In this document: in pieces, positions 1 to 64,000 of the stretch
Position numbering within the stretch: the first letter of the stretch is position 1
How the letters are laid out: each line of letters opens with the position of its first letter
Position numbers and translations under genes: made by a program
Source: Spirochaetota bacterium
GTDB taxonomy: Bacteria > Spirochaetota > UBA4802 > UBA5550
Direction: 5' to 3'
DNA: 64,000 bases
Assembly: GCA_025457915.1 (NCBI GenBank)
Contig: JALOTL010000004.1
Span: 62,001 to 126,000 of the forward strand
Notes under the pieces: model-generated
What the model saw: only the letters and a program-made list of their open reading frames with translations
Database searches by the model: none
What the model was told of the DNA's origin: nothing

Positions 1-136
1 AGTTCAGGAGAATTATTATCGCGATGTTGAGGACCAGCTGGAAATCCTTTTCGTGAAGGTTGACGGCACCCACCGCCCTGTTTTTCAGCTTCCTGTAATA
101 ATCGGGTATTTTTTTCAATGCGGTTATTTCCATCAT
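1..136 (-). CDS. GldG-like ABC-associated membrane protein (N-terminal fragment)
   Basis: This is the first 45 codons of a gene that runs off the left edge. The start is ATG at 136, followed by a second ATG, with an AGGAGG ribosome site just upstream. A charged amphipathic stretch (ALKKIPDYYRKLKNRAVGAV) leads into what looks like the first membrane segment (FQLVLNIAIIILLN). It begins 5 bp after the stop of the ABC permease gene, so it is the third cistron of that operon. In Gld-type exporters the ATPase and permease are normally followed by a GldG-like protein with a large extracytoplasmic domain, which is why this name is suggested. The family call rests on position and on the amphipathic and membrane start only, so it is an inference. 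Confidence 0.6.
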   Translation of the reverse strand, partial: MMEITALKKIPDYYRKLKNRAVGAVNLHEKDFQLVLNIAIIILLN

Positions 137-141
137 CGTTT

Positions 142-909
142 TCACCTCCTCTCCTCTATCACCCTGGAGGTCGCAAGCATGGACACGGCGATTATGGTAA
201 GAAAATAGATGATGTCCCTGGAATCAAGTATCCCCCTGGCGATATTCTGGAAGTGGTAGTCCGTGCCGAAATACTGCACGAATCCCAGCCCGGCCGGGAG
301 GAATACCACGACCTTGTCTATAAGCCACAGGAAAAAACACGCGGCCCATCCGGTTATGAATGATATGATCTGGTTCCTGCTGAACGACGACGCCAGTATC
401 CCGACCGAGGCATAGGCCCCGCCGAGAAACAGCGCGCCGATGTATCCGCCGATGACCGGGCCCGGGTCCGGCGAACCGGCTATAATCATGGTTGCCAGAT
501 AAAAGAGCGACGGCGAAATCATCACTCCCACGAAGGCCGTGGCCGCCAGCAGCTTGCCTACGGCAACGTCGAGGACGGTGACCGGCAGGGTCATGAGTAT
601 CTCGATCGACCCGCTGTGCATCTCCTCGGAGAACAGCTTCATTGTAACGGCCGGTATCACGAATGTAAACATGAGCGGGAGGAGCTGGAAAAAGTTTCTC
701 ATCTCTGACTGGTTGTAATAGAAAAAGTCCTTGAAAAAGAAAAAACCCGTGAACACCAGGAAAATCGTGGTTACTATGTAGGCTATGGGCGTATAAAAAT
801 ACGACCTGAATTCCTTCTTCATTATAATTACGGCCTCCCTGAGCCTGGCGCGGTATATTTCACCGGCCCGGTCCGCCGCTTTTTCAGCCAGTATTTTAAT
901 CCTGTCCAT
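142..909 (-). CDS. ABC-2 type transporter permease, GldF-like
   Basis: 255-residue integral membrane protein with about six hydrophobic segments. The motif SEEMHSGSIEILMTLPV near residues 92-108 is the conserved first cytoplasmic loop of the GldF/NatB-type ABC-2 permeases. It would form the membrane channel of an ABC exporter with the ATPase encoded just upstream. Its start codon (909) overlaps the end of the ATPase gene by 14 bp, behind a strong GGAGGGG ribosome site, so the two are translationally coupled. In Bacteroidetes this family is linked to gliding. In spirochaetes homologues are common without any known gliding, so the substrate is unknown. An N-terminal extension of about 30 residues precedes the first membrane segment. 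Confidence 0.85.
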   Translation of the reverse strand: MDRIKILAEKAADRAGEIYRARLREAVIIMKKEFRSYFYTPIAYIVTTIFLVFTGFFFFKDFFYYNQSEMRNFFQLLPLMFTFVIPAVTMKLFSEEMHSGSIEILMTLPVTVLDVAVGKLLAATAFVGVMISPSLFYLATMIIAGSPDPGPVIGGYIGALFLGGAYASVGILASSFSRNQIISFITGWAACFFLWLIDKVVVFLPAGLGFVQYFGTDYHFQNIARGILDSRDIIYFLTIIAVSMLATSRVIEERR

Positions 910-1831
910 TTTCCCCTCCGATGGTGAGCTGCCTGAAAACCTCCTCGAGGGAGACCTGTTCCTGCTTCAATTCATAAAGAACCCAGCCCTTCCTGACCGC
1001 CATGTTGAAGATGTCAGGCCTGAGGTCCCTGTCGCCCCTGTAGGTCACCAGCGCGGAAACCAGCTCCCCTTCCCCGGACTCCCTGATGTCCATGTCCTCG
1101 CCGATCTTTTTCAGGGATTCGGAGAGGCCTCCGAAGTCCGTTCCGCCCACGGTTACCGAGATCCTCTTCTCGCCGCCCCTGGCCCTTTGAAGATTCTCCG
1201 TCCTGTCGTCCGCCACTATGCTCCCGCTGCTGATTATTATCACCCTGTCGCACGTGGCCTCTACCTCGGACAGTATGTGCGTGGAAAGTATCACGGTCTT
1301 TTTTTTGCCGATTTCCCTTATCAGGTTCCTTATCTCGATTATCTGGTTCGGGTCGAGGCCGCTGGTCGGCTCGTCGAGGATCAGCACGTCGGGGTCGTGG
1401 ATCATGGCGTGCGCCAGCCCGACCCTCTGTTTGTATCCCTTGGAGAGCTCGGAAATGTTCCTGTGCATGACCTCGTTCAGGCCGCAGAGCGCGGCGGTCT
1501 GCCTGATCCTTTCCGCGCCGCAGCCGCGGATCTCTGCGAGAAAGGCGAGGTAGTCCAGCACTATCATGTCGGCGTATATGGGCGCGGACTCCGGGAGGTA
1601 GCCTATCCTCTTCCTGACGGCTATGGAATCCGATTCAGTGCCGAGCCCGTCGTAGACTATCCCCCCCCTGTCCGGCCTGAGATAGCACGTTAGCATCCTC
1701 AGCGTGGTGGTCTTCCCCGCCCCGTTGGGGCCGAGCAGACCGGTGATCTCGCCGTCCTTCACTATGAAGGAAACGTTGTTGACCGCGACGACATCGCCGA
1801 ATGATTTCGATATGCCGTTTACATTTATCAT
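896..1831 (-). CDS. ABC transporter ATP-binding protein, GldA/NatA-like
   Basis: 311-residue ATPase. The Walker A motif GPNGAGKT is at residues 34-41, the signature is LSKGYKQR (129-136, the variant usual in NatA/GldA ATPases instead of LSGGQ), and Walker B plus D-loop ILDEPTSGLD is at 151-160. The last 90 residues form the accessory domain typical of exporter ATPases that act with ABC-2 permeases. It would energise the permease encoded next in the operon. It starts at 1831 behind GGAGAGAGGG, and is the first gene of a minus-strand operon of at least three genes. The intact ATPase motifs make the biochemical role secure, but the transported substrate cannot be told. Confidence 0.92.
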   Translation of the reverse strand: MINVNGISKSFGDVVAVNNVSFIVKDGEITGLLGPNGAGKTTTLRMLTCYLRPDRGGIVYDGLGTESDSIAVRKRIGYLPESAPIYADMIVLDYLAFLAEIRGCGAERIRQTAALCGLNEVMHRNISELSKGYKQRVGLAHAMIHDPDVLILDEPTSGLDPNQIIEIRNLIREIGKKKTVILSTHILSEVEATCDRVIIISSGSIVADDRTENLQRARGGEKRISVTVGGTDFGGLSESLKKIGEDMDIRESGEGELVSALVTYRGDRDLRPDIFNMAVRKGWVLYELKQEQVSLEEVFRQLTIGGENGQD

Positions 1832-1979
1832 CCCTCTCTCCGAAAAAGCCCGATTTTAAAATATAAGTTTTGAATCTTCATGGCCGGGGTCCTTCGCGGC
1901 CGTCGATCCGGCCGGAGTAAACCATCTGAATAATTTATAGAGTTCCCCTTATGTATAATGAAAGGTCCCGATGTTACAA

Positions 1980-2327
1980 TCAACACCTTCCGAAATCGTC
2001 TTCCACCCTGATTATATCGTCCTCGCCGAAATAGTCACCCGTCTGGATCTCGATGAATACCAGCCTGGAGCTCCCCGGGTTTTCCATCCTGTGGTCCTCT
2101 CCCCTCGCTATATCGACGTACTGTCCGGGCAGGAGTTTCACGGTCCTGATCCCCAGCGTGACCACGGCCTCCCCCTCCACCACGTACCAGTGCTCGGCCC
2201 TGCGGTTGTGCCTCTGAAGGCTGAGCCTCTTCCCCGGGTGCACTGTGATCCTCTTCACCTTGTGGTTTGAGTCCTCGGCGAGGTTTTCATAGAACCCCCA
2301 GGGCCTGACATTTTCAGGATCGTTCAT
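1980..2327 (-). CDS. Cupin, mannose-6-phosphate isomerase type II-like
   Basis: 115-residue single-domain cupin. It matches the C-terminal isomerase domain of bifunctional ManC/AlgA-type phosphomannose isomerase / GDP-mannose pyrophosphorylases. It contains the first cupin motif with metal-ligand histidines (H40 and H46 within RHNRRAEHWYVVEG), a second motif with H79 (GEDHRMENPG), and the family tail GEDDIIRVEDDFGR. The guanylyltransferase domain is absent, so this is a stand-alone isomerase-type domain, a known arrangement. The likely role is fructose-6-phosphate/mannose-6-phosphate interconversion or a related sugar-phosphate reaction. A GGAGAGAA site precedes the ATG. The substrate is inferred from the family only. 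Confidence 0.8.
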   Translation of the reverse strand: MNDPENVRPWGFYENLAEDSNHKVKRITVHPGKRLSLQRHNRRAEHWYVVEGEAVVTLGIRTVKLLPGQYVDIARGEDHRMENPGSSRLVFIEIQTGDYFGEDDIIRVEDDFGRC

Positions 2328-2423
2328 GTTTCTCTCCGGCTTGATGAATAAGATTTAACAAAATGCAGAAAGGCCCGAATTATATCAAGCAATTTCTTGT
2401 TTGAACATATTTTTAAAATTGTA

Positions 2424-2456
2424 ACAAAAAAATCCCCCGGAGATATCCGGGGGATT
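2424..2456 (-). terminator. Rho-independent terminator of the LamG lipoprotein gene
   Basis: A perfect 10-bp stem (AATCCCCCGG at 2431-2440 pairing with 2447-2456) encloses a 6-nt loop. On the minus strand it is followed directly by a run of T. It lies 21 bp past the stop of the lipoprotein gene. Confidence 0.88.
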
Positions 2457-2477
2457 CTGTATAACCGAAAGTCAAAG

Positions 2478-4730
2478 TTAATTGAGAAAATTGAATCCGA
2501 CCCCGTTGCCCATTCCGGTGATCTTCGGCATGTAGTTCGCCGAAAGTCCGTATACAGAATGCAGTCCACCCTCATTGCCTGCGCCTGCGTTGTATTCCCA
2601 TCTGGGATCTTCCGTAACGACGTGGTTCCAGATCTTCAGATTGTCGATGGCGGCAAATCCCTGGTATGACTGCCTGTGAATAAATATATTATCCTGTTCA
2701 AACGCTAGGTCCGATTCATCTATCAAGTTTCCATCAAGATACATCTTTACAGTCTTCCCATTTGCCAGACTCCCGCTATTGTCCCACACAATGTATATAT
2801 GGTGCCATGTGGCTAAGCCTATCAGTCCATCCTTGGCCGGCTTCAAAACTCCATTTACCATCAACGAGGTGCCGCATAATGAACCATACACCCTTTGTAT
2901 ATTACACTGGGAATTTTTCCCGAACTTAATAGACATTACTCCACCGTTTCCTGTAACAATATTGTTATTGAAACTAACCCATGCGGATATCGTACCTTTA
3001 CCCATGCCTGTCGGAACGTAGTTTCCGAAGGGATATTCATCCCTTTGGTATAAATTGTTGGTCCATGACTCAAGGGAAGAACATTTGTTCAATTTGCCCG
3101 CTCTCCAGCTACAAGCGTTTCCGGCTAACGCAGGGACATGATCGTACATGTAGATCTCCGGCTTCAGGAAGCTGTTCTCGTCCTCGTACTTGCTCCAGAA
3201 AATCGGGGCCGGGAGAACGAACCTGCCAATTGCCGGGTCTATGAACACGTGTGTTCCATCAGGTTTCGGAAGCGCCATGCCGGAAAGGTCTGTCGCTATC
3301 GGCAAAAGTCCGAGTCCCGTCATCGCATTCTTACCGTCGTGGACTATCCTGACGGATTTGCCTGCCGCAAGCGCGCCCGACACGCCCGTGTCGAATATCG
3401 CGCTTATGTCGTCGCCGTAATGCACCGCACCCATGAGCGGGTTCCCGTTCCTGTCGGAAAGAACATTTCCGACCGTGCCGTTAGCGGTGTTGCCGTCCAT
3501 GTCGCCGAACCTTCCCATGAAGTTGACCGTGTTGTCCAGGTTGATTATCCTCGGATCAGAAAGAGGATTCCTGGTAACGGTTCTGCTGTATGCGGTTTCT
3601 ATATGAGCCCTGAGTGTTATCTCCCATGCCGCCAGCAGAGCGCAGATATTGTTGTAGGTATCCATGTCAGTCTTCGCGTTTGGATCGCTCAAAAAGGCTT
3701 CCTTGATCGATTTTAGTTTCTTGATGTCCTCTCTCGCACAGTTTCCCCTGTAGGTTATGAGAGTCCCCGCGGAGTAAAAATTAGGCGCATAAGCGAGCCT
3801 GGTGTCGCTCAAGGCCCTCATGAAAAGAATATCCGAATAGAGCATGATACCAGGGACCTTTGCGTATCCTGTCCTGCTGTTAAGCAGATAGGTCCTCTCC
3901 AAAGCGGATATGTAAGCAAGATTGTACATGTTCTCATATCCGTCAGTGAAGAATTCCTTTATCTCGTTCCGCCTGTAAGCGTTGTCGATTCCGCTGATAT
4001 TGGCAAATTCGACAAGCTTGCTGCTCAGCGCTGTTTTTGCGTCCCTCAAGTCTTTTTCTTTAAGCCAGCCGTCAAGACATGTAATGTTGTAAAGGGTTTC
4101 TTCAAGTGGAAATTGAACATTTATGGTCGCCCAATAAGTTTCATTAAAGTAAGGATCATTATCATTACTCATCCAATCAACCCTAATTTTAGTACTAATG
4201 AAACCTTCAATAGGAGTAAACTTTGAAGGATCCAGCAAACTGAAACTCACAGCAATGTCGTTGTAATCCCCAACAATGCCTTCGATATAACTGTAAGGAT
4301 CAAATGAAGCGGCTTTGGCGGAATACCCGCTTTTTGCGGACTTCACGGACATACCTGAAGATCCGGATGTTCCGCTCAAGTATGCCTCGACCTTCGCCTT
4401 TCCCTCGGCGGTCTTCATGTATGCCGCGAGCTCGTCCGCGTTGATCTCGTGCTTTTCCCACCAGTTGACCGCGGACGCGTTCTCCGTGGTCTTGCCCAGA
4501 TTGTCGAGCAGTCCTGATTTCATCGCAACATCGACCCTCTGCTGGATCTCGGTTGTAGGCGTGATTCCGGACATTGCTCCGTCCATTAAATTCTTGCCGT
4601 TTTCGTTCGTGTACATGTATTCCAGGTACTTGAACGGGGCGGTGTCTATCGACACGTTCGGCACACTGGCCGAACATCCGATCAGGCCGGCGATTACCGC
4701 CGTGATTGACAGAGCTATAAGTTTTTTCAT
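2478..4730 (-). CDS. Large secreted lipoprotein with C-terminal LamG/concanavalin-like domain
   Basis: 750-residue protein. The ATG at 4730 is chosen because it begins a classic lipoprotein signal (MKKLIALSITAVIAGLIGCS, lipobox LIG-C19) behind GAGAGGA; an in-frame codon 13 residues upstream would put hydrophilic residues before the signal. The N-terminal three quarters is not recognised. It is helical-looking and rich in Asp, Asn and Tyr. Roughly residues 560-730 look like a LamG/ConA fold: GKGTISAWVSF, then ATWHHIYIVWDNSG, then KMYLDGNLIDES, ending with AIDNLKIWNH, the usual strand order of that family. Such domains bind glycans or proteins, so a surface-exposed adhesive or matrix-binding role is possible. 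It is monocistronic, with its own terminator. Confidence 0.8.
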   Translation of the reverse strand: MKKLIALSITAVIAGLIGCSASVPNVSIDTAPFKYLEYMYTNENGKNLMDGAMSGITPTTEIQQRVDVAMKSGLLDNLGKTTENASAVNWWEKHEINADELAAYMKTAEGKAKVEAYLSGTSGSSGMSVKSAKSGYSAKAASFDPYSYIEGIVGDYNDIAVSFSLLDPSKFTPIEGFISTKIRVDWMSNDNDPYFNETYWATINVQFPLEETLYNITCLDGWLKEKDLRDAKTALSSKLVEFANISGIDNAYRRNEIKEFFTDGYENMYNLAYISALERTYLLNSRTGYAKVPGIMLYSDILFMRALSDTRLAYAPNFYSAGTLITYRGNCAREDIKKLKSIKEAFLSDPNAKTDMDTYNNICALLAAWEITLRAHIETAYSRTVTRNPLSDPRIINLDNTVNFMGRFGDMDGNTANGTVGNVLSDRNGNPLMGAVHYGDDISAIFDTGVSGALAAGKSVRIVHDGKNAMTGLGLLPIATDLSGMALPKPDGTHVFIDPAIGRFVLPAPIFWSKYEDENSFLKPEIYMYDHVPALAGNACSWRAGKLNKCSSLESWTNNLYQRDEYPFGNYVPTGMGKGTISAWVSFNNNIVTGNGGVMSIKFGKNSQCNIQRVYGSLCGTSLMVNGVLKPAKDGLIGLATWHHIYIVWDNSGSLANGKTVKMYLDGNLIDESDLAFEQDNIFIHRQSYQGFAAIDNLKIWNHVVTEDPRWEYNAGAGNEGGLHSVYGLSANYMPKITGMGNGVGFNFLN

Positions 4731-5054
4731 ATCATTCCTCTCCTGAAAAAAAATTGGTATTTGTTGCATAAGCGTCGAAAAACCGGTCCAACTGACAAAA
4801 AATTCCGGAAAAAAATAAAAAAATTTAGATTTCAGAAGGTTTAATCGTGCTTTTGATGGAAATTGAAATGGAGAGGATTAAATTAATTCAAAAAAATATA
4901 CAAAAATGTTATATTGTAAATAAAATATTCACTTCACAGCATGCTCTGACCCCAATCCCGGATCCGCCATCCGTTTAAACCAGAAAACCAGTGCATCCAA
5001 CCGGCAAAAAAATCATTTACACCCCGGGCATCGCGGCCTTAGCGTCAACCTGAT
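4731..5054. other. Divergent intergenic region, AT-rich then GC-richer
   Basis: This spacer of 324 bp separates the minus-strand lipoprotein from mutS2. Its left two thirds is strongly AT-rich and probably carries the lipoprotein promoter. No convincing -35/-10 pair, RNA gene or reading frame could be picked out. mutS2 has no clear Shine-Dalgarno sequence. Confidence 0.6.
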
Positions 5055-7466
5055 ATGGAAAACAGGATTTCAGAAAGGGTCCTCGCGATACTCGAATGGC
5101 CCGCGGTACTGGCAGGGCTTTCGTCGGGGTGCCGCACGGCCATGGGAAAGGAATTCTCCGCCGGCCTTGAGCCACTCGGGGCGGACGAAGCGCGCGGCAG
5201 GATCAAAAAAATCTCCGAAATAAAGGAACTGGCGGCAAGGGGGGAGTCAATGGACTTTTCCGGCGCGTCCGATATCAGCAGGATGCTCGACATAGCTGAA
5301 AAGGGAGGGGTCCTGGGCCTCGAAGACCTTTATTCCGCGGCCAGGCTGGTTTCATCGTCGAGAAGGATCAGGTCCTTCCTCGGCAGTTGGAAGGAGGAGT
5401 TCGCGGGATTGTCCGATGAATATGAATCGATCGACCGGATCGAGGGTGCCGGGGACGCGCTCATCGAGGCCTTCACGGACACCGGCGAAATCAGCCACCT
5501 GAAATACCCCCTCCTCCGCAGGCTGGCCGAAGAGCTGAGGTCCTCCAGGGCGGACCTCGAGAAAAGACTCAACAGGATGATTACATCGCCAAGGATGGAA
5601 AAGATCCTCCAGGAAAAAATCTTCACCACCAGGAACGACCGGTACGTGCTGCTGGTGAAGGCCGGCATGAAGCAGAAGATCGGCGGCACGGTGCACGACG
5701 TTTCGTCCAGCGGCGCGACCTATTTCGTCGAACCGGACGAGATCGCGCCCCTCAACGACAGGCTCATAACCCTCGACAGGGAGCTCGGGGCCGAAACCGC
5801 CAGGATCCTAGCCGAACTCTCCGGGATACTTGGCGGCAATTCCGGCGCCTTCAGGCAAAACATCGCGGCCCTCGGAAGGCTCGATTTCCTGAACGCGGCG
5901 GCCTCGTACAGCAGGGCCACCGATTCGCACGGGCCGGAAATCGCGGATGAATTCGGGATAAAACTCATCTCGGCGAGGCACCCCATCCTCCACCTCATGA
6001 TGCCTGGCAAAGTCGTGGCCAACGACGTGGAGCTCAGGCGCGGGCACAATTGCCTGGTGATATCCGGCGCAAATACCGGCGGCAAGACCGTGTTGTTGAA
6101 AACGATAGGGCTGTGCGCGCTTTTCGCGAAGTTCGGCCTGCACGCGCCGGCCGCGCCAGACTCGAGCATCGGCCTCTTCGACGACATCCTCGCGGACATA
6201 GGGGACGACCAGAGCATCGCTCAGTCCCTTTCCACTTTTTCAGGCCAGGTGATGGCCCTCAACGAAATGCTCGAAAGGGCCGGCGAAGGTTCCCTCGTGA
6301 TAATCGACGAGATCATGGTCGGCACCAATCCGCGGCAGGGCGCGGCGCTTGCCCAGGCTGTCCTTGAACGACTGATCGAAACCGGCGCGAAAATCATCGT
6401 GACCACCCACTACTCGGAGCTCAAGGAACTCGCGACCAGGGACGCCAGGTTCAGGAACGCCTCGGTCTCCCTGGACCCGGACACGTTCAGGCCGACCTAC
6501 AGGCTCGCGACCGGTCTCCCGGGAGCGAGCTTCGCGCTCGAGATCGCGGGAAACTGCGGCATTCCGGACGCGATAATAAAAAGGTCCGCCGAGCTTCTCG
6601 ACGCTAAAGAGCTCTCCACCGAGGCCCTGCTCGAAAAAATACAGAGGTACGAGCTTCAGATAGAAGAGGAAAAATCCAGGCACTCGGCCCTGACCGGCGA
6701 GCTCGAAAGGGAGAAAGCGAAGTACGAGGACAAGCTCAGGGGCCTGAAAAGGCTTGCCGAGCAGGTCAAGCTGGGACAGGGCCTGGATTTCCTGGAAGAG
6801 CTGAAGCGGAGCAGGAAGGAAGTCGCGGACAGGATCACCTCGCTCCAGCAGGCGGACCTGAAAAACGCCGGGAGCATCGGCGAAGAGCTTTCCGCCCTCC
6901 AGGAATCCGTCGAGCAGGAGCTGGGTAAAATCGGGAGGGAAACGCTTTCAGACAGGTATGAGCCGTTCGATCCGGCCGGCACTAAAAGCGGGGACAGGGT
7001 GTATATTGTTCCCCTTGGAAGGGAGGGAAAGCTGGAGATGGTCGACGCGCTCAAAAGAAAGGCGACCGTCCTGTTCGGGGGATCGATAAGGGTCAGGTAT
7101 GATTATGAAGACCTCCTTGCCCCCCTGGGCCGTACCGACTCGCACGAACGCCCGAAAAAGAAAAAAAAGACCGAGGAAACGGTCCGCTTCCAGGAATACG
7201 TCATTCCGCTTACCATACAGACAAGCTACAATACCATAGACCTCAGGGGAATGAGGGTCGACGAGGCCATATCTTATATGGAAGAAAACTTCGACCGCAT
7301 GTCCAGGAGCGGAATCACCGCCGCGGTAGTGATACACGGGCACGGCACCGGCGCGCTCAAGGAGGCTGTGAGGAAAAACCTGAAGCAGTCGCTATACTCG
7401 TCGGACTTCAGGCAGGGTGAGATGAACGAGGGCGGCGATGGGGTGACCATTGTAAGGCTCAGGTGA
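5055..7466 (+). CDS. mutS2: MutS2 family ATPase/endonuclease with Smr domain
   Basis: 803-residue MutS2, the usual length for the family. It shows the MutS core and clamp, a Walker A motif GANTGGKT at residues 338-345, Walker B SLVIIDEIMVGTNP, then the long coiled coil (about 520-620) characteristic of MutS2. The C-terminal Smr nuclease domain contains IDLRGMRVDEA and IHGHGTGALKEAV (HGxGxG-type motif). MutS2 lacks the mismatch-recognition domain of MutS1. It is described as suppressing homologous recombination and, in some bacteria, as acting on collided ribosomes. Walker B reads DEIMVGTNP rather than the more common DELGAGTDP, a mild departure. The gene stands alone between two spacers of more than 300 bp. 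Confidence 0.95.
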   Translation: MENRISERVLAILEWPAVLAGLSSGCRTAMGKEFSAGLEPLGADEARGRIKKISEIKELAARGESMDFSGASDISRMLDIAEKGGVLGLEDLYSAARLVSSSRRIRSFLGSWKEEFAGLSDEYESIDRIEGAGDALIEAFTDTGEISHLKYPLLRRLAEELRSSRADLEKRLNRMITSPRMEKILQEKIFTTRNDRYVLLVKAGMKQKIGGTVHDVSSSGATYFVEPDEIAPLNDRLITLDRELGAETARILAELSGILGGNSGAFRQNIAALGRLDFLNAAASYSRATDSHGPEIADEFGIKLISARHPILHLMMPGKVVANDVELRRGHNCLVISGANTGGKTVLLKTIGLCALFAKFGLHAPAAPDSSIGLFDDILADIGDDQSIAQSLSTFSGQVMALNEMLERAGEGSLVIIDEIMVGTNPRQGAALAQAVLERLIETGAKIIVTTHYSELKELATRDARFRNASVSLDPDTFRPTYRLATGLPGASFALEIAGNCGIPDAIIKRSAELLDAKELSTEALLEKIQRYELQIEEEKSRHSALTGELEREKAKYEDKLRGLKRLAEQVKLGQGLDFLEELKRSRKEVADRITSLQQADLKNAGSIGEELSALQESVEQELGKIGRETLSDRYEPFDPAGTKSGDRVYIVPLGREGKLEMVDALKRKATVLFGGSIRVRYDYEDLLAPLGRTDSHERPKKKKKTEETVRFQEYVIPLTIQTSYNTIDLRGMRVDEAISYMEENFDRMSRSGITAAVVIHGHGTGALKEAVRKNLKQSLYSSDFRQGEMNEGGDGVTIVRLR

Positions 7467-7899
7467 TGAAAACGCCCCGGAGCGGCGGGATTTAATGCAG
7501 CCGCAGACTCACTGTCTTTTATTGCCCTTGATTCTTTCAGTATCCTGTCGATTTCCCCGGTCTTATCCTTCGGTTAAGCCGATCTTAATAAAACATTGAT
7601 ATTATTAATTATTTTTTAAAATTAAAACGCGATCAGATATTTGCATGAATATAAATCTTTGTCTAGGCAGGTATAAATATATATTCAAATAAAGAAAAAA
7701 ATCCCGGGAAAATGTCATCATTGATCAGGCAGGAAAGATCTTCCATCGATGCTGTTTTCATAAACGGTCACTTCTTCATGTATTTTTTATTCTATATCGA
7801 TTGGCAGCAATCAGCATGACGAATGTTATTAAAGCCATAATAAAGTTGACAAAACCTTGACGGCATTATTAAATTTTCCGCTTAAGGAAAACATAAAAC
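7467..7899. other. Intergenic region upstream of the KimA-like transporter
   Basis: 433 bp without a credible gene. It was inspected for the cyclic-di-AMP (ydaO) riboswitch that controls kimA in Bacillus, but its conserved blocks are not visible. The right end holds a promoter-like pair (listed separately). The rest is AT-rich with no strong hairpin. Confidence 0.6.
7846..7874 (+). promoter_or_regulatory. Putative sigma-70 promoter of the kimA-dedA-tatC run
   Basis: Consensus -35 TTGACA at 7846-7851, a 17-bp spacer, then TTAAAT (4 of 6 matches to TATAAT) at 7869-7874. It lies 26 bp before the ATG at 7900, whose ribosome site is AAGGA at 7884-7888. Confidence 0.5.
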
Positions 7900-9897
7900 A
7901 TGAGTCAGGTCATTTCCCCGCTCCAGAGGATTAAAAGAATCGTCATCGGAAAGGCGCGCGACCCGAACGCGCCGGACGCATTTCACAAGCTGTCGCTGAT
8001 CGCGTTCTTCGCGTGGGTTGGACTTGGTACTGACGGCATCACCTCTTCATGCTACGGCCCTGAAGAGGCGTTCAGGACCCTTCAGAACCATCACACGCTT
8101 GCGATTTTCGTGGCCCTGTGCACCGTGATAACCATTATAATCATAAGCATCAGCTACCTGCAGATAATCGACCTCTTCCCGACAGGCGGAGGCGGGTACA
8201 TCGTCGCCACGAAACTCCTCTCCCCGTCAATCGGGATGGTATCGGGCTGTGCGCTGATAATCGACTATCTGCTGACAATAACACTTTCCGTGGCCAGCGG
8301 CGCGGACGCGATATTCAGCTTCCTGCCGCAGAAATACCACGGGTTAAAGCTCATAGTCGCCGTGGCCGGCGTGATTATGCTGATCATACTGAATATGCGC
8401 GGAGTGAAGGAATCCGTGCTGCCCCTCGTGCCGATATTCATTTTCTTCATAATCACCCACGTGTTCATAATATTCTACGCGATTGGAAGCCACATGATGA
8501 ACTTCTCCGAGCTGTCCTCGGCGACGTCCGCGGAAATCACGCAGACCCATTCACAGCTCGGGTGGATCGGGATGATCATCCTCATCCTGAGGTCCTACAG
8601 CATGGGGGCCGGCACATTCACCGGCATAGAGGCCGTTTCCAACGGCATACCCATACTCAGGGAGCCGAAGGTTGTTACCGCGAAGCACACGATGCGCTAC
8701 ATGGCTGCCTCGCTTGCGTTCATGGTGGTCGGCCTAATGATCGCGTACCTGCTTTTCAAGGTTGAACCGAAAGCCGGAAAGACGCTGAACGCGATACTGT
8801 TCGAATCCGCAACGTCCGGATGGCCGGGAAACACAGGGCCTGTTTTCGTGCTTTCCATACTCATTTCCGAGGCCGTGCTGCTTTTCGTCGCGGCGCAGAC
8901 CGGATTCCTTGACGGCCCCAGGGTCCTTTCGAACATGGCGATGGACAGGTGGTTCCCCGCCAAGTTCGCCATGCTCTCCGACAGGCTGGTCACCCAGAAC
9001 GGCATCCTTATAATCGGGACGCTCGCCATCATACTCATGATTCTAACAGGCGGCTCCGTGCAGTTCCTGGTCGTGCTTTACAGCATCAACGTCTTCGTGA
9101 CCTTTTCGCTTTCCCAGCTCGGAATGGTAAGGCACTGGTGGCAGTCCAGAAAATCCGAAAAGGGATGGTTCCGGAAACTCGTCACAAACTCGATAGGACT
9201 TGTTCTCACCACGTTCATCCTTGTATCTGTCACGATATTGAAATTCAACGAAGGTGGATGGATAACGATTTTCATAACGGGTTCCCTCGTGGCGCTGGTC
9301 GTCATGATAAAACGGCACTACATAAAAGCCGGGAGGCAGATCAAGAACCTTGACAGGCTCATCTTCACGGCCTCGCCGTCCCCCCTGGAACAGATCCCGG
9401 CCAATAAAAAAAGAAAAAAATCTCCATCCGGACCGAACATCCACGAAAAGACGGCGGTACTCCTGGTCAACGGCTTTACGGGGCTCGGGCTCCATTCACT
9501 TTTCAATATTTTCCTCTCGTTCGGGGACATCTTTAAAAACTTCGTGTTCGTCCAGGTGGGCCAGATTGACGCGTCGATCTTTAAAAGCCACGACGAGATC
9601 GAAAGGCTGAATAACGACATCAGGTCCGGACTCGAAAGCTATGTCCACTTCCTCAGACAGCACGGGTATTACGCGGAATCTCTTTCGTCGATTTCCACGG
9701 ACGTGGTCGAAGAAATCGCCCAACTTGCGCCCGGAATCAAGGAAAAATTCCCGCACAGCGTGTTTTTCGGCGGCCAGATAGTTTTTCCCAAGGAGACCTT
9801 CTTGACAAAACTGCTGCATAATTATACAGCGTTCGCAACACAACGAAGGCTGTATGAACTGGGCATCCCGTTCGTCCTCCTTCCAATAAAGGTATAA
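7900..9897 (+). CDS. APC-superfamily transporter, KimA (YdaO)-like
   Basis: 665-residue membrane protein with about 12 transmembrane segments followed by a cytoplasmic C-terminal domain of about 150 residues. The N-terminal signature DGITSSCYGPEEAF parallels the DALSSVAYGTEQ region of Bacillus KimA. FPTGGGGYIVATKLLSP, GAGTFTGIEAVSNGIP and the C-terminal LHNYTAFATQRRLYELGIPF also follow the KimA pattern. KimA is a high-affinity potassium/proton importer regulated by cyclic-di-AMP. Potassium import is therefore the leading hypothesis, although amino-acid transport cannot be excluded for this superfamily. The dedA gene starts 4 bp after its stop, so they are co-transcribed. Confidence 0.75.
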   Translation: MSQVISPLQRIKRIVIGKARDPNAPDAFHKLSLIAFFAWVGLGTDGITSSCYGPEEAFRTLQNHHTLAIFVALCTVITIIIISISYLQIIDLFPTGGGGYIVATKLLSPSIGMVSGCALIIDYLLTITLSVASGADAIFSFLPQKYHGLKLIVAVAGVIMLIILNMRGVKESVLPLVPIFIFFIITHVFIIFYAIGSHMMNFSELSSATSAEITQTHSQLGWIGMIILILRSYSMGAGTFTGIEAVSNGIPILREPKVVTAKHTMRYMAASLAFMVVGLMIAYLLFKVEPKAGKTLNAILFESATSGWPGNTGPVFVLSILISEAVLLFVAAQTGFLDGPRVLSNMAMDRWFPAKFAMLSDRLVTQNGILIIGTLAIILMILTGGSVQFLVVLYSINVFVTFSLSQLGMVRHWWQSRKSEKGWFRKLVTNSIGLVLTTFILVSVTILKFNEGGWITIFITGSLVALVVMIKRHYIKAGRQIKNLDRLIFTASPSPLEQIPANKKRKKSPSGPNIHEKTAVLLVNGFTGLGLHSLFNIFLSFGDIFKNFVFVQVGQIDASIFKSHDEIERLNNDIRSGLESYVHFLRQHGYYAESLSSISTDVVEEIAQLAPGIKEKFPHSVFFGGQIVFPKETFLTKLLHNYTAFATQRRLYELGIPFVLLPIKV

Positions 9898-9901
9898 ACA
9901 C

Positions 9902-10552
9902 ATGGAAATACTGTTAAAGCTGGCCGATATCCTCCTTCACGTGGATAAATATCTTTCATTCATAATACAGAGCTTCGGGCTCTGGTCCTATGCCGTCCTC
10001 TTCGTAGTGATCTTCGCCGAAACCGGGTTCGTTGTCACGCCATTCCTGCCCGGGGATTCGCTGCTGTTCGCGGTGGGGGCCTTTTCCGCCATCGGCGACT
10101 TCGATCCAATACTGGTGACACTGACGGTTTCCGCCGCGGCCATATTAGGCGACACGGTAAACTACTGGATCGGATACATCGTTGGCCCGAAGGTGTTCCA
10201 CGGCGACGGCTCCAGGTTTTTCAAAAAGGAATACCTCATCAGGACGCACGAGTTTTATGAAAAGCACGGGGGCAAGACGATTTTTCTTGCGAGGTACATA
10301 CCCATAATCAGGACATTCGCCCCGTTCGTGGCTGGAATCGGCAGGATGTCGTACCTGCACTTCATAACATACAACATCGTCGGCGGAATCACATGGCCGG
10401 TTGTATTCATTTCCGCGGGATATTTTTTCGGGAACATCCCGCTGGTTAAACAGTATTTTTCGCTTGTCATCGTCGTTATAGTAATACTTTCTGTACTACC
10501 GATAGCTTACGAGGTTATCAGGAGCCGCAGAAACAAGGCAAAGAATCAATAA
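9902..10552 (+). CDS. DedA family membrane protein
   Basis: 216-residue DedA/VTT-domain protein. It shows the family hallmarks: the acidic and proline motif FAETGFVVTPFLPGDSLLF (residues 39-57), the glycine-rich GDTVNYWIGYIVG segment, and the basic motif FYEKHGGKTIFLARYIPIIR that carries the conserved arginines, followed by FVAGIGRMSY. DedA proteins are inner-membrane proteins implicated in undecaprenyl-phosphate or phospholipid recycling and in proton-motive-force balance. It sits between the KimA-like transporter (4 bp) and tatC (16 bp), suggesting one transcript devoted to membrane energetics and export. Confidence 0.92.
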   Translation: MEILLKLADILLHVDKYLSFIIQSFGLWSYAVLFVVIFAETGFVVTPFLPGDSLLFAVGAFSAIGDFDPILVTLTVSAAAILGDTVNYWIGYIVGPKVFHGDGSRFFKKEYLIRTHEFYEKHGGKTIFLARYIPIIRTFAPFVAGIGRMSYLHFITYNIVGGITWPVVFISAGYFFGNIPLVKQYFSLVIVVIVILSVLPIAYEVIRSRRNKAKNQ

Positions 10553-10568
10553 ACGCGACCGATGAAGA

Positions 10569-11483
10569 ATGGCTGACGATAAAAAAAAGAAAAAAACGAC
10601 CGCGGGCGGGGCCGTCGATAAAACCCCCGCAAAAAGAAAGAAGAAAGCGGACACCGCCGTCCCGGCACATGAACCCGGCCTGAAAAAACAGGACGGCGAC
10701 ATCGAAGAGCTGATCGGCGATATCGCGGACATCAAGAAAAGCGTATCCATCGACGAAGGCGGTTCCGCCGGCCTGCTTTCGCACCTGGATGAATTCAGGA
10801 GCAGGTTCATCTTCAGCCTGATATCGGTGACGGCAGTTACGGTAGTCGCGCTGTTTTTCTTCTCCGATTACCTGCTGAAGGTGATCAACCAGCCCTTCTC
10901 CGCAACCGGGCTTAAATTAAACATATTCAGGCTGATGGACGGGTTCCTCCTGAGGGTAAAGGTCTCGTTTATCGCGGCGCTGCTCATCTGCTTCCCGGTG
11001 CTGGTTTACGAAATCTGGAAGCTCATAGCCCCCAGGATAAACTGGAGGGACAGGGGCTTCCTGAGAACGACCGTGATAGGCGCGGTTTTCCTTTTCTATT
11101 CCGGCGTAGCGCTGACATACCTGTCACTCCCGCTTGCGGTCAAGGCGCTCATAGGGTTCACGCCCGAGGAAATGGCCAACACGATAGACGCGAGCCAGTA
11201 TCTCAGCTTCCTGTTCCTGTTCTGTACATCCATGGGCCTGGTATTCGAACTGCCCATAGTCATTCTTATACTGACCAAAATCGGCCTGGTCACCCCCGAG
11301 TTCCTCGCGAAAAAAAGAAAATTCGCGATAGTAATCATCTGGATTATCGCCGCCGTTGTCACGCCCACGGTGGACCCGCTGACGCAGACGTTCGTGGCCG
11401 TACCCCTTATGCTCCTCTACGAGATTTCCATTATCATCTCGAAAATCGTGGTTAAAAGAAAAAAGGCCGCGGAGCTTTATTGA
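10569..11483 (+). CDS. tatC: Sec-independent protein translocase TatC
   Basis: 304-residue TatC with the standard six-helix core. The signature HLDEFRSR is at residues 72-79, FRLMDGFLLRVKVSF and PVLVYEIWKLIAPRINWRDRG carry the conserved Glu/Pro region, and AAVVTPTVDPLTQ is the conserved C-terminal motif. TatC is the receptor for twin-arginine signal peptides. Unusually, about 65 residues precede the first TatC motif. They are very rich in lysine (KKKKK, KRKKK) and predicted disordered, whereas TatC normally starts a few residues before the HLxEL motif. The matching tatA gene lies about 39 kb away at 50470. The start is ATG with only a weak GAUGAAG-type site, so an internal start is possible but no better one is visible. 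Confidence 0.95.
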   Translation: MADDKKKKKTTAGGAVDKTPAKRKKKADTAVPAHEPGLKKQDGDIEELIGDIADIKKSVSIDEGGSAGLLSHLDEFRSRFIFSLISVTAVTVVALFFFSDYLLKVINQPFSATGLKLNIFRLMDGFLLRVKVSFIAALLICFPVLVYEIWKLIAPRINWRDRGFLRTTVIGAVFLFYSGVALTYLSLPLAVKALIGFTPEEMANTIDASQYLSFLFLFCTSMGLVFELPIVILILTKIGLVTPEFLAKKRKFAIVIIWIIAAVVTPTVDPLTQTFVAVPLMLLYEISIIISKIVVKRKKAAELY

Positions 11484-11570
11484 AGTTCGGACCGTCCCTG
11501 GTCAGTCAGTGTCTGCAATTTCAGCATTGATTTTTTCATCAAGACGGCATATATCCGGAAGGAAAACTGA

Positions 11571-11598
11571 AACAGCGGGGCCTGACGATCCCGCTGTT
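11571..11598. terminator. Hairpin between convergent tatC and inhibitor genes
   Basis: A perfect 9-bp stem (AACAGCGGG / CCCGCTGTT) with a 10-nt loop lies in the 145-bp space between converging genes. No T-tract follows on either strand, so intrinsic termination is uncertain. Confidence 0.35.
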
Positions 11599-11628
11599 CA
11601 ACACGCATGCAGATCAAATTTAAACCGG

Positions 11629-12024
11629 TCATTTTACGGAGATGACGATTTCAATCTCCTTCTGCGGCTTTTCATTCTTCAGCCAGGGCCTCGAGTATTT
11701 GAACGCGATCTTTCCCTCGCCCTGGGCCTTGGCCTTGAACATGAATTCCTGGAATTCATAACCGCCGGGCTTCAGTTCATCAACCTTGTACTGGATGGGT
11801 TTCCCGAAGGTTTCTATGAAACCGCACTTGTTTTCAAAGCCCCAGCTGAATCCGGTGCCCAGCTGGGCCTTCAATTTTATCGAAAAAACGTCTCCGGAAG
11901 AGACCTCTACCCTGTCGTCTTTTTTAGGCTCCGTAACCACCACCTTCGGTTTTGTTGCGCATGATATTAATAAAAAAAACAGAATTGCGAAAATTGGAAA
12001 AGCTGCCAGTCGGCCCTTGCTCAT
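11629..12024 (-). CDS. Chagasin-family (I42) cysteine protease inhibitor lipoprotein
   Basis: 131 residues with a lipoprotein signal (lipobox LIS-C22). The mature domain carries the three inhibitory loops of the chagasin family in order: GTGFSW (the NPTTGxxW-type loop), a Gly-Gly loop in ELKPGGYEFQEF, and SRPW (the RPW loop) near the end. Chagasins block papain-type proteases by inserting these loops into the active-site cleft. The gene starts 22 bp after the stop of a papain-family protease gene, behind GGAGGG, so protease and inhibitor are encoded in one operon. As a lipoprotein the inhibitor would sit in the periplasm or outer membrane, positioned to protect the cell from its own enzyme. 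The loop motifs make the assignment strong; the pairing is inferred from adjacency. Confidence 0.87.
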   Translation of the reverse strand: MSKGRLAAFPIFAILFFLLISCATKPKVVVTEPKKDDRVEVSSGDVFSIKLKAQLGTGFSWGFENKCGFIETFGKPIQYKVDELKPGGYEFQEFMFKAKAQGEGKIAFKYSRPWLKNEKPQKEIEIVISVK

Positions 12025-12046
12025 ATTATCAACCCTCCATGTTTTA

Positions 12047-13339
12047 TTAATCGTTTCTATCGACGACCAGCCATGCGGCGCCGTACCCGATATTGTTGCA
12101 CCCGTACTCGATCCAGAAGTACCCCCTGTCGCCCCACTGGGTTCCCCATGAATTCTTGACCAGGTATGCCTTCCTGTTGTCGTCCCATCCGACGATGGTT
12201 ATGGCGTGGTTGATGTCCTTCTCGCCCTTGCTTGAATCGATCTGGGCGAACTCGTCGAACACCCCGTTCTTGTAAGCCTGCAGGGCGGGGGTCACTTTCA
12301 CGCAGGCGGCGATCGGCCCGTATTTGCAGAGGGCCTTTTTCATTTCATTGACCGATGGTATACCGGCATCGCTCCTGACGTAGCCCCAGGCCTTGATCTT
12401 GTATTCGGAAATCGGATTGGGCATGCAGGCGCTGTTCCTGTTCTTATATGGAATGGACTGTTCCGTGGCGGCGCTGTTTCTCATGAGGTAATCGAACACC
12501 CGCCCGTACCATCCCCCGTTGCAGGTACCCGCCCTCTGCCCGTAGCCGTCAACCGAGCAGTCCAGTATATGCTGTTCGGAAAAATCCAGTTCCTGGTTCC
12601 TCCTGATCTTGTAATTCGCCTCGAGAACCGCCACGGACGTAAAGGCCCAGCAGCTGCCGCAGGTGTACTGGTGCTTGACCGGGGTCACTTTTTTCGCTGA
12701 TACCCAGCTGAAAGCGGCGGCGGTCGGCGACGGCGCGTTTTCAATGTCGCCCTTGTCATAGTCGGGCTCCTGTTTGTCGTTGTTGCGGTTTTCCTCCTCG
12801 CGCTTCCTTTCCTCTTCCAGTCTCTTCTGTTCCTCGTCGTCCTGCTTCTTCTTATACGAGTACTGGTCCTTTTTCCTGTATTCGTAGGACTTGGATTTCT
12901 TCTTTTTATTCTGATTATTCTGGTCCTGGAGTTGGAGCATGTACTGTTTCATGAATTCCTTCCACATCCTTTCCCCCCTGGAAGACTGGACCCTGGCTTC
13001 CTTTTCGAGGTTCTGGGGGATATCGGCCCCTGTTATCTGTGCGATGTTGTACTTCATCATTTCGTTGAGCTCGACCCTGAATTTAAGGTTCCTGTTTTTA
13101 ATCTCGTTCCTGACCTCGGTAAGCATCTTCCTCAGCTCGTCCGGGGTCTTAACGAGTTTTTCCCTGTCGCTTTTAATATTGTCGAGGATCTGCTTTCTTG
13201 CGTCCCTGATCGAAGGCTTTTTTATAACGCCGTCGGATCCATCCTGGCCGGAAAGCGGCGCCTGCCCCGCCAGTGAAAAGCAGAGGACTGCGAACAGGCC
13301 GGATAATAAAACTTTATTCGATCTGTGATTTTTCTTCAT
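12047..13339 (-). CDS. Secreted papain-family (C1A) cysteine protease
   Basis: 430 residues. A signal sequence (first ~26 residues) precedes a long N-terminal region, with a helical part to ~135 and a very charged linker of ~135-200 rich in Lys, Glu, Gln and Tyr. The catalytic domain follows at about 210-428. All four catalytic positions are visible: Q224 (oxyanion hole, VKHQYTCGSCW), C230 (GSCWAF), H378 (INHAITIVGWD) and N396 (VKNSWGTQWG). CNGGW near 273-277 is also typical. The helical part may act as a propeptide, but ERFNIN-type spacing was not recognised. It is the first gene of a two-gene operon with the chagasin-like inhibitor, started by ATG behind GAGGTG. The enzyme should be active outside the cytoplasm. 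Confidence 0.93.
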   Translation of the reverse strand: MKKNHRSNKVLLSGLFAVLCFSLAGQAPLSGQDGSDGVIKKPSIRDARKQILDNIKSDREKLVKTPDELRKMLTEVRNEIKNRNLKFRVELNEMMKYNIAQITGADIPQNLEKEARVQSSRGERMWKEFMKQYMLQLQDQNNQNKKKKSKSYEYRKKDQYSYKKKQDDEEQKRLEEERKREEENRNNDKQEPDYDKGDIENAPSPTAAAFSWVSAKKVTPVKHQYTCGSCWAFTSVAVLEANYKIRRNQELDFSEQHILDCSVDGYGQRAGTCNGGWYGRVFDYLMRNSAATEQSIPYKNRNSACMPNPISEYKIKAWGYVRSDAGIPSVNEMKKALCKYGPIAACVKVTPALQAYKNGVFDEFAQIDSSKGEKDINHAITIVGWDDNRKAYLVKNSWGTQWGDRGYFWIEYGCNNIGYGAAWLVVDRND

Positions 13340-13666
13340 GATCCACCTCTATGTTGCGGTTATTGCATGCGGTTCATTTATTACCGCCGGCCGTTGACAT
13401 CCAGGCCGGTCTCTTCATCATTGTCATGTCGCGGATGCCTTTTTCGCCGTATTTATGAGGTTTTTTAAAAAAACCATACTCAGCCATAGTGCACATCCTG
13501 AAACCTGCTAAAATACCCCGGCAGCGAATAAGGCTTTCCCCTTATATTAAATATTAACACCGCAGTAAACAATTTTTTTCACCAATAAATCAACAATTTA
13601 TATTTACACAGCGTAATAATTTGTTTAATCTGACGACAGATTATTCAATAAAAATGGAGGAACACG
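13340..13666. other. Divergent intergenic region between protease and Spy-like genes
   Basis: 327 bp, AT-rich in its right half. Apart from the inverted repeat listed at 13626-13643, no gene or clear promoter consensus was found. It must contain divergent promoters for the protease operon and the Spy-like gene. Confidence 0.55.
13626..13643 (+). promoter_or_regulatory. Perfect inverted repeat before the Spy-like gene
   Basis: TAATCTG (13626-13632), four bases, then CAGATTA (13637-13643), ending 23 bp before the ATG at 13667 and just ahead of the GGAGG ribosome site. It could be an operator for an envelope-stress regulator or a leader hairpin. Confidence 0.4.
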
Positions 13667-14092
13667 ATGAAAAAAAGTTTCATCTTCATATCAGTGCCCC
13701 TGCTGGCCTCGCTGATGGTCATATTTGCCGCCGCGTCCGGATCGGCTGAAAAACAGATGGGAAAAGGAATGGGAAAAGACCGCGGATGCCAAATGCAGAT
13801 GAAAAACAGATGCGGCGGATGCGGGTTTCATGAATTAAAAAAGCTCGAGATGATGCAGAAGGAACTCGGACTATCGGACGAACAGGTCGAAAAGATATTC
13901 AATATAGGCACGGAATACAGGGATAAATATTTCAAAAACAGAAAAGACCAGGACAAGATAAAAGAGCTTATGACCGAGCACAAAAAGGCCGTAGAAGCGG
14001 TTCTGGATGAAAAGCAGAAGGAAAAATTCAACAGTTTCCACGAGAAGAAAAAACAACGCGTCAGGGGAAAGATGAAAAAAACTGACGATTGA
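13667..14092 (+). CDS. Small Spy/CpxP-like periplasmic protein
   Basis: 141 residues with an N-terminal signal peptide (to about residue 28, ...SGSAEK). A Met/Lys/Gly-rich segment follows with a Cys-containing patch (RCGGCGF), then an amphipathic helical region containing ELGLSDEQVEKIFNIG and AVLDEKQKEKF. These two motifs match the two LTxxQ-like repeats of the Spy/CpxP family (LSDEQ and LDEKQ). Such proteins are periplasmic chaperones or metal/envelope-stress sensors. The Met- and Cys-rich N-terminus may bind copper or another soft metal, which is an inference. The gene is monocistronic with a strong GGAGG site and a strong downstream terminator. Confidence 0.72.
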   Translation: MKKSFIFISVPLLASLMVIFAAASGSAEKQMGKGMGKDRGCQMQMKNRCGGCGFHELKKLEMMQKELGLSDEQVEKIFNIGTEYRDKYFKNRKDQDKIKELMTEHKKAVEAVLDEKQKEKFNSFHEKKKQRVRGKMKKTDD

Positions 14093-14100
14093 CGGTTGAG

Positions 14101-14145
14101 CACGATAAAAAAACCCGGGAGAAAAACCCGGGTTTTTTTATCGTG
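14101..14145. terminator. Bidirectional terminator between convergent genes
   Basis: A perfect inverted repeat with 19-bp arms (14101-14119 and 14127-14145) around a 7-nt loop. It has a CCCGGG core flanked by A7 and T7, so it works as an intrinsic terminator on both strands. It serves the Spy-like gene (plus) and the SGNH-like gene (minus), whose stop it abuts. Confidence 0.92.
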
Positions 14146-15087
14146 CTATTTTAAAAATTTCATCGAGGTTTTTTTCATTTGTTCTATTAAATCCCTGGTC
14201 CGCTTTTCCCTTCCTGCCGCGTTAAGATGGTAGACCGTGTCAAAGTAATATTCTTCAGGATAAAGGAAGTCATAGGGGCTTCCTATCATTTCAATTTTTA
14301 TTTTATCTTTTATGTCAGAATACAGCGAACCCAGATCATCCCTGAACTGCTTTTCAGGATTTCCTGACGGGGGATTCATGGTCGGAAATGCCAGGTAAAG
14401 CCTGACATTTTTCTTTTTACAAAATTCCGACAGGTCATTCATCAGTATCTCGACCTTCCCGGAGACCTTCCTGGGTACGTATTGTCCCATTTTATCGAGC
14501 CTGGGCTTGAGGGCAAGGTGCGCCGTGTAATCGCCGTGTTCGTCGAATCCGGATCTCCTGTAGTTGTATTCGTTCCTCTTTTTGGATTTCGTGAAAATCC
14601 CCCTGAGCCTTCTCTGGAAGGTGATGGGAAGGTTTTCAAAATAACAGTCTATGTTTTCCTTGGAATAATAAAGAAGGGACCTTGGATAAAAAATCGACAG
14701 CTCGACCAGGGTGGTCCTGCCGCCGAAAAAAAGTCCGTCGTAAAAAATATATTCCAGCATGAAGACCAGTATATCGCCGTCCCTGAGATAGGGCTTGACT
14801 TCATTTACGTAGAACTGGGGCCCGAGACCGCCGTGCAGTCCCATGTTGACGACGTTGTACCCTGTCGCGTCCCTTACCATCCCGCTGTCGAACCCGAATG
14901 CGAGCCCGGACCCGCCGATGAATATGATCCTCGGCTGTTCCGTTTTTTCCAGCAATTTATGCTTTTCAATTGACGCGGCGATGAAAATATCCTGGTCGAT
15001 CGGCGACAGGTATATTACGCCCACCAGATACGATATGATCATCGCGATGAAAATCAGGAATTTTAATATAAATCTTTTCATTCGCAA
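14146..15087 (-). CDS. SGNH-like membrane-anchored protein, partner of the MBOAT acyltransferase
   Basis: 313 residues with one N-terminal membrane anchor (about residues 8-28). The extracytoplasmic domain contains IIFIGGSGLAFGFDS, resembling block I of SGNH-hydrolase-like proteins (Ser in GGS), and ends with FDTVYHLNAAGREKRT, resembling the Asp-x-x-His block V. DltD, AlgJ/AlgX and similar proteins with this layout pair with MBOAT acyltransferases to move acyl groups onto extracellular polymers. It begins 4 bp after the stop of the MBOAT gene, so the two form an operon. The exact polymer (exopolysaccharide, lipopolysaccharide or other) cannot be deduced. No alginate or teichoic acid genes are near. 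Confidence 0.72.
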   Translation of the reverse strand: MRMKRFILKFLIFIAMIISYLVGVIYLSPIDQDIFIAASIEKHKLLEKTEQPRIIFIGGSGLAFGFDSGMVRDATGYNVVNMGLHGGLGPQFYVNEVKPYLRDGDILVFMLEYIFYDGLFFGGRTTLVELSIFYPRSLLYYSKENIDCYFENLPITFQRRLRGIFTKSKKRNEYNYRRSGFDEHGDYTAHLALKPRLDKMGQYVPRKVSGKVEILMNDLSEFCKKKNVRLYLAFPTMNPPSGNPEKQFRDDLGSLYSDIKDKIKIEMIGSPYDFLYPEEYYFDTVYHLNAAGREKRTRDLIEQMKKTSMKFLK

Positions 15088-15091
15088 ACCA

Positions 15092-16705
15092 TTAAAATTG
15101 AAAGTATATGAACATCGACGTCTTGTATATACCCAGCAGGATGCCGAGCGCCAGGAGATGATAAGCCGCCCACCTCATCCACAGCGGCTTCCTCCTGATC
15201 ATCTCCCTGATGCTTCCCCTGTTCTGCATTATATTGACCGCGAAAAGAAACGCCACGAGGCCCAGCATGGATATGAATTCAGCCTTGTCCAGCCCCATGA
15301 AGACATCGCTCTGCTTCAGGGTCAGGAGATTTGAAAGGATGGTGATGCCGTCCTTTACGCTTGCCGCCCGGAAAAAAACGACGGAAAAGGAGAACAGGTT
15401 GAACGTTACGAAGGTCATCCATACCCTCTTTAGTGCCTCGGCCGGTGATGATTCACCCGTTTTGCCGGATGCAATCACTCCAAGCATTACAAGCAAGAGC
15501 CCGGCCGCGAACACCGCCCACATGGCCGGCCGGAACATGTCGGGCGCCAGTTTGAATATCGCGAGCAGACTGAAGCAGGACATCGATATGCCGGACACGA
15601 AATACGCCCTCATCGGCACCCTTCCTATCAAATCGAATATCAGGTCCCTGGTCCGCTGCCTGAAATTTCCAGTGATCCTCCCGATGAAAATAAACGCTCC
15701 ATTGAGCGCCCCCCACAGGATGAATGTCCATTGGGCGCCGTGCCACAGTCCGCTTATCACGCACACAAGCATCGTGTTGATAAAAAACCTGGGGCTGGAA
15801 ACCCTGCTGCCGCCCAGCGGAATATAGAGGTAATCCCTGAACCATGAAAGCAGGGACATGTGCCAGCGCCTCCACAGGTCCGAGATGGACGCGGAAAGAA
15901 AAGGCCTCTTGAAGTTGGGGACAAGTTTGTATCCCATCATCTGTCCTATTCCTATCGCTATGTCGCTGTACCCGCAGAAGTCGCAGTATATCTGTATTGA
16001 AAAAAAGTATATGCCGATCAGGACGGCAAAACCCTCGTATGATGCCGGCGAAGAAAAGAGCTTGTTTACGTAAATCGCAAGCCTGTCAGCGATCACGAGC
16101 TTCTGGAACAGGCCCCACGCGACGAGCTTTAGCCCGTCTGTCACCCTGTCGTAGTCGAATATTTTTTCCTCCCTGAGCTGCGGAAGGAGATTCGTGGACC
16201 TTTCTATCGGCCCGGAAAGTATTACCGGGAAAAAACTGACGTACAGGGCGAGAATCCCGATGTGCCTCTCCGCCTTTCTCGTACCCCTGTAAACGTCCAT
16301 CGTGTAGCTCAATGCCTGCAATATGTAGAATGATATGCCTACCGGCATCAGCAGGTTAAGCTCAGGCACGTTGTACTGTATGTTGATGATGCCGAAAAGG
16401 TCCTTGAGATTTCTGCTGAAAAAATTGAAGTATTTGAAAAAAAACAGGAACCCGAGATTCATGAAAAAACTGGCGGCAAGCAGGAGCCTCCTCGTCCTCA
16501 TGGATCTCCCCTCCATGAGCAGGGCCGATGAATAGATGATGAACGTCGATGCCACGAGAAGGACAGCGTATTCCGGCTTCCATGACATGTAGAAAAAATA
16601 GCTCGCCGCGAGCATGAAGGCCCACCTGAATCTGAAGGGAAGAAGGTAGTACGCAATAAATACTGCGGAAAAAAACAGCATGAATTCAGGGGAATTAAAA
16701 AGCAT
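15092..16705 (-). CDS. MBOAT family O-acyltransferase, AlgI-like
   Basis: 537 residues with about a dozen membrane segments, the normal size for the AlgI/DltB branch of membrane-bound O-acyltransferases. It contains the family signature SDLWRRWHMSLLSWFRDYLY followed by IPLGGSR, and the catalytic-histidine region SGLWHGAQWTFILWG. The N-terminus MLFNSPEFMLFF is also typical of AlgI-like proteins. It should transfer acyl groups (often acetyl) from a cytoplasmic donor across the inner membrane to a partner protein, here the SGNH-like protein encoded 4 bp downstream. It is the first gene of a two-gene minus-strand operon. Confidence 0.92.
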   Translation of the reverse strand: MLFNSPEFMLFFSAVFIAYYLLPFRFRWAFMLAASYFFYMSWKPEYAVLLVASTFIIYSSALLMEGRSMRTRRLLLAASFFMNLGFLFFFKYFNFFSRNLKDLFGIINIQYNVPELNLLMPVGISFYILQALSYTMDVYRGTRKAERHIGILALYVSFFPVILSGPIERSTNLLPQLREEKIFDYDRVTDGLKLVAWGLFQKLVIADRLAIYVNKLFSSPASYEGFAVLIGIYFFSIQIYCDFCGYSDIAIGIGQMMGYKLVPNFKRPFLSASISDLWRRWHMSLLSWFRDYLYIPLGGSRVSSPRFFINTMLVCVISGLWHGAQWTFILWGALNGAFIFIGRITGNFRQRTRDLIFDLIGRVPMRAYFVSGISMSCFSLLAIFKLAPDMFRPAMWAVFAAGLLLVMLGVIASGKTGESSPAEALKRVWMTFVTFNLFSFSVVFFRAASVKDGITILSNLLTLKQSDVFMGLDKAEFISMLGLVAFLFAVNIMQNRGSIREMIRRKPLWMRWAAYHLLALGILLGIYKTSMFIYFQF

Positions 16706-16890
16706 ATGTCAACTCCGGCATATACCGTATTTTTACCGTACGACAAAAAATCTTTCCGCGGCCGTTCCGTCCCGCGGGATATTGAACCGGCATCCAGGCC
16801 CGGATGCCTAAAACGCGAATTTTAGCATTTGATTCGCTGAAAAAATTATGTCAATTAAAAAAAAGACGCCGGTTTCCTTTCCCGCAGGTC

Positions 16891-19692
16891 TCAAACCAGG
16901 TCGGAGGAAAGCACGATCCCCGCATTTATCATCCTGATGGAATACCTGACCCCGAGGTAATTCCCGTATTCTTCCAGGATGGAGTCCCTCTCACCGGCGA
17001 CCCTTGCCATTTCGTTCTTTGTCCTCGTCACCGCGCCCCTGAGGTCCCCGGAATACCATTTCATCCTGCCTTCCTGCACCTCGAGTTTTCTTTCCAGCTC
17101 CTTCAGTCTGTCTTCGAAGGCGGATTTGATTTTTTCAATTTCAGGATCAAGGGTTATTCCCAGGTCGTCGGCGATTTCCGATATCCGCGCATTTATTTTT
17201 TCCAGCAGCCGGCGGTCGGCATTTTCAGCGAGAGCATCGATGTCTTCGATGACCCGGAGGGCGCGGGCACGGGCGCCGCCGGAAATAGTCCGGCGCGTGA
17301 AATCCTGCTCGGAAAGCTCCCTTTCCATGTCCATGACCGCCCGCGGATCATGGCCGCCCTGAGACGCCAGCACTGTGAAAATCTCCTCCCTGCCGACGGA
17401 CGATTCGAAACGGACCGAATAATAAAAGACGGCGCCCGAAAAACCATTTCCCGTATTTATCACCCTGAGCCCGGCAAGGCCGCCGAATTCCGTGCTGCCG
17501 CAGTATCTTATCGCGCTGTCGACTTCCGGGTGCCCGAACGCCAGAAATTCAAGGCTCTCGTCATCAAGGGCCGTCTCGCTGCAGAACGTTCCACGGGACT
17601 GACTGCCGGAGAGTCCTCGCGGTTTTCTTACCGGGTACAGCCCTGTCTTTGCGTCGGCCCTTCCGATGCCCGACGTTGAAAAACCATTTTCAATCAGGAA
17701 ATCGAAAAAATCGCGTATCCTGTTATTCGAAAACCTCCTTTCAGCGAGGGTAATCCTGTAGTACTCGTCGTAATTGAAGTCCATCCTGCTGGATATTACC
17801 AGCTGGCCGAGCTTCTCGAAATTCGTCCTCGATCGGTTCAATCTTTCATCAATGTCTTTTTCAGCCTCACGCCGGCTTTTCCTGCCGGCCGCGATGTCCA
17901 TTATCAGGGCCTCCAGCCCGATCTCCTCCTCTATGCTTCCGAGCATTACGTCCGGCTCGCCTATGGATTCCTCGAACAGCTTCAGCTTCTTCTCAAGCAC
18001 CTCGAGCACCCTTTCCGCCACCGTGTCCCTGGTTGAAAAATTGCAGACATGCACGTCGCTTTTCTGTCCGAACCTGTGCAGCCTGCCTATCCTCTGCTCA
18101 ATTTTGAGCGGAGACCAGGGAAGATCATAATTGATCAGGATGCTGCAGAACTGGAGGTTTCTCCCCTCTCCGCCGGCCTCCGTTGATATCAGTATCTCGG
18201 CGGGGCCCCTGAAAGATTCTATCGCGGCCTCCTTTTCTTCCCTTGACATCGACCCGTTGAAAACTGACACTCTGTAGCCCCTTAAAACGCCGGCAAGAAA
18301 ATCCTGCGTCGTTTTAAACTGCGTGAAGATGAGAAACTTTTCGTGGCCCATGGTCCTGAGATCCCTTATCAGGGTCTTCAGTTTTTCGGCCTTTTTGTTT
18401 TTCCGTATGCCATCACCCGCCGCAGCAAGCCTTTTAAGGATTTCAATCTCGGCCTCTATTTCCACTCTTGTCTTGCCGGAATGACAGCCGGTAAATGAAT
18501 CCGGGTTGTCCGAATCCGCGGCGTTCAGGCCGCTCATGTCCTTTACCGGAAGCGGCTCCCCGGCAGGGCAATCGAGACGTGACTCGAGTCCGGCAATCCT
18601 CTTTCTGAACGCGGACACTAGCGCATGGGTTGAAGAATCAAGCAGCTTCTGGAACACGGTCATTACGAACCCGACGGCCCTGTTTTCGAATTGGACCGCC
18701 CTGTTGTACTCGAATGAAACATAAGCAGTCGTTTCATCGTAAAGCGACCTTTCATCGGGGTACAGCGCGAACCTTATCGTCCTGGCGTGCCTTGAAGTGA
18801 AGCCGCCGACCTCCTTTTTCGTTCTTCTTATGACCGCCTGTGAAATCTTTTTTTTGAGGGACGAAAGGTCAGAGCCCTCGAGGCAGTATTTTTCATAAAA
18901 TGTATGGAATGGCCCGAGCAGGTTTCTGTCAAGGAGACCGATAAGATGATAAAGCTCCTCCAGCTTGCCCCTGAAGGGCGTGGCGGAAAGGAAGAGGAGT
19001 GCCTTCGTGTTCGAGGCTATGATCTCCACGGCGGCAAAGGAGCGCGTGACGTGCGAGGAGTCCCTCCTGAGCCTGTGCGCCTCGTCGATTATGACAGAGT
19101 CCCATCTTGCTTTTTTCAATTCGACGGCGAAGGCCGGATTCTTGATGAAATCTATCGAGCAAATGAGCCTGTCGCGGGCCATCCAGGGATTTTTTTCTCC
19201 CGGGCCCGCCTTTATTCTCCTCATGAAAGCGGCGTCCATGATTTCGTACGCGTCGTTGAACTTGCACTGCATCTCGCACCGCCATTGTTCAACGAGTGAA
19301 GCGGGACAGACGATGAGGATCCTGTTATAATCGTGCCTGTACGCGAGCTCCCTGATCACCAGGCCGGCCTCTATCGTCTTTCCCAGTCCGACCTCGTCGG
19401 CTATCAGGAATCGGGGCCTCAACGCGTTCACGATCCTGTGGGTGCTCTCGACCTGGTGCGCCAGGATCCTCGTCCTGGAATTTGAAAGGGACTGTATCTT
19501 GCTGTTGGCATGGGCGAGCCTCAGCAAATGGGATTCCGTTTTTAAAACGAACCTCGGGTTCCAGGCCGGCTCAAGTCTCCGCATCTCTGCGAGCACCTCC
19601 CCGCGGTTTTCCATGTTTTCAATGACTTGGTCCGGATCTGCCGGAATCGGCCGGGGAAAGTTATTTTTCATGTCTGTATGGATATTTTTCAT
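16891..19692 (-). CDS. SNF2-family DEAD/DEAH helicase-like ATPase
   Basis: 933 residues with complete SNF2/RapA-type ATPase motifs. GLGKT is at 102-106 in ADEVGLGKTIEAGL, motif II is DEAH at 203-206, and LFLSATPF is motif III. The second lobe has ILISTEAGGEGRNLQ and motif VI QRIGRLHRFGQ. A long C-terminal region (about 620-933) includes a coiled coil. Overall order resembles the HepA/RapA group of bacterial SNF2 proteins, which remodel RNA polymerase or nucleoprotein complexes. The C-terminal part was not matched to RapA. No defence-system partners (DISARM methylase, DrmA/B) are adjacent, so a housekeeping role is more likely. The chosen ATG has GAGG only 3 bp upstream; ATG at 19671 is an alternative. 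Confidence 0.82.
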   Translation of the reverse strand: MKNIHTDMKNNFPRPIPADPDQVIENMENRGEVLAEMRRLEPAWNPRFVLKTESHLLRLAHANSKIQSLSNSRTRILAHQVESTHRIVNALRPRFLIADEVGLGKTIEAGLVIRELAYRHDYNRILIVCPASLVEQWRCEMQCKFNDAYEIMDAAFMRRIKAGPGEKNPWMARDRLICSIDFIKNPAFAVELKKARWDSVIIDEAHRLRRDSSHVTRSFAAVEIIASNTKALLFLSATPFRGKLEELYHLIGLLDRNLLGPFHTFYEKYCLEGSDLSSLKKKISQAVIRRTKKEVGGFTSRHARTIRFALYPDERSLYDETTAYVSFEYNRAVQFENRAVGFVMTVFQKLLDSSTHALVSAFRKRIAGLESRLDCPAGEPLPVKDMSGLNAADSDNPDSFTGCHSGKTRVEIEAEIEILKRLAAAGDGIRKNKKAEKLKTLIRDLRTMGHEKFLIFTQFKTTQDFLAGVLRGYRVSVFNGSMSREEKEAAIESFRGPAEILISTEAGGEGRNLQFCSILINYDLPWSPLKIEQRIGRLHRFGQKSDVHVCNFSTRDTVAERVLEVLEKKLKLFEESIGEPDVMLGSIEEEIGLEALIMDIAAGRKSRREAEKDIDERLNRSRTNFEKLGQLVISSRMDFNYDEYYRITLAERRFSNNRIRDFFDFLIENGFSTSGIGRADAKTGLYPVRKPRGLSGSQSRGTFCSETALDDESLEFLAFGHPEVDSAIRYCGSTEFGGLAGLRVINTGNGFSGAVFYYSVRFESSVGREEIFTVLASQGGHDPRAVMDMERELSEQDFTRRTISGGARARALRVIEDIDALAENADRRLLEKINARISEIADDLGITLDPEIEKIKSAFEDRLKELERKLEVQEGRMKWYSGDLRGAVTRTKNEMARVAGERDSILEEYGNYLGVRYSIRMINAGIVLSSDLV

Positions 19693-19701
19693 GGCCTCAA
19701 A

Positions 19702-19732
19702 TTGAAAAATCCCCGGTGGGGAGATTTTTCAA
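19702..19732 (-). terminator. Hairpin terminator/attenuator between acyl-CoA synthetase and helicase genes
   Basis: On the minus strand, TTGAAAAATC arms (19723-19732 with 19702-19711) extended by a CCC/GGG core form a 13-bp stem with a one-base bulge, with the T5 tract inside its descending arm. It lies 86 bp after the synthetase stop and 10 bp before the helicase ATG, so it could end the upstream transcript or attenuate the helicase gene. Confidence 0.6.
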
Positions 19733-19818
19733 TGCGACATAATATGCATACATGCATTAATTACAAGGATTTTTTATTTCACCGTCATCAAGCAAATCGG
19801 CGCCTCAGAATAAACCGT

Positions 19819-21480
19819 TCATTTATTTCCCTGTAATTTTTTCTCCTTTTCCATTTTCCTGAGCTCGACCCGCCTGATCTTGCCGCTTATCGTTTTGGGC
19901 AGCTCCTTCACGAACTCGATCTCCCTCGGATATTTATACGGCGCGGTAACGTTTTTTACATGATCCTGCAGCTCCTTTACCAGCTCCGGGCCGGCCTTGT
20001 ATTCCGGATTGAGCACAACGAAGGCCTTTACGATCTGGCCCTTCAGATCATCCGGGACACCGATCACGGCGTTTTCCAGCACCGCGGGGTGTTCCTGAAG
20101 CGCGCTTTCAACCTCGAAGGGCCCGATCCTGTAGCCGCTGGACTTGATCAGGTCGTCCGACCTGCCGACGAACCAGAAGTATCCTTCATCGTCCTTGTAT
20201 GCCCTGTCGCCGGTGAAATACCAGTCGCCGACATAGGGGGTGCTCGATTCAGCCTTCCAGTATCCCTCGAAAATGCTCGGCGGGTTGAACGGCTTCACCT
20301 TTACCGCTATGTTTCCCTCATCGTTGACCTGGACCGGCTTGCAGTCGTCGTCCAGTATGTCCACGATATGTCCGGGCGTAGGCTTTCCCATGCTTCCCTC
20401 CCTTATCGGAAGGCAGGCATAGTTGGCCACAAGCGGGATGGTCTCCGTCTGGCCGTAATAATCATATATGTCGAGCCCGGTGCTGTCCTTCCATGATTTA
20501 ATGACCTCCGGGTTAAGCGGCTCCCCGGCCGAAAGGGAATGCCTGAGCTCCTTCCAGTCGTATTTCGACAGATCGAGGTGGCCGATCATGAGTTTGTAGG
20601 CGGTCGGCGGCGCGCAGAAAACGGTCACGCCGAAACGTTGTATCATTTCCGGCATGAACGCGGGATCGAACTTCGCCCCCATCCTCCACTGCATTACGGT
20701 CGCCCCGATTATCCACTGCCCGAAAATTTTCCCGTACGCGGTCTTGGCCCAGCCGGTATCGGCATGCACCCAGATGATCTCCGTGGGCCTTAGATCCTGG
20801 ATATATTTCGCCGTTACAATGTGCGAAAGCGCGTAGGCCTGCGTATGCCGCACCATTTTCGGATTTCCCGTCGTACCGGACGTGAAGTAGATCAGCATCG
20901 GGTCAGAGCTCCTGGTCTTTCCGCCGAAATCATCCGGATTGAAAAGCCGCGGCGAATCCTCCATGAGCTTTTCAAATGAATCCCAGCCGCTTCTGGCCGC
21001 GCCGGTTATTATCCGGTGCTTCAGGCCCGGTATTTTCTCCTTTACCGCATCGACCTTTTCCGCGCCCTCTGCGTCGGTCACGGCCATTACGGCACCGGCG
21101 CTGTTGATCCTGTAGTCGATGTCATGACCGGTTACGAGGTTCGGGGTCGGCATGGCGACCACCCCGGCCTTTATCATCCCGAGCATCGCTATGTACCATT
21201 GCTCGGACCGCGGGAGCATCAGGAAAACCCTGTCGCCCCTCTTCAGCCCGGTTTTTTTCAGGATATTCGCGAACTTGCTGGAAAGCAGCGAGAGCTCCCA
21301 GAAAGAGAGCTTTGATGCGCTCCTGCCGTCTTCGGATACCGTCATAAGCGCGGTCTTGGTTTTGTCTTCAATCCACTTGTCGAAATCATCCAGCGCGAAA
21401 TTATACAGCTCCGGGACCTCCCACTTGAAATTATCGTATGCTTCCTGGTAGTTCATCATATTGTGCTCGCTTTTTTTCAT
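19819..21480 (-). CDS. AMP-forming acyl-CoA synthetase (medium-chain/acetyl-CoA synthetase-like)
   Basis: 553-residue ANL-superfamily ligase. It contains the phosphate-binding loop YFTSGTTGNPK, the A5 motif YYGQTET, the A7/A8 region FTGDRAYKDDEGYFWFVGR with SSGYRIGPFEVE, and the catalytic lysine near the end in PKTISGKIRR. The sequence pattern (HADTGWAKTAYG, RMGAKFDP) is closest to the ACSM/medium-chain group of acyl-CoA synthetases, so short- to medium-chain fatty acids are likely substrates. It would activate the acid to its CoA ester for the dehydrogenase and thiolase genes upstream in the same orientation. An AAGGAG site lies about 12 bp before the ATG. Confidence 0.9.
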   Translation of the reverse strand: MKKSEHNMMNYQEAYDNFKWEVPELYNFALDDFDKWIEDKTKTALMTVSEDGRSASKLSFWELSLLSSKFANILKKTGLKRGDRVFLMLPRSEQWYIAMLGMIKAGVVAMPTPNLVTGHDIDYRINSAGAVMAVTDAEGAEKVDAVKEKIPGLKHRIITGAARSGWDSFEKLMEDSPRLFNPDDFGGKTRSSDPMLIYFTSGTTGNPKMVRHTQAYALSHIVTAKYIQDLRPTEIIWVHADTGWAKTAYGKIFGQWIIGATVMQWRMGAKFDPAFMPEMIQRFGVTVFCAPPTAYKLMIGHLDLSKYDWKELRHSLSAGEPLNPEVIKSWKDSTGLDIYDYYGQTETIPLVANYACLPIREGSMGKPTPGHIVDILDDDCKPVQVNDEGNIAVKVKPFNPPSIFEGYWKAESSTPYVGDWYFTGDRAYKDDEGYFWFVGRSDDLIKSSGYRIGPFEVESALQEHPAVLENAVIGVPDDLKGQIVKAFVVLNPEYKAGPELVKELQDHVKNVTAPYKYPREIEFVKELPKTISGKIRRVELRKMEKEKKLQGNK

Positions 21481-21560
21481 GGCTTAAACCAACGCTCCTT
21501 AATTTTTTTACTGTCGTTTATTCTCATTCAACTTTTTCTGATACCGTTATTTCCGGATGT

Positions 21561-22305
21561 CTACATTTTTTCCAGTTCCCTGGCTATGACCATTCTCTGG
21601 ACCTCGGACGTGCCATCGTAAATCGTCGTTACCCTCGCATCCCGGTACAATCTTTCTATTTTATTATCCTTCGTATAGCCGTACCCGCCGAAAACCTGGA
21701 GGGCGCTGTATGCGCACCGGTTGAGCGCCTCTGACGCGAAGAGCTTCGCGATGGACGCCTCAATTAAAAAATTTTTCTTGCCGTCCTTCAGCGAAGCCGC
21801 GTTCCACACGAGAAGTCCCGCGGCCTCGTGATCGACCGCCATGTCGGCCAGCATGTTCCTGATGGTCTGGTGCCTGATGATGGGCCTGCCGAACTGCGTC
21901 CTCTCCCGCGAGTATTCCAGCGCCGGGCTCGGTCAGGGCGAAGGCCCCTATGTATTCGCCTGGGGCAAGCGGCCTCAGGAACCGCTCGTTCTGTGTTTCC
22001 GTGACGAAATTCATCAACGGCTCGGTCGTGAGATTGGTGACGCTCAGGGTAACGGCGACCGACGCGCACGAATAGGCGATTTCCTGCAGCACAAGGCTGT
22101 AGCTCACCGCGCCGGCCTCCGACCCGCCGTAGCGTTCCGGCACCATCATGCCGAAGAGGCCGAGCCCGCCGAGTTTGCCTATAATCGCCTCAGGGTATTC
22201 GCCCCTCATGTTGTATTCCTGGGCGACCGGCTCGATCTCTGCGCGTGCGAACTCGCGCACCATCTCTTTTATCATGACCTGTTCCTGCGTCAGAGGCAGC
22301 TTCAT
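21561..22305 (-). pseudogene. Acyl-CoA dehydrogenase broken by an internal out-of-frame deletion
   Basis: The first ~128 codons (22305 down to ~21925) encode a normal acyl-CoA dehydrogenase N-terminus ending at the flavin-site motif AFALTEPGAG. The last ~115 codons (from ~21921 to 21561) encode a normal C-terminus beginning LEYSRERTQFGRP and including the GGYGYTKDNKIERLYRD motif and the catalytic-base motif YDGTSEVQ. The two parts lie in different frames and meet directly near 21915-21925. About 125 residues of the middle beta-sheet domain, normally between TEPxAGSD and the RxQFG motif, are missing. The N-terminal frame runs on to a stop at 21760 as nonsense. Family proteins are about 380 residues. 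It would be non-functional unless this is an assembly error. Confidence 0.88.
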
Positions 22306-22330
22306 TGATCACCTTCCCTGGATAATCGCG

Positions 22331-23515
22331 TCAGACATTTTCAACTATCATTGTAACGGCCTCGGCGCCGCCCAGGCAGAGCGAAGCCTCTCCCAGGCCG
22401 GCACCGCTCCTCTTCATTTCGTGGACCAGCGTAGTGAGCACCCTGGCCCCGGATGCGCCTATGGGATGCCCCAGCGCAATGGATCCGCCGTTCACGTTAA
22501 CCCTCTTTTCATCCAGACCAAGAACGCGCATGACGCCCAGGGATGAACCGGCGAATGCCTCGTTCAGCTCGTGGAGGTCTATTTTTTTAACGTCGATTCC
22601 GGCCTTTCCCGCGACCTTGGGTATGGAATTTATCGGCGCCATGAGGACGTGCTTCAGCTCGATACCGGCAGAACCGGACGCGAGGATTTTTACAAGGGGC
22701 TTTATCCCCCTCTCCCTGGCCGTTTTAGCGCTCATCACCACGACCGCGGAGGCGCCGTCGCTTATAGTGGATGAATTCGCAGCGGTGGCGTAGCCGTCAT
22801 TTTGAAACGCCGGCTTCATCTTCGAAAGGATTTCAAGCGATGTTGCCCTCGGGCATTCGTCAGAATCGAATATCTTCTCACCCTTTTTATCATTTAGAAC
22901 AACGGGCAGGATCTCTTCCCTGAACTTTCCTTCGGCGATGGACTTCAGAGTCTTTTCGTATGATTTGAGCGCGAATATGTCCTGGTCCTCCCTGCTTATG
23001 CCCCATTTTTCCGAAATGATGTCGTTGCTGATTCCCATGTGGAAATCATTAACGACGTCCCACAGCCCGTCATGAACCATGTGGTCCATCAGCCTGGCCT
23101 CTCCCATCCTCGCCCCCCATCTCGCCGACGGGACGTAAAAGGGGGTCATGCTCATGTTTTCCATTCCGCCGGCCACGGAGATGTCGGCATACCCGGATTT
23201 TATCAATTCCGAGGCGAGCGCTACAGCCATGAGTCCTGACCCGCAAACCTTGTTGATGGTCAGACCTCCGACCTCCATGGGGATTGAAGCCTTCATGGCC
23301 GCCTGCCGCGCGGGGTTCTGGCCGTATCCGCAGGGCAGAACCATGCCCATGATGACCTCCTGTACATCGTTATTTGCGATCGAGGCCCTTTTGACCGCCT
23401 CCCCGATGACCATGGCGCCCAGGTCCGTGGCGCCGGTCTTCGACAGACTGCCCCCGTAAGAACCAAGGGGGGTCCTTACTGCGCTGACTATTACGACATC
23501 GTTATCTTTAAGCAA
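22331..23515 (-). CDS. Acetyl-CoA acetyltransferase (thiolase), copy 1
   Basis: 394-residue thiolase with all catalytic elements: C91 in NKVCGSG (acyl-accepting cysteine), the NEAFA motif, the histidine in GSIALGHPIGASG, and the second cysteine in ASLCLGGAEA. The usual CxGGG reads CLGGA here, a mild variation. It catalyses reversible condensation of two acetyl-CoA or thiolysis of 3-ketoacyl-CoA. The start is TTG at 23515, supported by GGAGAGGAAGAA immediately upstream. It begins 17 bp after the dehydrogenase gene stop and is followed by the broken acyl-CoA dehydrogenase, so all are one minus-strand operon. Confidence 0.93.
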   Translation of the reverse strand: MLKDNDVVIVSAVRTPLGSYGGSLSKTGATDLGAMVIGEAVKRASIANNDVQEVIMGMVLPCGYGQNPARQAAMKASIPMEVGGLTINKVCGSGLMAVALASELIKSGYADISVAGGMENMSMTPFYVPSARWGARMGEARLMDHMVHDGLWDVVNDFHMGISNDIISEKWGISREDQDIFALKSYEKTLKSIAEGKFREEILPVVLNDKKGEKIFDSDECPRATSLEILSKMKPAFQNDGYATAANSSTISDGASAVVVMSAKTARERGIKPLVKILASGSAGIELKHVLMAPINSIPKVAGKAGIDVKKIDLHELNEAFAGSSLGVMRVLGLDEKRVNVNGGSIALGHPIGASGARVLTTLVHEMKRSGAGLGEASLCLGGAEAVTMIVENV

Positions 23516-23532
23516 TTCTTCCTCTCCGGGTA

Positions 23533-25404
23533 TTATTTTTTCGTAATTTCACCGAACGCGGGATCTTCGATTTCAACAGGCGAATCATCGTCGATCATGA
23601 CGGATTTCACCTTTCCCTCCTGTACCGGGAGAATTTTATTTATGAAGAAACGGGCCGAGTGGATCTTCCCGGAATAAAAGGCGGCGTCGCCGTTTTCTTC
23701 GATCAGCATGTTTATCTCATCTGCGGTGCGGGCCTTTTTTTCAGCGCACAATTTATTGAATTTTTCATGCGCGATGGTCAGCTGCCACAGGTGCATCCAG
23801 CCCAGTATGGTATCCCCCACTATGTCCAGGAAAGGCGTGGCATTCGCGAAGGCCTGCTGTATCCTGCCGTCTTCCATCAGCTTCATCAGGTGTTCGGCCG
23901 CCTTCATGCAGTTTTTTTTCGCGTCGTCGACCCTGCCGGCAAGCGGCGCGAGCTCCTTCACGGCAAGCGCGTCTTTTACGGCCCGGTCTATTTCGCCTGT
24001 AAGGTATTTAAATACGCCGCCCTTCGACATGCCGATCTTGCGCTGCAGCAGGTCTATCGCCTGTATCCCGTTCGTTCCCTCGTACAGGGACGTTATCTTG
24101 CTGTCGCGGGCGAACTGCTCCACGGGATAATCGCCGCAATAGCCATAGCCCCCGAACACCTGTATGGCCTGCTCGCATATCTCCCAGGACATGTCGCTTG
24201 AATACGCCTTGCAAACTGGCGTCAGGAATTCAACAAGGGCGCCGGCCGCCTTTTTAAGCTCCCCGTCGGTCTCGGCGTTCCGCCTGTCGATGCAGAGCGC
24301 GGTATAATAGTTCAGGGCCCTGATTCCCTCGATGTACGATTTCATCCAGATCAGCGATCTCCTGACATCGGGATGTTTTATAATTGGAAGAAGCACTGTC
24401 GACCGGCCCTTCTGGCTTATTTCGGCGCCCTGGAGCCTTTCCCTGGCGTACTGGAGTGCGTGCAGGTATGATGTCGAAGAGAGCCCCAGGGACTGTACGC
24501 CCACGTTCAGCCTTTCCTCGTTCATCATGTGGAACATTATCATTATCCCCTGGCGCGGCTCTCCGAGGAGCTCGCCCAGGCAGTCGCCGTTGTCGCCGAA
24601 GCTCAGCTGGCATGTCGCCGATCCCTTTATCCCCATTTTATGTTCGATCCCGGCGCATGCGACATCGTTGAATCCCCCCATGTTCCCTTCTTCATCCACG
24701 CGGAACTTGGGCACGATGAATATTGAAATCCCCTTTACCCCGGGAGGATCGCCTTCAATCCTGGCAAGGACCGGATGTATTATGTTTTCAGTGAGATCAT
24801 GGTCTCCCGCGGTGATGAAAATCTTCTGCCCGTTAATCCTGTACCGGTTGTCGCCGGTTTTCACTGCCTTTGTCGACACATGCGCGAGATCGCTCCCCGC
24901 GCCGGGCTCGGTCAGGCACATCGTCCCGGCCCATTGATAGGTATATAGCTTATCAAGATACCTCTTTCTCTGATCATCCGTACCGAAAAGCTCAATGAGC
25001 TTTCCCGCTCCGTGCACCAGCCCGGTGTACAGGTTAAGGGCAGTGTTCGCGGCGTGGAACATCTCGTTTACCGCGGTGAACACTGATATAGGGAGGCCCT
25101 GCCCTCCGAATTCAGGATCGTCGCTCGCCGAAACCCATCCCTGTTCGGCAAAGAGCCTGAGCGGTTTATGAAACTCCGGGGGCACTGTTACCCTGCCGTC
25201 CTCCCACCTTGCGCCGGTGCGGTCTCCATCACTGTTGACGGGAGCGAGATCGTTCTCCGCGAATTTAAGGGCCTGATCGATCACCATGTCGAATTCCGTT
25301 TTTGAAAAATTTTCAAACATCGGTTTTTTAATCAGATCCAATATATCGAACTGCTCGTATAGAACAAATTCCACGTCCCTTTTATCCACTAACAGACTGG
25401 CCAT
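23533..25404 (-). CDS. Long acyl-CoA dehydrogenase, DmdC-like
   Basis: 623 residues, longer than ordinary acyl-CoA dehydrogenases (about 380) because of an N-terminal extension and a C-terminal helical domain, as in the 3-methylmercaptopropionyl-CoA dehydrogenase (DmdC) group. The flavin motif CLTEPGAGSDLAHV, the INGQKIFITAGDHD segment, and the catalytic glutamate region ITSLYEGTNGIQAIDLL are intact. GGYGYCGDYPVEQFARD is also present. Members oxidise diverse acyl-CoAs and pass electrons to electron-transfer flavoprotein. True DMSP use is not supported here because no dmdA/B/D gene is near. It starts with ATG behind GGGGAG and lies upstream of thiolase copy 1. Confidence 0.9.
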   Translation of the reverse strand: MASLLVDKRDVEFVLYEQFDILDLIKKPMFENFSKTEFDMVIDQALKFAENDLAPVNSDGDRTGARWEDGRVTVPPEFHKPLRLFAEQGWVSASDDPEFGGQGLPISVFTAVNEMFHAANTALNLYTGLVHGAGKLIELFGTDDQRKRYLDKLYTYQWAGTMCLTEPGAGSDLAHVSTKAVKTGDNRYRINGQKIFITAGDHDLTENIIHPVLARIEGDPPGVKGISIFIVPKFRVDEEGNMGGFNDVACAGIEHKMGIKGSATCQLSFGDNGDCLGELLGEPRQGIMIMFHMMNEERLNVGVQSLGLSSTSYLHALQYARERLQGAEISQKGRSTVLLPIIKHPDVRRSLIWMKSYIEGIRALNYYTALCIDRRNAETDGELKKAAGALVEFLTPVCKAYSSDMSWEICEQAIQVFGGYGYCGDYPVEQFARDSKITSLYEGTNGIQAIDLLQRKIGMSKGGVFKYLTGEIDRAVKDALAVKELAPLAGRVDDAKKNCMKAAEHLMKLMEDGRIQQAFANATPFLDIVGDTILGWMHLWQLTIAHEKFNKLCAEKKARTADEINMLIEENGDAAFYSGKIHSARFFINKILPVQEGKVKSVMIDDDSPVEIEDPAFGEITKK

Positions 25405-25546
25405 GGCGATCTCCCCGTTATTTATTAATACGGCCCCGGCCGGGAACGCGGCTTCTTTTCATGACAATGAAACCGCATCCATGGACGGGATCGGGTCTAT
25501 GATTCTAATTATTGAAAAACATCACCCCGTGTTTAAACCGACAGGA

Positions 25547-26743
25547 TTAAATGTTCTCTATTAAAACCGCCGCACCCATTCCTCCGCCCACGCAGAGGGT
25601 GGCGATGCCCTGTTTTGATTTTCTTTTCTTCATTTCATTCATCAGGGATATTATCAGCCTTGCGCCGGTGCAGCCGACCGGATGGCCGAGCGCGATGCCG
25701 GAGCCGTTCACGTTGACCTTCGACCGGTCAAGGCCGAGGCCCTTCTCGCAGGCAAGGTACTGCGCCGCAAACGCCTCGTTGCATTCGATGAGGTCGATAT
25801 CGGCCAGCTTCTTCCCTGTTTTTTTCATGAGCTTCTGGATTGCCGGGACAGGTCCGTATCCCATTAGATGGGGTTCGACGCCGGCGATCGCGTTCGCCGC
25901 GATCCTCGCCAGTGGCTTCAGCCCCAGCTCGCCCGCTTTTTTGGCAGACATTATCACCATGGCCGCCGCCCCGTCGTTGAGTCCGGACGCGTTTCCCGCT
26001 GTTACAGTACCGTTCTTTTTAAAACCGGGCTTCAATTGCGCCAGTCCCTCCAGGGTTATTTCCCTTCTCGGGTGTTCGTCTGTATCGAACATCTTGGGCT
26101 CGCCCTTCCTCTGGGGTATGGGCACGGGAATGATCTCATCCTTGAATCTGCCGGAATCTATGGCGGCTATCGCCTTCCTGTGGCTTTCAAACGCCACCTG
26201 GTCCTGCTCCTCCCTGGTTATATTGTATTTCTCGGCCAGGTTCTCGGCGGTAACCCCCATTATATAGGCATCGCCGAGCAGACCGCTTCCGGAATGAAGG
26301 AGGTCCCACATCGCGTCAGTCATTTCCGCGTGGGTGAGGCGCGCGCCCCATCTCGCTTTTTTCAGCACGTAAGGGGCGTTGCTCATGGATTCGACGCCGC
26401 CAACCAGCACTATCTCGGAATCCCCGCTTATAATCTGCTGGGACCCGAAAATGGTGGCCTGCATGCCTGACGCGCACTGTCTCTGGATTGTTACGGCCGG
26501 TATTTCTATTGGGATGCCGGCTTTGAGCGCGGCGGTTCTCGCGGTATTCGCTTCGTCGCAGCACTGTATACAATCGCCGAAAATGACGTCATCGAGCGTG
26601 CCCGGATTTATCCCGGCCCTCCTGACGGCCTCTTTCATCACAAGGGCCCCGAGTTCAAATGCCCTGACATCCTTCAGGCTCTGGCCGAAACTCCCTATCG
26701 GGGTCCTGCATCCCGATACGATGACCACGTCTTTATTGTCCAT
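25547..26743 (-). CDS. Acetyl-CoA acetyltransferase (thiolase), copy 2
   Basis: 398 residues. Catalytic C90 lies in QRQCASG, the histidine in [13 protein letters not shown], and the second cysteine in [10 protein letters not shown], with NEAFA also present. Its sequence differs clearly from copy 1 (QRQC against NKVC, and different loops), so the two are paralogues rather than a recent duplication, probably with different chain-length preference. The ATG has a strong AAGGAG site. It is the first gene of the minus-strand acyl-CoA operon, 142 bp before the DmdC-like gene, and is divergent from the SDR and TetR genes. Confidence 0.94.
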
Positions 26744-27110
26744 ATTAAATCTCCTTAAATTATTATTATGCTTATTCGAAACATACGATCCGCTATAAAG
26801 GAATCAAACATAGACCCAACAGCGAATATAAAAATCAACTTTATTTGCAATAATCCCAACTATAATATAAATTACAAGATTTTTTTGTATCTTATCTGTT
26901 AAATTTTATATAAATTTATACTAAAAATATATTATTATTCAAAATATTTAAGATTTATGTTAAAAAATATAATATTTTTCAATTATCAATAAAAAATTAT
27001 CGACAATTTACCATTGATAGTATTGCATAACGTTAACATTCGGATATTAACGGAATAATCTTGTACCAGCATACTGGCATGAATAATAAATTAAGCATTC
27101 GGAGCGATAT
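26744..27110. other. AT-rich divergent control region of the acyl-CoA locus
   Basis: 367 bp, extremely AT-rich from 26800 to 27050, separating the divergent thiolase and SDR genes. It is the likely target of the TetR regulator encoded at 27916. A short palindrome, CCAG-CATA-CTGG near 27065-27076, is the only inverted repeat that stood out, and it is too short for a confident operator. No gene or RNA was recognised. Confidence 0.5.
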
Positions 27111-27878
27111 ATGAAAATTTCAGAGACAACAGCAATAGTAACGGGCGGTGCATCCGGACTCGGTGAATCGGCAGTCAGGGCCATAGTAGCGGCCGGCGGA
27201 AAAGCCGCCATTCTTGACATGGACGACGCCAGGGGCGTTTCTCTTCAAAAAGAGCTCGGCAGCCAGGCGATATTTCAAAAAACCGACGTTACCAGCGAAG
27301 AAGACGTAAAGAACGCGATATCTTCAGCGGTAAAAAAATTCGGCGGGATCAACGTTGCCGTTAATTCCGCGGGCATCACCATTGCCGGAAAAACTTCCGG
27401 AAAAAACGGCCCCTTGCCGCTTGCGACATTCGAAAAAGTCGTAAAGGTAAACCTTACCGGGACGTTCAACGTGATCAGGCTGGCCGCCTCGGAGATGTCT
27501 AACAACGCCCCAAACGAAGACGGCGAGCGCGGGGTAATAATAAGCACGGCCTCCATAGCCGCATATGACGGACAGATAGGACAGGCGGCATATTCCGCGT
27601 CCAAGGCCGGCATAGCAGGCATGACCCTTCCGGTAGCAAGGGACCTGGCGCCGCTCGGCATCAGGAACATGACCATCGCGCCGGGGCTTTTCGATACGCC
27701 TATGATGGCGTCACTTCCGGAAGATGTGAGAAAATCCCTCGGACAGAGCGTCCCCTTCCCGTCAAGGCTGGGACGCCCGGAGGAGTTCGCGCGGCTGGTC
27801 CTGTGCATAATCGAAGACGCGATGATGAACGGTGAAACCATCAGGCTCGACGGCGCGTTGAGAATGAGCCCGAAATAA
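27111..27878 (+). CDS. SDR-family 3-hydroxyacyl-CoA dehydrogenase (HSD10-like)
   Basis: 255-residue classical short-chain dehydrogenase. It has the cofactor loop TGGASGLG (residues 11-18) with Asp36 after the second strand favouring NAD, the NSAG motif, and the catalytic triad S148, Y161, K165 (YSASK). The segment [24 protein letters not shown] and the C-terminal [11 protein letters not shown] closely follow the mitochondrial HSD17B10 / type-II 3-hydroxyacyl-CoA dehydrogenase group. It should oxidise 3-hydroxyacyl-CoA (possibly 2-methyl-branched) to the ketone that the neighbouring thiolases cleave. It has GGAG before ATG and is 37 bp upstream of the TetR gene, so they are co-transcribed. Confidence 0.88.
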
Positions 27879-27915
27879 TGCAGGCATTCTTTTAAAACCG
27901 ATTAAGGACTGGAAA

Positions 27916-28578
27916 ATGAAAATAAAAACAAAAAAGGAAAACAGGCGCGAACAGATCATCAAGGCGGCCGAAGAGGTTTTCTCCAAGAAGGATTTCCTGA
28001 ATTCCACCATTTCCGACGTGGCGAAGCAGGCAGGCGTATCGGATGCCACGATATATGAATATTTCACCTCGAAGGAAGAACTCCTGTTCTCAATCCCGAG
28101 GGAAAACATAGAAAACAGCAAAAACATCCTCGAGGATCATCTTGTTTATATAAAGGGGGCATCGAACAAGCTGAGGGGCATCATTTACCACCTTCTCTCA
28201 TATTACCAGGAAAATTCCGATTTCGCCGCCATATCCCTGATGATCCTGAAGACGAACAGGAAATTCATGGAAACTGAAATTTACAACTATCTCAGGGAGT
28301 ATTACCAGATAATAATCAAGACGATCGAGGAGGGGATAGAATCCGGGGAATTCAAAAAGGACATCAGTCCTCATTTCGTCCGATCGGTGATACTCGGGAC
28401 AATTGAATTCATTGTCGTCAGGTGGCTCATGAAGGGCGCCCCGGCTGATAAAACCAAACCCGTCGAAAGCGTTGACGCGCTTTTCGATCTGATTGTAGAC
28501 GGCATCAAGCTGGAAAACAATTTAAGGGATTTCAAATGCAGGATTATTCTTGAACCGCAAGACGCGCCCGGGAAATGA
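27916..28578 (+). CDS. TetR/AcrR-family transcriptional regulator
   Basis: 220 residues. The N-terminal helix-turn-helix is canonical: RREQIIKAAEEVFSKKDF, then TISDVAKQAGVSDATIYEYFTSKEELL. The rest is an all-helical ligand-binding domain like those of acyl-CoA-responsive TetR proteins. It is downstream of the SDR gene and beside divergent acyl-CoA degradation genes. It is therefore the probable repressor of this locus, relieved by an acyl-CoA; this is inferred from context. The last ~15 residues (CRIILEPQDAPGK) are outside the normal domain. Confidence 0.9.
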   Translation: MKIKTKKENRREQIIKAAEEVFSKKDFLNSTISDVAKQAGVSDATIYEYFTSKEELLFSIPRENIENSKNILEDHLVYIKGASNKLRGIIYHLLSYYQENSDFAAISLMILKTNRKFMETEIYNYLREYYQIIIKTIEEGIESGEFKKDISPHFVRSVILGTIEFIVVRWLMKGAPADKTKPVESVDALFDLIVDGIKLENNLRDFKCRIILEPQDAPGK

Positions 28579-28648
28579 TAAAAAACGAACGGCCATGACA
28601 TGCCCGCGTCCCCGGCCGATCGTGCTCCCGTAATCCCGCAGGGCAGGG

Positions 28649-29200
28649 CTAATTCGAATCAGACACGTATAATCCTTTTACTTTTTCCCTTATTTTCACC
28701 CTTATCTCTTCATCGACCTTTTTTATTTTATATGGAGAAGTCTTATGTTTTCTCGCTATCGCGGAACTCTTCCTGTTCCGGAAATTTTTTTCGACAAATA
28801 TTTTTTTCTTGTTTTCAGGGAATGAATTTATCGTGTCATGGAGGGTAGAAATAATTTCGCCCTCGATATAGTAATCCTCGATCTCCTTGTACAGATCATC
28901 GTTCAGCACAACCTCGTCAAAATGCATCAACCCGTACTTCCTCACTTCGTTTTTCCTCCTCCTGAGATAATCAAGGGCGCCGTTCTTACCCACCGTAAGC
29001 AGAAAATTCAGCGTCCTGGGCGAATCCGCATCCAGATCGATGTTTTTTTCATAAACCTTTAAAAAAACATCGTGCGCCAGGTCTTCAGAAAGCGGCAGAT
29101 TGTATATTACTTTATAAATAAAACTCAAGACCGCAGAATGGTATTTATTGTAGCACTTAACGAAATTCTCGTCATACGCAAGATCAGCTTCCCTTTCCAT
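28649..29200 (-). CDS. RNA polymerase sigma factor, ECF/sigma-70 family
   Basis: 183 residues. Region 2 is recognisable (LSEDLAHDVFLKVYEK, then LNFLLTVGKNGALDYLRRRKNEV), and region 4 is in the C-terminal third (INSFPENKKKIFVEKNFRNRKSSAIARKHKTSPYKIKKVDEEI), though it is degenerate and very lysine-rich. No anti-sigma gene is adjacent: the upstream neighbour is an AT-rich spacer, and the downstream one is the convergent TetR gene. The ATG has a GGAGG site. It is likely an alternative sigma factor, with target genes unknown. Confidence 0.78.
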   Translation of the reverse strand: MEREADLAYDENFVKCYNKYHSAVLSFIYKVIYNLPLSEDLAHDVFLKVYEKNIDLDADSPRTLNFLLTVGKNGALDYLRRRKNEVRKYGLMHFDEVVLNDDLYKEIEDYYIEGEIISTLHDTINSFPENKKKIFVEKNFRNRKSSAIARKHKTSPYKIKKVDEEIRVKIREKVKGLYVSDSN

Positions 29201-29628
29201 TTATCCTCCGTGATTTCACATGTGATTGAATTTTTAATTGCGGCCGGATCCGTCCATCATGGCGTTATTATATGCGGATGATAAAGTTTCATCATACCTT
29301 GCGGACGCAGAATACCGGTATTCCAATTCCATCCCGATCGATGATTGACGGCAAGTCTCAGTGACAGCCATTTCATGAACGGCTATCATCCATCACTCTT
29401 TAATTAATAAGCGAATAAACAAGGGTACTTGTGACAAATTTTTTTTATTTATAAAAATTTTTTACTATACTCGATGAATTATTAATATTATTTATACGTT
29501 TATTGATTCGCATTAAAAACAGGGACTGCGTTTAACAAAAACTGCATGACCTGTTCTTCGGCAATTAAACTTCCGGAATGAAATTTCAGGGGTCCCCTTA
29601 AAAACCGGACAGACGGCTGCATAACTTG
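29201..29628. other. AT-rich divergent intergenic region
   Basis: 428 bp with no credible reading frame. A TCACATGTGA palindrome lies at 29216-29225, immediately before the sigma-factor gene. Homopolymeric A/T tracts occur around 29430-29470. No clear promoter for the downstream enzyme was identified. Confidence 0.5.
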
Positions 29629-30345
29629 ATGAAAAAAGTAAAAGTCATATTGTATCAGAAACCGCTTGGAATAAATATTTCCAGACGGGACATTGATGAA
29701 ATGCACGATTTCGGTCCGGATTTCATATGTTTCCCGGAATATTTTTTCGTCAACACAGGCCTGGGAAACCACGGCCAGACGGAACACAACCAGTGCCTCC
29801 AGAAGAAAAGGCTGGAATTACTGTCAAAAAAGCTTAAAGCCGCGGTAATCGGCGGAACCATGCCGGAATTATCCGGCGGATTGATGTACAATACTTCTTA
29901 TGTATACGACAACGGCTCGGAGCTCGGCTTTTACAGGAAAAAGCATCTTTTTTTCGCCGAGGTGGGGAAAATCACACCGGGAGACGAATATAAAATTTTT
30001 AAATCCCGGGGTATTACTTTCGGCGTTTTGATCTGCGCCGATGTTTTTGAAGACGGCGCGTTTGAATTCATGAAGAAAAAAGGCGCTGAAATCATTTTTT
30101 CTCCGACATTCTCTCTTTATAAGGAAGAAACAACTGAAATTAAATTCAAAAGGGACGAGGATATTTACGTCAGGGCCTCCGGCATATCCGGCGCCGTCAT
30201 AGTAAAGGTATGCGGTGTAAAATCGGATTACAAACCGTTCATCCAGGCAAGGAGCCTTATATCCGACAGTAAAGGCGTTATATACAGGGTCGGCCCGGAT
30301 GAAGAAGACAGGTCCATGATAATAAAAAAAGAAATCTCGTTATAA
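29629..30345 (+). CDS. Carbon-nitrogen hydrolase (nitrilase superfamily)
   Basis: 238 residues from the ATG at 29629; TTG three bases earlier is possible, and neither has a good ribosome site. The Glu-Lys-Cys catalytic triad is visible: E37 in CFPEYF, K104 in YRKKHLF, and C136 in LICADVF. The length fits a minimal nitrilase fold. The cysteine context is ICAD rather than the usual ICxDxRFPE, so this is not a standard NAD synthetase, nitrilase or apolipoprotein N-acyltransferase domain. Predicted chemistry is hydrolysis of an amide or nitrile C-N bond; the substrate is unknown. The gene stands alone, next to the terminator of the convergent lipoprotein gene. Confidence 0.78.
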   Translation: MKKVKVILYQKPLGINISRRDIDEMHDFGPDFICFPEYFFVNTGLGNHGQTEHNQCLQKKRLELLSKKLKAAVIGGTMPELSGGLMYNTSYVYDNGSELGFYRKKHLFFAEVGKITPGDEYKIFKSRGITFGVLICADVFEDGAFEFMKKKGAEIIFSPTFSLYKEETTEIKFKRDEDIYVRASGISGAVIVKVCGVKSDYKPFIQARSLISDSKGVIYRVGPDEEDRSMIIKKEISL

Positions 30346-30359
30346 GGGAACCTCTATCA

Positions 30360-30388
30360 ATAAAAAAGGGCCGATTAATCAGCCCTTT
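30360..30388 (-). terminator. Terminator of the 30409-31146 lipoprotein gene
   Basis: Stem AAAGGGC (30365-30371) with GCCCTTT (30382-30388), followed on the minus strand by a T6 run. It lies 20 bp past the lipoprotein stop and may also end the convergent nitrilase-family gene. Confidence 0.8.
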
Positions 30389-30408
30389 CAATGAATTATT
30401 TTTTATTT

Positions 30409-31146
30409 TTACTTCTGGTATTTTATGGAATCGATCTTATCCTTGCTGATCTTCATCACCGTGTATTTCGTCTGGATCGTAATTTCTTCCTTTGTCTGAG
30501 ACACGATCTTGCCCACTATGACAGACCCGTCCTTCATGGTGATGGCCTGGGTGATGTCTGGACCGCCCTTCACTTTTTCGCCGGAGAAATACGGATTCGC
30601 GTCTTCAAAAAATTTATAGGCAGTGGCCGGAAATACGTCCGACGCGTTGTTGGTTAGCAGGTTGATCCATACGAAAGGTATATTCACGATCCAGAAAAAA
30701 ACGGTCCTCCCTATCGGATAACTGAATGACTGTATTTTTTTGCCGTCTCTATATAAATCATACACAACGATATATCCCTCTTGAGTGTTCAAGACTGGAA
30801 TTGCGGTAAAAAATGCATAAGATAAATATGCGAATACCGCCACAAACGCAGAAGGAGGCACGTCCTTCGTGATAATGTGAACGCAAAGTCCCTTCTGTGG
30901 AATATCGTCCGTTTTTACTGTTACGCTGAACGGGGATTTGTACATGAAGACTTCTTCCAATGATTCAAAGCCGCTGGAAGATAAGCCGGTTATCGGGTTT
31001 ATTTTATAATAAATTTTCCCATAGGGCTTGCCTGAAGGCGGTTTATTGACCATTTCCTTCGGATAATTTTTATAATAGGTTATGCAAGAGCTTAGAGATA
31101 AAACCAATAAACTTATCACCAAAGTTTTAATTGTTTTATGTTTCAT
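30409..31146 (-). CDS. Lipoprotein of unknown function with C-terminal strand-rich motif
   Basis: 245 residues. The ATG at 31146 is preferred over a start 10 codons upstream because AGGAG sits 8 bp before it and it begins directly with a signal (MKHKTIKTLVISLLVLSLSSC, lipobox LSS-C). One or two hydrophobic stretches lie in the middle (AVFAYLSYAFFTAIPVL and VFFWIVNIPFVWINLL). The last ~45 residues (MKDGSVIVGKIVSQTKEEI, then ITIQTKYTVMKISKDKIDSI) resemble the short beta-motif with the pattern DGxxxxGxI...I.I.T found at the ends of many spirochaete envelope proteins. No enzymatic motif was recognised. Confidence 0.72.
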   Translation of the reverse strand: MKHKTIKTLVISLLVLSLSSCITYYKNYPKEMVNKPPSGKPYGKIYYKINPITGLSSSGFESLEEVFMYKSPFSVTVKTDDIPQKGLCVHIITKDVPPSAFVAVFAYLSYAFFTAIPVLNTQEGYIVVYDLYRDGKKIQSFSYPIGRTVFFWIVNIPFVWINLLTNNASDVFPATAYKFFEDANPYFSGEKVKGGPDITQAITMKDGSVIVGKIVSQTKEEITIQTKYTVMKISKDKIDSIKYQK

Positions 31147-31443
31147 TGTACAACTCCTTTTGTTAAACAGATACATATTTATATATAATTGTCAATTTAT
31201 AATCCATCTTTAATTAAAATTTATATTATTATTTTAATAATATTTAAAATTTAAATATTTTCATATAAACATTCCTGTTTATTTATTGTTTTAATTTTTA
31301 ATTTTTTTTATCCAAATAAAAAATCAAGGATGAAGAATCTTTTAATCAAATCTTATAAAATTTATTGACAAAAAAATATTCATATTCCTAGTATCCAATC
31401 CAGTTTTACTATAATATCAATATCATAAAATTATGAGAATATA
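31147..31443. other. AT-rich divergent spacer
   Basis: About 300 bp of very AT-rich DNA between two small secreted-protein genes. It contains the promoter-like pair at 31365-31394 and no other recognisable feature. Confidence 0.5.
31365..31394 (+). promoter_or_regulatory. Putative sigma-70 promoter for the 31444 gene
   Basis: Consensus TTGACA at 31365-31370, an 18-bp spacer and TAGTAT (4 of 6 matches) at 31389-31394, 49 bp before the ATG. Confidence 0.5.
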
Positions 31444-31758
31444 ATGAAAAACTTAATTATCGGAACATTTCTAACCATAACTTTTATCGCATTCATCGCG
31501 GTATCAAACGGGGCCGTTGATAAATCCAGGGAAAAACTGGATAAATTCCTTACGGCCTGTACCGAAGAGAATAAAAAAGGCGCTGCCGAACAAAAACAGA
31601 AAAAATTTTTCACGGTTTCATACGAAAATGGTTTTTACTTTCTTGATTCAGGAAGTAAGGATATGCCGAAAATAAGACTTAAAAAAAATCCCCAGGAAAT
31701 GTTGAAAAACGTTTGCCCCGAGGCACTTAAACAATATAAAAATAGCATACCGGAATAA
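31444..31758 (+). CDS. Small secreted protein of unknown function
   Basis: 104 residues with an N-terminal signal peptide (hydrophobic residues 4-20, likely cleavage near SNGA-VDKS). The mature part is about 80 residues, Lys/Glu-rich, with two cysteines (in LTACTEEN and KNVCPEA) that could form a disulphide. No family recognised. The ribosome site is weak (GAGAATATA), but an upstream promoter-like pair, a signal peptide and coding-like composition support it. It is one of several small exported proteins clustered between 30.4 and 34 kb. Confidence 0.6.
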   Translation: MKNLIIGTFLTITFIAFIAVSNGAVDKSREKLDKFLTACTEENKKGAAEQKQKKFFTVSYENGFYFLDSGSKDMPKIRLKKNPQEMLKNVCPEALKQYKNSIPE

Positions 31759-32100
31759 ATTCCAAATTTCAATTATCATTTTTTCCTTATTGTACAAGTT
31801 CTTCAGGCTCAGGCACGGTATCAATTCATTTTGCACCGGTATAAAAAATTTATAATAATTGAAATTATTTTTTTAAAATCCAGTCACTTATCAAAAATGA
31901 TTTGTAAAAAAATAATGCTTGAAAAATTTTGTCGTGCATACCTTTTTTATCTTAAGATTTTTATATTCATTTCCTAAAGCTTTTATTAATAAAATAAAAC
32001 TAATATTATCAATTTTTTTAATTTTTTTTCTTGACATTCATTTTTATATCTAATAATTAAAAGCTCTAACAATTTATTTAAAATTTACTCGGAGGATTTT
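31759..32100. other. AT-rich spacer with promoter of the TRL-like gene
   Basis: 342 bp, among the most AT-rich DNA in the window. Apart from the promoter-like sequence at 32031-32059 and the GGAGG ribosome site before 32101, nothing was recognised. Confidence 0.5.
32031..32059 (+). promoter_or_regulatory. Putative promoter of the TRL-like lipoprotein gene
   Basis: Consensus TTGACA at 32031-32036, then an AT-rich TAATAATTA segment 14-17 bp later serving as a -10 region. It lies about 42 bp before the ATG at 32101. Confidence 0.45.
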
Positions 32101-32391
32101 ATGAAAAAACTTCTCGTATCCCTTTCACTGGTACTTGCAGTTGCCATATTTGCTGCTGGCTGCAAACTCACCACACCTCTTATTGCCACTAGCAATCCAG
32201 TAGGCAACAAAATAGGCGAAGCAAAAGGCATGTGGATACTCACCCCGCAGCTGATTATACCCCTTGTAACTGACATAGGTGTATACAGAGCAGCCAAAAA
32301 CGGTAATATCTCCAAGATTTCCACCGTTGACTGGGAATTCGACAACTACATAGTATTCGGCTACCTCATCACCCGTGTAAGCGGCGACTAA
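32101..32391 (+). CDS. TRL-like family lipoprotein
   Basis: 96 residues. The lipoprotein signal is MKKLLVSLSLVLAVAIFAAGC (lipobox AAG-C21). The mature part, with PLIATSNPVGNKIGEAKG, then TDIGVYRAAKNGNISKISTVDW, matches the pattern of TRL-like proteins: a Gly-x-x-x-G-x-A segment, then a GD/DIGVxxAAKNGxIxKIxxVD segment. These are small lipoproteins of unknown function common in spirochaetes and proteobacteria. It has a strong GGAGG site, its own promoter-like sequence and its own terminator, so it is expressed as a single gene. Confidence 0.8.
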   Translation: MKKLLVSLSLVLAVAIFAAGCKLTTPLIATSNPVGNKIGEAKGMWILTPQLIIPLVTDIGVYRAAKNGNISKISTVDWEFDNYIVFGYLITRVSGD

Positions 32392-32410
32392 TAAGTAGCA
32401 CTCAAACAAT

Positions 32411-32457
32411 AATCAACAGAGCGAATGGTAATTATCATTCGCTCTGTTGATTTTAAC
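32411..32457 (+). terminator. Terminator of the TRL-like gene
   Basis: A perfect inverted repeat with 17-bp arms (32411-32427 and 32436-32452) around an 8-nt loop, with TTTT at the descending end, 20 bp after the stop codon. Confidence 0.88.
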
Positions 32458-32509
32458 ACCCGGCAATTTTTCATACAAATATCACAACCGATCAAAACGA
32501 GGAACTGAA

Positions 32510-33040
32510 TTGAAATTCCATAAATCTTTAAATTTTTTATTTGTTATAATTCTACTCGGCATCATATCACTTTCCACGTCCTGCACGCAGAGCAAAAACA
32601 TAGTAACATATCTCGCCAAAGATGAAACAGTCATATATTTCATAAGGCCCTCGGACCTGAGCGGCGATAAAGCCGAAGCTGAAATCGATTTCACCTTAAA
32701 GCTTAAAAAAAAGAAATACAGCGATGTAATATGCAATTTTACGATCAAGGTTAAAAATATTCCATTCAACGATATTACATCAACGGAATTTAAAACCAAC
32801 GGCAAAACCTATCCCATTTCAAAACTGGTATTAATATTCAGGGAAAAAGGTGAAAACAAAATCAGATATAGCGGCGAAATGAAACATGAGGATTTTATTA
32901 AGCTTTTCGAGGCGGAGGACATATCATTTGTAATTACAACGGAAGAAACATCCAAGACACCGAAAACAACATACACGTTGAAACCCTGCGGGAATTTCAA
33001 AAATAGAGTGAAAGCGGCAAGAATAGAGTTTATTAATTAA
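32510..33040 (+). CDS. Lipoprotein of unknown function
   Basis: 176 residues from a TTG start at 32510, chosen because GAGGAACTGAA lies directly before it and because it begins a compact lipoprotein signal (MKFHKSLNFLFVIILLGIIS, then LSTSC). An earlier start at 32447 would fall inside the preceding terminator. The mature domain appears beta-rich: repeated segments such as FTLKLKKKKYSDVICNFTIKV and YPISKLVLIFREKGEN. No family is recognised. It belongs to the AT-rich cluster of small envelope proteins and converges on the FecR gene. Confidence 0.68.
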   Translation: MKFHKSLNFLFVIILLGIISLSTSCTQSKNIVTYLAKDETVIYFIRPSDLSGDKAEAEIDFTLKLKKKKYSDVICNFTIKVKNIPFNDITSTEFKTNGKTYPISKLVLIFREKGENKIRYSGEMKHEDFIKLFEAEDISFVITTEETSKTPKTTYTLKPCGNFKNRVKAARIEFIN

Positions 33041-33079
33041 AAAAAAGAGGGGCGCGATTAACGCGCCCCTCTTTTTTTT
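33041..33079. terminator. Bidirectional terminator between convergent lipoprotein genes
   Basis: A 16-bp stem (AAAAAAGAGGGGCGCG at 33041-33056 with 33062-33077), a 5-nt loop and T8 on one side with A-rich DNA on the other. It starts at the upstream stop and touches the FecR stop. Confidence 0.92.
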
Positions 33080-34034
33080 ACTTCTTCAAGTCAGACTTCA
33101 ATTTATCAACATCGGATTTCAATCCATCTATCATTTTCCTGGACTCCTCGGTCTGCTTCTTCGTGGCGTCGTTCGCCCTGTTCTTTTCGTCCTCGGTGGA
33201 AACGTTTGATCCGCCCTTTACGACCCCCTTTATCTCATCTATGTTCTTCTGGCTATCAGACTTGATTTTATCTATATTTTCTTTGTCTTCAGCCTTGCGC
33301 TTTTCAATCATCTCCTTGTTTTTCTGTTTTTGCTCAATCACTATCTTCCTGATCTCTTCACGCTGCTTCTCGAATCTTTCCTTTATGTCCCTGCGCATAT
33401 CGCTGATGTCCTTCAGGATGTTCTGGATATTCCTTTTATTTGCTTCCGAAAGGGCCTTCACGTTGAGTTCCTTGCCTTTTTCAACGACCACCTCCTGGTT
33501 TTCCTGTAAAACGACAGGTTTAACTTCAGGGGTCGCGGCATTTTCCACCTGCACTCTTCCGTTAAGGCAGGATACCGTGCTCTTGCCGCCTTCCTCGGAC
33601 ACAAGGAATTCGGTCCCCCTTACCGCTGCAACCGATGTCGGGGTCCCTATGATGTATTCATCATTTTTAGCCAGCTTTTTCGTTACCCTTGAAAAAAGCT
33701 TACCCTTCGTCACGTAATATTTCGCTTTCTCGGAATTGTCGGATGCAATGGTCAGCTGTTTGCTGATTTCCACTTCGGTGTTTTCAAGGACCTTGATGGC
33801 GTTTTCGCCGAAATATATATCGGCAACTGATTTACCGCCCGTCTGAATGGTCATGCCTTCTTTTATCACATCGCCGACCTGGGCCGTCGTTTTTTTGCCC
33901 TGGAACAGGATCTTCACGTCTCCGGCGATAAAGTTTATATAGCCTTCCATGATTATTGTATCATCCTGTTTTTTCTTGCAGTCCATGACGGCAAGCACCG
34001 TAATTATCAGTAAAAAATAAGCGATTTTCCTCAT
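33078..34034 (-). CDS. FecR-domain lipoprotein with C-terminal coiled coil
   Basis: 318 residues. The N-terminal signal has a relaxed lipobox (VMD-C19). Residues about 30-190 form a FecR-type domain: GDVKILFQGKKTTAQVGDVIKEGMTIQTGG, with the key piece IGTPTSVAAVRGTEFLV typical of the family. The rest (about 200-318) is a highly charged coiled coil, rich in Lys, Glu and Ile, which could extend across the periplasm. FecR-domain proteins without a sigma factor are frequent in spirochaetes and are thought to bind peptidoglycan or act as scaffolds; no sigma gene is adjacent. It has GGAGG before ATG and its own terminator. Confidence 0.85.
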   Translation of the reverse strand: MRKIAYFLLIITVLAVMDCKKKQDDTIIMEGYINFIAGDVKILFQGKKTTAQVGDVIKEGMTIQTGGKSVADIYFGENAIKVLENTEVEISKQLTIASDNSEKAKYYVTKGKLFSRVTKKLAKNDEYIIGTPTSVAAVRGTEFLVSEEGGKSTVSCLNGRVQVENAATPEVKPVVLQENQEVVVEKGKELNVKALSEANKRNIQNILKDISDMRRDIKERFEKQREEIRKIVIEQKQKNKEMIEKRKAEDKENIDKIKSDSQKNIDEIKGVVKGGSNVSTEDEKNRANDATKKQTEESRKMIDGLKSDVDKLKSDLKK

Positions 34035-34663
34035 ATAAACCTCCAGGTTTAAGCGTCTTTAACCTTTAAAGAATTAAAAATCAATTTTCATCTTATAAAA
34101 TCAAAAACGAAAAAATAAAACAATTGAACGGTATGCATATTCAGATATAACACCGTATCGATTTCGTCAAGAATAAATGAAACTCCCCTGGACTTTCAAT
34201 AATCTTTCACTTATTGCCGTTGATGTAAAATCCAGGCTTTCCGTTAATTAATAACACCGCCATTGTTTATTTTGATAAAAAAATAAAAGCAATAATAACT
34301 TCACGCTTAAATTTCATTAAAAAATCTTTTATTATTCTTAATTTTATCATTTAAAACAGGTTTTAATAAAAATCCCGATTTTAGTTTTATCCCATCACCT
34401 GATAAAAAAATAAAAAATGCATATAAATGTATAATTCTTTTTATTTGCGTATTAATATCCAGGCTTATTGCCGCCAGGTCAAAAACATTTATTGACAAAT
34501 CAAACCTTTTCAAAAAAATCCAGAGCAGACGGATTGATCGATATTATCCATGCGGTCAAATCCTGATTTTTCATCTTGATAATGACCCATAGGCGCCCGT
34601 GAACAGATCGACGTTTTTATCATGTGGTTTTAATGCATAATGATGCTTCATAACGGGGTTTAA
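34035..34663. other. Long AT-rich intergenic region upstream of hom
   Basis: 629 bp without a credible gene. It is AT-rich and has many stops in all frames. It must contain divergent promoters for the FecR gene and hom-thrC. No riboswitch, leader peptide with threonine codons, or strong hairpin was recognised, so threonine attenuation is not supported. Confidence 0.55.
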
Positions 34664-35959
34664 ATGAAAAAAATAAACATAGGATTAATAGGTTTCGGCA
34701 CGGTCGGAAACGGGGTTTACAGGACAATCCGGGACAACGGCTCATTAATATCCGACAGGTATAATATACAAATAAATCTTAAAAAAATCTGCGATATAAA
34801 CACCGCTATTTTAAAGGAAAATTGCGAGGGGCCGGAGCTTACTGACAAATGGAAGGATGTCGTGGAAGATCCGGAAATCGATACTGTTATCGAGCTGATT
34901 GGAGGATTGGAACCGGCCAAATCAATTATCCTTTCCGCCCTGAGAAACGGCAAAAACGTCGTTACGGCGAATAAAAAACTTCTGGCTGAAGAAGGCGGCG
35001 AGATTTTCAAGGCCGCCGATGAAAACGGACGGAGAATCGGATTCGAGGCCTCGGTGGGCGGAGGGATACCGTGCATACTCGCGCTGAGGTACGGGCTGGC
35101 CGCCAATAGAATTAAATCAGTGATGGGAATACTGAACGGCACGACGAATTACATACTGTCGATGATGGAAGATTCCGGAATCAGCTTTTCCAGGGCGCTG
35201 AAGGAGGCCCAGGAAAAAGGGTTCGCGGAGGCCGATCCGACATTCGACATCGAGGGGTATGACGCGGGTCATAAAATTTCAATTCTTGCGATGCTGGCGT
35301 TCAGCAAAAGGATAGATTTCAAGTCAATTCCAATGGAGGGGATATCCAAAATCAATAAAATCGACATCAAATACGCCAGGGAAATGGGGTACGTCATCAA
35401 GCTTCTCGGCATTGCTAAAATTATAAACGATTGCGCCGACGTAAGGGTGCATCTGACCATGCTTCCGGATAAGCACCCCCTTTCTTCCGTAAGGCTTGAA
35501 AACAACGCGGTCATGTTCGATTGCGATAAAACAGGTCCGATAACCCTTTACGGAAAAGGAGCCGGCGGCGATCCAACATCTTCCGCCATAGTCAGCGACG
35601 TACTGCATATATCCGAAACAACGGCCCCTGGTCCGGTATTTCGTTTTTCAGAAAACGAAACGAAATACCTGCTGCCGGGCGAAAGGATATCGCGTTATTA
35701 TCTGCGCATTCACACGGAGGACAGACCGGGTATCCTGTCCAGGATATCGGGCGTGCTAGGAAATTTTGAAATTTCCATCTCCTCTGTCATACAGGAAGAG
35801 GTGCACGACGGTCACGTTCCGCTGATAATATTGACCCACGAGGCGCAGGAGGAAGCGATGTTCAGCGCATTGAAGGAAATAAAAAAATTCCAGTTCGTTC
35901 ACGGCGACGTTATGCTGATACGGGTCGAAGACAACTTTATTTCCGGAGAGCAGAAATGA
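34664..35959 (+). CDS. hom: Homoserine dehydrogenase
   Basis: 431 residues, the length of the monofunctional enzyme with a regulatory tail. The NAD(P)-binding N-terminus is [13 protein letters not shown], the active-site lysine region is [15 protein letters not shown], and the substrate-site segment is [12 protein letters not shown] followed by [11 protein letters not shown]. The last ~80 residues are an ACT domain ([20 protein letters not shown]) that normally gives threonine feedback. It reduces aspartate semialdehyde to homoserine. The stop overlaps the thrC start by four bases (ATGA), so the two are translationally coupled. The kinase step (thrB) is not in the window. Confidence 0.96.
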
Positions 35960-37293
35960 GCGAATACAGGTCGGTTTTCAGATGCATTTCGGGCTGCGGC
36001 GAGGAATACCCCTTAAATGAAGTGGTGTACAACTGCAAAAAATGCGGCAACCTCCTCGAGGTCCACCACGACATAGACAGGCTCAGGGACAAAAGCGGTT
36101 CCGAATGGAAGGAACTGTTCGACGGCAGGACCGGCACAACGAAATGGCCCTTCGGTAGCGGGGTATGGAGCAAAAAGGAATGGGTAATCCCCCAGATCGA
36201 CGACGACAGCATAATATCCATGTTCGAAGGCAATACCAACCTGTTCTGGGCGAAACGCTTCGGACAGATGCTCGGAATGAACAATCTGTGGGTCAAGATG
36301 TGCGGCAACACCCATACGGGTTCATTCAAGGACCTCGGCATGACCGTCCTTGTATCAATGGTCAACAGGATGATCAAGGAAGGAAAAAAAATTAAGGCCG
36401 TGGCCTGCGCGTCGACCGGGGACACCTCGGCGGCACTGGCCGCCTACGCGGCGTACGCCGGCATCCCATCCATCGTTTTTCTTCCCAGCAATAAAATCTC
36501 CGTGGCGCAGCTCGTTCAGCCCATGTCCAACGGCGCCGTCGTGCTCTCACTCGACACGGATTTCGACGGATGCATGAGGGTGGTCAGGGAGATTACAAGG
36601 GACGACAGCATTTACCTGGCCAACTCCATGAACTCGCTCAGAATAGAGGGTCAGAAGACCATTTCAATTGAAATAGTCCAGCAGTTCGACTGGGACGTGC
36701 CCGACACGATAATCATACCGGGCGGCAACCTGGGAAACGTCAGCGCTCTAGGCGGAGGATTTAAAATGATGCTGGATCTCGGCTTGATCAAAAAGAAGCC
36801 GAGGATAATTCTCGCCCAGGCCCAGAACGCCAATCCGCTCTATTTATCTTACCTGAGCGGCTTCAAAGAGTTTTCCCCGATGACGCCGAAAAAAACCCTG
36901 GCAAGCGCGATCCAGATAGGAGATCCCGTATCATATCAGAAAGCCGTTAAAAGCCTTAAAGAATTCGACGGCATAGTGGAACAGGCAAGCGAGGACGAGC
37001 TCGCAAACGCGTCAGCCATGGCAGACAGGACCGGCATGTATTCATGCCCGCATACCGGGGTGGCGCTTGCCGTACTGATTAAACTCGTTGAAAAGGGAAC
37101 CATATCCAAAAATGAAAAAACCGTTGTAATATCAACCGCCCATGGCCTTAAATTCTCCGAATTCAAGGTCGGCTACCACAAGCAGGAACTTAAAGACGTG
37201 GATTGCAGGTTTGCAAACATGCCTGTCGAATTGAAACCGGATGTCGATGAAATTAAAAAAGTCCTGGAAAATGAATTCAGAAAAAGGGCCTGA
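35956..37293 (+). CDS. thrC: Threonine synthase
   Basis: 445-residue PLP enzyme. The PLP-lysine is K125 in [34 protein letters not shown] and the phosphate-binding [16 protein letters not shown] follow the family. The N-terminus carries a four-cysteine zinc-ribbon-like element (C10, C14, C27, C30), seen in some threonine synthases. It converts phosphohomoserine to threonine. Encoded directly after hom with an ATGA overlap; it ends 3 bp from the convergent CsgG-barrel gene with no terminator hairpin visible between them. Confidence 0.96.
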
Positions 37294-37296
37294 AAC

Positions 37297-38316
37297 CTAA
37301 AACCGCATCCCCGCCCCTATCATCATCGAGATGCAGGATACACTCCCGCCCTTTTCAAAAAAGTTACAGTATTCCATGTCCGTTTTGACCAGGATGGATT
37401 CCGTCACAGACATCTCCAGACCGGCACCCGCCATGAAAAACGGCTGGAATTTGCTCCTGTCAGTCCTTCCCAATTTTCCAAAATATGCGTAATAATCCAG
37501 GCTGTTGTAGCTGGCCCCTGCCGCCGCAATGGGACACAGGTGCAGTTTCCATATCGGTATCCTGTAGCCGGCCCCTATGAACATAGGCAGCATGGACGAA
37601 TGATCGACATTTTCAACCCTTCCCGGAAACCGATTATATACCAGTCCCGCCAGCAAGAAAAAATTCTTGATGAAAATATTCTCAAGGGCCGCATCGGCAC
37701 GTATCCCGTGTCCGGTTGAAGCAATGCCCCCGAGGTGCCCGATGGGAATGGAAAAAACATAACCGATGCTGAAGGATAAATCAATTTTTTCGATTCCAAG
37801 CCTTTTCTTTTCCAGTTTCCTTGCGACTCTCGCACTTATTTCCTCGGCCGAATTCCTCAGGCCGGACATTTCCACTGTATCAATGGTGTCTACGATTACA
37901 ACCGTTTTGGTTTTAACATCCACCACCTGTATGTTTATGGTATATTTATCCAGCTTGTCGACGCTCCCCATGACGACATAATCTGACGAAAGCAGCTCAC
38001 CTATGGCCGCGGCGCATTTTTCATCCTTGCATTCCTTCAGCTGGTTCTTCCTTTCGCTGACGATAAGTTCTATTTGAGTTCTTTCAAGCATTTCAAAGGA
38101 TCCCTTGCTGAAAAAGCTCATTTCAACGGTGTTCCTGATTATCTTCGCGATATCTTCACCTGTATTGTTTGCGCCGAAGTTGATAACTGCTATTCGCGGG
38201 GGCTTGTTCGCCCCGGGCTGTTCATCCGCGGCTGATGCCGGAAAACCGGAAACAATGAAGCAAATCAATGCAAATGCAGTGACTCGAAAAAACATATTTA
38301 AAAATAACCGATGCAT
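37297..38316 (-). CDS. Outer-membrane protein: CsgG-like domain fused to a beta-barrel
   Basis: 339 residues from the ATG at 38316, which has AGGA just upstream and begins the signal peptide (MHRLFLNMFFRVTAFALICF, cleavage near ASAA). Residues about 37-185 are a CsgG/TolB-N-like domain: PPRIAVINFGANNTGE, SFEMLERTQIELIVSE, and SDYVVMGSVDKLDKYTINIQ. The C-terminal ~150 residues alternate hydrophobic and polar residues with aromatic girdles and end in Phe (GAGMRF), typical of an 8-10 stranded outer-membrane barrel. It is the last gene of an operon with an ECF sigma factor and a membrane protein, suggesting an envelope-sensing or secretion role. No enzyme activity is expected. Confidence 0.78.
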   Translation of the reverse strand: MHRLFLNMFFRVTAFALICFIVSGFPASAADEQPGANKPPRIAVINFGANNTGEDIAKIIRNTVEMSFFSKGSFEMLERTQIELIVSERKNQLKECKDEKCAAAIGELLSSDYVVMGSVDKLDKYTINIQVVDVKTKTVVIVDTIDTVEMSGLRNSAEEISARVARKLEKKRLGIEKIDLSFSIGYVFSIPIGHLGGIASTGHGIRADAALENIFIKNFFLLAGLVYNRFPGRVENVDHSSMLPMFIGAGYRIPIWKLHLCPIAAAGASYNSLDYYAYFGKLGRTDRSKFQPFFMAGAGLEMSVTESILVKTDMEYCNFFEKGGSVSCISMMIGAGMRF

Positions 38317-38376
38317 ATAATTTTCCTGCAACTTCCTGTCCGGATGAAAAAAAACCCGGTGATCCATTAAAAAAAT

Positions 38377-39117
38377 TCATTTAATCTTTTCAGCAATTCT
38401 TGATGATATGCTCTGACAGGCCCTGTCCAGCTCATCAAGAGTATTGATATTCTCCGAAGTATAATAGATAATCTTCGAATCCTTGATGTTTACCAGCCTG
38501 GCGCTTATCATATAGCCATTATTCAGGTATTCAATAGACCCCATCAGAAGAACGCCGGCCTTCTTCCTGCCCTTCCTGAAATTGACAACCCTGTCGCTTC
38601 CGGTAATCGATGAAAGCTTTTCATAAATAAGATCGCCGGTCTCGGCCGCCCTTGATGCCGGCACATTGACGCCCATGAACTGCTGAACGCCCACCCTGTC
38701 GCTATCCGAAACTGCATCGCTGTCCGGCCCGGCCTTATCGATTTTATTCCCCGCGGGAAATAGATCAATAGCGCCCTTATTACCGTCCAGGATTTCGACC
38801 TTTTCCTGGATTTTCCCGCTGAAGTATCCCCTGCCCAGCAGATATAACCCCGCGGTGGTGAAGGAAATTATTATAACCGCCGAAACGGTCAGGATGACGG
38901 CCGTCTTGACAATGGTCACTCCGAAACCGATCCTTTTAAGATAAAAGAAGAGGTTGGAAAGCAGACCGAAAAGCACGGAATACACCCCGGCCTTCTTCAT
39001 TATCTTTTTAAACTGGCGGCCCTTGTTTTCCCTTATATGGGCCTGAACCTCGGCAGGAACGGGTTTATCAAGCCTGGATTTCTTTATGAGTTCGCGAAGA
39101 ATATCGTTATTATTCAT
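38377..39117 (-). CDS. Single-pass membrane protein, probable anti-sigma factor with CsgG-like periplasmic domain
   Basis: 246 residues. The first ~60 residues are cytoplasmic and basic. One strong transmembrane segment follows (VKTAVILTVSAVIIISFTTA, ~70-90), then a periplasmic domain. It starts within the last codons of the ECF sigma gene (ATGA-type overlap), the usual place for an anti-sigma factor. The periplasmic part GVLLMGSIEYLNNGYMISAR... and ...LDRACQSISSRIAEKIK parallels the CsgG-like domain of the next gene's product (VVMGSVDKLDKYTINIQ... and ...SAEEISARVARKLEK). No known anti-sigma fold or zinc motif was seen, so the regulatory role is inferred from position. Confidence 0.7.
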   Translation of the reverse strand: MNNNDILRELIKKSRLDKPVPAEVQAHIRENKGRQFKKIMKKAGVYSVLFGLLSNLFFYLKRIGFGVTIVKTAVILTVSAVIIISFTTAGLYLLGRGYFSGKIQEKVEILDGNKGAIDLFPAGNKIDKAGPDSDAVSDSDRVGVQQFMGVNVPASRAAETGDLIYEKLSSITGSDRVVNFRKGRKKAGVLLMGSIEYLNNGYMISARLVNIKDSKIIYYTSENINTLDELDRACQSISSRIAEKIK

Positions 39118-39632
39118 AGAAGATCCTCCAGGCTCTTGATCCCCTTTTTCCCAAGATAGCTCACAAGCCTGCCTGCGATCTTGTTGTATTTATACCTGAC
39201 CTGCCTCACGGAAAATCCCAGCTGCCCTGCCGCCTCCTCATAGGTAAAATTAAAGATCGCGACCAAATCGAAAAGGATCTTGTCCGATTCGTCCTCGAAG
39301 TTGTCCATGTTTTCAATGGCTTCCGTCAGGATGATCCGTATGTCCTTGAAACCATTGACATATGAAAGCGACGCGTCCTGCAGCATCTCTTCGACGTCCT
39401 CAACATCTGGATGCTTCTTTCTGTAATATGTCAGCAGTTCAAATTTCATGGCGCCGTAAAGCCACTTCCGATGATTTTCAATAGTATCGATCTTCTCGTA
39501 AAACTTGATGAAGATCTCCTGGCAAATATCTTCCGCATCTTCAACGCGGGAAACCTTGGAAAAAACGGCGCTGAAAATCAGAGGATAATAATCGTTGTAA
39601 GCCTCGGCGAAATCCCTTTTTTTCCAGGACAT
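39114..39632 (-). CDS. ECF sigma factor
   Basis: 172 residues from the ATG at 39632; a TTG immediately upstream is an alternative. Region 2: YYPLIFSAVFSKVSRVEDAEDICQEIF, a clear ECF pattern with EDICQEIFIKFYEK, then HRKWLYGAMKFELLTYYRKK. Region 4 is in the C-terminal third: LFDLVAIFNFTYEEAAGQLGFSVRQVRYKYNKI, a helix-turn-helix. The downstream membrane gene overlaps its stop by four bases, so the pair is coupled. The 126 bp upstream may hold an autoregulated promoter; no consensus was identified. Confidence 0.88.
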   Translation of the reverse strand: MSWKKRDFAEAYNDYYPLIFSAVFSKVSRVEDAEDICQEIFIKFYEKIDTIENHRKWLYGAMKFELLTYYRKKHPDVEDVEEMLQDASLSYVNGFKDIRIILTEAIENMDNFEDESDKILFDLVAIFNFTYEEAAGQLGFSVRQVRYKYNKIAGRLVSYLGKKGIKSLEDLL

Positions 39633-39761
39633 CAATAAACGACCTGTTCTATTAATTTAGCGTTAATTTTTGATGAAAAAAGACAAAAAAAATTTAAAAA
39701 ACTGACTTTTATCATGCAATACTTTTTTCATGTAGCTCTAAAAAAGTGACATTTAATATTC

Positions 39762-41621
39762 TTAATCAACAGCAAAAATACTCCTCTCCATTTTTAACAG
39801 GATCTTCCTGTTATAAATGGACCCCTCGAGCAGTCCCCTGTATAGAAAATTCGACCTTTTGGCTACAATCTGCTCTTCCGTAAGGGCGGCATCGGACTCG
39901 TCAAGATCGTAGCCCTCGGTTATGGTATGAATAGTTTTCTGTATGCTTATTCCTATCATTTCCTTTACTGATTTCCTGGATTCAACGGCCCTGTCCGCAT
40001 CCGACAGTTTAGCGACCAGGTATTCGATCTTTCCCCTGTCGCCGCCCTTTTTCATCAGCGAACAAAGGCTTTCGGAATGATCCACCGCTTTCCTTAAAAC
40101 CGGCACCAGGGAATCAATCTCCTCCAGCATTTTCCTTATTTTTGAAGAAAGAATATTTTTCACATCCATTCCCGCCGAAGCGGCGGATACGGATGCCAGT
40201 ATCTCCTCAATCCTTTCGCCTGGAGAAGGGCCTTCGATCGTAATTTCGACATCGTCCTGGGAGACCTGTTTGACGCCCGGGATCCTCACGCCGTCGAAAG
40301 TTGCGTTGAAAAGCGACGGGTCGTTCCTCCTTTCAAACCAGTTCATGAAGATCAGCATTTTCTGGTTGGTCCTTATCCGTGCCGTCCTGATTCCTTTCAT
40401 GTAAACCGGCGGAAGGGCGGAAAGCTGGCGCCTGTTGAACATCTCCGCCGTGAACGTCCTTGAAGTCTTCAGGTGCATCTGTTCGTCCAGGTATGATCCC
40501 CTGGCATGGGCGAGCCCGCGGGTAAACCCGAGGTCCTGCCCGACCATGATTACCTGCCCGGCACCGATGCGCCTGGCGAAGTCATAGGCGTTGGTCGATA
40601 CCGAGCCGCCGTGAAGTACCTCGCCCTTTTCACCGACCGAGTCCTCGATCCACTTCATGGCCTTGAATGCCACGCCGAACATGGCGATCCGGCCCCTGTA
40701 AAGGTTCAGCGCCGAAGGATGGACCGTCGGGTCCGCCACAAGCACACATCCGGATTCCGCCACACCCTCAAAATACCTTGCGTTTACGACCTGGGGATCG
40801 ACCACCAGGCAGAAATGAGGCGCTATGCCGTGCCTTTCAAGGATTTTATAGGCCGTGTCTACCGCGATAATGACGGCCCTCCCGGAATTTCTTCTTATGA
40901 ATTCGATGCTTTCCGGCAGGCTGGGTCCCGCGGCAACCACTATCGCGGCAGCGCCGTTGAATTTTCCATAAAAAATATTCGCTCCGGGGCAGGACACGAA
41001 TCTGCCTGCGTTCCTGGCTATGTTCGCGCTCCATATCTTCTCGAATTTCGCCAGGGTCGCTATATTGACTTCCTTGGTGGAAACGTACGACCTGGCCATT
41101 TCAAACATGTTGGAATAGTAATCCGGGTAAAGCTGGTGCGATCCCCTGTGGGTGACGAATCCGATGTTCAGAGATGATTTACCCCTGAGGGACGATGCCA
41201 TTTCCTCCTCGTCGGGGTCGACGAGCAGCATAAGCCTGTGATCGGAAAGCATTCCCGAAAGGTCCCTTGCCCCGAGCGCGCTTTTTATCATGTCCGCGCG
41301 TTTTTCAATGACCAGCAGCGACGATTCCCTTCCCATTTTCGCGAGCAGGGCCTCGACGTGGTATGCGTATCCGAAACCGAAGACTATCACGAGATCGTGC
41401 TTCGCAGCGTCGATCTCGCCGCACAGCCTTTCCGCCTCGATGACGGGATCGAACCGGCTGTGCACGAAAAATTTTTTTCCGCCGGCCTCTACGACCGGCA
41501 CCGGCCCGCCGTCCCTCGATTCAACCGCGGTGATGTCCGCCGGGTCCGGGGAGGAAACAACCCTTCCCGATATCGAGGGGTGGAATGAACCCAGCGCCTT
41601 TATATTATTCCCGACCGTCAT
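39762..41621 (-). CDS. DUF115 (Maf/MptE-like) motility-associated glycosyltransferase-family protein
   Basis: 619 residues. The central region contains AAIVVAAGPSLPESIEFIRRN, VIIAVDTAYKILERHGIAPHF and CLVVDPQ, the hallmark of the DUF115/MptE-like (6-hydroxymethylpterin pyrophosphokinase MptE-related) fold. GSVSTNAYDFARRIGAGQVIMVGQDLGFT is also typical. Related Maf proteins attach nonulosonic acids to flagellin in Campylobacter, Clostridium and others. A flagellin-glycosylation role is therefore plausible for this flagellated organism, but no pse/leg biosynthesis genes are nearby. It overlaps the end of the PBP gene by 17 bp, with GGAG placed inside that gene, so they are co-transcribed. Confidence 0.8.
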   Translation of the reverse strand: MTVGNNIKALGSFHPSISGRVVSSPDPADITAVESRDGGPVPVVEAGGKKFFVHSRFDPVIEAERLCGEIDAAKHDLVIVFGFGYAYHVEALLAKMGRESSLLVIEKRADMIKSALGARDLSGMLSDHRLMLLVDPDEEEMASSLRGKSSLNIGFVTHRGSHQLYPDYYSNMFEMARSYVSTKEVNIATLAKFEKIWSANIARNAGRFVSCPGANIFYGKFNGAAAIVVAAGPSLPESIEFIRRNSGRAVIIAVDTAYKILERHGIAPHFCLVVDPQVVNARYFEGVAESGCVLVADPTVHPSALNLYRGRIAMFGVAFKAMKWIEDSVGEKGEVLHGGSVSTNAYDFARRIGAGQVIMVGQDLGFTRGLAHARGSYLDEQMHLKTSRTFTAEMFNRRQLSALPPVYMKGIRTARIRTNQKMLIFMNWFERRNDPSLFNATFDGVRIPGVKQVSQDDVEITIEGPSPGERIEEILASVSAASAGMDVKNILSSKIRKMLEEIDSLVPVLRKAVDHSESLCSLMKKGGDRGKIEYLVAKLSDADRAVESRKSVKEMIGISIQKTIHTITEGYDLDESDAALTEEQIVAKRSNFLYRGLLEGSIYNRKILLKMERSIFAVD

Positions 41622-43473
41622 TTTTCTCCGAAAGATACAGATTTATTTTCTGCCCGGACCTGATTGCCTCGCCCTTCTCAGGTTTCTGCGAGCGGACTGA
41701 TCCCCCGCCGTAAACCGCGTATTCCAGATCGATACTCCTCTGCATTTCAGAAAGCAGCCTCATGCACTCAGGCAGCCTCATGTTTGTAAAATCCGGCATC
41801 GTATTCCCGTCGAATGCCGCCCCCTGCCGGAAGCGCTTGAGTCCATAAGGCCCGGAAGGCCTTTTTTTCTTGCCTGTATACGGAAGAACCTTCTCCATCA
41901 CGGATTTGAAAACAGGACACGCCGCCTCGCCCCCAGACAGCCTGTCGGCAGGATCGTCTATCACGACGAGCATGCAGAGCTCCGGATCCGAATAGGGCCC
42001 TATGCCCACGAAGGATGAAATGACCCTGTCCGTATATGATTTGCCCCTGGCCGAAAAAATCTGGGAGGTCCCGGTTTTCCCGGCGAATTCATACAGCGTT
42101 GAATACGCCCTTGTTCCAGTACCGTTGTCGACTACGCCCTTCATGAACTTAAGAAGAGTTTTCGCGACAGTTCCTGACACCACCCTCCTGCCCTCCCTCT
42201 TCCTGTAATCCTTGAACAGCGTACCGTCAGGGTTTTCGACGGACTTTACAACAGAGGGGATTATATATATCCCGCCGTTGGCAATAGCCGAAAAGGCCGA
42301 AGCCAGCTGGATTGAAGTCACCGATATCTCGTGACCTATTGTCAGTGAATGCTTTGAAAGCCCGGACCATTTCTCCACCGGGCGGAGTATGCCTTCGCTC
42401 TCGCCGGGGAGACCGATGCCGGTTTCACTCCCGAACCCGAACTTTTTCAGGGTGTCGTAAAGATCCTTTTTCGTCACGCTTTTCGACGCCTTGATCATTC
42501 CGACGTTGCAGGAATGCCTTATGATGTCCTGAAGAGTAAGGGTGCCGTGCACCCCCGTGCACCTTATCTCCGTATCTGCGATTTCAATCTTTCCCTCGCA
42601 GGTATACTTTTTATCAAGCACGCCTGGATTTTTTTCGAGGATTGAGGCCAGGGCTATTATTTTCAGGGTAGAGCCCGGTTCGAAGGAGTCGATGACGCTG
42701 AAGTTTTTTCTCGCGGTGTCGTCGTAATCGAAGTAATAATTGGGATTGAATCCGGGATACTTGGCCAGGGCGAGGATCTCGCCGCTCTTCACCGACATGA
42801 CCAGTACGATCCCCTGCTTGGCCCTGTGCCGGGCGACGGCCTTTTCAATTTCCTTCTCCGAGATATACTGTATGAACCTGTCGATGGAGAGCACGATGTT
42901 CTTCCCGGATGTATTTCCAGGATCGATTTCCTCAGGGAGAAACGCCGATGTTTTACCGGACAGGACCCGGTTGTAGCCGAATTCAATGCCCTCCAGTCCG
43001 ACATTGTCAACTCCCACGAACCCGACCAGGTTTGACGCCAGACCGTCGTTCGGATACGCGCGCTTGAATTCCCTGCGAAGGTACAGGCCCTTCATTCCCA
43101 GCCTCCTTATCTCTGCCGCCTTATCGTCATCCAGTTTTCTCTTGATCCATACGAAGCTTTTTTTTGACGATAGACGTTTTTTTATATCCCGGGCGGGAAC
43201 ATTTATTATGCGGGACAGCGATTCCGCAGTGGCCGACGGGTTGACGATTTCGGACGGATTGGCATAAAGCGAATTCAATTCAATGCTGATTGCCATGACG
43301 TATCCGTTTACGTCCTTGATTTTTCCCCTTCTGAGTCCGCTGCCGTCTTTATCTTCCACGGCAACCCTGTCGGAAAAATGCAGCGAGAAAAGCCTGAGGA
43401 CGTATATCAGCGCGACGAAAGACAGGAGCGCGCAGCTGATGAAAATCCTGATCCTGAATACCCTCTGGTTCAT
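41605..43473 (-). CDS. Penicillin-binding protein transpeptidase with PASTA domain (FtsI/SpoVD-like)
   Basis: 622-residue class B penicillin-binding protein. It has an N-terminal anchor (residues 7-29) and a dimerisation domain beginning RRGKIKDVNGYVMA. In the transpeptidase domain, SxxK is S268-K271 (EPGSTLKI), SxN is S321-N323 (HSCNVGM), and KTG is 466-468 (GKTGTSQ). A PASTA-type domain at the C-terminus (MPDFTNMRLPECMRLL to GQKINLYLSE) is not found in proteobacterial FtsI but is usual in Gram-positive and some spirochaete homologues. It cross-links septal peptidoglycan. The gene is outside a mur/fts cluster; the neighbour downstream is the DUF115 gene, which overlaps it. Confidence 0.93.
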   Translation of the reverse strand: MNQRVFRIRIFISCALLSFVALIYVLRLFSLHFSDRVAVEDKDGSGLRRGKIKDVNGYVMAISIELNSLYANPSEIVNPSATAESLSRIINVPARDIKKRLSSKKSFVWIKRKLDDDKAAEIRRLGMKGLYLRREFKRAYPNDGLASNLVGFVGVDNVGLEGIEFGYNRVLSGKTSAFLPEEIDPGNTSGKNIVLSIDRFIQYISEKEIEKAVARHRAKQGIVLVMSVKSGEILALAKYPGFNPNYYFDYDDTARKNFSVIDSFEPGSTLKIIALASILEKNPGVLDKKYTCEGKIEIADTEIRCTGVHGTLTLQDIIRHSCNVGMIKASKSVTKKDLYDTLKKFGFGSETGIGLPGESEGILRPVEKWSGLSKHSLTIGHEISVTSIQLASAFSAIANGGIYIIPSVVKSVENPDGTLFKDYRKREGRRVVSGTVAKTLLKFMKGVVDNGTGTRAYSTLYEFAGKTGTSQIFSARGKSYTDRVISSFVGIGPYSDPELCMLVVIDDPADRLSGGEAACPVFKSVMEKVLPYTGKKKRPSGPYGLKRFRQGAAFDGNTMPDFTNMRLPECMRLLSEMQRSIDLEYAVYGGGSVRSQKPEKGEAIRSGQKINLYLSEKNDGRE

Positions 43474-43766
43474 GGGGTCCAGCCGAAGAACAACGGGGGG
43501 GTTGCCGATAAAACGGGGAAATGATATCTTTTAAGAATTTTTTTTTGAGGGATCATGTTGATTCCGGTGCGCAGTCGGCGCAACGACCTTTCTGCAAGTT
43601 TTATTACATCCTCACAGGCCGAAGGATTATGATTATCGATTGAAAGGAATGCAATATCACGCTCTGCAATGGATAACGCACATGCCATGCAGAAAGGAGC
43701 CCCATCGCGGACAGGGTTTGCTTTTTCAGACAGACTCAGCAATCAAATTGTCTAGCTAATAAGATA

Positions 43767-44861
43767 TTATTTTATAAGACCGAGCCTCGAAAAATCAAGC
43801 TGGAACAGCTGCCTCGTGTTCCAGTACAATATGAAAGCCTTGCCCTTTATTCTTTCCAGCTCAAGATAACCGAAATACCTGCTGTCCTGGGAATTCTCCC
43901 TGTTGTCGCCCAGGACAATGACTTTCCCGGCCGGCACGACACCCTCTATTTCATTGCTCTTTCTGATACCGAAATTATAATAGCTGGTTATTCCCTTGAC
44001 ATAGGGCTCTTCCTGCCTCTTCCCGTTTATGTAAACAGCGCCCTCCTTGATCTCGAACCTGTCTCCCGGGACGGCAATACAACGCTTAATATAGTCCTTA
44101 TCCTGCTCGTGGGGCGGCCTGAATATCACAATATCCCCCTTCTGGATCTTTCTGATCCCCATAAAGGAAAGATGTACCGGCTTTTTCATGAATATCATCT
44201 TGGGAATTATCGGACCGTAAGTGATCTTCTCAACGAATAGATGATCACCGACCCTCAGGGTATCCTCCATTGATCCCGTGGGGATGAAATATGCCTGCAC
44301 TATGTACTGTATTATGTGCACTGCCAGGACAAGGGCAACGGTTATAGCGTCGATGAATTCCCATATCCTGCGGTAAATCGAAGTCCTCCTGGGAGCCATG
44401 TCTTCAAAAATAGATATAAGGGCCGATCTGTCCTGTTCTTCCAGCAGCAGCAGGGGAAAAGAGGTCTTTATCTCTTTTTGCCTTATCAGTAGATTGCCGA
44501 GAAAATTGACTTCGAGATAAGTAATTTTTTCAGACGGAACGCTTATGCTGACGTTATCGGATATTATTTCAACAGCTGACGGCGAGACCTTAATCCTGCC
44601 GTTTTTATAGGATCTGTACTTGATTATGCTGTTAACGATCCTTATCGCCAGCAGAGAAGTGGCCATTCCGCCTATGAAGTATATGGGAATGAACGGCGTC
44701 CTGACGAAAGGTATTGCGACAGCCAGGAATATTGTGGAATAGATAAAGAGGATGAAGTAAAGCCCGTTCCTCAAGAAATATCTCGCCGCGGCGGAGCCCC
44801 GCACCATGTTGAATTCGGCCCCTTCTATCTTTGTCTTATCGAATCTAAGAAACTGGATCAT
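43767..44861 (-). CDS. lepB: Signal peptidase I with N-terminal two-helix plus PH-like extension
   Basis: 364 residues. The C-terminal half is a complete S26 signal peptidase. Nucleophile S197 is in PTGSMEDTL, general base K259 is in DYIKRCIAVPGD, and the C-terminal box GDNRENSQDSRYFG is present. Its own anchor is at about 170-192. Unusually, the first ~165 residues are extra. Two membrane segments (about 31-52 and 55-75) are followed by a ~80-residue segment with PH-like (bPH2) beta-strand character (KNGRIKVSPSAVEIISDNVSISVPS, then KITYLEVNF). LepB proteins usually start at the anchor. It cleaves signal peptides of exported proteins. It is divergent from the XPB-like gene and is 293 bp upstream of the PBP gene, with no coding sequence accepted between them. 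Confidence 0.9.
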   Translation of the reverse strand: MIQFLRFDKTKIEGAEFNMVRGSAAARYFLRNGLYFILFIYSTIFLAVAIPFVRTPFIPIYFIGGMATSLLAIRIVNSIIKYRSYKNGRIKVSPSAVEIISDNVSISVPSEKITYLEVNFLGNLLIRQKEIKTSFPLLLLEEQDRSALISIFEDMAPRRTSIYRRIWEFIDAITVALVLAVHIIQYIVQAYFIPTGSMEDTLRVGDHLFVEKITYGPIIPKMIFMKKPVHLSFMGIRKIQKGDIVIFRPPHEQDKDYIKRCIAVPGDRFEIKEGAVYINGKRQEEPYVKGITSYYNFGIRKSNEIEGVVPAGKVIVLGDNRENSQDSRYFGYLELERIKGKAFILYWNTRQLFQLDFSRLGLIK

Positions 44862-44943
44862 CAGCTAACCCCTAACTTACAAGGAAAAATTAATGAGTAT
44901 TATGCAAAATATTACCCGGCAAGTATAATTTTTACAAAACTTA

Positions 44944-44972
44944 TTGCAGAAAATAATGCGACTATTTATAAT
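44944..44972 (+). promoter_or_regulatory. Putative sigma-70 promoter with perfect -10
   Basis: TTGCAG (44944-44949), 17 bp, then TATAAT (44967-44972). Transcription would begin near 44979, which argues against the earlier in-frame starts and for translation from ATG 45004. Confidence 0.6.
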
Positions 44973-45003
44973 AGTCAAACACAGGTGTCCACAACTTTTT
45001 TGT

Positions 45004-46863
45004 ATGAAAGATTTATCTGAAGCCATTAGCAAACTGCAACCCCCGGAAGCCAAAGAGCTGTCCGAAAAGCTGAAAGCCAAGGGAACCTCGCAGAAGGATA
45101 TCACGACGGAAATGCTTACCGTGACAGGTATGCACAGACTGCTGTCGTCCCTCTCAAGGGATGAATTCAGGGTCCTGCAGGTAGTGTACGGCGGCGGCAA
45201 CGGTAAAACGTTAGGCGAGATAGAAAAGGAGCTGAAAATCGGGGTTCCCGCGATAGCCGCCATTTCCAAGAACCTGTCAAAGCATTCCATGGTATTCGCC
45301 ATAAAAAACAGGCAGCTCCTCAACAACAAGATGGATAAAATCTATGCCATCACCGAGCTTACAGGCATGATAAACTTCGTCGGACAGGAAACCATCGCCT
45401 CCCGAATCAAGAGGCTGACCCACCTGATCCCGGAAAGGATGCCCGGCCTCCAAACGAAGCCGGCAGCCAGGAACAAAAAAACCGATATCCTCGCACAGAT
45501 CCTTACTTCGGGCTGCATTCTGTCGCTCTCCGAGCTCGAGACCCATTTCACCAGGGAGGACCTGGATAAAAACCTGCCCCAGATGTCGGAGAACGGACTC
45601 ATCAACCTGTATCACTGTTATGACCCGGTATACGCCTGCTACCTGACGATCGGCGAGGGAATAGATTCCGAGAGCCTCGGGAACGCGATTAATGGACATC
45701 CCGCGACAGGCATCAACGTTCACAACAGGTTCTTCATGCTGCTGTGCCTTCTTTACGCATACGACACGATTTCGACCTACGGGCTCTTTTTGACGAAGCA
45801 GTTCGAATTCAGGAAAATCGATAAAAGAAAAATCGAAGAGTCCATGACCAGGATATTCGACTCCGTAGGATCCGAGGTAAGCCCGGAGACCACGGCCCAG
45901 CTGGCGCTTTACGTTCTCAACAGGATGAACTGCCTCAGGCTGAACAAGGATGTCGCGACCATTTCACTGCTGAAAATCGAGAAGGAACTGGACCAGCCGC
46001 CCAGGCTCCTTGTTAAGACACTGAAATCCCTGAACACGCAGAATCCCGACCAGAAACACTTCGATCCGCCCTTTGCGATACCTTCATTCGAGATGATTCA
46101 CTCCATGATCAAAATCCTGTCAAAAACTGGACCAACACACCAGGACTTTCTGAAAATGATGGTTGTGACCGAATTGATTTCCTTCAATGAAAACAAGCAG
46201 ATAGAAGCGGCGATCAACCACAGCAGGTCCGAGACCTCGAAATACCGGGAAGCGATAAATCTACTCTGCATGATGGGGATTATAGAAATAAAAAACGGCC
46301 TTACGGTGCTGTCGGATATAGGACTCGAAATTTCCTCATTCATACTCAGGGCCCATTATGAAACCGCGGAGCCCGAGTCAAAAAAAAGCATATACATCAA
46401 CCCGGACTTCACCCTGATAATCCCGGTAAACGAGGTCAGCTCTTCCGACCTCTACAACCTCCTGACGCACACCGACATCATCAAGAACGATTTCGTCCTG
46501 CACGCTCTGATAAGCAAGGCATCCATCGTGAAGGCCAGGAAGAGGGGCATGTCCTTTAAAAAATTCCTGGATACGCTGAAGGATCATTCCAAGAACGAGC
46601 TTCCGCAGAATCTGAGTTTCCTTTTGACTGAATGGTCGAACCAGACCATCAACATGGACATATCCTATTCAATCCTGCTGAAAACCAGTCATCCCGCCTT
46701 TCTCGACGAGATATCCTACGGGAAAATGAAAAATTCCATTGTAGAAAGGATATCGGAACACTATGCCATAATAAAAAAGGAGCATATTGACGAGATCGTG
46801 AAGGCCGCCCGCAAAAAGGACGCGGTCATCTCGCTTTTCACGAGCTTTGAATCAGAAGATTGA
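45004..46863 (+). CDS. Large protein resembling the XPB/Ssl2 helicase-associated domain, no helicase motifs
   Basis: 619 residues from the ATG at 45004, chosen because a promoter with TATAAT lies upstream of it and downstream of earlier possible starts; no good ribosome site is visible. There are no Walker motifs. The N-terminal half has winged-helix-like segments (for example DEFRVLQVVYGGGNGKTLGE, then IEKELKIGVPAIAAISKNL). The C-terminal part, SIYINPDFTLIIPVNEVSS, then HALISKASIVKARKRGMSFK, then LPQNLSFLLTEWSNQ, follows the pattern of the helicase-associated XPB/Ssl2 N-terminal domain. In bacteria this domain is often encoded beside an XPB helicase; none is in this window. The role, perhaps in DNA repair or transcription, is an inference. 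Confidence 0.62.
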   Translation: MKDLSEAISKLQPPEAKELSEKLKAKGTSQKDITTEMLTVTGMHRLLSSLSRDEFRVLQVVYGGGNGKTLGEIEKELKIGVPAIAAISKNLSKHSMVFAIKNRQLLNNKMDKIYAITELTGMINFVGQETIASRIKRLTHLIPERMPGLQTKPAARNKKTDILAQILTSGCILSLSELETHFTREDLDKNLPQMSENGLINLYHCYDPVYACYLTIGEGIDSESLGNAINGHPATGINVHNRFFMLLCLLYAYDTISTYGLFLTKQFEFRKIDKRKIEESMTRIFDSVGSEVSPETTAQLALYVLNRMNCLRLNKDVATISLLKIEKELDQPPRLLVKTLKSLNTQNPDQKHFDPPFAIPSFEMIHSMIKILSKTGPTHQDFLKMMVVTELISFNENKQIEAAINHSRSETSKYREAINLLCMMGIIEIKNGLTVLSDIGLEISSFILRAHYETAEPESKKSIYINPDFTLIIPVNEVSSSDLYNLLTHTDIIKNDFVLHALISKASIVKARKRGMSFKKFLDTLKDHSKNELPQNLSFLLTEWSNQTINMDISYSILLKTSHPAFLDEISYGKMKNSIVERISEHYAIIKKEHIDEIVKAARKKDAVISLFTSFESED

Positions 46864-46892
46864 TTGATAATTGACTGGAGACTGATCTCGGA

Positions 46893-47165
46893 TCAATCCT
46901 TGGTGACAATGATCTGTTTTGAGTGTTTCCAATTGAGAAATTCCTGGAGAGCCTTTATTATCCCCTCCTGCACGAAAAACAGTTTGTTATTAAGCTTTAC
47001 CAGGGCCCCCTTGTAATGGGTATATTTAAACTGGTGGTCGATCCATCCGATGAGCTCGACCTTGTTCCAGTTCGTGGTGGATTTAAGCAACGGAAGCTTT
47101 CTTAAATGCAGTTCCCTTATCTTTCCGTCCCTCACGGATTCAGCAAGAATGCTCTCCCACTCCAT
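46893..47165 (-). CDS. Small protein of unknown function
   Basis: 90 residues, cytoplasmic, with no signal or membrane segment. Aromatic residues and beta-strand-like stretches (VELIGWIDHQFKYTHYKGALVKL, then NKLFFVQEGIIKALQEFLNWK) hint at a small folded domain. AGG arginine codons match the rest of the window, and AGGGAG lies about 11 bp before the ATG. It converges on the XPB-like gene (29 bp apart) and is downstream of the receiver-like gene. No family recognised. Confidence 0.62.
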   Translation of the reverse strand: MEWESILAESVRDGKIRELHLRKLPLLKSTTNWNKVELIGWIDHQFKYTHYKGALVKLNNKLFFVQEGIIKALQEFLNWKHSKQIIVTKD

Positions 47166-47209
47166 AACCCAATGACTCCCTGAAATTAAATAAATAAACT
47201 ACTCAAACG

Positions 47210-47234
47210 GACACGGCAATATTGAAGCCGTGTC
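47210..47234 (-). terminator. Hairpin after the receiver-like gene
   Basis: A perfect 8-bp stem (GACACGGC / GCCGTGTC) with a 9-nt loop, 28 bp past the stop on the minus strand. The following sequence is only moderately T-rich, so termination is uncertain. Confidence 0.45.
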
Positions 47235-47261
47235 AAATGATGATACCCGAAAAATGAAAGG

Positions 47262-48161
47262 TCAAACCTTTTCATGCTTTGACAGCCTGCTTTTAAGGGC
47301 GCCGACTTCAGCAAGCAGCCTCTCGATTTCATCGGAAAGGCTCCTGTTCATTTTCTTTTCCTTTTCTATTATCTCCTTCATCTCAACGGCCTCGTTTCTG
47401 CCGAGCTCCTCAATGTTGTCCTTGGCATCTATGGTCCTTTTTGCTTCCCTGAGCTCCTGCGAGGAAAAATTGATTACCGATTCCTGGGCCTCGATGATAC
47501 TTTTAGCTTCCATCAGCTCCCTTCTCCTGAGGTCTCCGAGCATCTCCTCGGCATTGATCCTCTGCCGCATATCAAACAGATCGCTCCGCCGCAGAATGGC
47601 AAGGCCCTTTATCTGGCTGTTGAGCTTCGTCTGTTCCCTCATCAGGTTTTTTTCGAATTTAACGATTTTCTCGAAGGTCACCTTTTCATTTTTGGATTTA
47701 AAAATTTCATTTCTGTTTATGTCAAGAAGGCCCTCGAACGCCTCGAGCCTTATTTCGGCCTCCTTGGAAATGTATTTCATAATCTCCCTGTATCTTTCAA
47801 CAATTATGGTTTTTTCAATCAGGAGGAGGAACTCCCTCTTGCAGACGGGCCTGCATATGAATTCAAGGTGGAACGAGTTGAATGACAGCTTGAGCGCCTC
47901 CCTCATGCTCTTCTTGCTGAGTATGATGAACTTGGGGTTGCTCTGAATTTTAAAATTCGAAGAAATCGATTCCAGAAGTTTTTTTATATCAGTTTTCTGC
48001 AGATCGAATATGAACAAATTTATATCGTCGCCGCTTATGTTGGCGTTCTTCAAATTAAATCCGTTCGGGTTTGCAATCCTGATTCCAAGAGTCCTGATGG
48101 AATCCCTGAGTTTTACACCCTCTTCGTTGTCTGTTAAATACCAGAGCGTCACAGCTTCCAT
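47262..48161 (-). CDS. Receiver-like domain fused to a long coiled coil
   Basis: 299 residues from the ATG at 48161; a start 21 codons upstream would add a hydrophobic lysine-poor leader and seems less likely. Residues 1-120 follow a response-regulator fold: WYLTDNEEGVKLRDSIRTLGI, NLFIFDLQ at the position of the phospho-acceptor strand, FIILSKKSMREAL, and FICRPVCKREFLLLIE, where a Lys or Arg-Pro pair normally ends strand 5. The aspartate in IFDLQ could be the phospho-acceptor, but the acidic pocket at strand 1 (DNEE) is slightly altered. About residues 120-299 are a continuous coiled coil. No DNA-binding or output domain follows. A scaffold or signalling-adaptor role is inferred. Confidence 0.62.
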   Translation of the reverse strand: MEAVTLWYLTDNEEGVKLRDSIRTLGIRIANPNGFNLKNANISGDDINLFIFDLQKTDIKKLLESISSNFKIQSNPKFIILSKKSMREALKLSFNSFHLEFICRPVCKREFLLLIEKTIIVERYREIMKYISKEAEIRLEAFEGLLDINRNEIFKSKNEKVTFEKIVKFEKNLMREQTKLNSQIKGLAILRRSDLFDMRQRINAEEMLGDLRRRELMEAKSIIEAQESVINFSSQELREAKRTIDAKDNIEELGRNEAVEMKEIIEKEKKMNRSLSDEIERLLAEVGALKSRLSKHEKV

Positions 48162-48552
48162 ATCAATATCCAGAATATTATTCTTCCATTTATACAAAAA
48201 CAACAAGTAAAAAAAAACAACCATTTTTTATTTGCACAGACAAAACAAGCCGTATTTTTCCAAAAGCCGGATCGGCGGAATGCGGCGATTAAGGCGGGCG
48301 AATGACTGCAATGCGCATGAATTTCAATCTCAACCCGTAAAAGAATAATCTGTTTCAGATCGGAAAAAGTTTCGATGGACGTATTAAAAAAAACAGGGCG
48401 CACGGATTCCAACCCGGATGAAAATCCCCGAAAAAAATTCATTACAAAAAATCAGGGGTAACGCTTCGAGGGTGAAAAATATTGAGGATGAACCAATCAG
48501 CATAGAAAGGCCCGGCGGAGCGTTTAAAAAATAAACGGCGGGATTCAGCCGT
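48162..48552. other. Intergenic region
   Basis: 391 bp between two minus-strand genes. It contains the terminator of the upstream small gene at its right end (48524-48553). No gene was accepted: the possible reading frames are short, lack ribosome sites and have arginine codons unlike those of nearby genes. Confidence 0.5.
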
Positions 48553-48553
48553 T
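48524..48553 (-). terminator. Terminator overlapping the stop of the 48553-48819 gene
   Basis: AACGGC (48534-48539) pairs with GCCGTT (48548-48553). On the minus strand the stem is followed by TTTATTTTTT. The hairpin begins at the last codon of the small gene. Confidence 0.72.
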
Positions 48554-48819
48554 CATTTGATCACCATATCGATCCCGCCCTTCTTGTCCCTTGTCAGGAC
48601 CACCTCGGAAGCGACTTCACCCGAAAGCCTCGGATCCGAGGACCTTAATTTTTTAAAATCGCTTTTTTCAAGGAAATCCCGGAGAAGGTCGATTTTTTCC
48701 TCGAGAACACCTTCAACATCATCTGTGGTAAAATAATCGTCCATCAGGCGGGTGTAAACTTTTTTCGCCACTGTTTCAATGCAGTGGTTTTCAACATGAA
48801 GATTGAGTTTGACGGGCAT
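48553..48819 (-). CDS. Small acidic cytoplasmic protein of unknown function
   Basis: 88 residues with no signal or membrane segment. The central part is helical and acidic (RLMDDYFTTDDVEGVLEEKIDLLRDFLEK), and the end is strand-like (EVASEVVLTRDKKGGIDMVIK). CGGAG lies 10 bp before the ATG and a terminator follows the stop, supporting a real monocistronic gene. No family recognised. Confidence 0.6.
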   Translation of the reverse strand: MPVKLNLHVENHCIETVAKKVYTRLMDDYFTTDDVEGVLEEKIDLLRDFLEKSDFKKLRSSDPRLSGEVASEVVLTRDKKGGIDMVIK

Positions 48820-49161
48820 CGGAAAACTCCGTTGAAAAATAATCTGTCCCTGTGATCCGGGGTATTACTTTACAGTCCGGCGGATGCGGCCGCAAATCCA
48901 TTGTCACCGCCTCGCCGTAAAACCATCAAGCTATTTGGACAATATCCACCGGATTGATTTTTTTACAACAATTTAACTGAAAAAAAATCACCCTCGAGAA
49001 ACCGCACCGGATGAAAAATCCGGCCTTCGGCATGGCAGTCAATTACAAACCGGAACCCGCCACGAGTTCCATAAAAGCGCATGTATTTTTTTATAAAAAT
49101 AATTTCTTGCAAAAAAAAGGGCATTCTGTCACCTGTCCACCATCTTTTGACGGTGGTATAA
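48820..49161. other. Divergent intergenic region upstream of the transglycosylase gene
   Basis: 342 bp with no accepted gene. A small hairpin (CCACC 49137-49141 with GGTGG 49152-49156) sits just before the ATG at 49162 and could cover its ribosome site. No promoter consensus was identified. Confidence 0.45.
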
Positions 49162-50306
49162 ATGCGAAGAATCAGATTAATAGCCACAGCGGCCGTATTC
49201 TCGGCAATGCTTCTCGGATACAACAGCACGCTGTTTTCATGGGGACTCTTCAACCTGTTTTCCGATACAAGCTACACGGAATCAGGATTGAAAAAAGCGG
49301 AAAATTTCGATCCGGACAGGGACATACTCTACCTGCCGAAAATGGAAGGGAAAAGCATTTTCCAGTCGGCGAACGACCTTTCCATCTGCAGAAAAAAAGA
49401 CGTGCGGAAATACATTTACATTTATCTGACATCCGGAAGGGAATACCTGAAAAAATCCATCGAACGTTCCTACATTTACAGGGACATTATCGATGAGGAA
49501 TTCAGAAAAAACGAAATACCGCCCGAACTCTCCCTTCTGCCGCTTCTTGAAAGCGGGTTCAATCCGAACGCGGTTTCCAGAAGCAGGGCGATCGGCCTCT
49601 GGCAGTTCGTCAGCAACACATCAACGCCGCTCGGACTCAGGAGCGACAGGTGGGTCGAGGAGAGGAGGGACATTCAGAAATCGACGCAGGCGGCGATCAG
49701 GCACCTGAAAGGGCTTTACGGAACCCTCGGATCATGGGACCTGGTACTGGCCGCGTACAACGGGGGATACGGGCAGGTCAGCAGGGCAATGAAAAAAACA
49801 GGCGCAAAAAACATATGGGAGCTCATAGAGAGCGGCGTCCTTACCCGGCAGACCTCGGAATACGTACCCAGGTTCGTTGCCATGCTCATGATATACAAAA
49901 ACCAGCGCCTTTTCGGGATAAGCGATGAAATCACCATCCCGCGGATCGAAAACAGCGAATACGTCGTATTTGAATTTCCGGTAGATATTAAAAAGCTTTC
50001 ATGGGCATCCGGGGTGTCCATAGAAACAATTAAATCAATGAATCCCGAGCTTAACAGCGGCGCGACGCCGCCGTACAAAAACGAATACGTGCTCAGGATG
50101 CCTTCCCGGTCGGTAAAAGGAATCGAAGAAAAAATGGACCGGCTCAGGGCGGAAAACAAAAGGCAGACCATACACAGGGTAAAAAAAGGCGAATGCGTAG
50201 CATCTATCGCCAGGCAATATAAAAAAAAACTTCACTGATAATCAGGCGCAACAGGATCAAAAACCCGAACAGCCTTGCTCCGGGAATGATTCTCTACATC
50301 CCGTAA
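49162..50306 (+). CDS. MltD-like lytic transglycosylase with LysM domain interrupted by a frameshift
   Basis: The zero-frame product is 358 residues, ending at TGA 50236. It has a signal peptide, then a family-1 transglycosylase (SLT) domain with catalytic glutamate E130 in LLPLLESGFNPNA, AIGLWQF and LAAYNGGYGQVSRA. A LysM domain begins at TIHRVKKGECVASIARQY and stops after ~22 residues. A run of nine A at 50221-50229 precedes the break. In the -1 frame, translation continues as TSLIIRRNRIKNPNSLAPGM and ends after YIP at TAA 50304-50306, exactly the missing second half of a LysM domain. The whole product would be ~381 residues. Programmed -1 slippage, phase variation, a true mutation and a base-call error are all possible. 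Confidence 0.85.
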
Positions 50307-50469
50307 CCGGTATTTGATGAATAATGCAATTTATTATCTTGACTTTTAGACGGCCGATAAAAGAATTCTTTAATAAGACATTCCGGCATGAAGCCGGGCC
50401 GGTGCGCCGGAACCGGCGGGACAACAGCGATCGCGACACAAAAATGACCGGGCCAAAAAAGGAGGAGGC

Positions 50470-50628
50470 ATGACACTTCCAGGGGGATGGGAACTTATAA
50501 TAATTGTTGCTGTCATAATCGTTGTTTTAGGCGGAAGCAAGGCCGCATCATCGATCAAAAACGCGGGCAGGGAAATCTACAAAGCTAAAAAGGAACTGGA
50601 CGATATAAAAGACATTGTAAAAAAATAG
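50470..50628 (+). CDS. tatA: Twin-arginine translocase TatA/E subunit
   Basis: 52 residues. The pattern is that of TatA: a short N-terminus with PGGWELIIIVAVIIVVLGG (single helix ending in Gly), then SKAASSIKNAGREIYKAKK as the amphipathic helix, and a charged Lys/Asp tail. The usual F-G pair after the helix is L-G-G here, as in some TatA/E variants. A strong GGAGG lies 5 bp before the ATG. It would build the pore of the Tat export system with the TatC encoded at 10569. It is followed 63 bp later by murA in the same direction. Confidence 0.86.
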   Translation: MTLPGGWELIIIVAVIIVVLGGSKAASSIKNAGREIYKAKKELDDIKDIVKK

Positions 50629-50691
50629 GGACACCACAAAGACGATAGTTTTTATGTTCACAAGTAATTCACATGCCTGGAGACGATCAAA

Positions 50692-51960
50692 TTGGACACA
50701 TATGAAATAACCGGAGGGAAAAAGCTCTCCGGAGATGTAACGGTTTCGGGGGCTAAAAACGCGGCCCTTCCCATAATAGTCGCCAGCCTCCTGGCTGACG
50801 GTGAAACCATCCTGAAAAACATACCGGATTTGATGGATATTAGAACCATAATCACCGCCATCGAGCACCTGGGCGCATCAACTGAATTCCATAAAGAGAA
50901 AAACACTCTTAAAATAAAGGTCGGGAACATCAAAAACGCGGACCTCCCCTATGATCTGATGAAGACCATGAGGGCGTCTTATTACGTAATGGGGCCCCTT
51001 CTCGCCAGGATCGGCGAGGCCGATGTATCGCTACCGGGCGGATGTGCGATCGGTGAAAGGCCGGTCGACATACACCTGGCCGGCTTCGAGGCCATGGGAG
51101 CGGTAATTAAACTCGAGCACGGCTATATAAAGGCCAGGGCCAAATCCCTGAAGGGCGCGGAATATACCATGAGAAAGATATCCGTCGGCGCCACGGCCAA
51201 TATCATGATGGCAGCGGTTCTCGCCTCCGGCCGTACGGTTCTTGAAAATTGCGCAATGGAGCCGGACGTTGTAGACCTCGGAAACTTTCTATTAAAGATG
51301 GGCGCCAGGATATCCGGCCTCGGAACGGAAAGGATAGAAATAGAGGGCGTAAAAAAGCTCAATCCGGTGGAATACAGCATAATTCCGGACAGGATCGAGG
51401 CCGGGACTTTTCTCCTCGCAGGAGCCATAACCAGGGGCAAAATAAAGGTGTCCAGGGTGGTCCCGGAACATATCGGCGCCCTTACGGACACCCTCGAGGA
51501 GATTGGATTCCGCCTGGAAAAGGGCCCCGACTGGGTTAAAATCAGCCCATCGCAAAAACTTCAGGGCACGAAGATCAAAACCCTGCCTTTTCCCGGTTTT
51601 CCCACCGACCTCCAGGCGCCAATAATGTCGGTTTTCACCACCATACCGGGGATCAACGTGATAATAGAGACAATTTTTGAAAACAGGTTCACTCATGTCG
51701 GGGAGCTGAGGAGAATGGGAGGGGATATTACAATAGAAGGAAACGTGGCGATAATTAAAGGCGTGAAAGGCCTGTCCGCAGCCCCGGTCATGATGTCGGA
51801 CCTCAGGGCAGGCGCCTCCCTCGTACTTGCCGGACTCGCGGCAAAAGGTAAGACCGAAATCAGAAGGATTTACCATTCCGACAGGGGTTATGAAAAATTA
51901 TCTGAAAAGTTACAGGCGCTTGGTGCCGATATTGTAAGGGTAAGGGGAGGCAATCCTTAG
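50692..51960 (+). CDS. murA: UDP-N-acetylglucosamine 1-carboxyvinyltransferase
   Basis: 422 residues, the standard MurA length. Key residues visible: K22 in SGAKNAALPI and the PEP-binding cysteine C118 in LPGGCAIGERPVDIH (the fosfomycin target). ILDRIEAGTF-type (IIPDRIEAGTFLLA) and GFPTDLQAPIMSV motifs are present. It catalyses the first committed step of peptidoglycan synthesis. The TTG start at 50692 is supported by GGAG 9 bp upstream and by the family N-terminus MDTYEITGG. It lies between tatA and a flagellar rod gene on one likely transcript, with 36 bp to the latter. Confidence 0.97.
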   Translation: MDTYEITGGKKLSGDVTVSGAKNAALPIIVASLLADGETILKNIPDLMDIRTIITAIEHLGASTEFHKEKNTLKIKVGNIKNADLPYDLMKTMRASYYVMGPLLARIGEADVSLPGGCAIGERPVDIHLAGFEAMGAVIKLEHGYIKARAKSLKGAEYTMRKISVGATANIMMAAVLASGRTVLENCAMEPDVVDLGNFLLKMGARISGLGTERIEIEGVKKLNPVEYSIIPDRIEAGTFLLAGAITRGKIKVSRVVPEHIGALTDTLEEIGFRLEKGPDWVKISPSQKLQGTKIKTLPFPGFPTDLQAPIMSVFTTIPGINVIIETIFENRFTHVGELRRMGGDITIEGNVAIIKGVKGLSAAPVMMSDLRAGASLVLAGLAAKGKTEIRRIYHSDRGYEKLSEKLQALGADIVRVRGGNP

Positions 51961-51996
51961 ACCCAGGGCCTCTCCATCCTATACGGGGGTTCCCAG

Positions 51997-52833
51997 ATGG
52001 TAAAAGGCATTTATACCGGCGCAAGCGCCATGATCGCCCAGCAGGCCAAGATGGACGTTGTTTCCAACAACCTCGCCAATGTCGATAAAACAGGGTTCAA
52101 ACGGGACCTTGCCATTTTCAAGGCCTTTCCAGACATGCTCATCAGGCGCGTCAACGAAAGCGGGCTCGGGATCGTTCCGGCCGGTTCATACGACAACATG
52201 CCCATAGTCGGCAAACTGGGAACGGGTGTAGAGGTAAACGAAGTCTTCACGGAGTTCGAACAGGGAGCGCTCCAGAGGACGGAAAACAACCTTGACCTGG
52301 CCCTGGACGGCAGGGGATTTTTTACCGTCCAGACCGAACGCGGGGAAAGGTATACCAGGGACGGTGGATTCACAATCAACCAGGACGGGGTCATGGTTAC
52401 CAAGAACGGGAACCCGGTCATGGGTGAAAACGGCATCATCATACTCCAGCACAACAACTTCATGATAAACGAAAGGGGCGAGGTCCTGGTAAACAATGCG
52501 CTCTCAAGGGAGCCCAGGGACGTCGTAAGCATGCAAAACAACGATTGGAATGATCCGGTCGTGATTGACAGGCTTAAGCTCGTCGATTTTGAAAAGATAC
52601 GCGAACTCAAGAAAGAGGGGGACTCGCTGTACAGGGAAACCGAATACTCGGGCCCTCCCCTGCCACCCGAAAACCTCAAGGTGGAGCAGGGATTTCTCGA
52701 AAAATCCAATGTCAGCATCATACGGGAGATGGTGGACATGATAGAGGTCCAGAGAAGCTACGAGGCCAACCAGAAAACCATACAGACGCACGACCAGGAA
52801 CTGGGCAGGCTGATCAGCGAAGTGGGCCGATAG
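51997..52833 (+). CDS. Flagellar basal-body rod/hook family protein (FlgF/FlgG-like)
   Basis: 278 residues. It begins with the family N-terminus MVKGIYTGASAMIAQQAKMDVVSNNLANVDKTGFKRD. The mid-domain motif NLDLALDGRGFFTVQTERGERYTRDG and the C-terminus EKSNVSIIREMVDMIEVQRSYEANQKTIQTHDQ, with heptad hydrophobic residues, belong to FlgF/FlgG. FlgF is favoured by size (about 250-280) but FlgG is not excluded. It would form part of the periplasmic flagellar rod. It follows murA by 36 bp, with GGGGG before ATG. No second rod gene follows, because the next gene is on the opposite strand. Confidence 0.88.
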   Translation: MVKGIYTGASAMIAQQAKMDVVSNNLANVDKTGFKRDLAIFKAFPDMLIRRVNESGLGIVPAGSYDNMPIVGKLGTGVEVNEVFTEFEQGALQRTENNLDLALDGRGFFTVQTERGERYTRDGGFTINQDGVMVTKNGNPVMGENGIIILQHNNFMINERGEVLVNNALSREPRDVVSMQNNDWNDPVVIDRLKLVDFEKIRELKKEGDSLYRETEYSGPPLPPENLKVEQGFLEKSNVSIIREMVDMIEVQRSYEANQKTIQTHDQELGRLISEVGR

Positions 52834-52834
52834 T

Positions 52835-53452
52835 TTAATAATCTTCCAGGGCGGCCTTCCTGTCGCCGAATTCTCTCATGATGCAGTAGCTCGAGTAATA
52901 ATATACCTCCCTGGCAAGAAATCCAACCTTGCTGAACCAGCTCCTGTAAAGACTGGTCGGGGTCGGGGCCTGTACGGCGTCCATCCCGAAATCGCCTGCG
53001 ATTTTCATGGCCCTCATCATGTGGAGCGGATCGCTTACGATGAGCATTTTTTTCAGCCCGTTCTTCCTGCAGATCTCGTTCGCGAAATAGAGGTTCTGCA
53101 TGGTGGTCCTGGACCTGGTCTCGAGCAGGATGTCCTTTTCCGGTATCTCCTTGTCCATTACGGCGTAATTCCTGGCGACGATCGATTCGGGGGGTTCGTT
53201 CCTGCTGTCCCTTGCGCCGGTAAATATGATTTTCCCCACGTAACCGTTTTTATAAAGCCAGACGGCGTGGTTGATCCTCTCCCTGAAAACAGGCGATGGG
53301 TCGCTTCCCCATGAGGCCGCTCCCAGCACCACTGCGACATCGCCGCGGCCGCCAGGATCCGAGGAAAAATTATATATCCGCCAGGCCAGGTAAACAGGCG
53401 GCAGAAAAATAACCGTCAGCAATACGGCCAGAAGTTTCTTCATTAACGACAT
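52835..53452 (-). CDS. YdcF/SanA-like DUF218 membrane protein
   Basis: 205 residues with one N-terminal membrane segment (about 6-24). The DUF218 domain follows: DVAVVLGAASWGSDPSPVFRERI, IIFTGARDSRNEPPESIVARNYAV, ETRSRTTMQNLYFANEI and MLIVSDPLHMMRAMKIA. These are the conserved blocks of the YdcF/SanA/ElyC family, whose members act in envelope integrity, probably on undecaprenyl-linked intermediates. It converges on the rod gene with a 1-bp gap and is downstream of nifS (48 bp), possibly as the last gene of that transcript. Confidence 0.85.
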   Translation of the reverse strand: MSLMKKLLAVLLTVIFLPPVYLAWRIYNFSSDPGGRGDVAVVLGAASWGSDPSPVFRERINHAVWLYKNGYVGKIIFTGARDSRNEPPESIVARNYAVMDKEIPEKDILLETRSRTTMQNLYFANEICRKNGLKKMLIVSDPLHMMRAMKIAGDFGMDAVQAPTPTSLYRSWFSKVGFLAREVYYYSSYCIMREFGDRKAALEDY

Positions 53453-53500
53453 CTTTTAATTGTTGTGTTCCAAATAATTTTAAACGACTTTCATTCCATT

Positions 53501-54706
53501 TCAGGTCTTGGCCTGCAGGTTTACCGGCGCTGGTTCCTGCTTAGCGCTGTCCCAGTAGGGCGATATCTCCAGGAGCCTGTTGACTATCCCCGGGATGACG
53601 GATATGACGTAATCGATCTCTTCACCGGTCGTAAACCTGCTCAGGCTGAACCTGATCGAACCGTGCGCGGAGGTAAATGGAACGCCCATGGCCCTGAGAA
53701 CATGCGATGGCTCCAGCGATCCTGAAGAGCATGCCGATCCGGATGATGCCGATACCCCGGCCTGATCGAGGTACAGCAGTATGGCCTCGCCCTCAATGAA
53801 CTCGAAGCCGATGTTGGTAGTGTTCGGGACCCTGTTCTCCGCGGACCCGTTCAGCATCGAGTTCTTGAACATGCCGAGGACCGTTTTTTCGAGCCTGTCC
53901 CTCATCGACGCCATCTTCTTCATTTCCCCGGGACGGGAAAGATGAGCTGCAGCCATCTCCGCGGCCTTACCGATGCCGACTATGCCCGGAACGTTTTCGG
54001 TCCCTGGCCTTCTGCCCTTCTCCTGGTGCCCGCCGTAAAGGATGGGACGTATCCTGGTACCCCTCCTGACGTAAAGCACGCCCACCCCCTTCGGCGCGTG
54101 GAATTTATGCCCGGATATGCTGAGCAGATCGCAATTGATCCTGTTGACGTCGATGGGGACCTTCCCGGCCGCCTGCACCGCGTCAACATGGAATGGAACC
54201 CCCCTTTCCCTGAGAAAGGCCCCGATCTTCTCCACCGGGAATATTACGCCCGTTTCATTGTTGGCGTACATGATCGAGACAATCGCCGTGTCGTCGTCGA
54301 CTGAATCCATCAGGTATTCCAGGTCCAGCGTGCCGTTTCTGTCGACAGGGACATGGGTAATCCTGTAGCCGTCCCGTTCGAGCTTATTGCACAGGGCGAC
54401 TACCGCGGGGTGCTCGACCCTTGATGTGATTATATGCTTTTTATTGGTATAATACGCGATTGTTCCGGAGATGGCAAGATTGTCGCTTTCGGTTCCAGTG
54501 CCGGTGAACACGATTTCGTAATCATGGTCGGCCCCGAGGAAACCGGCCACTCTCTCCCTGGCCTTCTGTATCTCACTGCCGACGCTTCCGCCGAAACTGT
54601 GAATACTGGAGGGGTTTCCGTACCTGCCGGTAAAAAAAGGAAGGATGGCCTCAAGGACCTCAGGGTCAACCATCGTGGTAGCGTTGTTGTCCAGATAAAC
54701 CTGCAT
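53501..54706 (-). CDS. nifS: Cysteine desulfurase NifS/IscS
   Basis: 401-residue PLP enzyme of the group-I desulfurases. It begins MQVYLDNNATTMVDP. The PLP-lysine is K201 in SISGHKFHAPKG, and the persulphide cysteine C326 is in SSGSACSSGSLEPSHVL. It removes sulphur from cysteine and hands it to the NifU scaffold encoded directly upstream. The start is ATG at 54706, 48 bp after nifU. With nifU but no nitrogenase genes present, it is a housekeeping Fe-S assembly enzyme of the NIF-like type, as in epsilonproteobacteria. Confidence 0.95.
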   Translation of the reverse strand: MQVYLDNNATTMVDPEVLEAILPFFTGRYGNPSSIHSFGGSVGSEIQKARERVAGFLGADHDYEIVFTGTGTESDNLAISGTIAYYTNKKHIITSRVEHPAVVALCNKLERDGYRITHVPVDRNGTLDLEYLMDSVDDDTAIVSIMYANNETGVIFPVEKIGAFLRERGVPFHVDAVQAAGKVPIDVNRINCDLLSISGHKFHAPKGVGVLYVRRGTRIRPILYGGHQEKGRRPGTENVPGIVGIGKAAEMAAAHLSRPGEMKKMASMRDRLEKTVLGMFKNSMLNGSAENRVPNTTNIGFEFIEGEAILLYLDQAGVSASSGSACSSGSLEPSHVLRAMGVPFTSAHGSIRFSLSRFTTGEEIDYVISVIPGIVNRLLEISPYWDSAKQEPAPVNLQAKT

Positions 54707-54754
54707 CGTAGATCTCCGTTAAGATAATTTATTATGCCCGCTCATGCAATACGG

Positions 54755-55606
54755 CTAATCCCTTCCCGCCTCGAAGACGAGCATGTCGTCCTCCACGAAC
54801 TCCCTGAGCTTGTCCTCCACGAAATTCTTCAGGGTCAAGTCCGAGAGCCTGCAGTTCGCGCAGCTGCCCCTCAGCGCCACGTAGACCTTCTTCCCGTCTA
54901 TGTCCACGAGGTCTATGTTGCCGCCGTCCTTCTGGAGCTCCGGCCTTATCACGTTGGCTATCGTATCCTCCACCAGCTGCAGCCGCTTGATGTTCGTAAG
55001 CGGTTTTTTTTCGGCGGGCCTGTCCGCCGACTCTGCGAATTTTTTCAGCTCGTCGCTTATTATGTCCTCGATCCTCGGTATGCAGGACCCGCAGGCGCCG
55101 CCGGCCTTGGTGTAATTGGTCACGTCCTCCACGGTCTTGAGCTTGTTCTCGGAGATGACCTTGCGAATAAGCTTGTCCGTCACCCCGAAGCAGTGGCAGA
55201 TGATTTCGCCATCGGTGTCTTCCGAGTGCGAGATGTCCTCCCCCCTCCACTTTGCGATGGCCTTGTCGAGCGCCTCGTTGCCCATGACCGAACAGTGCAT
55301 TTTTTCCTCCGGAAGGCCGCCCAGGAAGTCCGCGATGTCCCTGTTCGTGATCTTCCTGGCCTCTTCAACCGTCCTGCCCTTTATCATTTCGGTAAGCGCG
55401 GACGAGGAAGCGATCGCGCTGCCGCATCCGAAGGTCTCGAACTTGGCGTCCGTGATGACGTCGTTCGCGTCGATTTTAAGGTAGAGCTTCAGCGCGTCGC
55501 CGCAGACGATGCTCCCAACCTCGACGACTACGTCCGCGTCGCTGATGCTCCCGACGTTTCTGGGATTGGTATAGAGTTCCTTGACCTTGTCGGTATAATT
55601 CCACAT
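54755..55606 (-). CDS. nifU: Iron-sulphur cluster scaffold NifU, three-domain type
   Basis: 283 residues. The IscU-like domain has C35, C61 and C105 (GSIVCGDALKL, TFGCGSAI, MHCSVMG). The central [2Fe-2S] domain has C137, C139, C172 and C175 (ICHCFG and GACGSC). The C-terminal Nfu domain has C249 and C252 in LRGSCANCRLS. This is the complete Azotobacter-type domain order. It starts at 55606 behind GGAGG and a consensus promoter (listed separately), and is followed by nifS. All nine expected cysteines are present, so it should be functional. Confidence 0.96.
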   Translation of the reverse strand: MWNYTDKVKELYTNPRNVGSISDADVVVEVGSIVCGDALKLYLKIDANDVITDAKFETFGCGSAIASSSALTEMIKGRTVEEARKITNRDIADFLGGLPEEKMHCSVMGNEALDKAIAKWRGEDISHSEDTDGEIICHCFGVTDKLIRKVISENKLKTVEDVTNYTKAGGACGSCIPRIEDIISDELKKFAESADRPAEKKPLTNIKRLQLVEDTIANVIRPELQKDGGNIDLVDIDGKKVYVALRGSCANCRLSDLTLKNFVEDKLREFVEDDMLVFEAGRD

Positions 55607-55632
55607 TTCAAAAACCTCCGCCGTGAAAAAAT

Positions 55633-55662
55633 AATATAATAACTATTCCGCGTCGTTGTCAA
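55633..55662 (-). promoter_or_regulatory. Consensus promoter of nifU-nifS
   Basis: On the minus strand TTGACA (55662-55657), an 18-bp spacer and TATATT (55638-55633, five of six matches to TATAAT). The start would be near 55626, about 20 bp before the nifU ATG. It separates nifUS transcription from rrf2. Confidence 0.62.
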
Positions 55663-55755
55663 TAAATTACTCGTCCGGATGGATTCGTGAACCTCCTCCC
55701 GATTGTCCAGGGGCGGATTGAATTCCGCGGTTTTTGCATAAAACCTTTTTTTAAA

Positions 55756-56199
55756 TCAGATGGAATAATCATCAACGCTTCCTGACCTTTTCTTCTTGTG
55801 CTTTTCAACAAGGTCCTCGAGCGAAATATTTCCAAGATAATCCGAAAGAAGGGCACTCATATCTTCCCATACCTCCCGGGTTATACAGGCCCCCGACCTG
55901 TTGCAGACGCCGGGGTTCTTTACGCAGTCAACCAGGCTTATATCGCCCTCAAGCGGCTCGACGATTTCCCTGATGGTTATTTCAGAAGCGGGTCTTGCCA
56001 GGATATAGCCCCCGTGGGCGCCCCTGAAGGTTGTCACCAGTCCGCTTGCCTTCAGCGGTATTATGATCTGGCTGAGATACTTTTCAGAAATCTCCTCCGA
56101 AAGGGCGATCTGCTTTAAGAAAATTGGCCCCTTCTTATCGCTGGCACCCAGCGCCACCATAAGCCTGACGCCATATCTTGAACGGGTAGAAAGCCTCAT
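55756..56199 (-). CDS. Rrf2-family (IscR-like) transcriptional regulator
   Basis: 147 residues. The N-terminal winged helix (MRLSTRSRYGVRLMVALGA, then LKQIALSEEISEKYLSQIIIPL, then GLVTTFRGAHGGYIL) is characteristic of Rrf2. The cluster-binding cysteines C92, C99 and C105 (CVKNPGVC, CNRSGAC) are present, so it probably carries an Fe-S cluster and senses cluster supply. Position beside nifUS makes it their likely regulator. The promoter region before it holds an inverted repeat suggestive of autoregulation. Confidence 0.93.
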   Translation of the reverse strand: MRLSTRSRYGVRLMVALGASDKKGPIFLKQIALSEEISEKYLSQIIIPLKASGLVTTFRGAHGGYILARPASEITIREIVEPLEGDISLVDCVKNPGVCNRSGACITREVWEDMSALLSDYLGNISLEDLVEKHKKKRSGSVDDYSI

Positions 56200-56222
56200 A
56201 TGAGTAATCCTTTTTTATAAAT

Positions 56223-56261
56223 ATACTATTTATTTAATCGTTTTAGTAGTATTTTTGTCAA
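56223..56261 (-). promoter_or_regulatory. Promoter region of rrf2 with inverted repeat
   Basis: TTGACA on the minus strand (56261-56256) lies beside ATACTA (56223-56228) and TAGTAT (56247-56252), an inverted pair 18 bp apart covering the expected -10 region. It may be an Rrf2 operator; the spacing does not match the classic IscR boxes. Confidence 0.4.
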
Positions 56262-56343
56262 ATATTTATTTGCTCAAGCCATTATTTGAATTTCCCGGCA
56301 CTTTATCATTGACAATCCAGCGTACATTTTTCTGATTTTATAT

Positions 56344-57225
56344 ATGCCCGATGCATATGACGATTATTATAAAATGCTGACCCACAGGACCGGAATCATA
56401 CTCGGCCCAGAAGTCATGGATGCGCTTTCCGGAACAAGGGTTATAATTTTCGGTATCGGTGGCGTCGGAAGCTGGTGCGCCGAAAGCCTGATCAGAACGG
56501 GAATCAGGCATATTACCATTGTAGATTCCGACATCATTTCGCCCACCAATTCGAACAGACAGATACAGGCGGTTTATTCAAACACCGGCAAATCAAAGGT
56601 CGAGGAGCTGAAAAAAAGACTTAACGACATCAATCCCCTGGCGGAAATCCATGCGGTACATTCGTCCTACGATGAATCCACATCCGGCAATTTCAATCTT
56701 TCATCATTTGATTACGTGATAGACGCAATCGACAGCCTGAAAAACAAGATCCTGCTCATCGAGAACTGCATCGGATCCGGAGTGAGATTCTATTCTTCCA
56801 TGGGAGCGGGCGCAAAAACCGATCCGACCAGGATAAAAATCGACCCGATATCCAGGACAAGAATATGCCCGCTGGCCAGGCTCGTAAGAAGCGGCCTCAG
56901 AAAGAAAAAACTGCCGCTGGATTTCCTCTGCGTTTACAGCGATGAGGACCCCGTGTCAACGGCTGACATTCCTGAAAATCCTGAAAAAAAAACCGACATC
57001 ACGGAAAAAAGGGCCGCGTTTGCGATGGAAACCGGCAAAAAAGCCGTCGACTGGAGCGGCGGAAGAAAAAAACCCATCGGCTCACTCGTCCATGTTACCG
57101 CCGTATTCGGAATGATGCTGTCGGGCCTGGTAATAAACGACGTGAGAAATTTCGTCACTCGCGGTCATGCTGACGCCTTCCCGTCTTCACCGGCAAACGG
57201 CTCCCAATTGGAGCATAAAAAATAA
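56344..57225 (+). CDS. tcdA: tRNA threonylcarbamoyladenosine dehydratase (TcdA/CsdL-like)
   Basis: 293-residue ThiF/E1-like protein. The nucleotide loop GIGGVG (residues 37-42) lies in VIIFGIGGVGSWCAESLIRTG, with DxDxIxxxNxNRQ (VDSDIISPTNSNRQIQA) and DAIDSLKNKILLI following. This matches TcdA, which cyclises the ct6A modification of tRNA position 37, more closely than ThiF or MoeB. It lacks the C-terminal CxxC zinc pair of MoeB. The gene is divergent from rrf2. In other bacteria tcdA neighbours a cysteine desulfurase (csdA-csdE), and here it is close to nifS. Confidence 0.83.
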   Translation: MPDAYDDYYKMLTHRTGIILGPEVMDALSGTRVIIFGIGGVGSWCAESLIRTGIRHITIVDSDIISPTNSNRQIQAVYSNTGKSKVEELKKRLNDINPLAEIHAVHSSYDESTSGNFNLSSFDYVIDAIDSLKNKILLIENCIGSGVRFYSSMGAGAKTDPTRIKIDPISRTRICPLARLVRSGLRKKKLPLDFLCVYSDEDPVSTADIPENPEKKTDITEKRAAFAMETGKKAVDWSGGRKKPIGSLVHVTAVFGMMLSGLVINDVRNFVTRGHADAFPSSPANGSQLEHKK

Positions 57226-57361
57226 TTCACGTCCTCGCTAAATGAATTGACTTAATGAATAATTATAATATAAATTTTATACACAAAAAATCGTCTTGAT
57301 GTATCAAATTTTTTTCCGGGAACCCGGCCGGGTTTTACCGGAAAACCGCATGGGAGCCCCA

Positions 57362-59248
57362 ATGAGGAAGAAGGACTCAAAGGAAACCGAAAACAAAACC
57401 GCCGAAGGCTCTTCCGGATCCCTGCAGCAGGAGTGCGAAAAGTACAGGTACATATTCGAAAAATCCCCCACCTTCACCATGATCCTGGATACATACGGAA
57501 CGGTCATCGAATTCAACGAGGCCGGCGAAAAAATATACGGATACAGGTCCGAAGGTGAACCCCTTCATTTCCTTGATTTCATACATGAAAACGAGACCGA
57601 ACATACCAGTAGATTCTTCATTCTCCTGATTGAAGAAGCGAAAAAAATCAAGAGATCATGGGACTGGAAAAAAATCGAGTCCGACGCGGCATACAGGGAA
57701 AAATGCTACATGGAAATCAACGGCCTGGGCGTCAGCCATGGAAGCACGAAGGCCTTCAACAAGGACAGGGACAGGGTGTTCGACCAGGAATTTAACGTGA
57801 ACCTTCTCGTCGACAGGACCACCCTCAAGATAAAGGGATTCATAATAACTTCGATCGACGTAACGGAAAGGAACCTCTATAAAACCAGGCTGGAGGAATC
57901 CAAGGAAAAATACAGGGAGCTCTTCCGTTCCATGCCGTTTTTCTCGATGGTGATCGACACAGAGGGAAGGGCCGTGGAATTCAACTACAGGTCGATGGCG
58001 GATTACGGAATAGAATCGGACGACCAGGTCGTTTACTTCACAGACTTCGTCCACAGAGACGACCATGACAAGGCGAAGAACCTCTTCATAAACCTTTACA
58101 CCGAGGCCAATGCGCTCAAGAACCTCTGGATCAACGAGAAAAGCATCACCAAGGAGGAATGCCTCAAGAGGCTCAGGGAGCTCGGGATCTGGAACGAACC
58201 GATTAAGCTGGCGAACAAAAAAGGAAACAGGACCTGGGAGACCGAATTCAGCGCCAAGCTCTGGATCAGCGTGTCGGATTTAAAAATAAAGGGCGCCCTC
58301 GTGTCGTCGCTGGACGTTACGGAGAGGAACCTGTACAGGATAAAGCTCGAGGAATCGGAAAAAAAGTACAGGGAGCTCGTCGAGAAAAAAACGAGGGACA
58401 TCATTTTCTCCCTCGATTCGGAGGGTAAATTCCTGACCGCGAACAGGAACATGACCGACAAGCTGGGATATATTGAAAATAAAATCATCGGCATCGACAT
58501 AATCGAGATATTATACAGCGGGACCCTTGACGAAGACCAGATAAACATCGAGATCTTCAGGGAAAACCTTGAAAAAGTCCTGAAAAAGGGAGAAAAAAGC
58601 ATCAGGTTCAACGCGGTCTGCAACCACAAGTTTCTCGGGGAGCCGGTGACCCTCCAGTTCAAGCTCGACCCCATCATGGAAAACGGCAGAATAAACGGCG
58701 TCATGGGTTTCGCAACGGAGATCTCGGACGACCCGATAAGGCAGTACCTGATCGGAGAAAACCAGTCGTTTGAAATTGACAATAAGCTCACCCTGGCGGA
58801 TGAAATCAGCTACAAGCTCACCAGGAATCTCCAGAAGCATTTTCCCAAGGGAAAGGTGGACCTGCTCAGGCTCGGCCTCAGGGAGATGATAGTGAACGCG
58901 ATAGAGCACGGGAACCTCGGGATAACCTATGACGAAAAAACGAACGCCCTTGAAAACAATACCTATCACAGCCTGCTGAGGGAAAGGCAGTATGGAACGG
59001 AATCATCCGCTAAAAAGGTCTGGATCGGTTATGAGCTTACCGGGAAAATGGTGAAGTATACCGTGAGGGACTGCGGCGGCGGGTTCAATTATAAAGACAT
59101 ACTGGAAGCAGACTCAAACGACATCAACAACATCATGAGCCAGCACGGCAGGGGAATAATCATCACCCGCTCCATCTTCGACGAGCTGAAATACAACAAG
59201 GAAGGAAACGAAGTTATCATGGTTACCTATACCGACCGTCCCGAATAA
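57362..59248 (+). CDS. Triple-PAS protein with GHKL (RsbW-like) ATPase domain
   Basis: 628 residues from ATG 57362, preferred over earlier in-frame starts because GGGAG lies 5 bp before it. Three PAS domains occupy roughly 20-155, 175-320 and 335-460. The first two are clearly similar and both end with the PAC motif DVTERNLY. The C-terminal GHKL ATPase has an N-box LREMIVNAIEHGN and G-boxes DCGGGF and GRGIIITRS. No dimerisation/phospho-histidine domain is seen, so this is an anti-sigma/serine-kinase-type (RsbW/SpoIIAB-like) module rather than a histidine kinase. A cytoplasmic sensor is inferred. It lies 199 bp upstream of the hook genes and may regulate flagellar or stress output. Confidence 0.82.
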   Translation: MRKKDSKETENKTAEGSSGSLQQECEKYRYIFEKSPTFTMILDTYGTVIEFNEAGEKIYGYRSEGEPLHFLDFIHENETEHTSRFFILLIEEAKKIKRSWDWKKIESDAAYREKCYMEINGLGVSHGSTKAFNKDRDRVFDQEFNVNLLVDRTTLKIKGFIITSIDVTERNLYKTRLEESKEKYRELFRSMPFFSMVIDTEGRAVEFNYRSMADYGIESDDQVVYFTDFVHRDDHDKAKNLFINLYTEANALKNLWINEKSITKEECLKRLRELGIWNEPIKLANKKGNRTWETEFSAKLWISVSDLKIKGALVSSLDVTERNLYRIKLEESEKKYRELVEKKTRDIIFSLDSEGKFLTANRNMTDKLGYIENKIIGIDIIEILYSGTLDEDQINIEIFRENLEKVLKKGEKSIRFNAVCNHKFLGEPVTLQFKLDPIMENGRINGVMGFATEISDDPIRQYLIGENQSFEIDNKLTLADEISYKLTRNLQKHFPKGKVDLLRLGLREMIVNAIEHGNLGITYDEKTNALENNTYHSLLRERQYGTESSAKKVWIGYELTGKMVKYTVRDCGGGFNYKDILEADSNDINNIMSQHGRGIIITRSIFDELKYNKEGNEVIMVTYTDRPE

Positions 59249-59415
59249 TCCCGCCGGATTCATAACCCTGTCGGCGGACCTGAAAAAATATCACGCTGAA
59301 CGTTCATTAGGCCCCATTATGTCTCTTTATGACCTTCCATGGCCGTTTTTAATCATTAAATGACCCGAATCAATCCATTTTTTACATTCAGTTTATTCCG
59401 GATCATATCGATATA

Positions 59416-59432
59416 AATATTGTATCAATATT
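59416..59432 (+). promoter_or_regulatory. Perfect inverted repeat before fliK-like gene
   Basis: AATATTG (59416-59422), TAT, CAATATT (59426-59432) ends 5 bp before the GAGGAA ribosome site and 15 bp before the GTG start. It could be an operator or a leader hairpin of the hook operon. Confidence 0.4.
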
Positions 59433-59447
59433 CATAAGAGGAACGAC

Positions 59448-60830
59448 GTGAACCTTAACCAGATAATATTAAGGAAAAATGTTTCCGCTGAAACGCAGAG
59501 ACCGGAACACTCCTACGGAAAGGAAGCCCTTCCATCGTCGAATTTTTTTGACATTCTCAAAAACGAGGTGAAGGCGGCCGGCCTCCCGGAAATCGGAAGC
59601 GAGACGCGCCTGCCTGACGCGGCGGAAAGGCCCGCCAGGGATTCCGCGAGCGACAGGATGGACGCAAAAAAAGAAGCCGGGTGGAACGACAGTCCGGCCC
59701 CCGAGCATGCCGCCCACGATGAAAAAACCGAAAAGCCGCGGGAGCAGGAAACCACCGCCCTTAAAAGCGGCACGGATGAAGCGAAAAGCGCCGAGAAAAA
59801 AACGGAAGCCGGTACCGGAGACGGCGTGAACAGGAATGAAACGCTTCAGAAAAAACCCGGACTCGAAGAACCGCATAAAAAAGAAACAAAACCAAAAATG
59901 AAACCCATGGAAAACGACTGGACCATACAGCTTTCAGGGATTCTCGACGGGATATCCTCTCTTCTCTCGGGCATAAAAAAAGACGAGGCCGGCCAGTCAA
60001 AACTCCTGCCCGGGCACGGGGAACAGGCCGGATTCAACAAATCCGCGGCGCACGACGCCCAGATCAAGAAGCTGATGGAAGCGATAAAATCCTCCCTTGA
60101 CAGAATCGATCTCGGGAATATTGAAAAAAAAGGACCGGCAGGACTCAGGGAATCGATCGCGGGCATCAGGGAAATCATTACAAGGATGAATTCCGCGAAA
60201 AACAGGGGGCCGGAGTCGCAGCTGGCCGCCAGGGACCAGTCCCTGATTTCAGAACTTAAAGAGGCGCACGTAAAAATTGAAACGATCGCCGGCGCCCTCA
60301 AGAACGAAAAATTCGACCATTCTTTCAAGCATGAATTCGGAGAGGCCGGCGCGAATAGCGGATCATCCAGGAACGGGTCAGCGAGGTCCGCCGACGCCGG
60401 GATCATACAGAGGGGGATACCCTTCAGGGAGCACCTGAATGAAATAATTGAAAACGCCAGGATCACCGTGAAAGACGGCCAGAACGGAACATTCCACCTC
60501 AGGCTCCATCCGAAAGAGCTGGGGGTCGTGAGGGTGAACCTCGGCCTCGAACAGGGCGTGGTGCACGGCAGGTTCCTCGTCGAAAGCCAGGAGGCAAAGG
60601 AGCTCATAATGTCAAACCTCTCGGCGGTCAGGGAACAGCTGACAGAGGCGGGAATATCCGTCGGAGAATTCCAGGTGAACGTGAGCGACCACAGCAACAG
60701 GTCCTTCGGCGAGAAGGAGGACTCCGGAAACGCGGCGGCCGTCATGAATGAACAGTTCGAAGAAATACTTGCGGAATACGAAAGCAACGCGGCCGCACTT
60801 CACAACGGCAGCATCAATCTGATCATATAG
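59448..60830 (+). CDS. fliK: Flagellar hook-length control protein FliK-like
   Basis: 460 residues from a GTG start with GAGGAA directly upstream. The N-terminal ~300 residues are low-complexity, hydrophilic and rich in Lys, Glu, Ala and Ser, as in FliK export substrates. Residues about 325-410 form the Flg_hook domain: GQNGTFHLRLHPKELGVVRV, then NLGLEQGVVHGRFLVESQEA, then LREQL-like NLSAVREQLTEAGI and FQVNVSD. It acts as a ruler that switches export specificity when the hook is complete. It is immediately followed by flgD (9 bp) and flgE, matching the spirochaete hook operon order. Confidence 0.88.
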   Translation: MNLNQIILRKNVSAETQRPEHSYGKEALPSSNFFDILKNEVKAAGLPEIGSETRLPDAAERPARDSASDRMDAKKEAGWNDSPAPEHAAHDEKTEKPREQETTALKSGTDEAKSAEKKTEAGTGDGVNRNETLQKKPGLEEPHKKETKPKMKPMENDWTIQLSGILDGISSLLSGIKKDEAGQSKLLPGHGEQAGFNKSAAHDAQIKKLMEAIKSSLDRIDLGNIEKKGPAGLRESIAGIREIITRMNSAKNRGPESQLAARDQSLISELKEAHVKIETIAGALKNEKFDHSFKHEFGEAGANSGSSRNGSARSADAGIIQRGIPFREHLNEIIENARITVKDGQNGTFHLRLHPKELGVVRVNLGLEQGVVHGRFLVESQEAKELIMSNLSAVREQLTEAGISVGEFQVNVSDHSNRSFGEKEDSGNAAAVMNEQFEEILAEYESNAAALHNGSINLII

Positions 60831-60839
60831 GAGCCGAAG

Positions 60840-61385
60840 ATGAAAATCGAAATGTCCGCCGCCGATAAGTCGAAGGCGGCAGTCCAGGCCGATGAATCGA
60901 ACAAGAAACTGGGAAAAAGGGGCGTAAACCAGGGAGGCAACCTTGGGAAGGAAGCGTTCCTGAAGCTCCTCATCACCGAGCTCAAACACCAGGACCCGAC
61001 CAGACCCATGGAGGACAAGGAGTTCATCTCGCAGATGGCGCAGTTTTCATCGCTCGAGCAGATGACCAACATCAACAAGGAAATGGAGTCGATGCTTAAA
61101 AGCACCAGGTCCACCGAGGCCTTCTCCCTGCTCGGCAAAAGGATCGAGGCCTTCAACCCGTCTACAAACATCAAGACGGCAGGTGTGGTGACCTCCGTAA
61201 TCAACAAGGAGGGCGATATCAGACTGAAGGTGGGCGAAACCGAGGTCTCTCTCGTTGACGTCCATGCGGTATACAGTACGGAAAACAGGAAGAAAGCGAA
61301 CAGGGAGGTTCAGCCGGTTGCTGGTCCAGAAAAATACATGGAGCACAGCACGAGAATAAATTCGTCGTTTATCAGCGAAAAATAA
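60840..61385 (+). CDS. flgD: Flagellar hook-capping protein FlgD
   Basis: 181 residues. The conserved N-terminal cap motif is LGKEAFLKLLITELKHQDPTRPMEDKEFISQMAQFSSLEQM (residues about 35-75), followed by LLGKRIEAFNP and a short C-terminal part (about 100 residues) with beta-strand pattern. It is shorter than enteric FlgD (about 230) because the Ig-like insert is reduced. FlgD caps the growing hook and lets FlgE polymerise. It has AGGAG before ATG, and flgE starts 20 bp after its stop. Confidence 0.94.
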   Translation: MKIEMSAADKSKAAVQADESNKKLGKRGVNQGGNLGKEAFLKLLITELKHQDPTRPMEDKEFISQMAQFSSLEQMTNINKEMESMLKSTRSTEAFSLLGKRIEAFNPSTNIKTAGVVTSVINKEGDIRLKVGETEVSLVDVHAVYSTENRKKANREVQPVAGPEKYMEHSTRINSSFISEK

Positions 61386-61405
61386 TTCACTAGGAGTTAT
61401 GCACT

Positions 61406-62779
61406 ATGATGCGAGCATTGTATTCAGGTGTTGCCGGTCTTAAGAACCATCAGACCAGGATGGATGTAATCGGCAACAATATTGCCAACGTCAACACCTA
61501 CGGCTTCAAGACAAGCCGGGTCACCTTCCAGGACATGCTGTCCCAGACGATAGCCGGCGCGGCCAAACCGGAGGAAAGCCGGGGCGGCGTCAACCCGAAG
61601 CAGGTGGGACTCGGCATGACGATCGCGTCGATCGACAAGATTTTCACGCAGGGAAGCCTCCAGACCACCGGCAACCAGACGGACCTCGCCATATCCGGCG
61701 ACGGATTCTTCGTCATCGCGGACGGCGACAAGAAATACTACACCAGGTCCGGAACCTTCGGCCTCGACAAGGACGGGAGCATGGTCAATCCGTCAAACGG
61801 CCTCAAGGTCCAGGGCTGGATGGCCAGGAGAGGCGAAAACGGCGAGATGGTCGTAAACCCGAGCGGCTCAACGGAAGACCTGATCGTTCCCATATACGGA
61901 AAGATAGACGCAAGGGAAACGAACAACATTAAATACAAATGCAACCTCGATTCCAGGACAAACATAGTGCCGCCCAACGCGACCGCGAAGATGAGGGCGT
62001 CGGCCGGCATCACGACGAATATAGACGTCTATGATTCGCAGGGAAAAGCCCACAGGCTGACAATGCTCTTCTGGAAAACCGGATTCAACCAGTGGAGCGC
62101 CTCGGCCGCGGTGACGGACTCCATGGGCCAGGTCACCCTCGATGTGCTGCCCGGCGCCGGACAGGCGAACCAGGCAAATCCGTCAAGCAGGATAAATCTC
62201 AAATTCTCTCCGGACGGCAAGCTCGTATCCGTGGGCGACGAATCCTCCGCGGATGAGCTCAACCAGGGCAAGCTTTCAGTAAAGGCGAACTACAGGGTTC
62301 CCGGCGATCCCACCGTGAGATCAATCGAGCTCAACCTCGGCAAAGCCGGCGTGCTCGAGGGCATAACTCAGTTCGCGTCCCAGACGACCACGAAGGCCGT
62401 GGAACAGGACGGCTACAACATGGGATACCTTGAATCATTCAACGTCGACAATTCCGGAAAGATTACCGGGGTCTACACGAACGGCACCAAGCAGTTCATA
62501 GGCCAGGTCGCCATGGCCGTTTTCACCAACCCGCAGGGGCTCACCGCGAACGGGGAGAACCTCTTCGAGGTCTCGAACAACTCCGGCCTGCCGAACGTGG
62601 GACCGGCGTCCGAGGCCGGCAGGGGAAAGGTTGTGGCCGGCACCCTCGAGATGTCGAACGTCGACCTCTCCGACCAGTTCACCGACATGATCGTCACGCA
62701 GAGGGGCTTCCAGGCGAACTCGAAATCGATCACGACATCGGACCAGATGCTGCAGGAGCTTCTTACCCTGAAACGCTGA
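61406..62779 (+). CDS. flgE: Flagellar hook protein FlgE with lysinoalanine cross-link residues
   Basis: 457 residues. The N-terminus MMRALYSGVAGLKNHQTRMD with VIGNNIANVNTYGFKTSRV and the C-terminus GTLEMSNVDLSDQFTDMIVTQRGFQANSKSI form the D0/D1 core. GNQTDLAISGDGFFVI is the usual signature. K166 and C179 (in YGKIDARETNNIKYKCNLDS) lie 13 residues apart at the site where Treponema FlgE forms an intermolecular Lys-Cys lysinoalanine bond (K165-C178). The only cysteine in the region is this one, so hook cross-linking is likely conserved. The operon ends here at a strong terminator; flbD, motA and motB do not follow. Confidence 0.96.
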   Translation: MMRALYSGVAGLKNHQTRMDVIGNNIANVNTYGFKTSRVTFQDMLSQTIAGAAKPEESRGGVNPKQVGLGMTIASIDKIFTQGSLQTTGNQTDLAISGDGFFVIADGDKKYYTRSGTFGLDKDGSMVNPSNGLKVQGWMARRGENGEMVVNPSGSTEDLIVPIYGKIDARETNNIKYKCNLDSRTNIVPPNATAKMRASAGITTNIDVYDSQGKAHRLTMLFWKTGFNQWSASAAVTDSMGQVTLDVLPGAGQANQANPSSRINLKFSPDGKLVSVGDESSADELNQGKLSVKANYRVPGDPTVRSIELNLGKAGVLEGITQFASQTTTKAVEQDGYNMGYLESFNVDNSGKITGVYTNGTKQFIGQVAMAVFTNPQGLTANGENLFEVSNNSGLPNVGPASEAGRGKVVAGTLEMSNVDLSDQFTDMIVTQRGFQANSKSITTSDQMLQELLTLKR

Positions 62780-62800
62780 TCGGGATAGCGGTTTAAACGT

Positions 62801-62851
62801 GAAATGAAAAAAGAAAGCCCGCCATACAGGCGGGCTTTCTTTTTTCATTTC
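62801..62851. terminator. Very strong bidirectional terminator after flgE
   Basis: A 23-bp perfect stem (62801-62823 with 62829-62851) with a 5-nt loop ATACA and a GCCCGCC/GGCGGGC core, flanked by A- and T-rich tracts. It ends the fliK-flgD-flgE operon and can also serve the convergent small membrane protein gene. Confidence 0.94.
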
Positions 62852-62912
62852 ATGAAGCCTTAAGGACAACAGGGAAATTATGATGCCCCTGCTACATCAA
62901 TTATATCCGCGT

Positions 62913-63152
62913 CTATTCAGCCTTTCCCTCTGCCTGAGGCGGGCAATCCCTCCCTGCCGTACAGATCTTGAACGGCAAGTAAGCGGGACAGTGTCCGGTT
63001 ACGGATGATTTAATCATCAACAGGCCAAGCACGAGAAGGATGACGAGCCCGAGAAATCCCGGCTCGATGATGATAATGTTTAAAAGAAAACCGACGCCCA
63101 GCAGAAACCTGATGTAGCGGTCTGTCATGCCCATATTCTTATTGTTGTCCAT
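62913..63152 (-). CDS. Small DUF2892-type membrane protein
   Basis: 79 residues from the ATG at 63152, chosen because GGAG lies 7-9 bp upstream; a longer frame reaching back to 63431 would run into the trpS leader with no signal. MTDRYIRFLLGVGFLLNIIIIEPGFLGLVILLVLGLLMIKSSVTGHCP fits DUF2892/YgaP-like inner-membrane proteins: N-terminal basic residues, two short membrane segments and a Cys-Pro pair (GHCPAY, then KICTAG). Function unknown. It is divergent from trpS. Confidence 0.8.
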   Translation of the reverse strand: MDNNKNMGMTDRYIRFLLGVGFLLNIIIIEPGFLGLVILLVLGLLMIKSSVTGHCPAYLPFKICTAGRDCPPQAEGKAE

Positions 63153-63310
63153 AATCAACTCCTGGAATAAATTAAATATTATGCCGGAACTGCCGGTTTC
63201 GACTGATTTATTTTCAGGAAAGGTTAAATAATCTGCAAGAAAAATTTTATTATTGACTATTTTTTTTCCGAAGAAATTCTCATCCATATTCCTGAAAGGC
63301 GGAACCAAAA

Positions 63311-64000
63311 ATGGCAAGAATATTATCCGGTATACAGCCCTCCGGCACTTTCCACATTGGCAACTATTTCGCAATGATGAAGCCGATGATAGAATTCCAG
63401 AGGGAACACGAGCTCTTCTGCTTCCTGGCAAACTACCATGCCATGACCACCATCCAGAAGGCCTCCGAGCTCGAATCGTATACCATCGAGGCCGCCATAG
63501 ATTTTTTGGCCCTCGGGCTCGATCCTGAAAAATCCCACTTCTGGGTGCAGTCGGACGTTCCAGAGGTGACCGAGCTCACATGGATCCTTTCCTGCCACAC
63601 CTCGCTCGGCCTGCTGGAACGGAGCCACAGCTTCAAAGACAAGGTCGCGAGGGGCATCGTGCCGAATTCCGGCCTGTACATCTACCCGATACTCATGGCC
63701 GCGGACATCCTCATCTTCAAGTCCGACATCGTGCCGGTCGGCAAAGACCAGAAACAGCACCTCGAGATAACCAGGGACATAGCCACAAGGTTCAACAACA
63801 CGTTCGGAGAAATTTTTACCGTGCCGGATCCCCTGATAGAGGACGAGATAGCGGTCATCCCGGGAACGGACGGCCAGAAAATGTCGAAGAGTTACGGCAA
63901 CACCATAGGAATGTTCGAAGATGAAAAAACCCTGAAAAAAAAGGTGATGAGGATAGTCACCGACTCGACGCCGGTAGAGGACCCCAAGGACCCTGAAAAG
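63311..64000 (+). CDS. trpS: Tryptophanyl-tRNA synthetase (5' part, truncated by window end)
   Basis: 230 codons are visible before the right edge; a complete enzyme is about 330. It begins MARILSGIQPSGTFHIGNYF, the class-I HIGH-type motif being HIGN. The KMSKS loop is intact (GTDGQKMSKSYGNT, about 190-203). YIYPILMAADILIF and VPVGKDQKQHLE are typical TrpRS sequence. GGCGGAA lies 7 bp before the ATG. It activates tryptophan and charges tRNA-Trp. No T-box or trp leader was seen upstream, only an AT-rich 158-bp spacer from the divergent gene. Confidence 0.96.
   Translation, partial: MARILSGIQPSGTFHIGNYFAMMKPMIEFQREHELFCFLANYHAMTTIQKASELESYTIEAAIDFLALGLDPEKSHFWVQSDVPEVTELTWILSCHTSLGLLERSHSFKDKVARGIVPNSGLYIYPILMAADILIFKSDIVPVGKDQKQHLEITRDIATRFNNTFGEIFTVPDPLIEDEIAVIPGTDGQKMSKSYGNTIGMFEDEKTLKKKVMRIVTDSTPVEDPKDPEK

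Follow-up and report, generated by a model that had tools for sequence, protein, structure and literature searches.

A papain-family (C1A) protease and a chagasin-family (I42) inhibitor are encoded side by side in the window, the 64,000-nucleotide stretch of Spirochaetota DNA analyzed here, and the same pairing recurs in its order and, as linked genes or fused domains, in other bacteria and archaea. We consider it likely, at a probability of roughly 0.7, that the protease and a dedicated inhibitor are made from one transcript, and that the inhibitor sits anchored, blocking its partner's active site and protecting the envelope. The protease family, the inhibitor family and the arrangement are all known; what appears to be new is their combination with a lipid-anchored chagasin.

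The protease and inhibitor genes

Both genes are on the minus strand, with the inhibitor gene 3' of the protease gene. An initial annotation of this DNA had described them as lying 22 bp apart, and the coordinates are confirmed here. The features of the locus are:

12047..13339, minus strand: gene for the C1A papain-family protease, 430 aa, with a predicted Sec-type signal peptide
13244..13339, minus strand: N-terminal signal peptide region of the protease, approximately residues 1-32, with a basic n-region and a hydrophobic core
13016..13102, minus strand: pro-segment-like block of the protease (pro-block), residues 80-108
12725..13003, minus strand: Lys/Glu-rich linker of variable length between pro-block and catalytic domain, as seen in the alignment
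12095..12715, minus strand: catalytic domain of the protease, residues 209-415, with Q224, C230, H378 and N396
12025..12046, minus strand: intergenic gap of 22 nt, holding the Shine-Dalgarno-like GGAGG of the inhibitor gene
11629..12024, minus strand: gene for the I42 chagasin-family inhibitor, a predicted lipoprotein of 131 aa (Pfam Inhibitor_I42, E 9.7e-14)
11959..11970, minus strand: lipobox LISC (L19-I-S-C22), its Cys invariant in 26 orthologues
11842..11859, minus strand: putative inhibitory loop L2, GTGFSW (G56-T57-G58-F59-S60-W61), equivalent of the chagasin NPTTG loop
11683..11691, minus strand: putative inhibitory loop L6, RPW (R112-P113-W114), from the sequence and the loop assignments in PMC2607524
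11571..11598, minus strand: weak candidate terminator hairpin 3' of the inhibitor gene, 28 nt, in which a stem forms

A Shine-Dalgarno-like stretch precedes each of the two genes, and the 22-nt gap suggests that they are co-transcribed as one operon. The candidate terminator was folded equally well by 12 of 200 shuffled sequences and is absent from the output of a consensus terminator scan; a promoter scan of the locus stayed at chance level and gave no convincing promoter. Neighbors in the window include genes for TatC, a VTT/DedA protein, an amino-acid permease, an MBOAT acyltransferase and an SNF2 helicase, with no evident tie to the pair. The MBOAT gene is followed, within 14146-16705 on the minus strand, by a gene for a 313-aa membrane-anchored protein that has no Pfam match, and these two are possibly a pair for O-acetylation of surface polysaccharide.

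The family assignments of the initial annotation hold: the Pfam scores of both proteins are far above cut-off, and the folds predicted by AF2 agree. In the protease, Peptidase_C1 matches residues 209-415 with an E of 1.9e-48. The AF2 model matches cathepsins K, L and S in a fold search of the PDB (TM-score 0.85 over target against cathepsin K), which indicates a papain fold. Glutamine, cysteine, histidine and asparagine follow one another in papain order inside the C1 domain, as expected of a C1A protease, and the four residues named earlier (Q224, C230, H378 and N396) are all present and are invariant across 24 aligned proteases. No lipobox is found in the signal peptide region on reading its sequence; the aligned orthologues have the same signal-peptide layout, often ending in AQ. 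As read from its sequence, the window protease is an exported protein with an intact active site.

Between the signal peptide and the charged linker, which forms long helices in the AF2 model, lies the pro-block. Its residues F87, K96, I102 and G104 are invariant or nearly so in the protease alignment. No Inhibitor_I29 or Propeptide_C1 match is listed in Pfam for the 24 protease orthologues, nor did profiles of the pro-block bring up a meaningful match in the PDB, so that its role is deduced from its position and from its absence in fusion proteins (see below). On these grounds residues 80-108 probably act as a propeptide. We take the pro-block to resemble the cathepsin B prosegment, a likeness for which Pfam and the PDB returned no confirming match.

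The inhibitor scores 51.9 bits against Inhibitor_I42, where the curated cut-off is 27.2. Its AF2 model (pLDDT 89) has its best PDB matches among chagasin/ICP structures, with EhICP2/chagasin entry 3m88 at E 4.6e-10 and also 2oul and 2nqd; the twelve best matches are all inhibitors of chagasin or falstatin type, in keeping with the Ig-like chagasin fold. The motifs reported earlier (GTGFSW, the Gly-Gly loop, RPW and the lipobox) are all there, and the residues invariant among 26 aligned inhibitors are C22, T57, G58, W61 and, in the Gly-Gly loop, G87. The three loop motifs of chagasin (NPTTG in L2, GxGG in L4, RPW/F in L6) are thus recognizable with substitutions: L2 reads QLGTG and L4 reads PGG, while the TG and W of L2, G87 and RPW are present. 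Read in this way, the inhibitor is an exported protein that is lipidated at an invariant Cys and has conserved inhibitory loops, and it is probably anchored in the membrane. The position of chagasin T31 is occupied by Gly in the window inhibitor and by Gly or Ser in its family. In chagasin, the T31A change weakens inhibition of cruzipain about 40-fold and does not weaken that of cathepsin L (PMC2607524). Since this effect depends on the protease, affinity for the partner is not readable from the motif.

The host is a 3.66-Mb draft genome with two C1A and two I42 genes, among which the window pair is the only linked one; related public records come from uncultured Spirochaetota, among them the MAGs RBG_13_51_14, UBA2205 and UBA5550. 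The second C1A gene (C21:54491) and the second I42 gene (C16:16691) lie on separate other contigs, and specificity could therefore be shared. The second I42 protein (G000:C16:16691-16957; L064:6506-6970) is an unlinked lipoprotein with the loop NPSTGYAW, and its Pfam model score is higher than that of the window inhibitor.

Conservation of the pair within the order

We searched 46 genomes of the order for C1A and I42 domains with Pfam. I42 was found in 29 of them (30 genes) and C1A in 30. As in pairs of the staphopain/staphostatin kind, adjacent genes on the same strand are kept in relatives: 28 of the 30 I42 genes, from six families, lie directly 3' of a same-strand C1A gene. Both domains occur in 28 genomes, neither in 15 and one only in 3, and every genome with both has an I42 gene directly after a C1A gene on the same strand. 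The corresponding Fisher p of 4e-9 ignores kinship, is uncorrected for phylogeny and is indicative only. Where start codons could be assigned, the gaps range from 1 to 113 nt and are mostly 9-30. By the test that the initial annotation had set, a unique and accidental adjacency would have counted against the pair; its presence in 28 genomes shows that it is neither.

Two genomes, G003 and G043, have C1A without I42, and in G043 the contig ends at the gene. In a third, G038, I42 occurs without C1A and is a fragment only. G003, which is 98% complete, encodes a catalytically intact orthologue (L042/L073), and the Pfam search found no I42 next to it or anywhere else in the genome; the gene that follows is convergently oriented and looks like a chemotaxis receptor. 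This genome has apparently lost its I42 partner for real. Because it keeps the protease, the inhibitor is not strictly required.

A comparison of eleven loci found no other neighbor common to more than a handful of close relatives, and flanking genes change between genera. The pair therefore stays together as its surroundings change.

Conservation across an order also bears on the idea that the two genes are a toxin-immunity pair, contact-dependent or diffusible, in which rivals would have their envelope attacked by the protease, with the lipoprotein giving periplasmic immunity. Periplasmic lipoprotein partners are common among immunity proteins, which suits this idea. Papain-like peptidases are moreover found among polymorphic toxins, and peptidase inhibitors such as Imm35 among their immunity proteins (PMC3482391). 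Against it stand the order-wide conservation of the pair and the make-up of the protease, in which Pfam and the alignment revealed nothing beyond a signal peptide, a pro-block, a linker and the C1 domain. A trafficking domain, a repeat region and any signal for toxin delivery are all missing; the catalytic domain is generally cathepsin-like and does not belong to the Tox-PL family. We regard a toxin-immunity role as very improbable. Treponema denticola TDE0362/T-Mac, a weak fold match, was set aside as a Mac/IdeS-type protease separate from the C1A/I42 system.

Linkage and fusion in other prokaryotes

A scan of public prokaryote genomes with a profile of the protease returned 80 loci, in 36 of which an I42 domain is fused into the C1A gene or encoded close to it. 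Holders of a linked or fused I42 include Cyanobacteriota, Methanosarcina, Methanosaeta, Planctomycetota, Acidobacteriota, Calditrichota, Bacteroidota, Myxococcota, Pseudomonadota and Chloroflexota. We examined 50 C1A-bearing whole genomes reached through such loci, outside the order search: I42 is present in 35, and 28 of those 35 have at least one I42 that is fused to a C1A or lies no more than 2.5 kb from one on the same strand, a share that is not a census since the genomes were picked by the similarity of their C1A to that of the window; one of the 50 (L102/G120) is apparently genome G026 of the order again, judging from identical coordinates. The initial annotation took tight pairing to be unusual among most carriers of either family. 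This belief was wrong for the C1A lineages examined, and the pairing itself is the more interesting for it. The earlier interpretation stands as to a conserved operon whose products are exported, with the inhibitor lipid-anchored and the catalytic site intact, and fails as to the rarity of the pairing elsewhere.

On a tree of 94 catalytic domains the state changes between linked and alone 15 times, and at least 6 of these changes are forced by well-supported branches. Synteny can persist passively between close relatives, and the adjacency could in principle be inherited gene order without functional meaning. We find this barely credible, as the flanks are not conserved beyond a few genera and linkage arises repeatedly on the C1A tree, with I42 downstream, upstream or fused. 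Chance adjacency was likewise rejected, on the linkage within the order, the co-occurrence, the changing flanks and this recurrence.

Some linked inhibitors differ in form. Three tandem I42 domains occur in cyanobacterial proteins of Microcoleus and Okeania (L092:2510-3640, plus strand, and G105:C553), each with an adjoining C1A gene. No signal peptide is evident at the start of the C1A-linked inhibitors at L090, L096 and L098, which come from methanogens and one Anaerolineae MAG; where the inhibitor is located thus varies from lineage to lineage.

Thirteen reading frames hold both an I42 and a C1A domain, and Pfam confirmed all 7 of the 7 tested. In 12 of the 13, mostly from Chloroflexota with a few from MAGs named Deltaproteobacteria, I42 is N-terminal of the catalytic domain (L110, L112, L114, L116, L118, L125, L126, two at L129, L135, L138 and L146); in the remaining one, from Singulisphaera, it is C-terminal. 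A Levilinea genome (G137) has four fused frames by Pfam. Unfused C1A proteins carry, between signal peptide and catalytic domain, the conserved block F-x-V-x-x-T/N ... I-x-x-I/L-T/C-G, which in the window protease is the pro-block at residues 80-108. A profile of this block, built from unfused proteins, matches 83 of the 88 unfused C1As, against 0 of 12 fusions with I42 at the N-terminus (p 6e-12, a value that overstates independence because the profile comes from unfused proteins and the fusions may represent as few as 1-2 events on the tree). I42 therefore sits in these fusions where the intramolecular inhibitor normally is, and chagasin seems to have replaced the pro-segment in cis.

The position of I42 in fusions that lack the usual block might be taken to mean that the window inhibitor is mainly a partner in folding or secretion, an external propeptide acting in trans for which inhibition is secondary. 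The window protease, however, retains its own pro-block, G003 has a protease without I42, and the inhibitor is predicted to be membrane-anchored by its lipobox; we think such a role improbable.

Comparison with known systems

The window inhibitor shares the Ig-like fold and the TGxxW, Gly-Gly and RPW loops with chagasin/ICP proteins of family I42, such as Trypanosoma cruzi chagasin, Pseudomonas aeruginosa ICP and Pseudomonas syringae Cip1. Unlike these, it is a lipoprotein with an invariant lipobox Cys, and L2 reads QLGTG or QLSTG in place of NPTTG, with T31 replaced. It is also encoded beside a C1A gene, whereas most chagasin-bearing Pseudomonas genomes have no C1A (PMC5014320). The latter fact favors an inhibitor with external targets, the papain-family proteases of predators, hosts or competitors, whose linkage to C1A reflects only a shared situation of use. 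Cip1 inhibits C1A proteases of tomato (PMC5014320), and chagasins are broad in spectrum (PMC7863939). An outward target is nevertheless unlikely in our estimate: the inhibitor is lipid-anchored here, its occurrence follows that of C1A nearly one to one, and fusions place inhibitor and protease in one chain. The cyspin Clocel_0147 of Clostridium cellulovorans is presumably chagasin-like. It too is a bacterial secreted inhibitor of cysteine proteases (PMC4305082) and, unlike the window inhibitor, is thought to guard the cellulosome from plant proteases.

Control of an endogenous protease has closer counterparts. In T. cruzi, an endogenous C1A, cruzipain, is held by an endogenous I42, chagasin (PMC7863939); that pair is eukaryotic and not an operon, and protozoan chagasin has no signal peptide (PMC5014320). 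In the bfp4/bfi4 pair of Bacteroides fragilis, as here, an exported cysteine protease and a lipoprotein inhibitor with a suggested self-protective role are co-encoded (PMC2873492). There, however, the protease is of family C10 and the co-transcribed inhibitor, a predicted lipoprotein, is staphostatin-like in fold (PMC2873492). Staphopain/staphostatin and SpeB/Spi similarly combine a secreted protease of the papain superfamily with an adjacent, co-transcribed specific inhibitor (PMC2873492). Their proteases belong to C47 and C10, and in place of a chagasin these pairs use a lipocalin-like protein and a propeptide analogue as inhibitors. We know of no lipid anchor on staphostatin or Spi inhibitors. 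A search of the open-access literature, with some older key papers outside its scope, found no description of an operon of C1A and a lipoprotein I42 or of a chagasin pro-segment.

Proposed function of the pair

We propose that the protease would be exported as a precursor consisting of signal peptide, conserved pro-block, charged linker and papain-type catalytic domain, and that the chagasin-type inhibitor would be exported, lipidated on Cys22 and held at the membrane. There it would plug the cleft of protease that is activated prematurely or remains cell-associated. Blocking would involve three loops (GTGFSW, Gly-Gly and RPW) and would be tight and reversible, as seen in the chagasin complexes whose structures have been solved (PMC7863939, PMC2607524); the known chagasins inhibit C1A proteases by tight binding, with Ki values from pM to 100 nM (PMC7863939). 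By analogy, the inhibitor probably binds the window protease. Released protease would leave the anchored inhibitor behind and digest external protein, the envelope being protected during transit or release. Release may proceed through type II secretion machinery: in the host genome, a gene for a GspE-like ATPase comes directly after one for a secretin (a gspD/gspE-like pair), so that an outer-membrane exit route is plausible for the protease. We infer the cellular site of each of the two proteins, and likewise self-protection of the producer as the purpose of the inhibitor; the pro-block of the protease might already be enough for control.

A broader reading is that C1A and I42 form a general prokaryotic control module with two interchangeable forms, one co-encoded in trans and one in which I42 replaces the pro-segment in cis; to us the odds on it appear about even. 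The trans form is lipid-anchored here, next to a protease whose own pro-segment is retained, and the cis form would be that of Chloroflexota and some Deltaproteobacteria.

The role of bacterial chagasins has been described as unelucidated (PMC5014320), and the best-studied bacterial case acts on plant proteases. The operon, the recurrent linkage in bacteria and archaea and the fusions together offer a testable case that many prokaryotic chagasins control C1A proteases of their own. For the organism, the lipid anchor suggests a spatial logic, in which the inhibitor stays with the cell and the protease leaves. If the module reading is true, many bacterial chagasins would regulate endogenous proteases first, rather than serve as anti-host factors.
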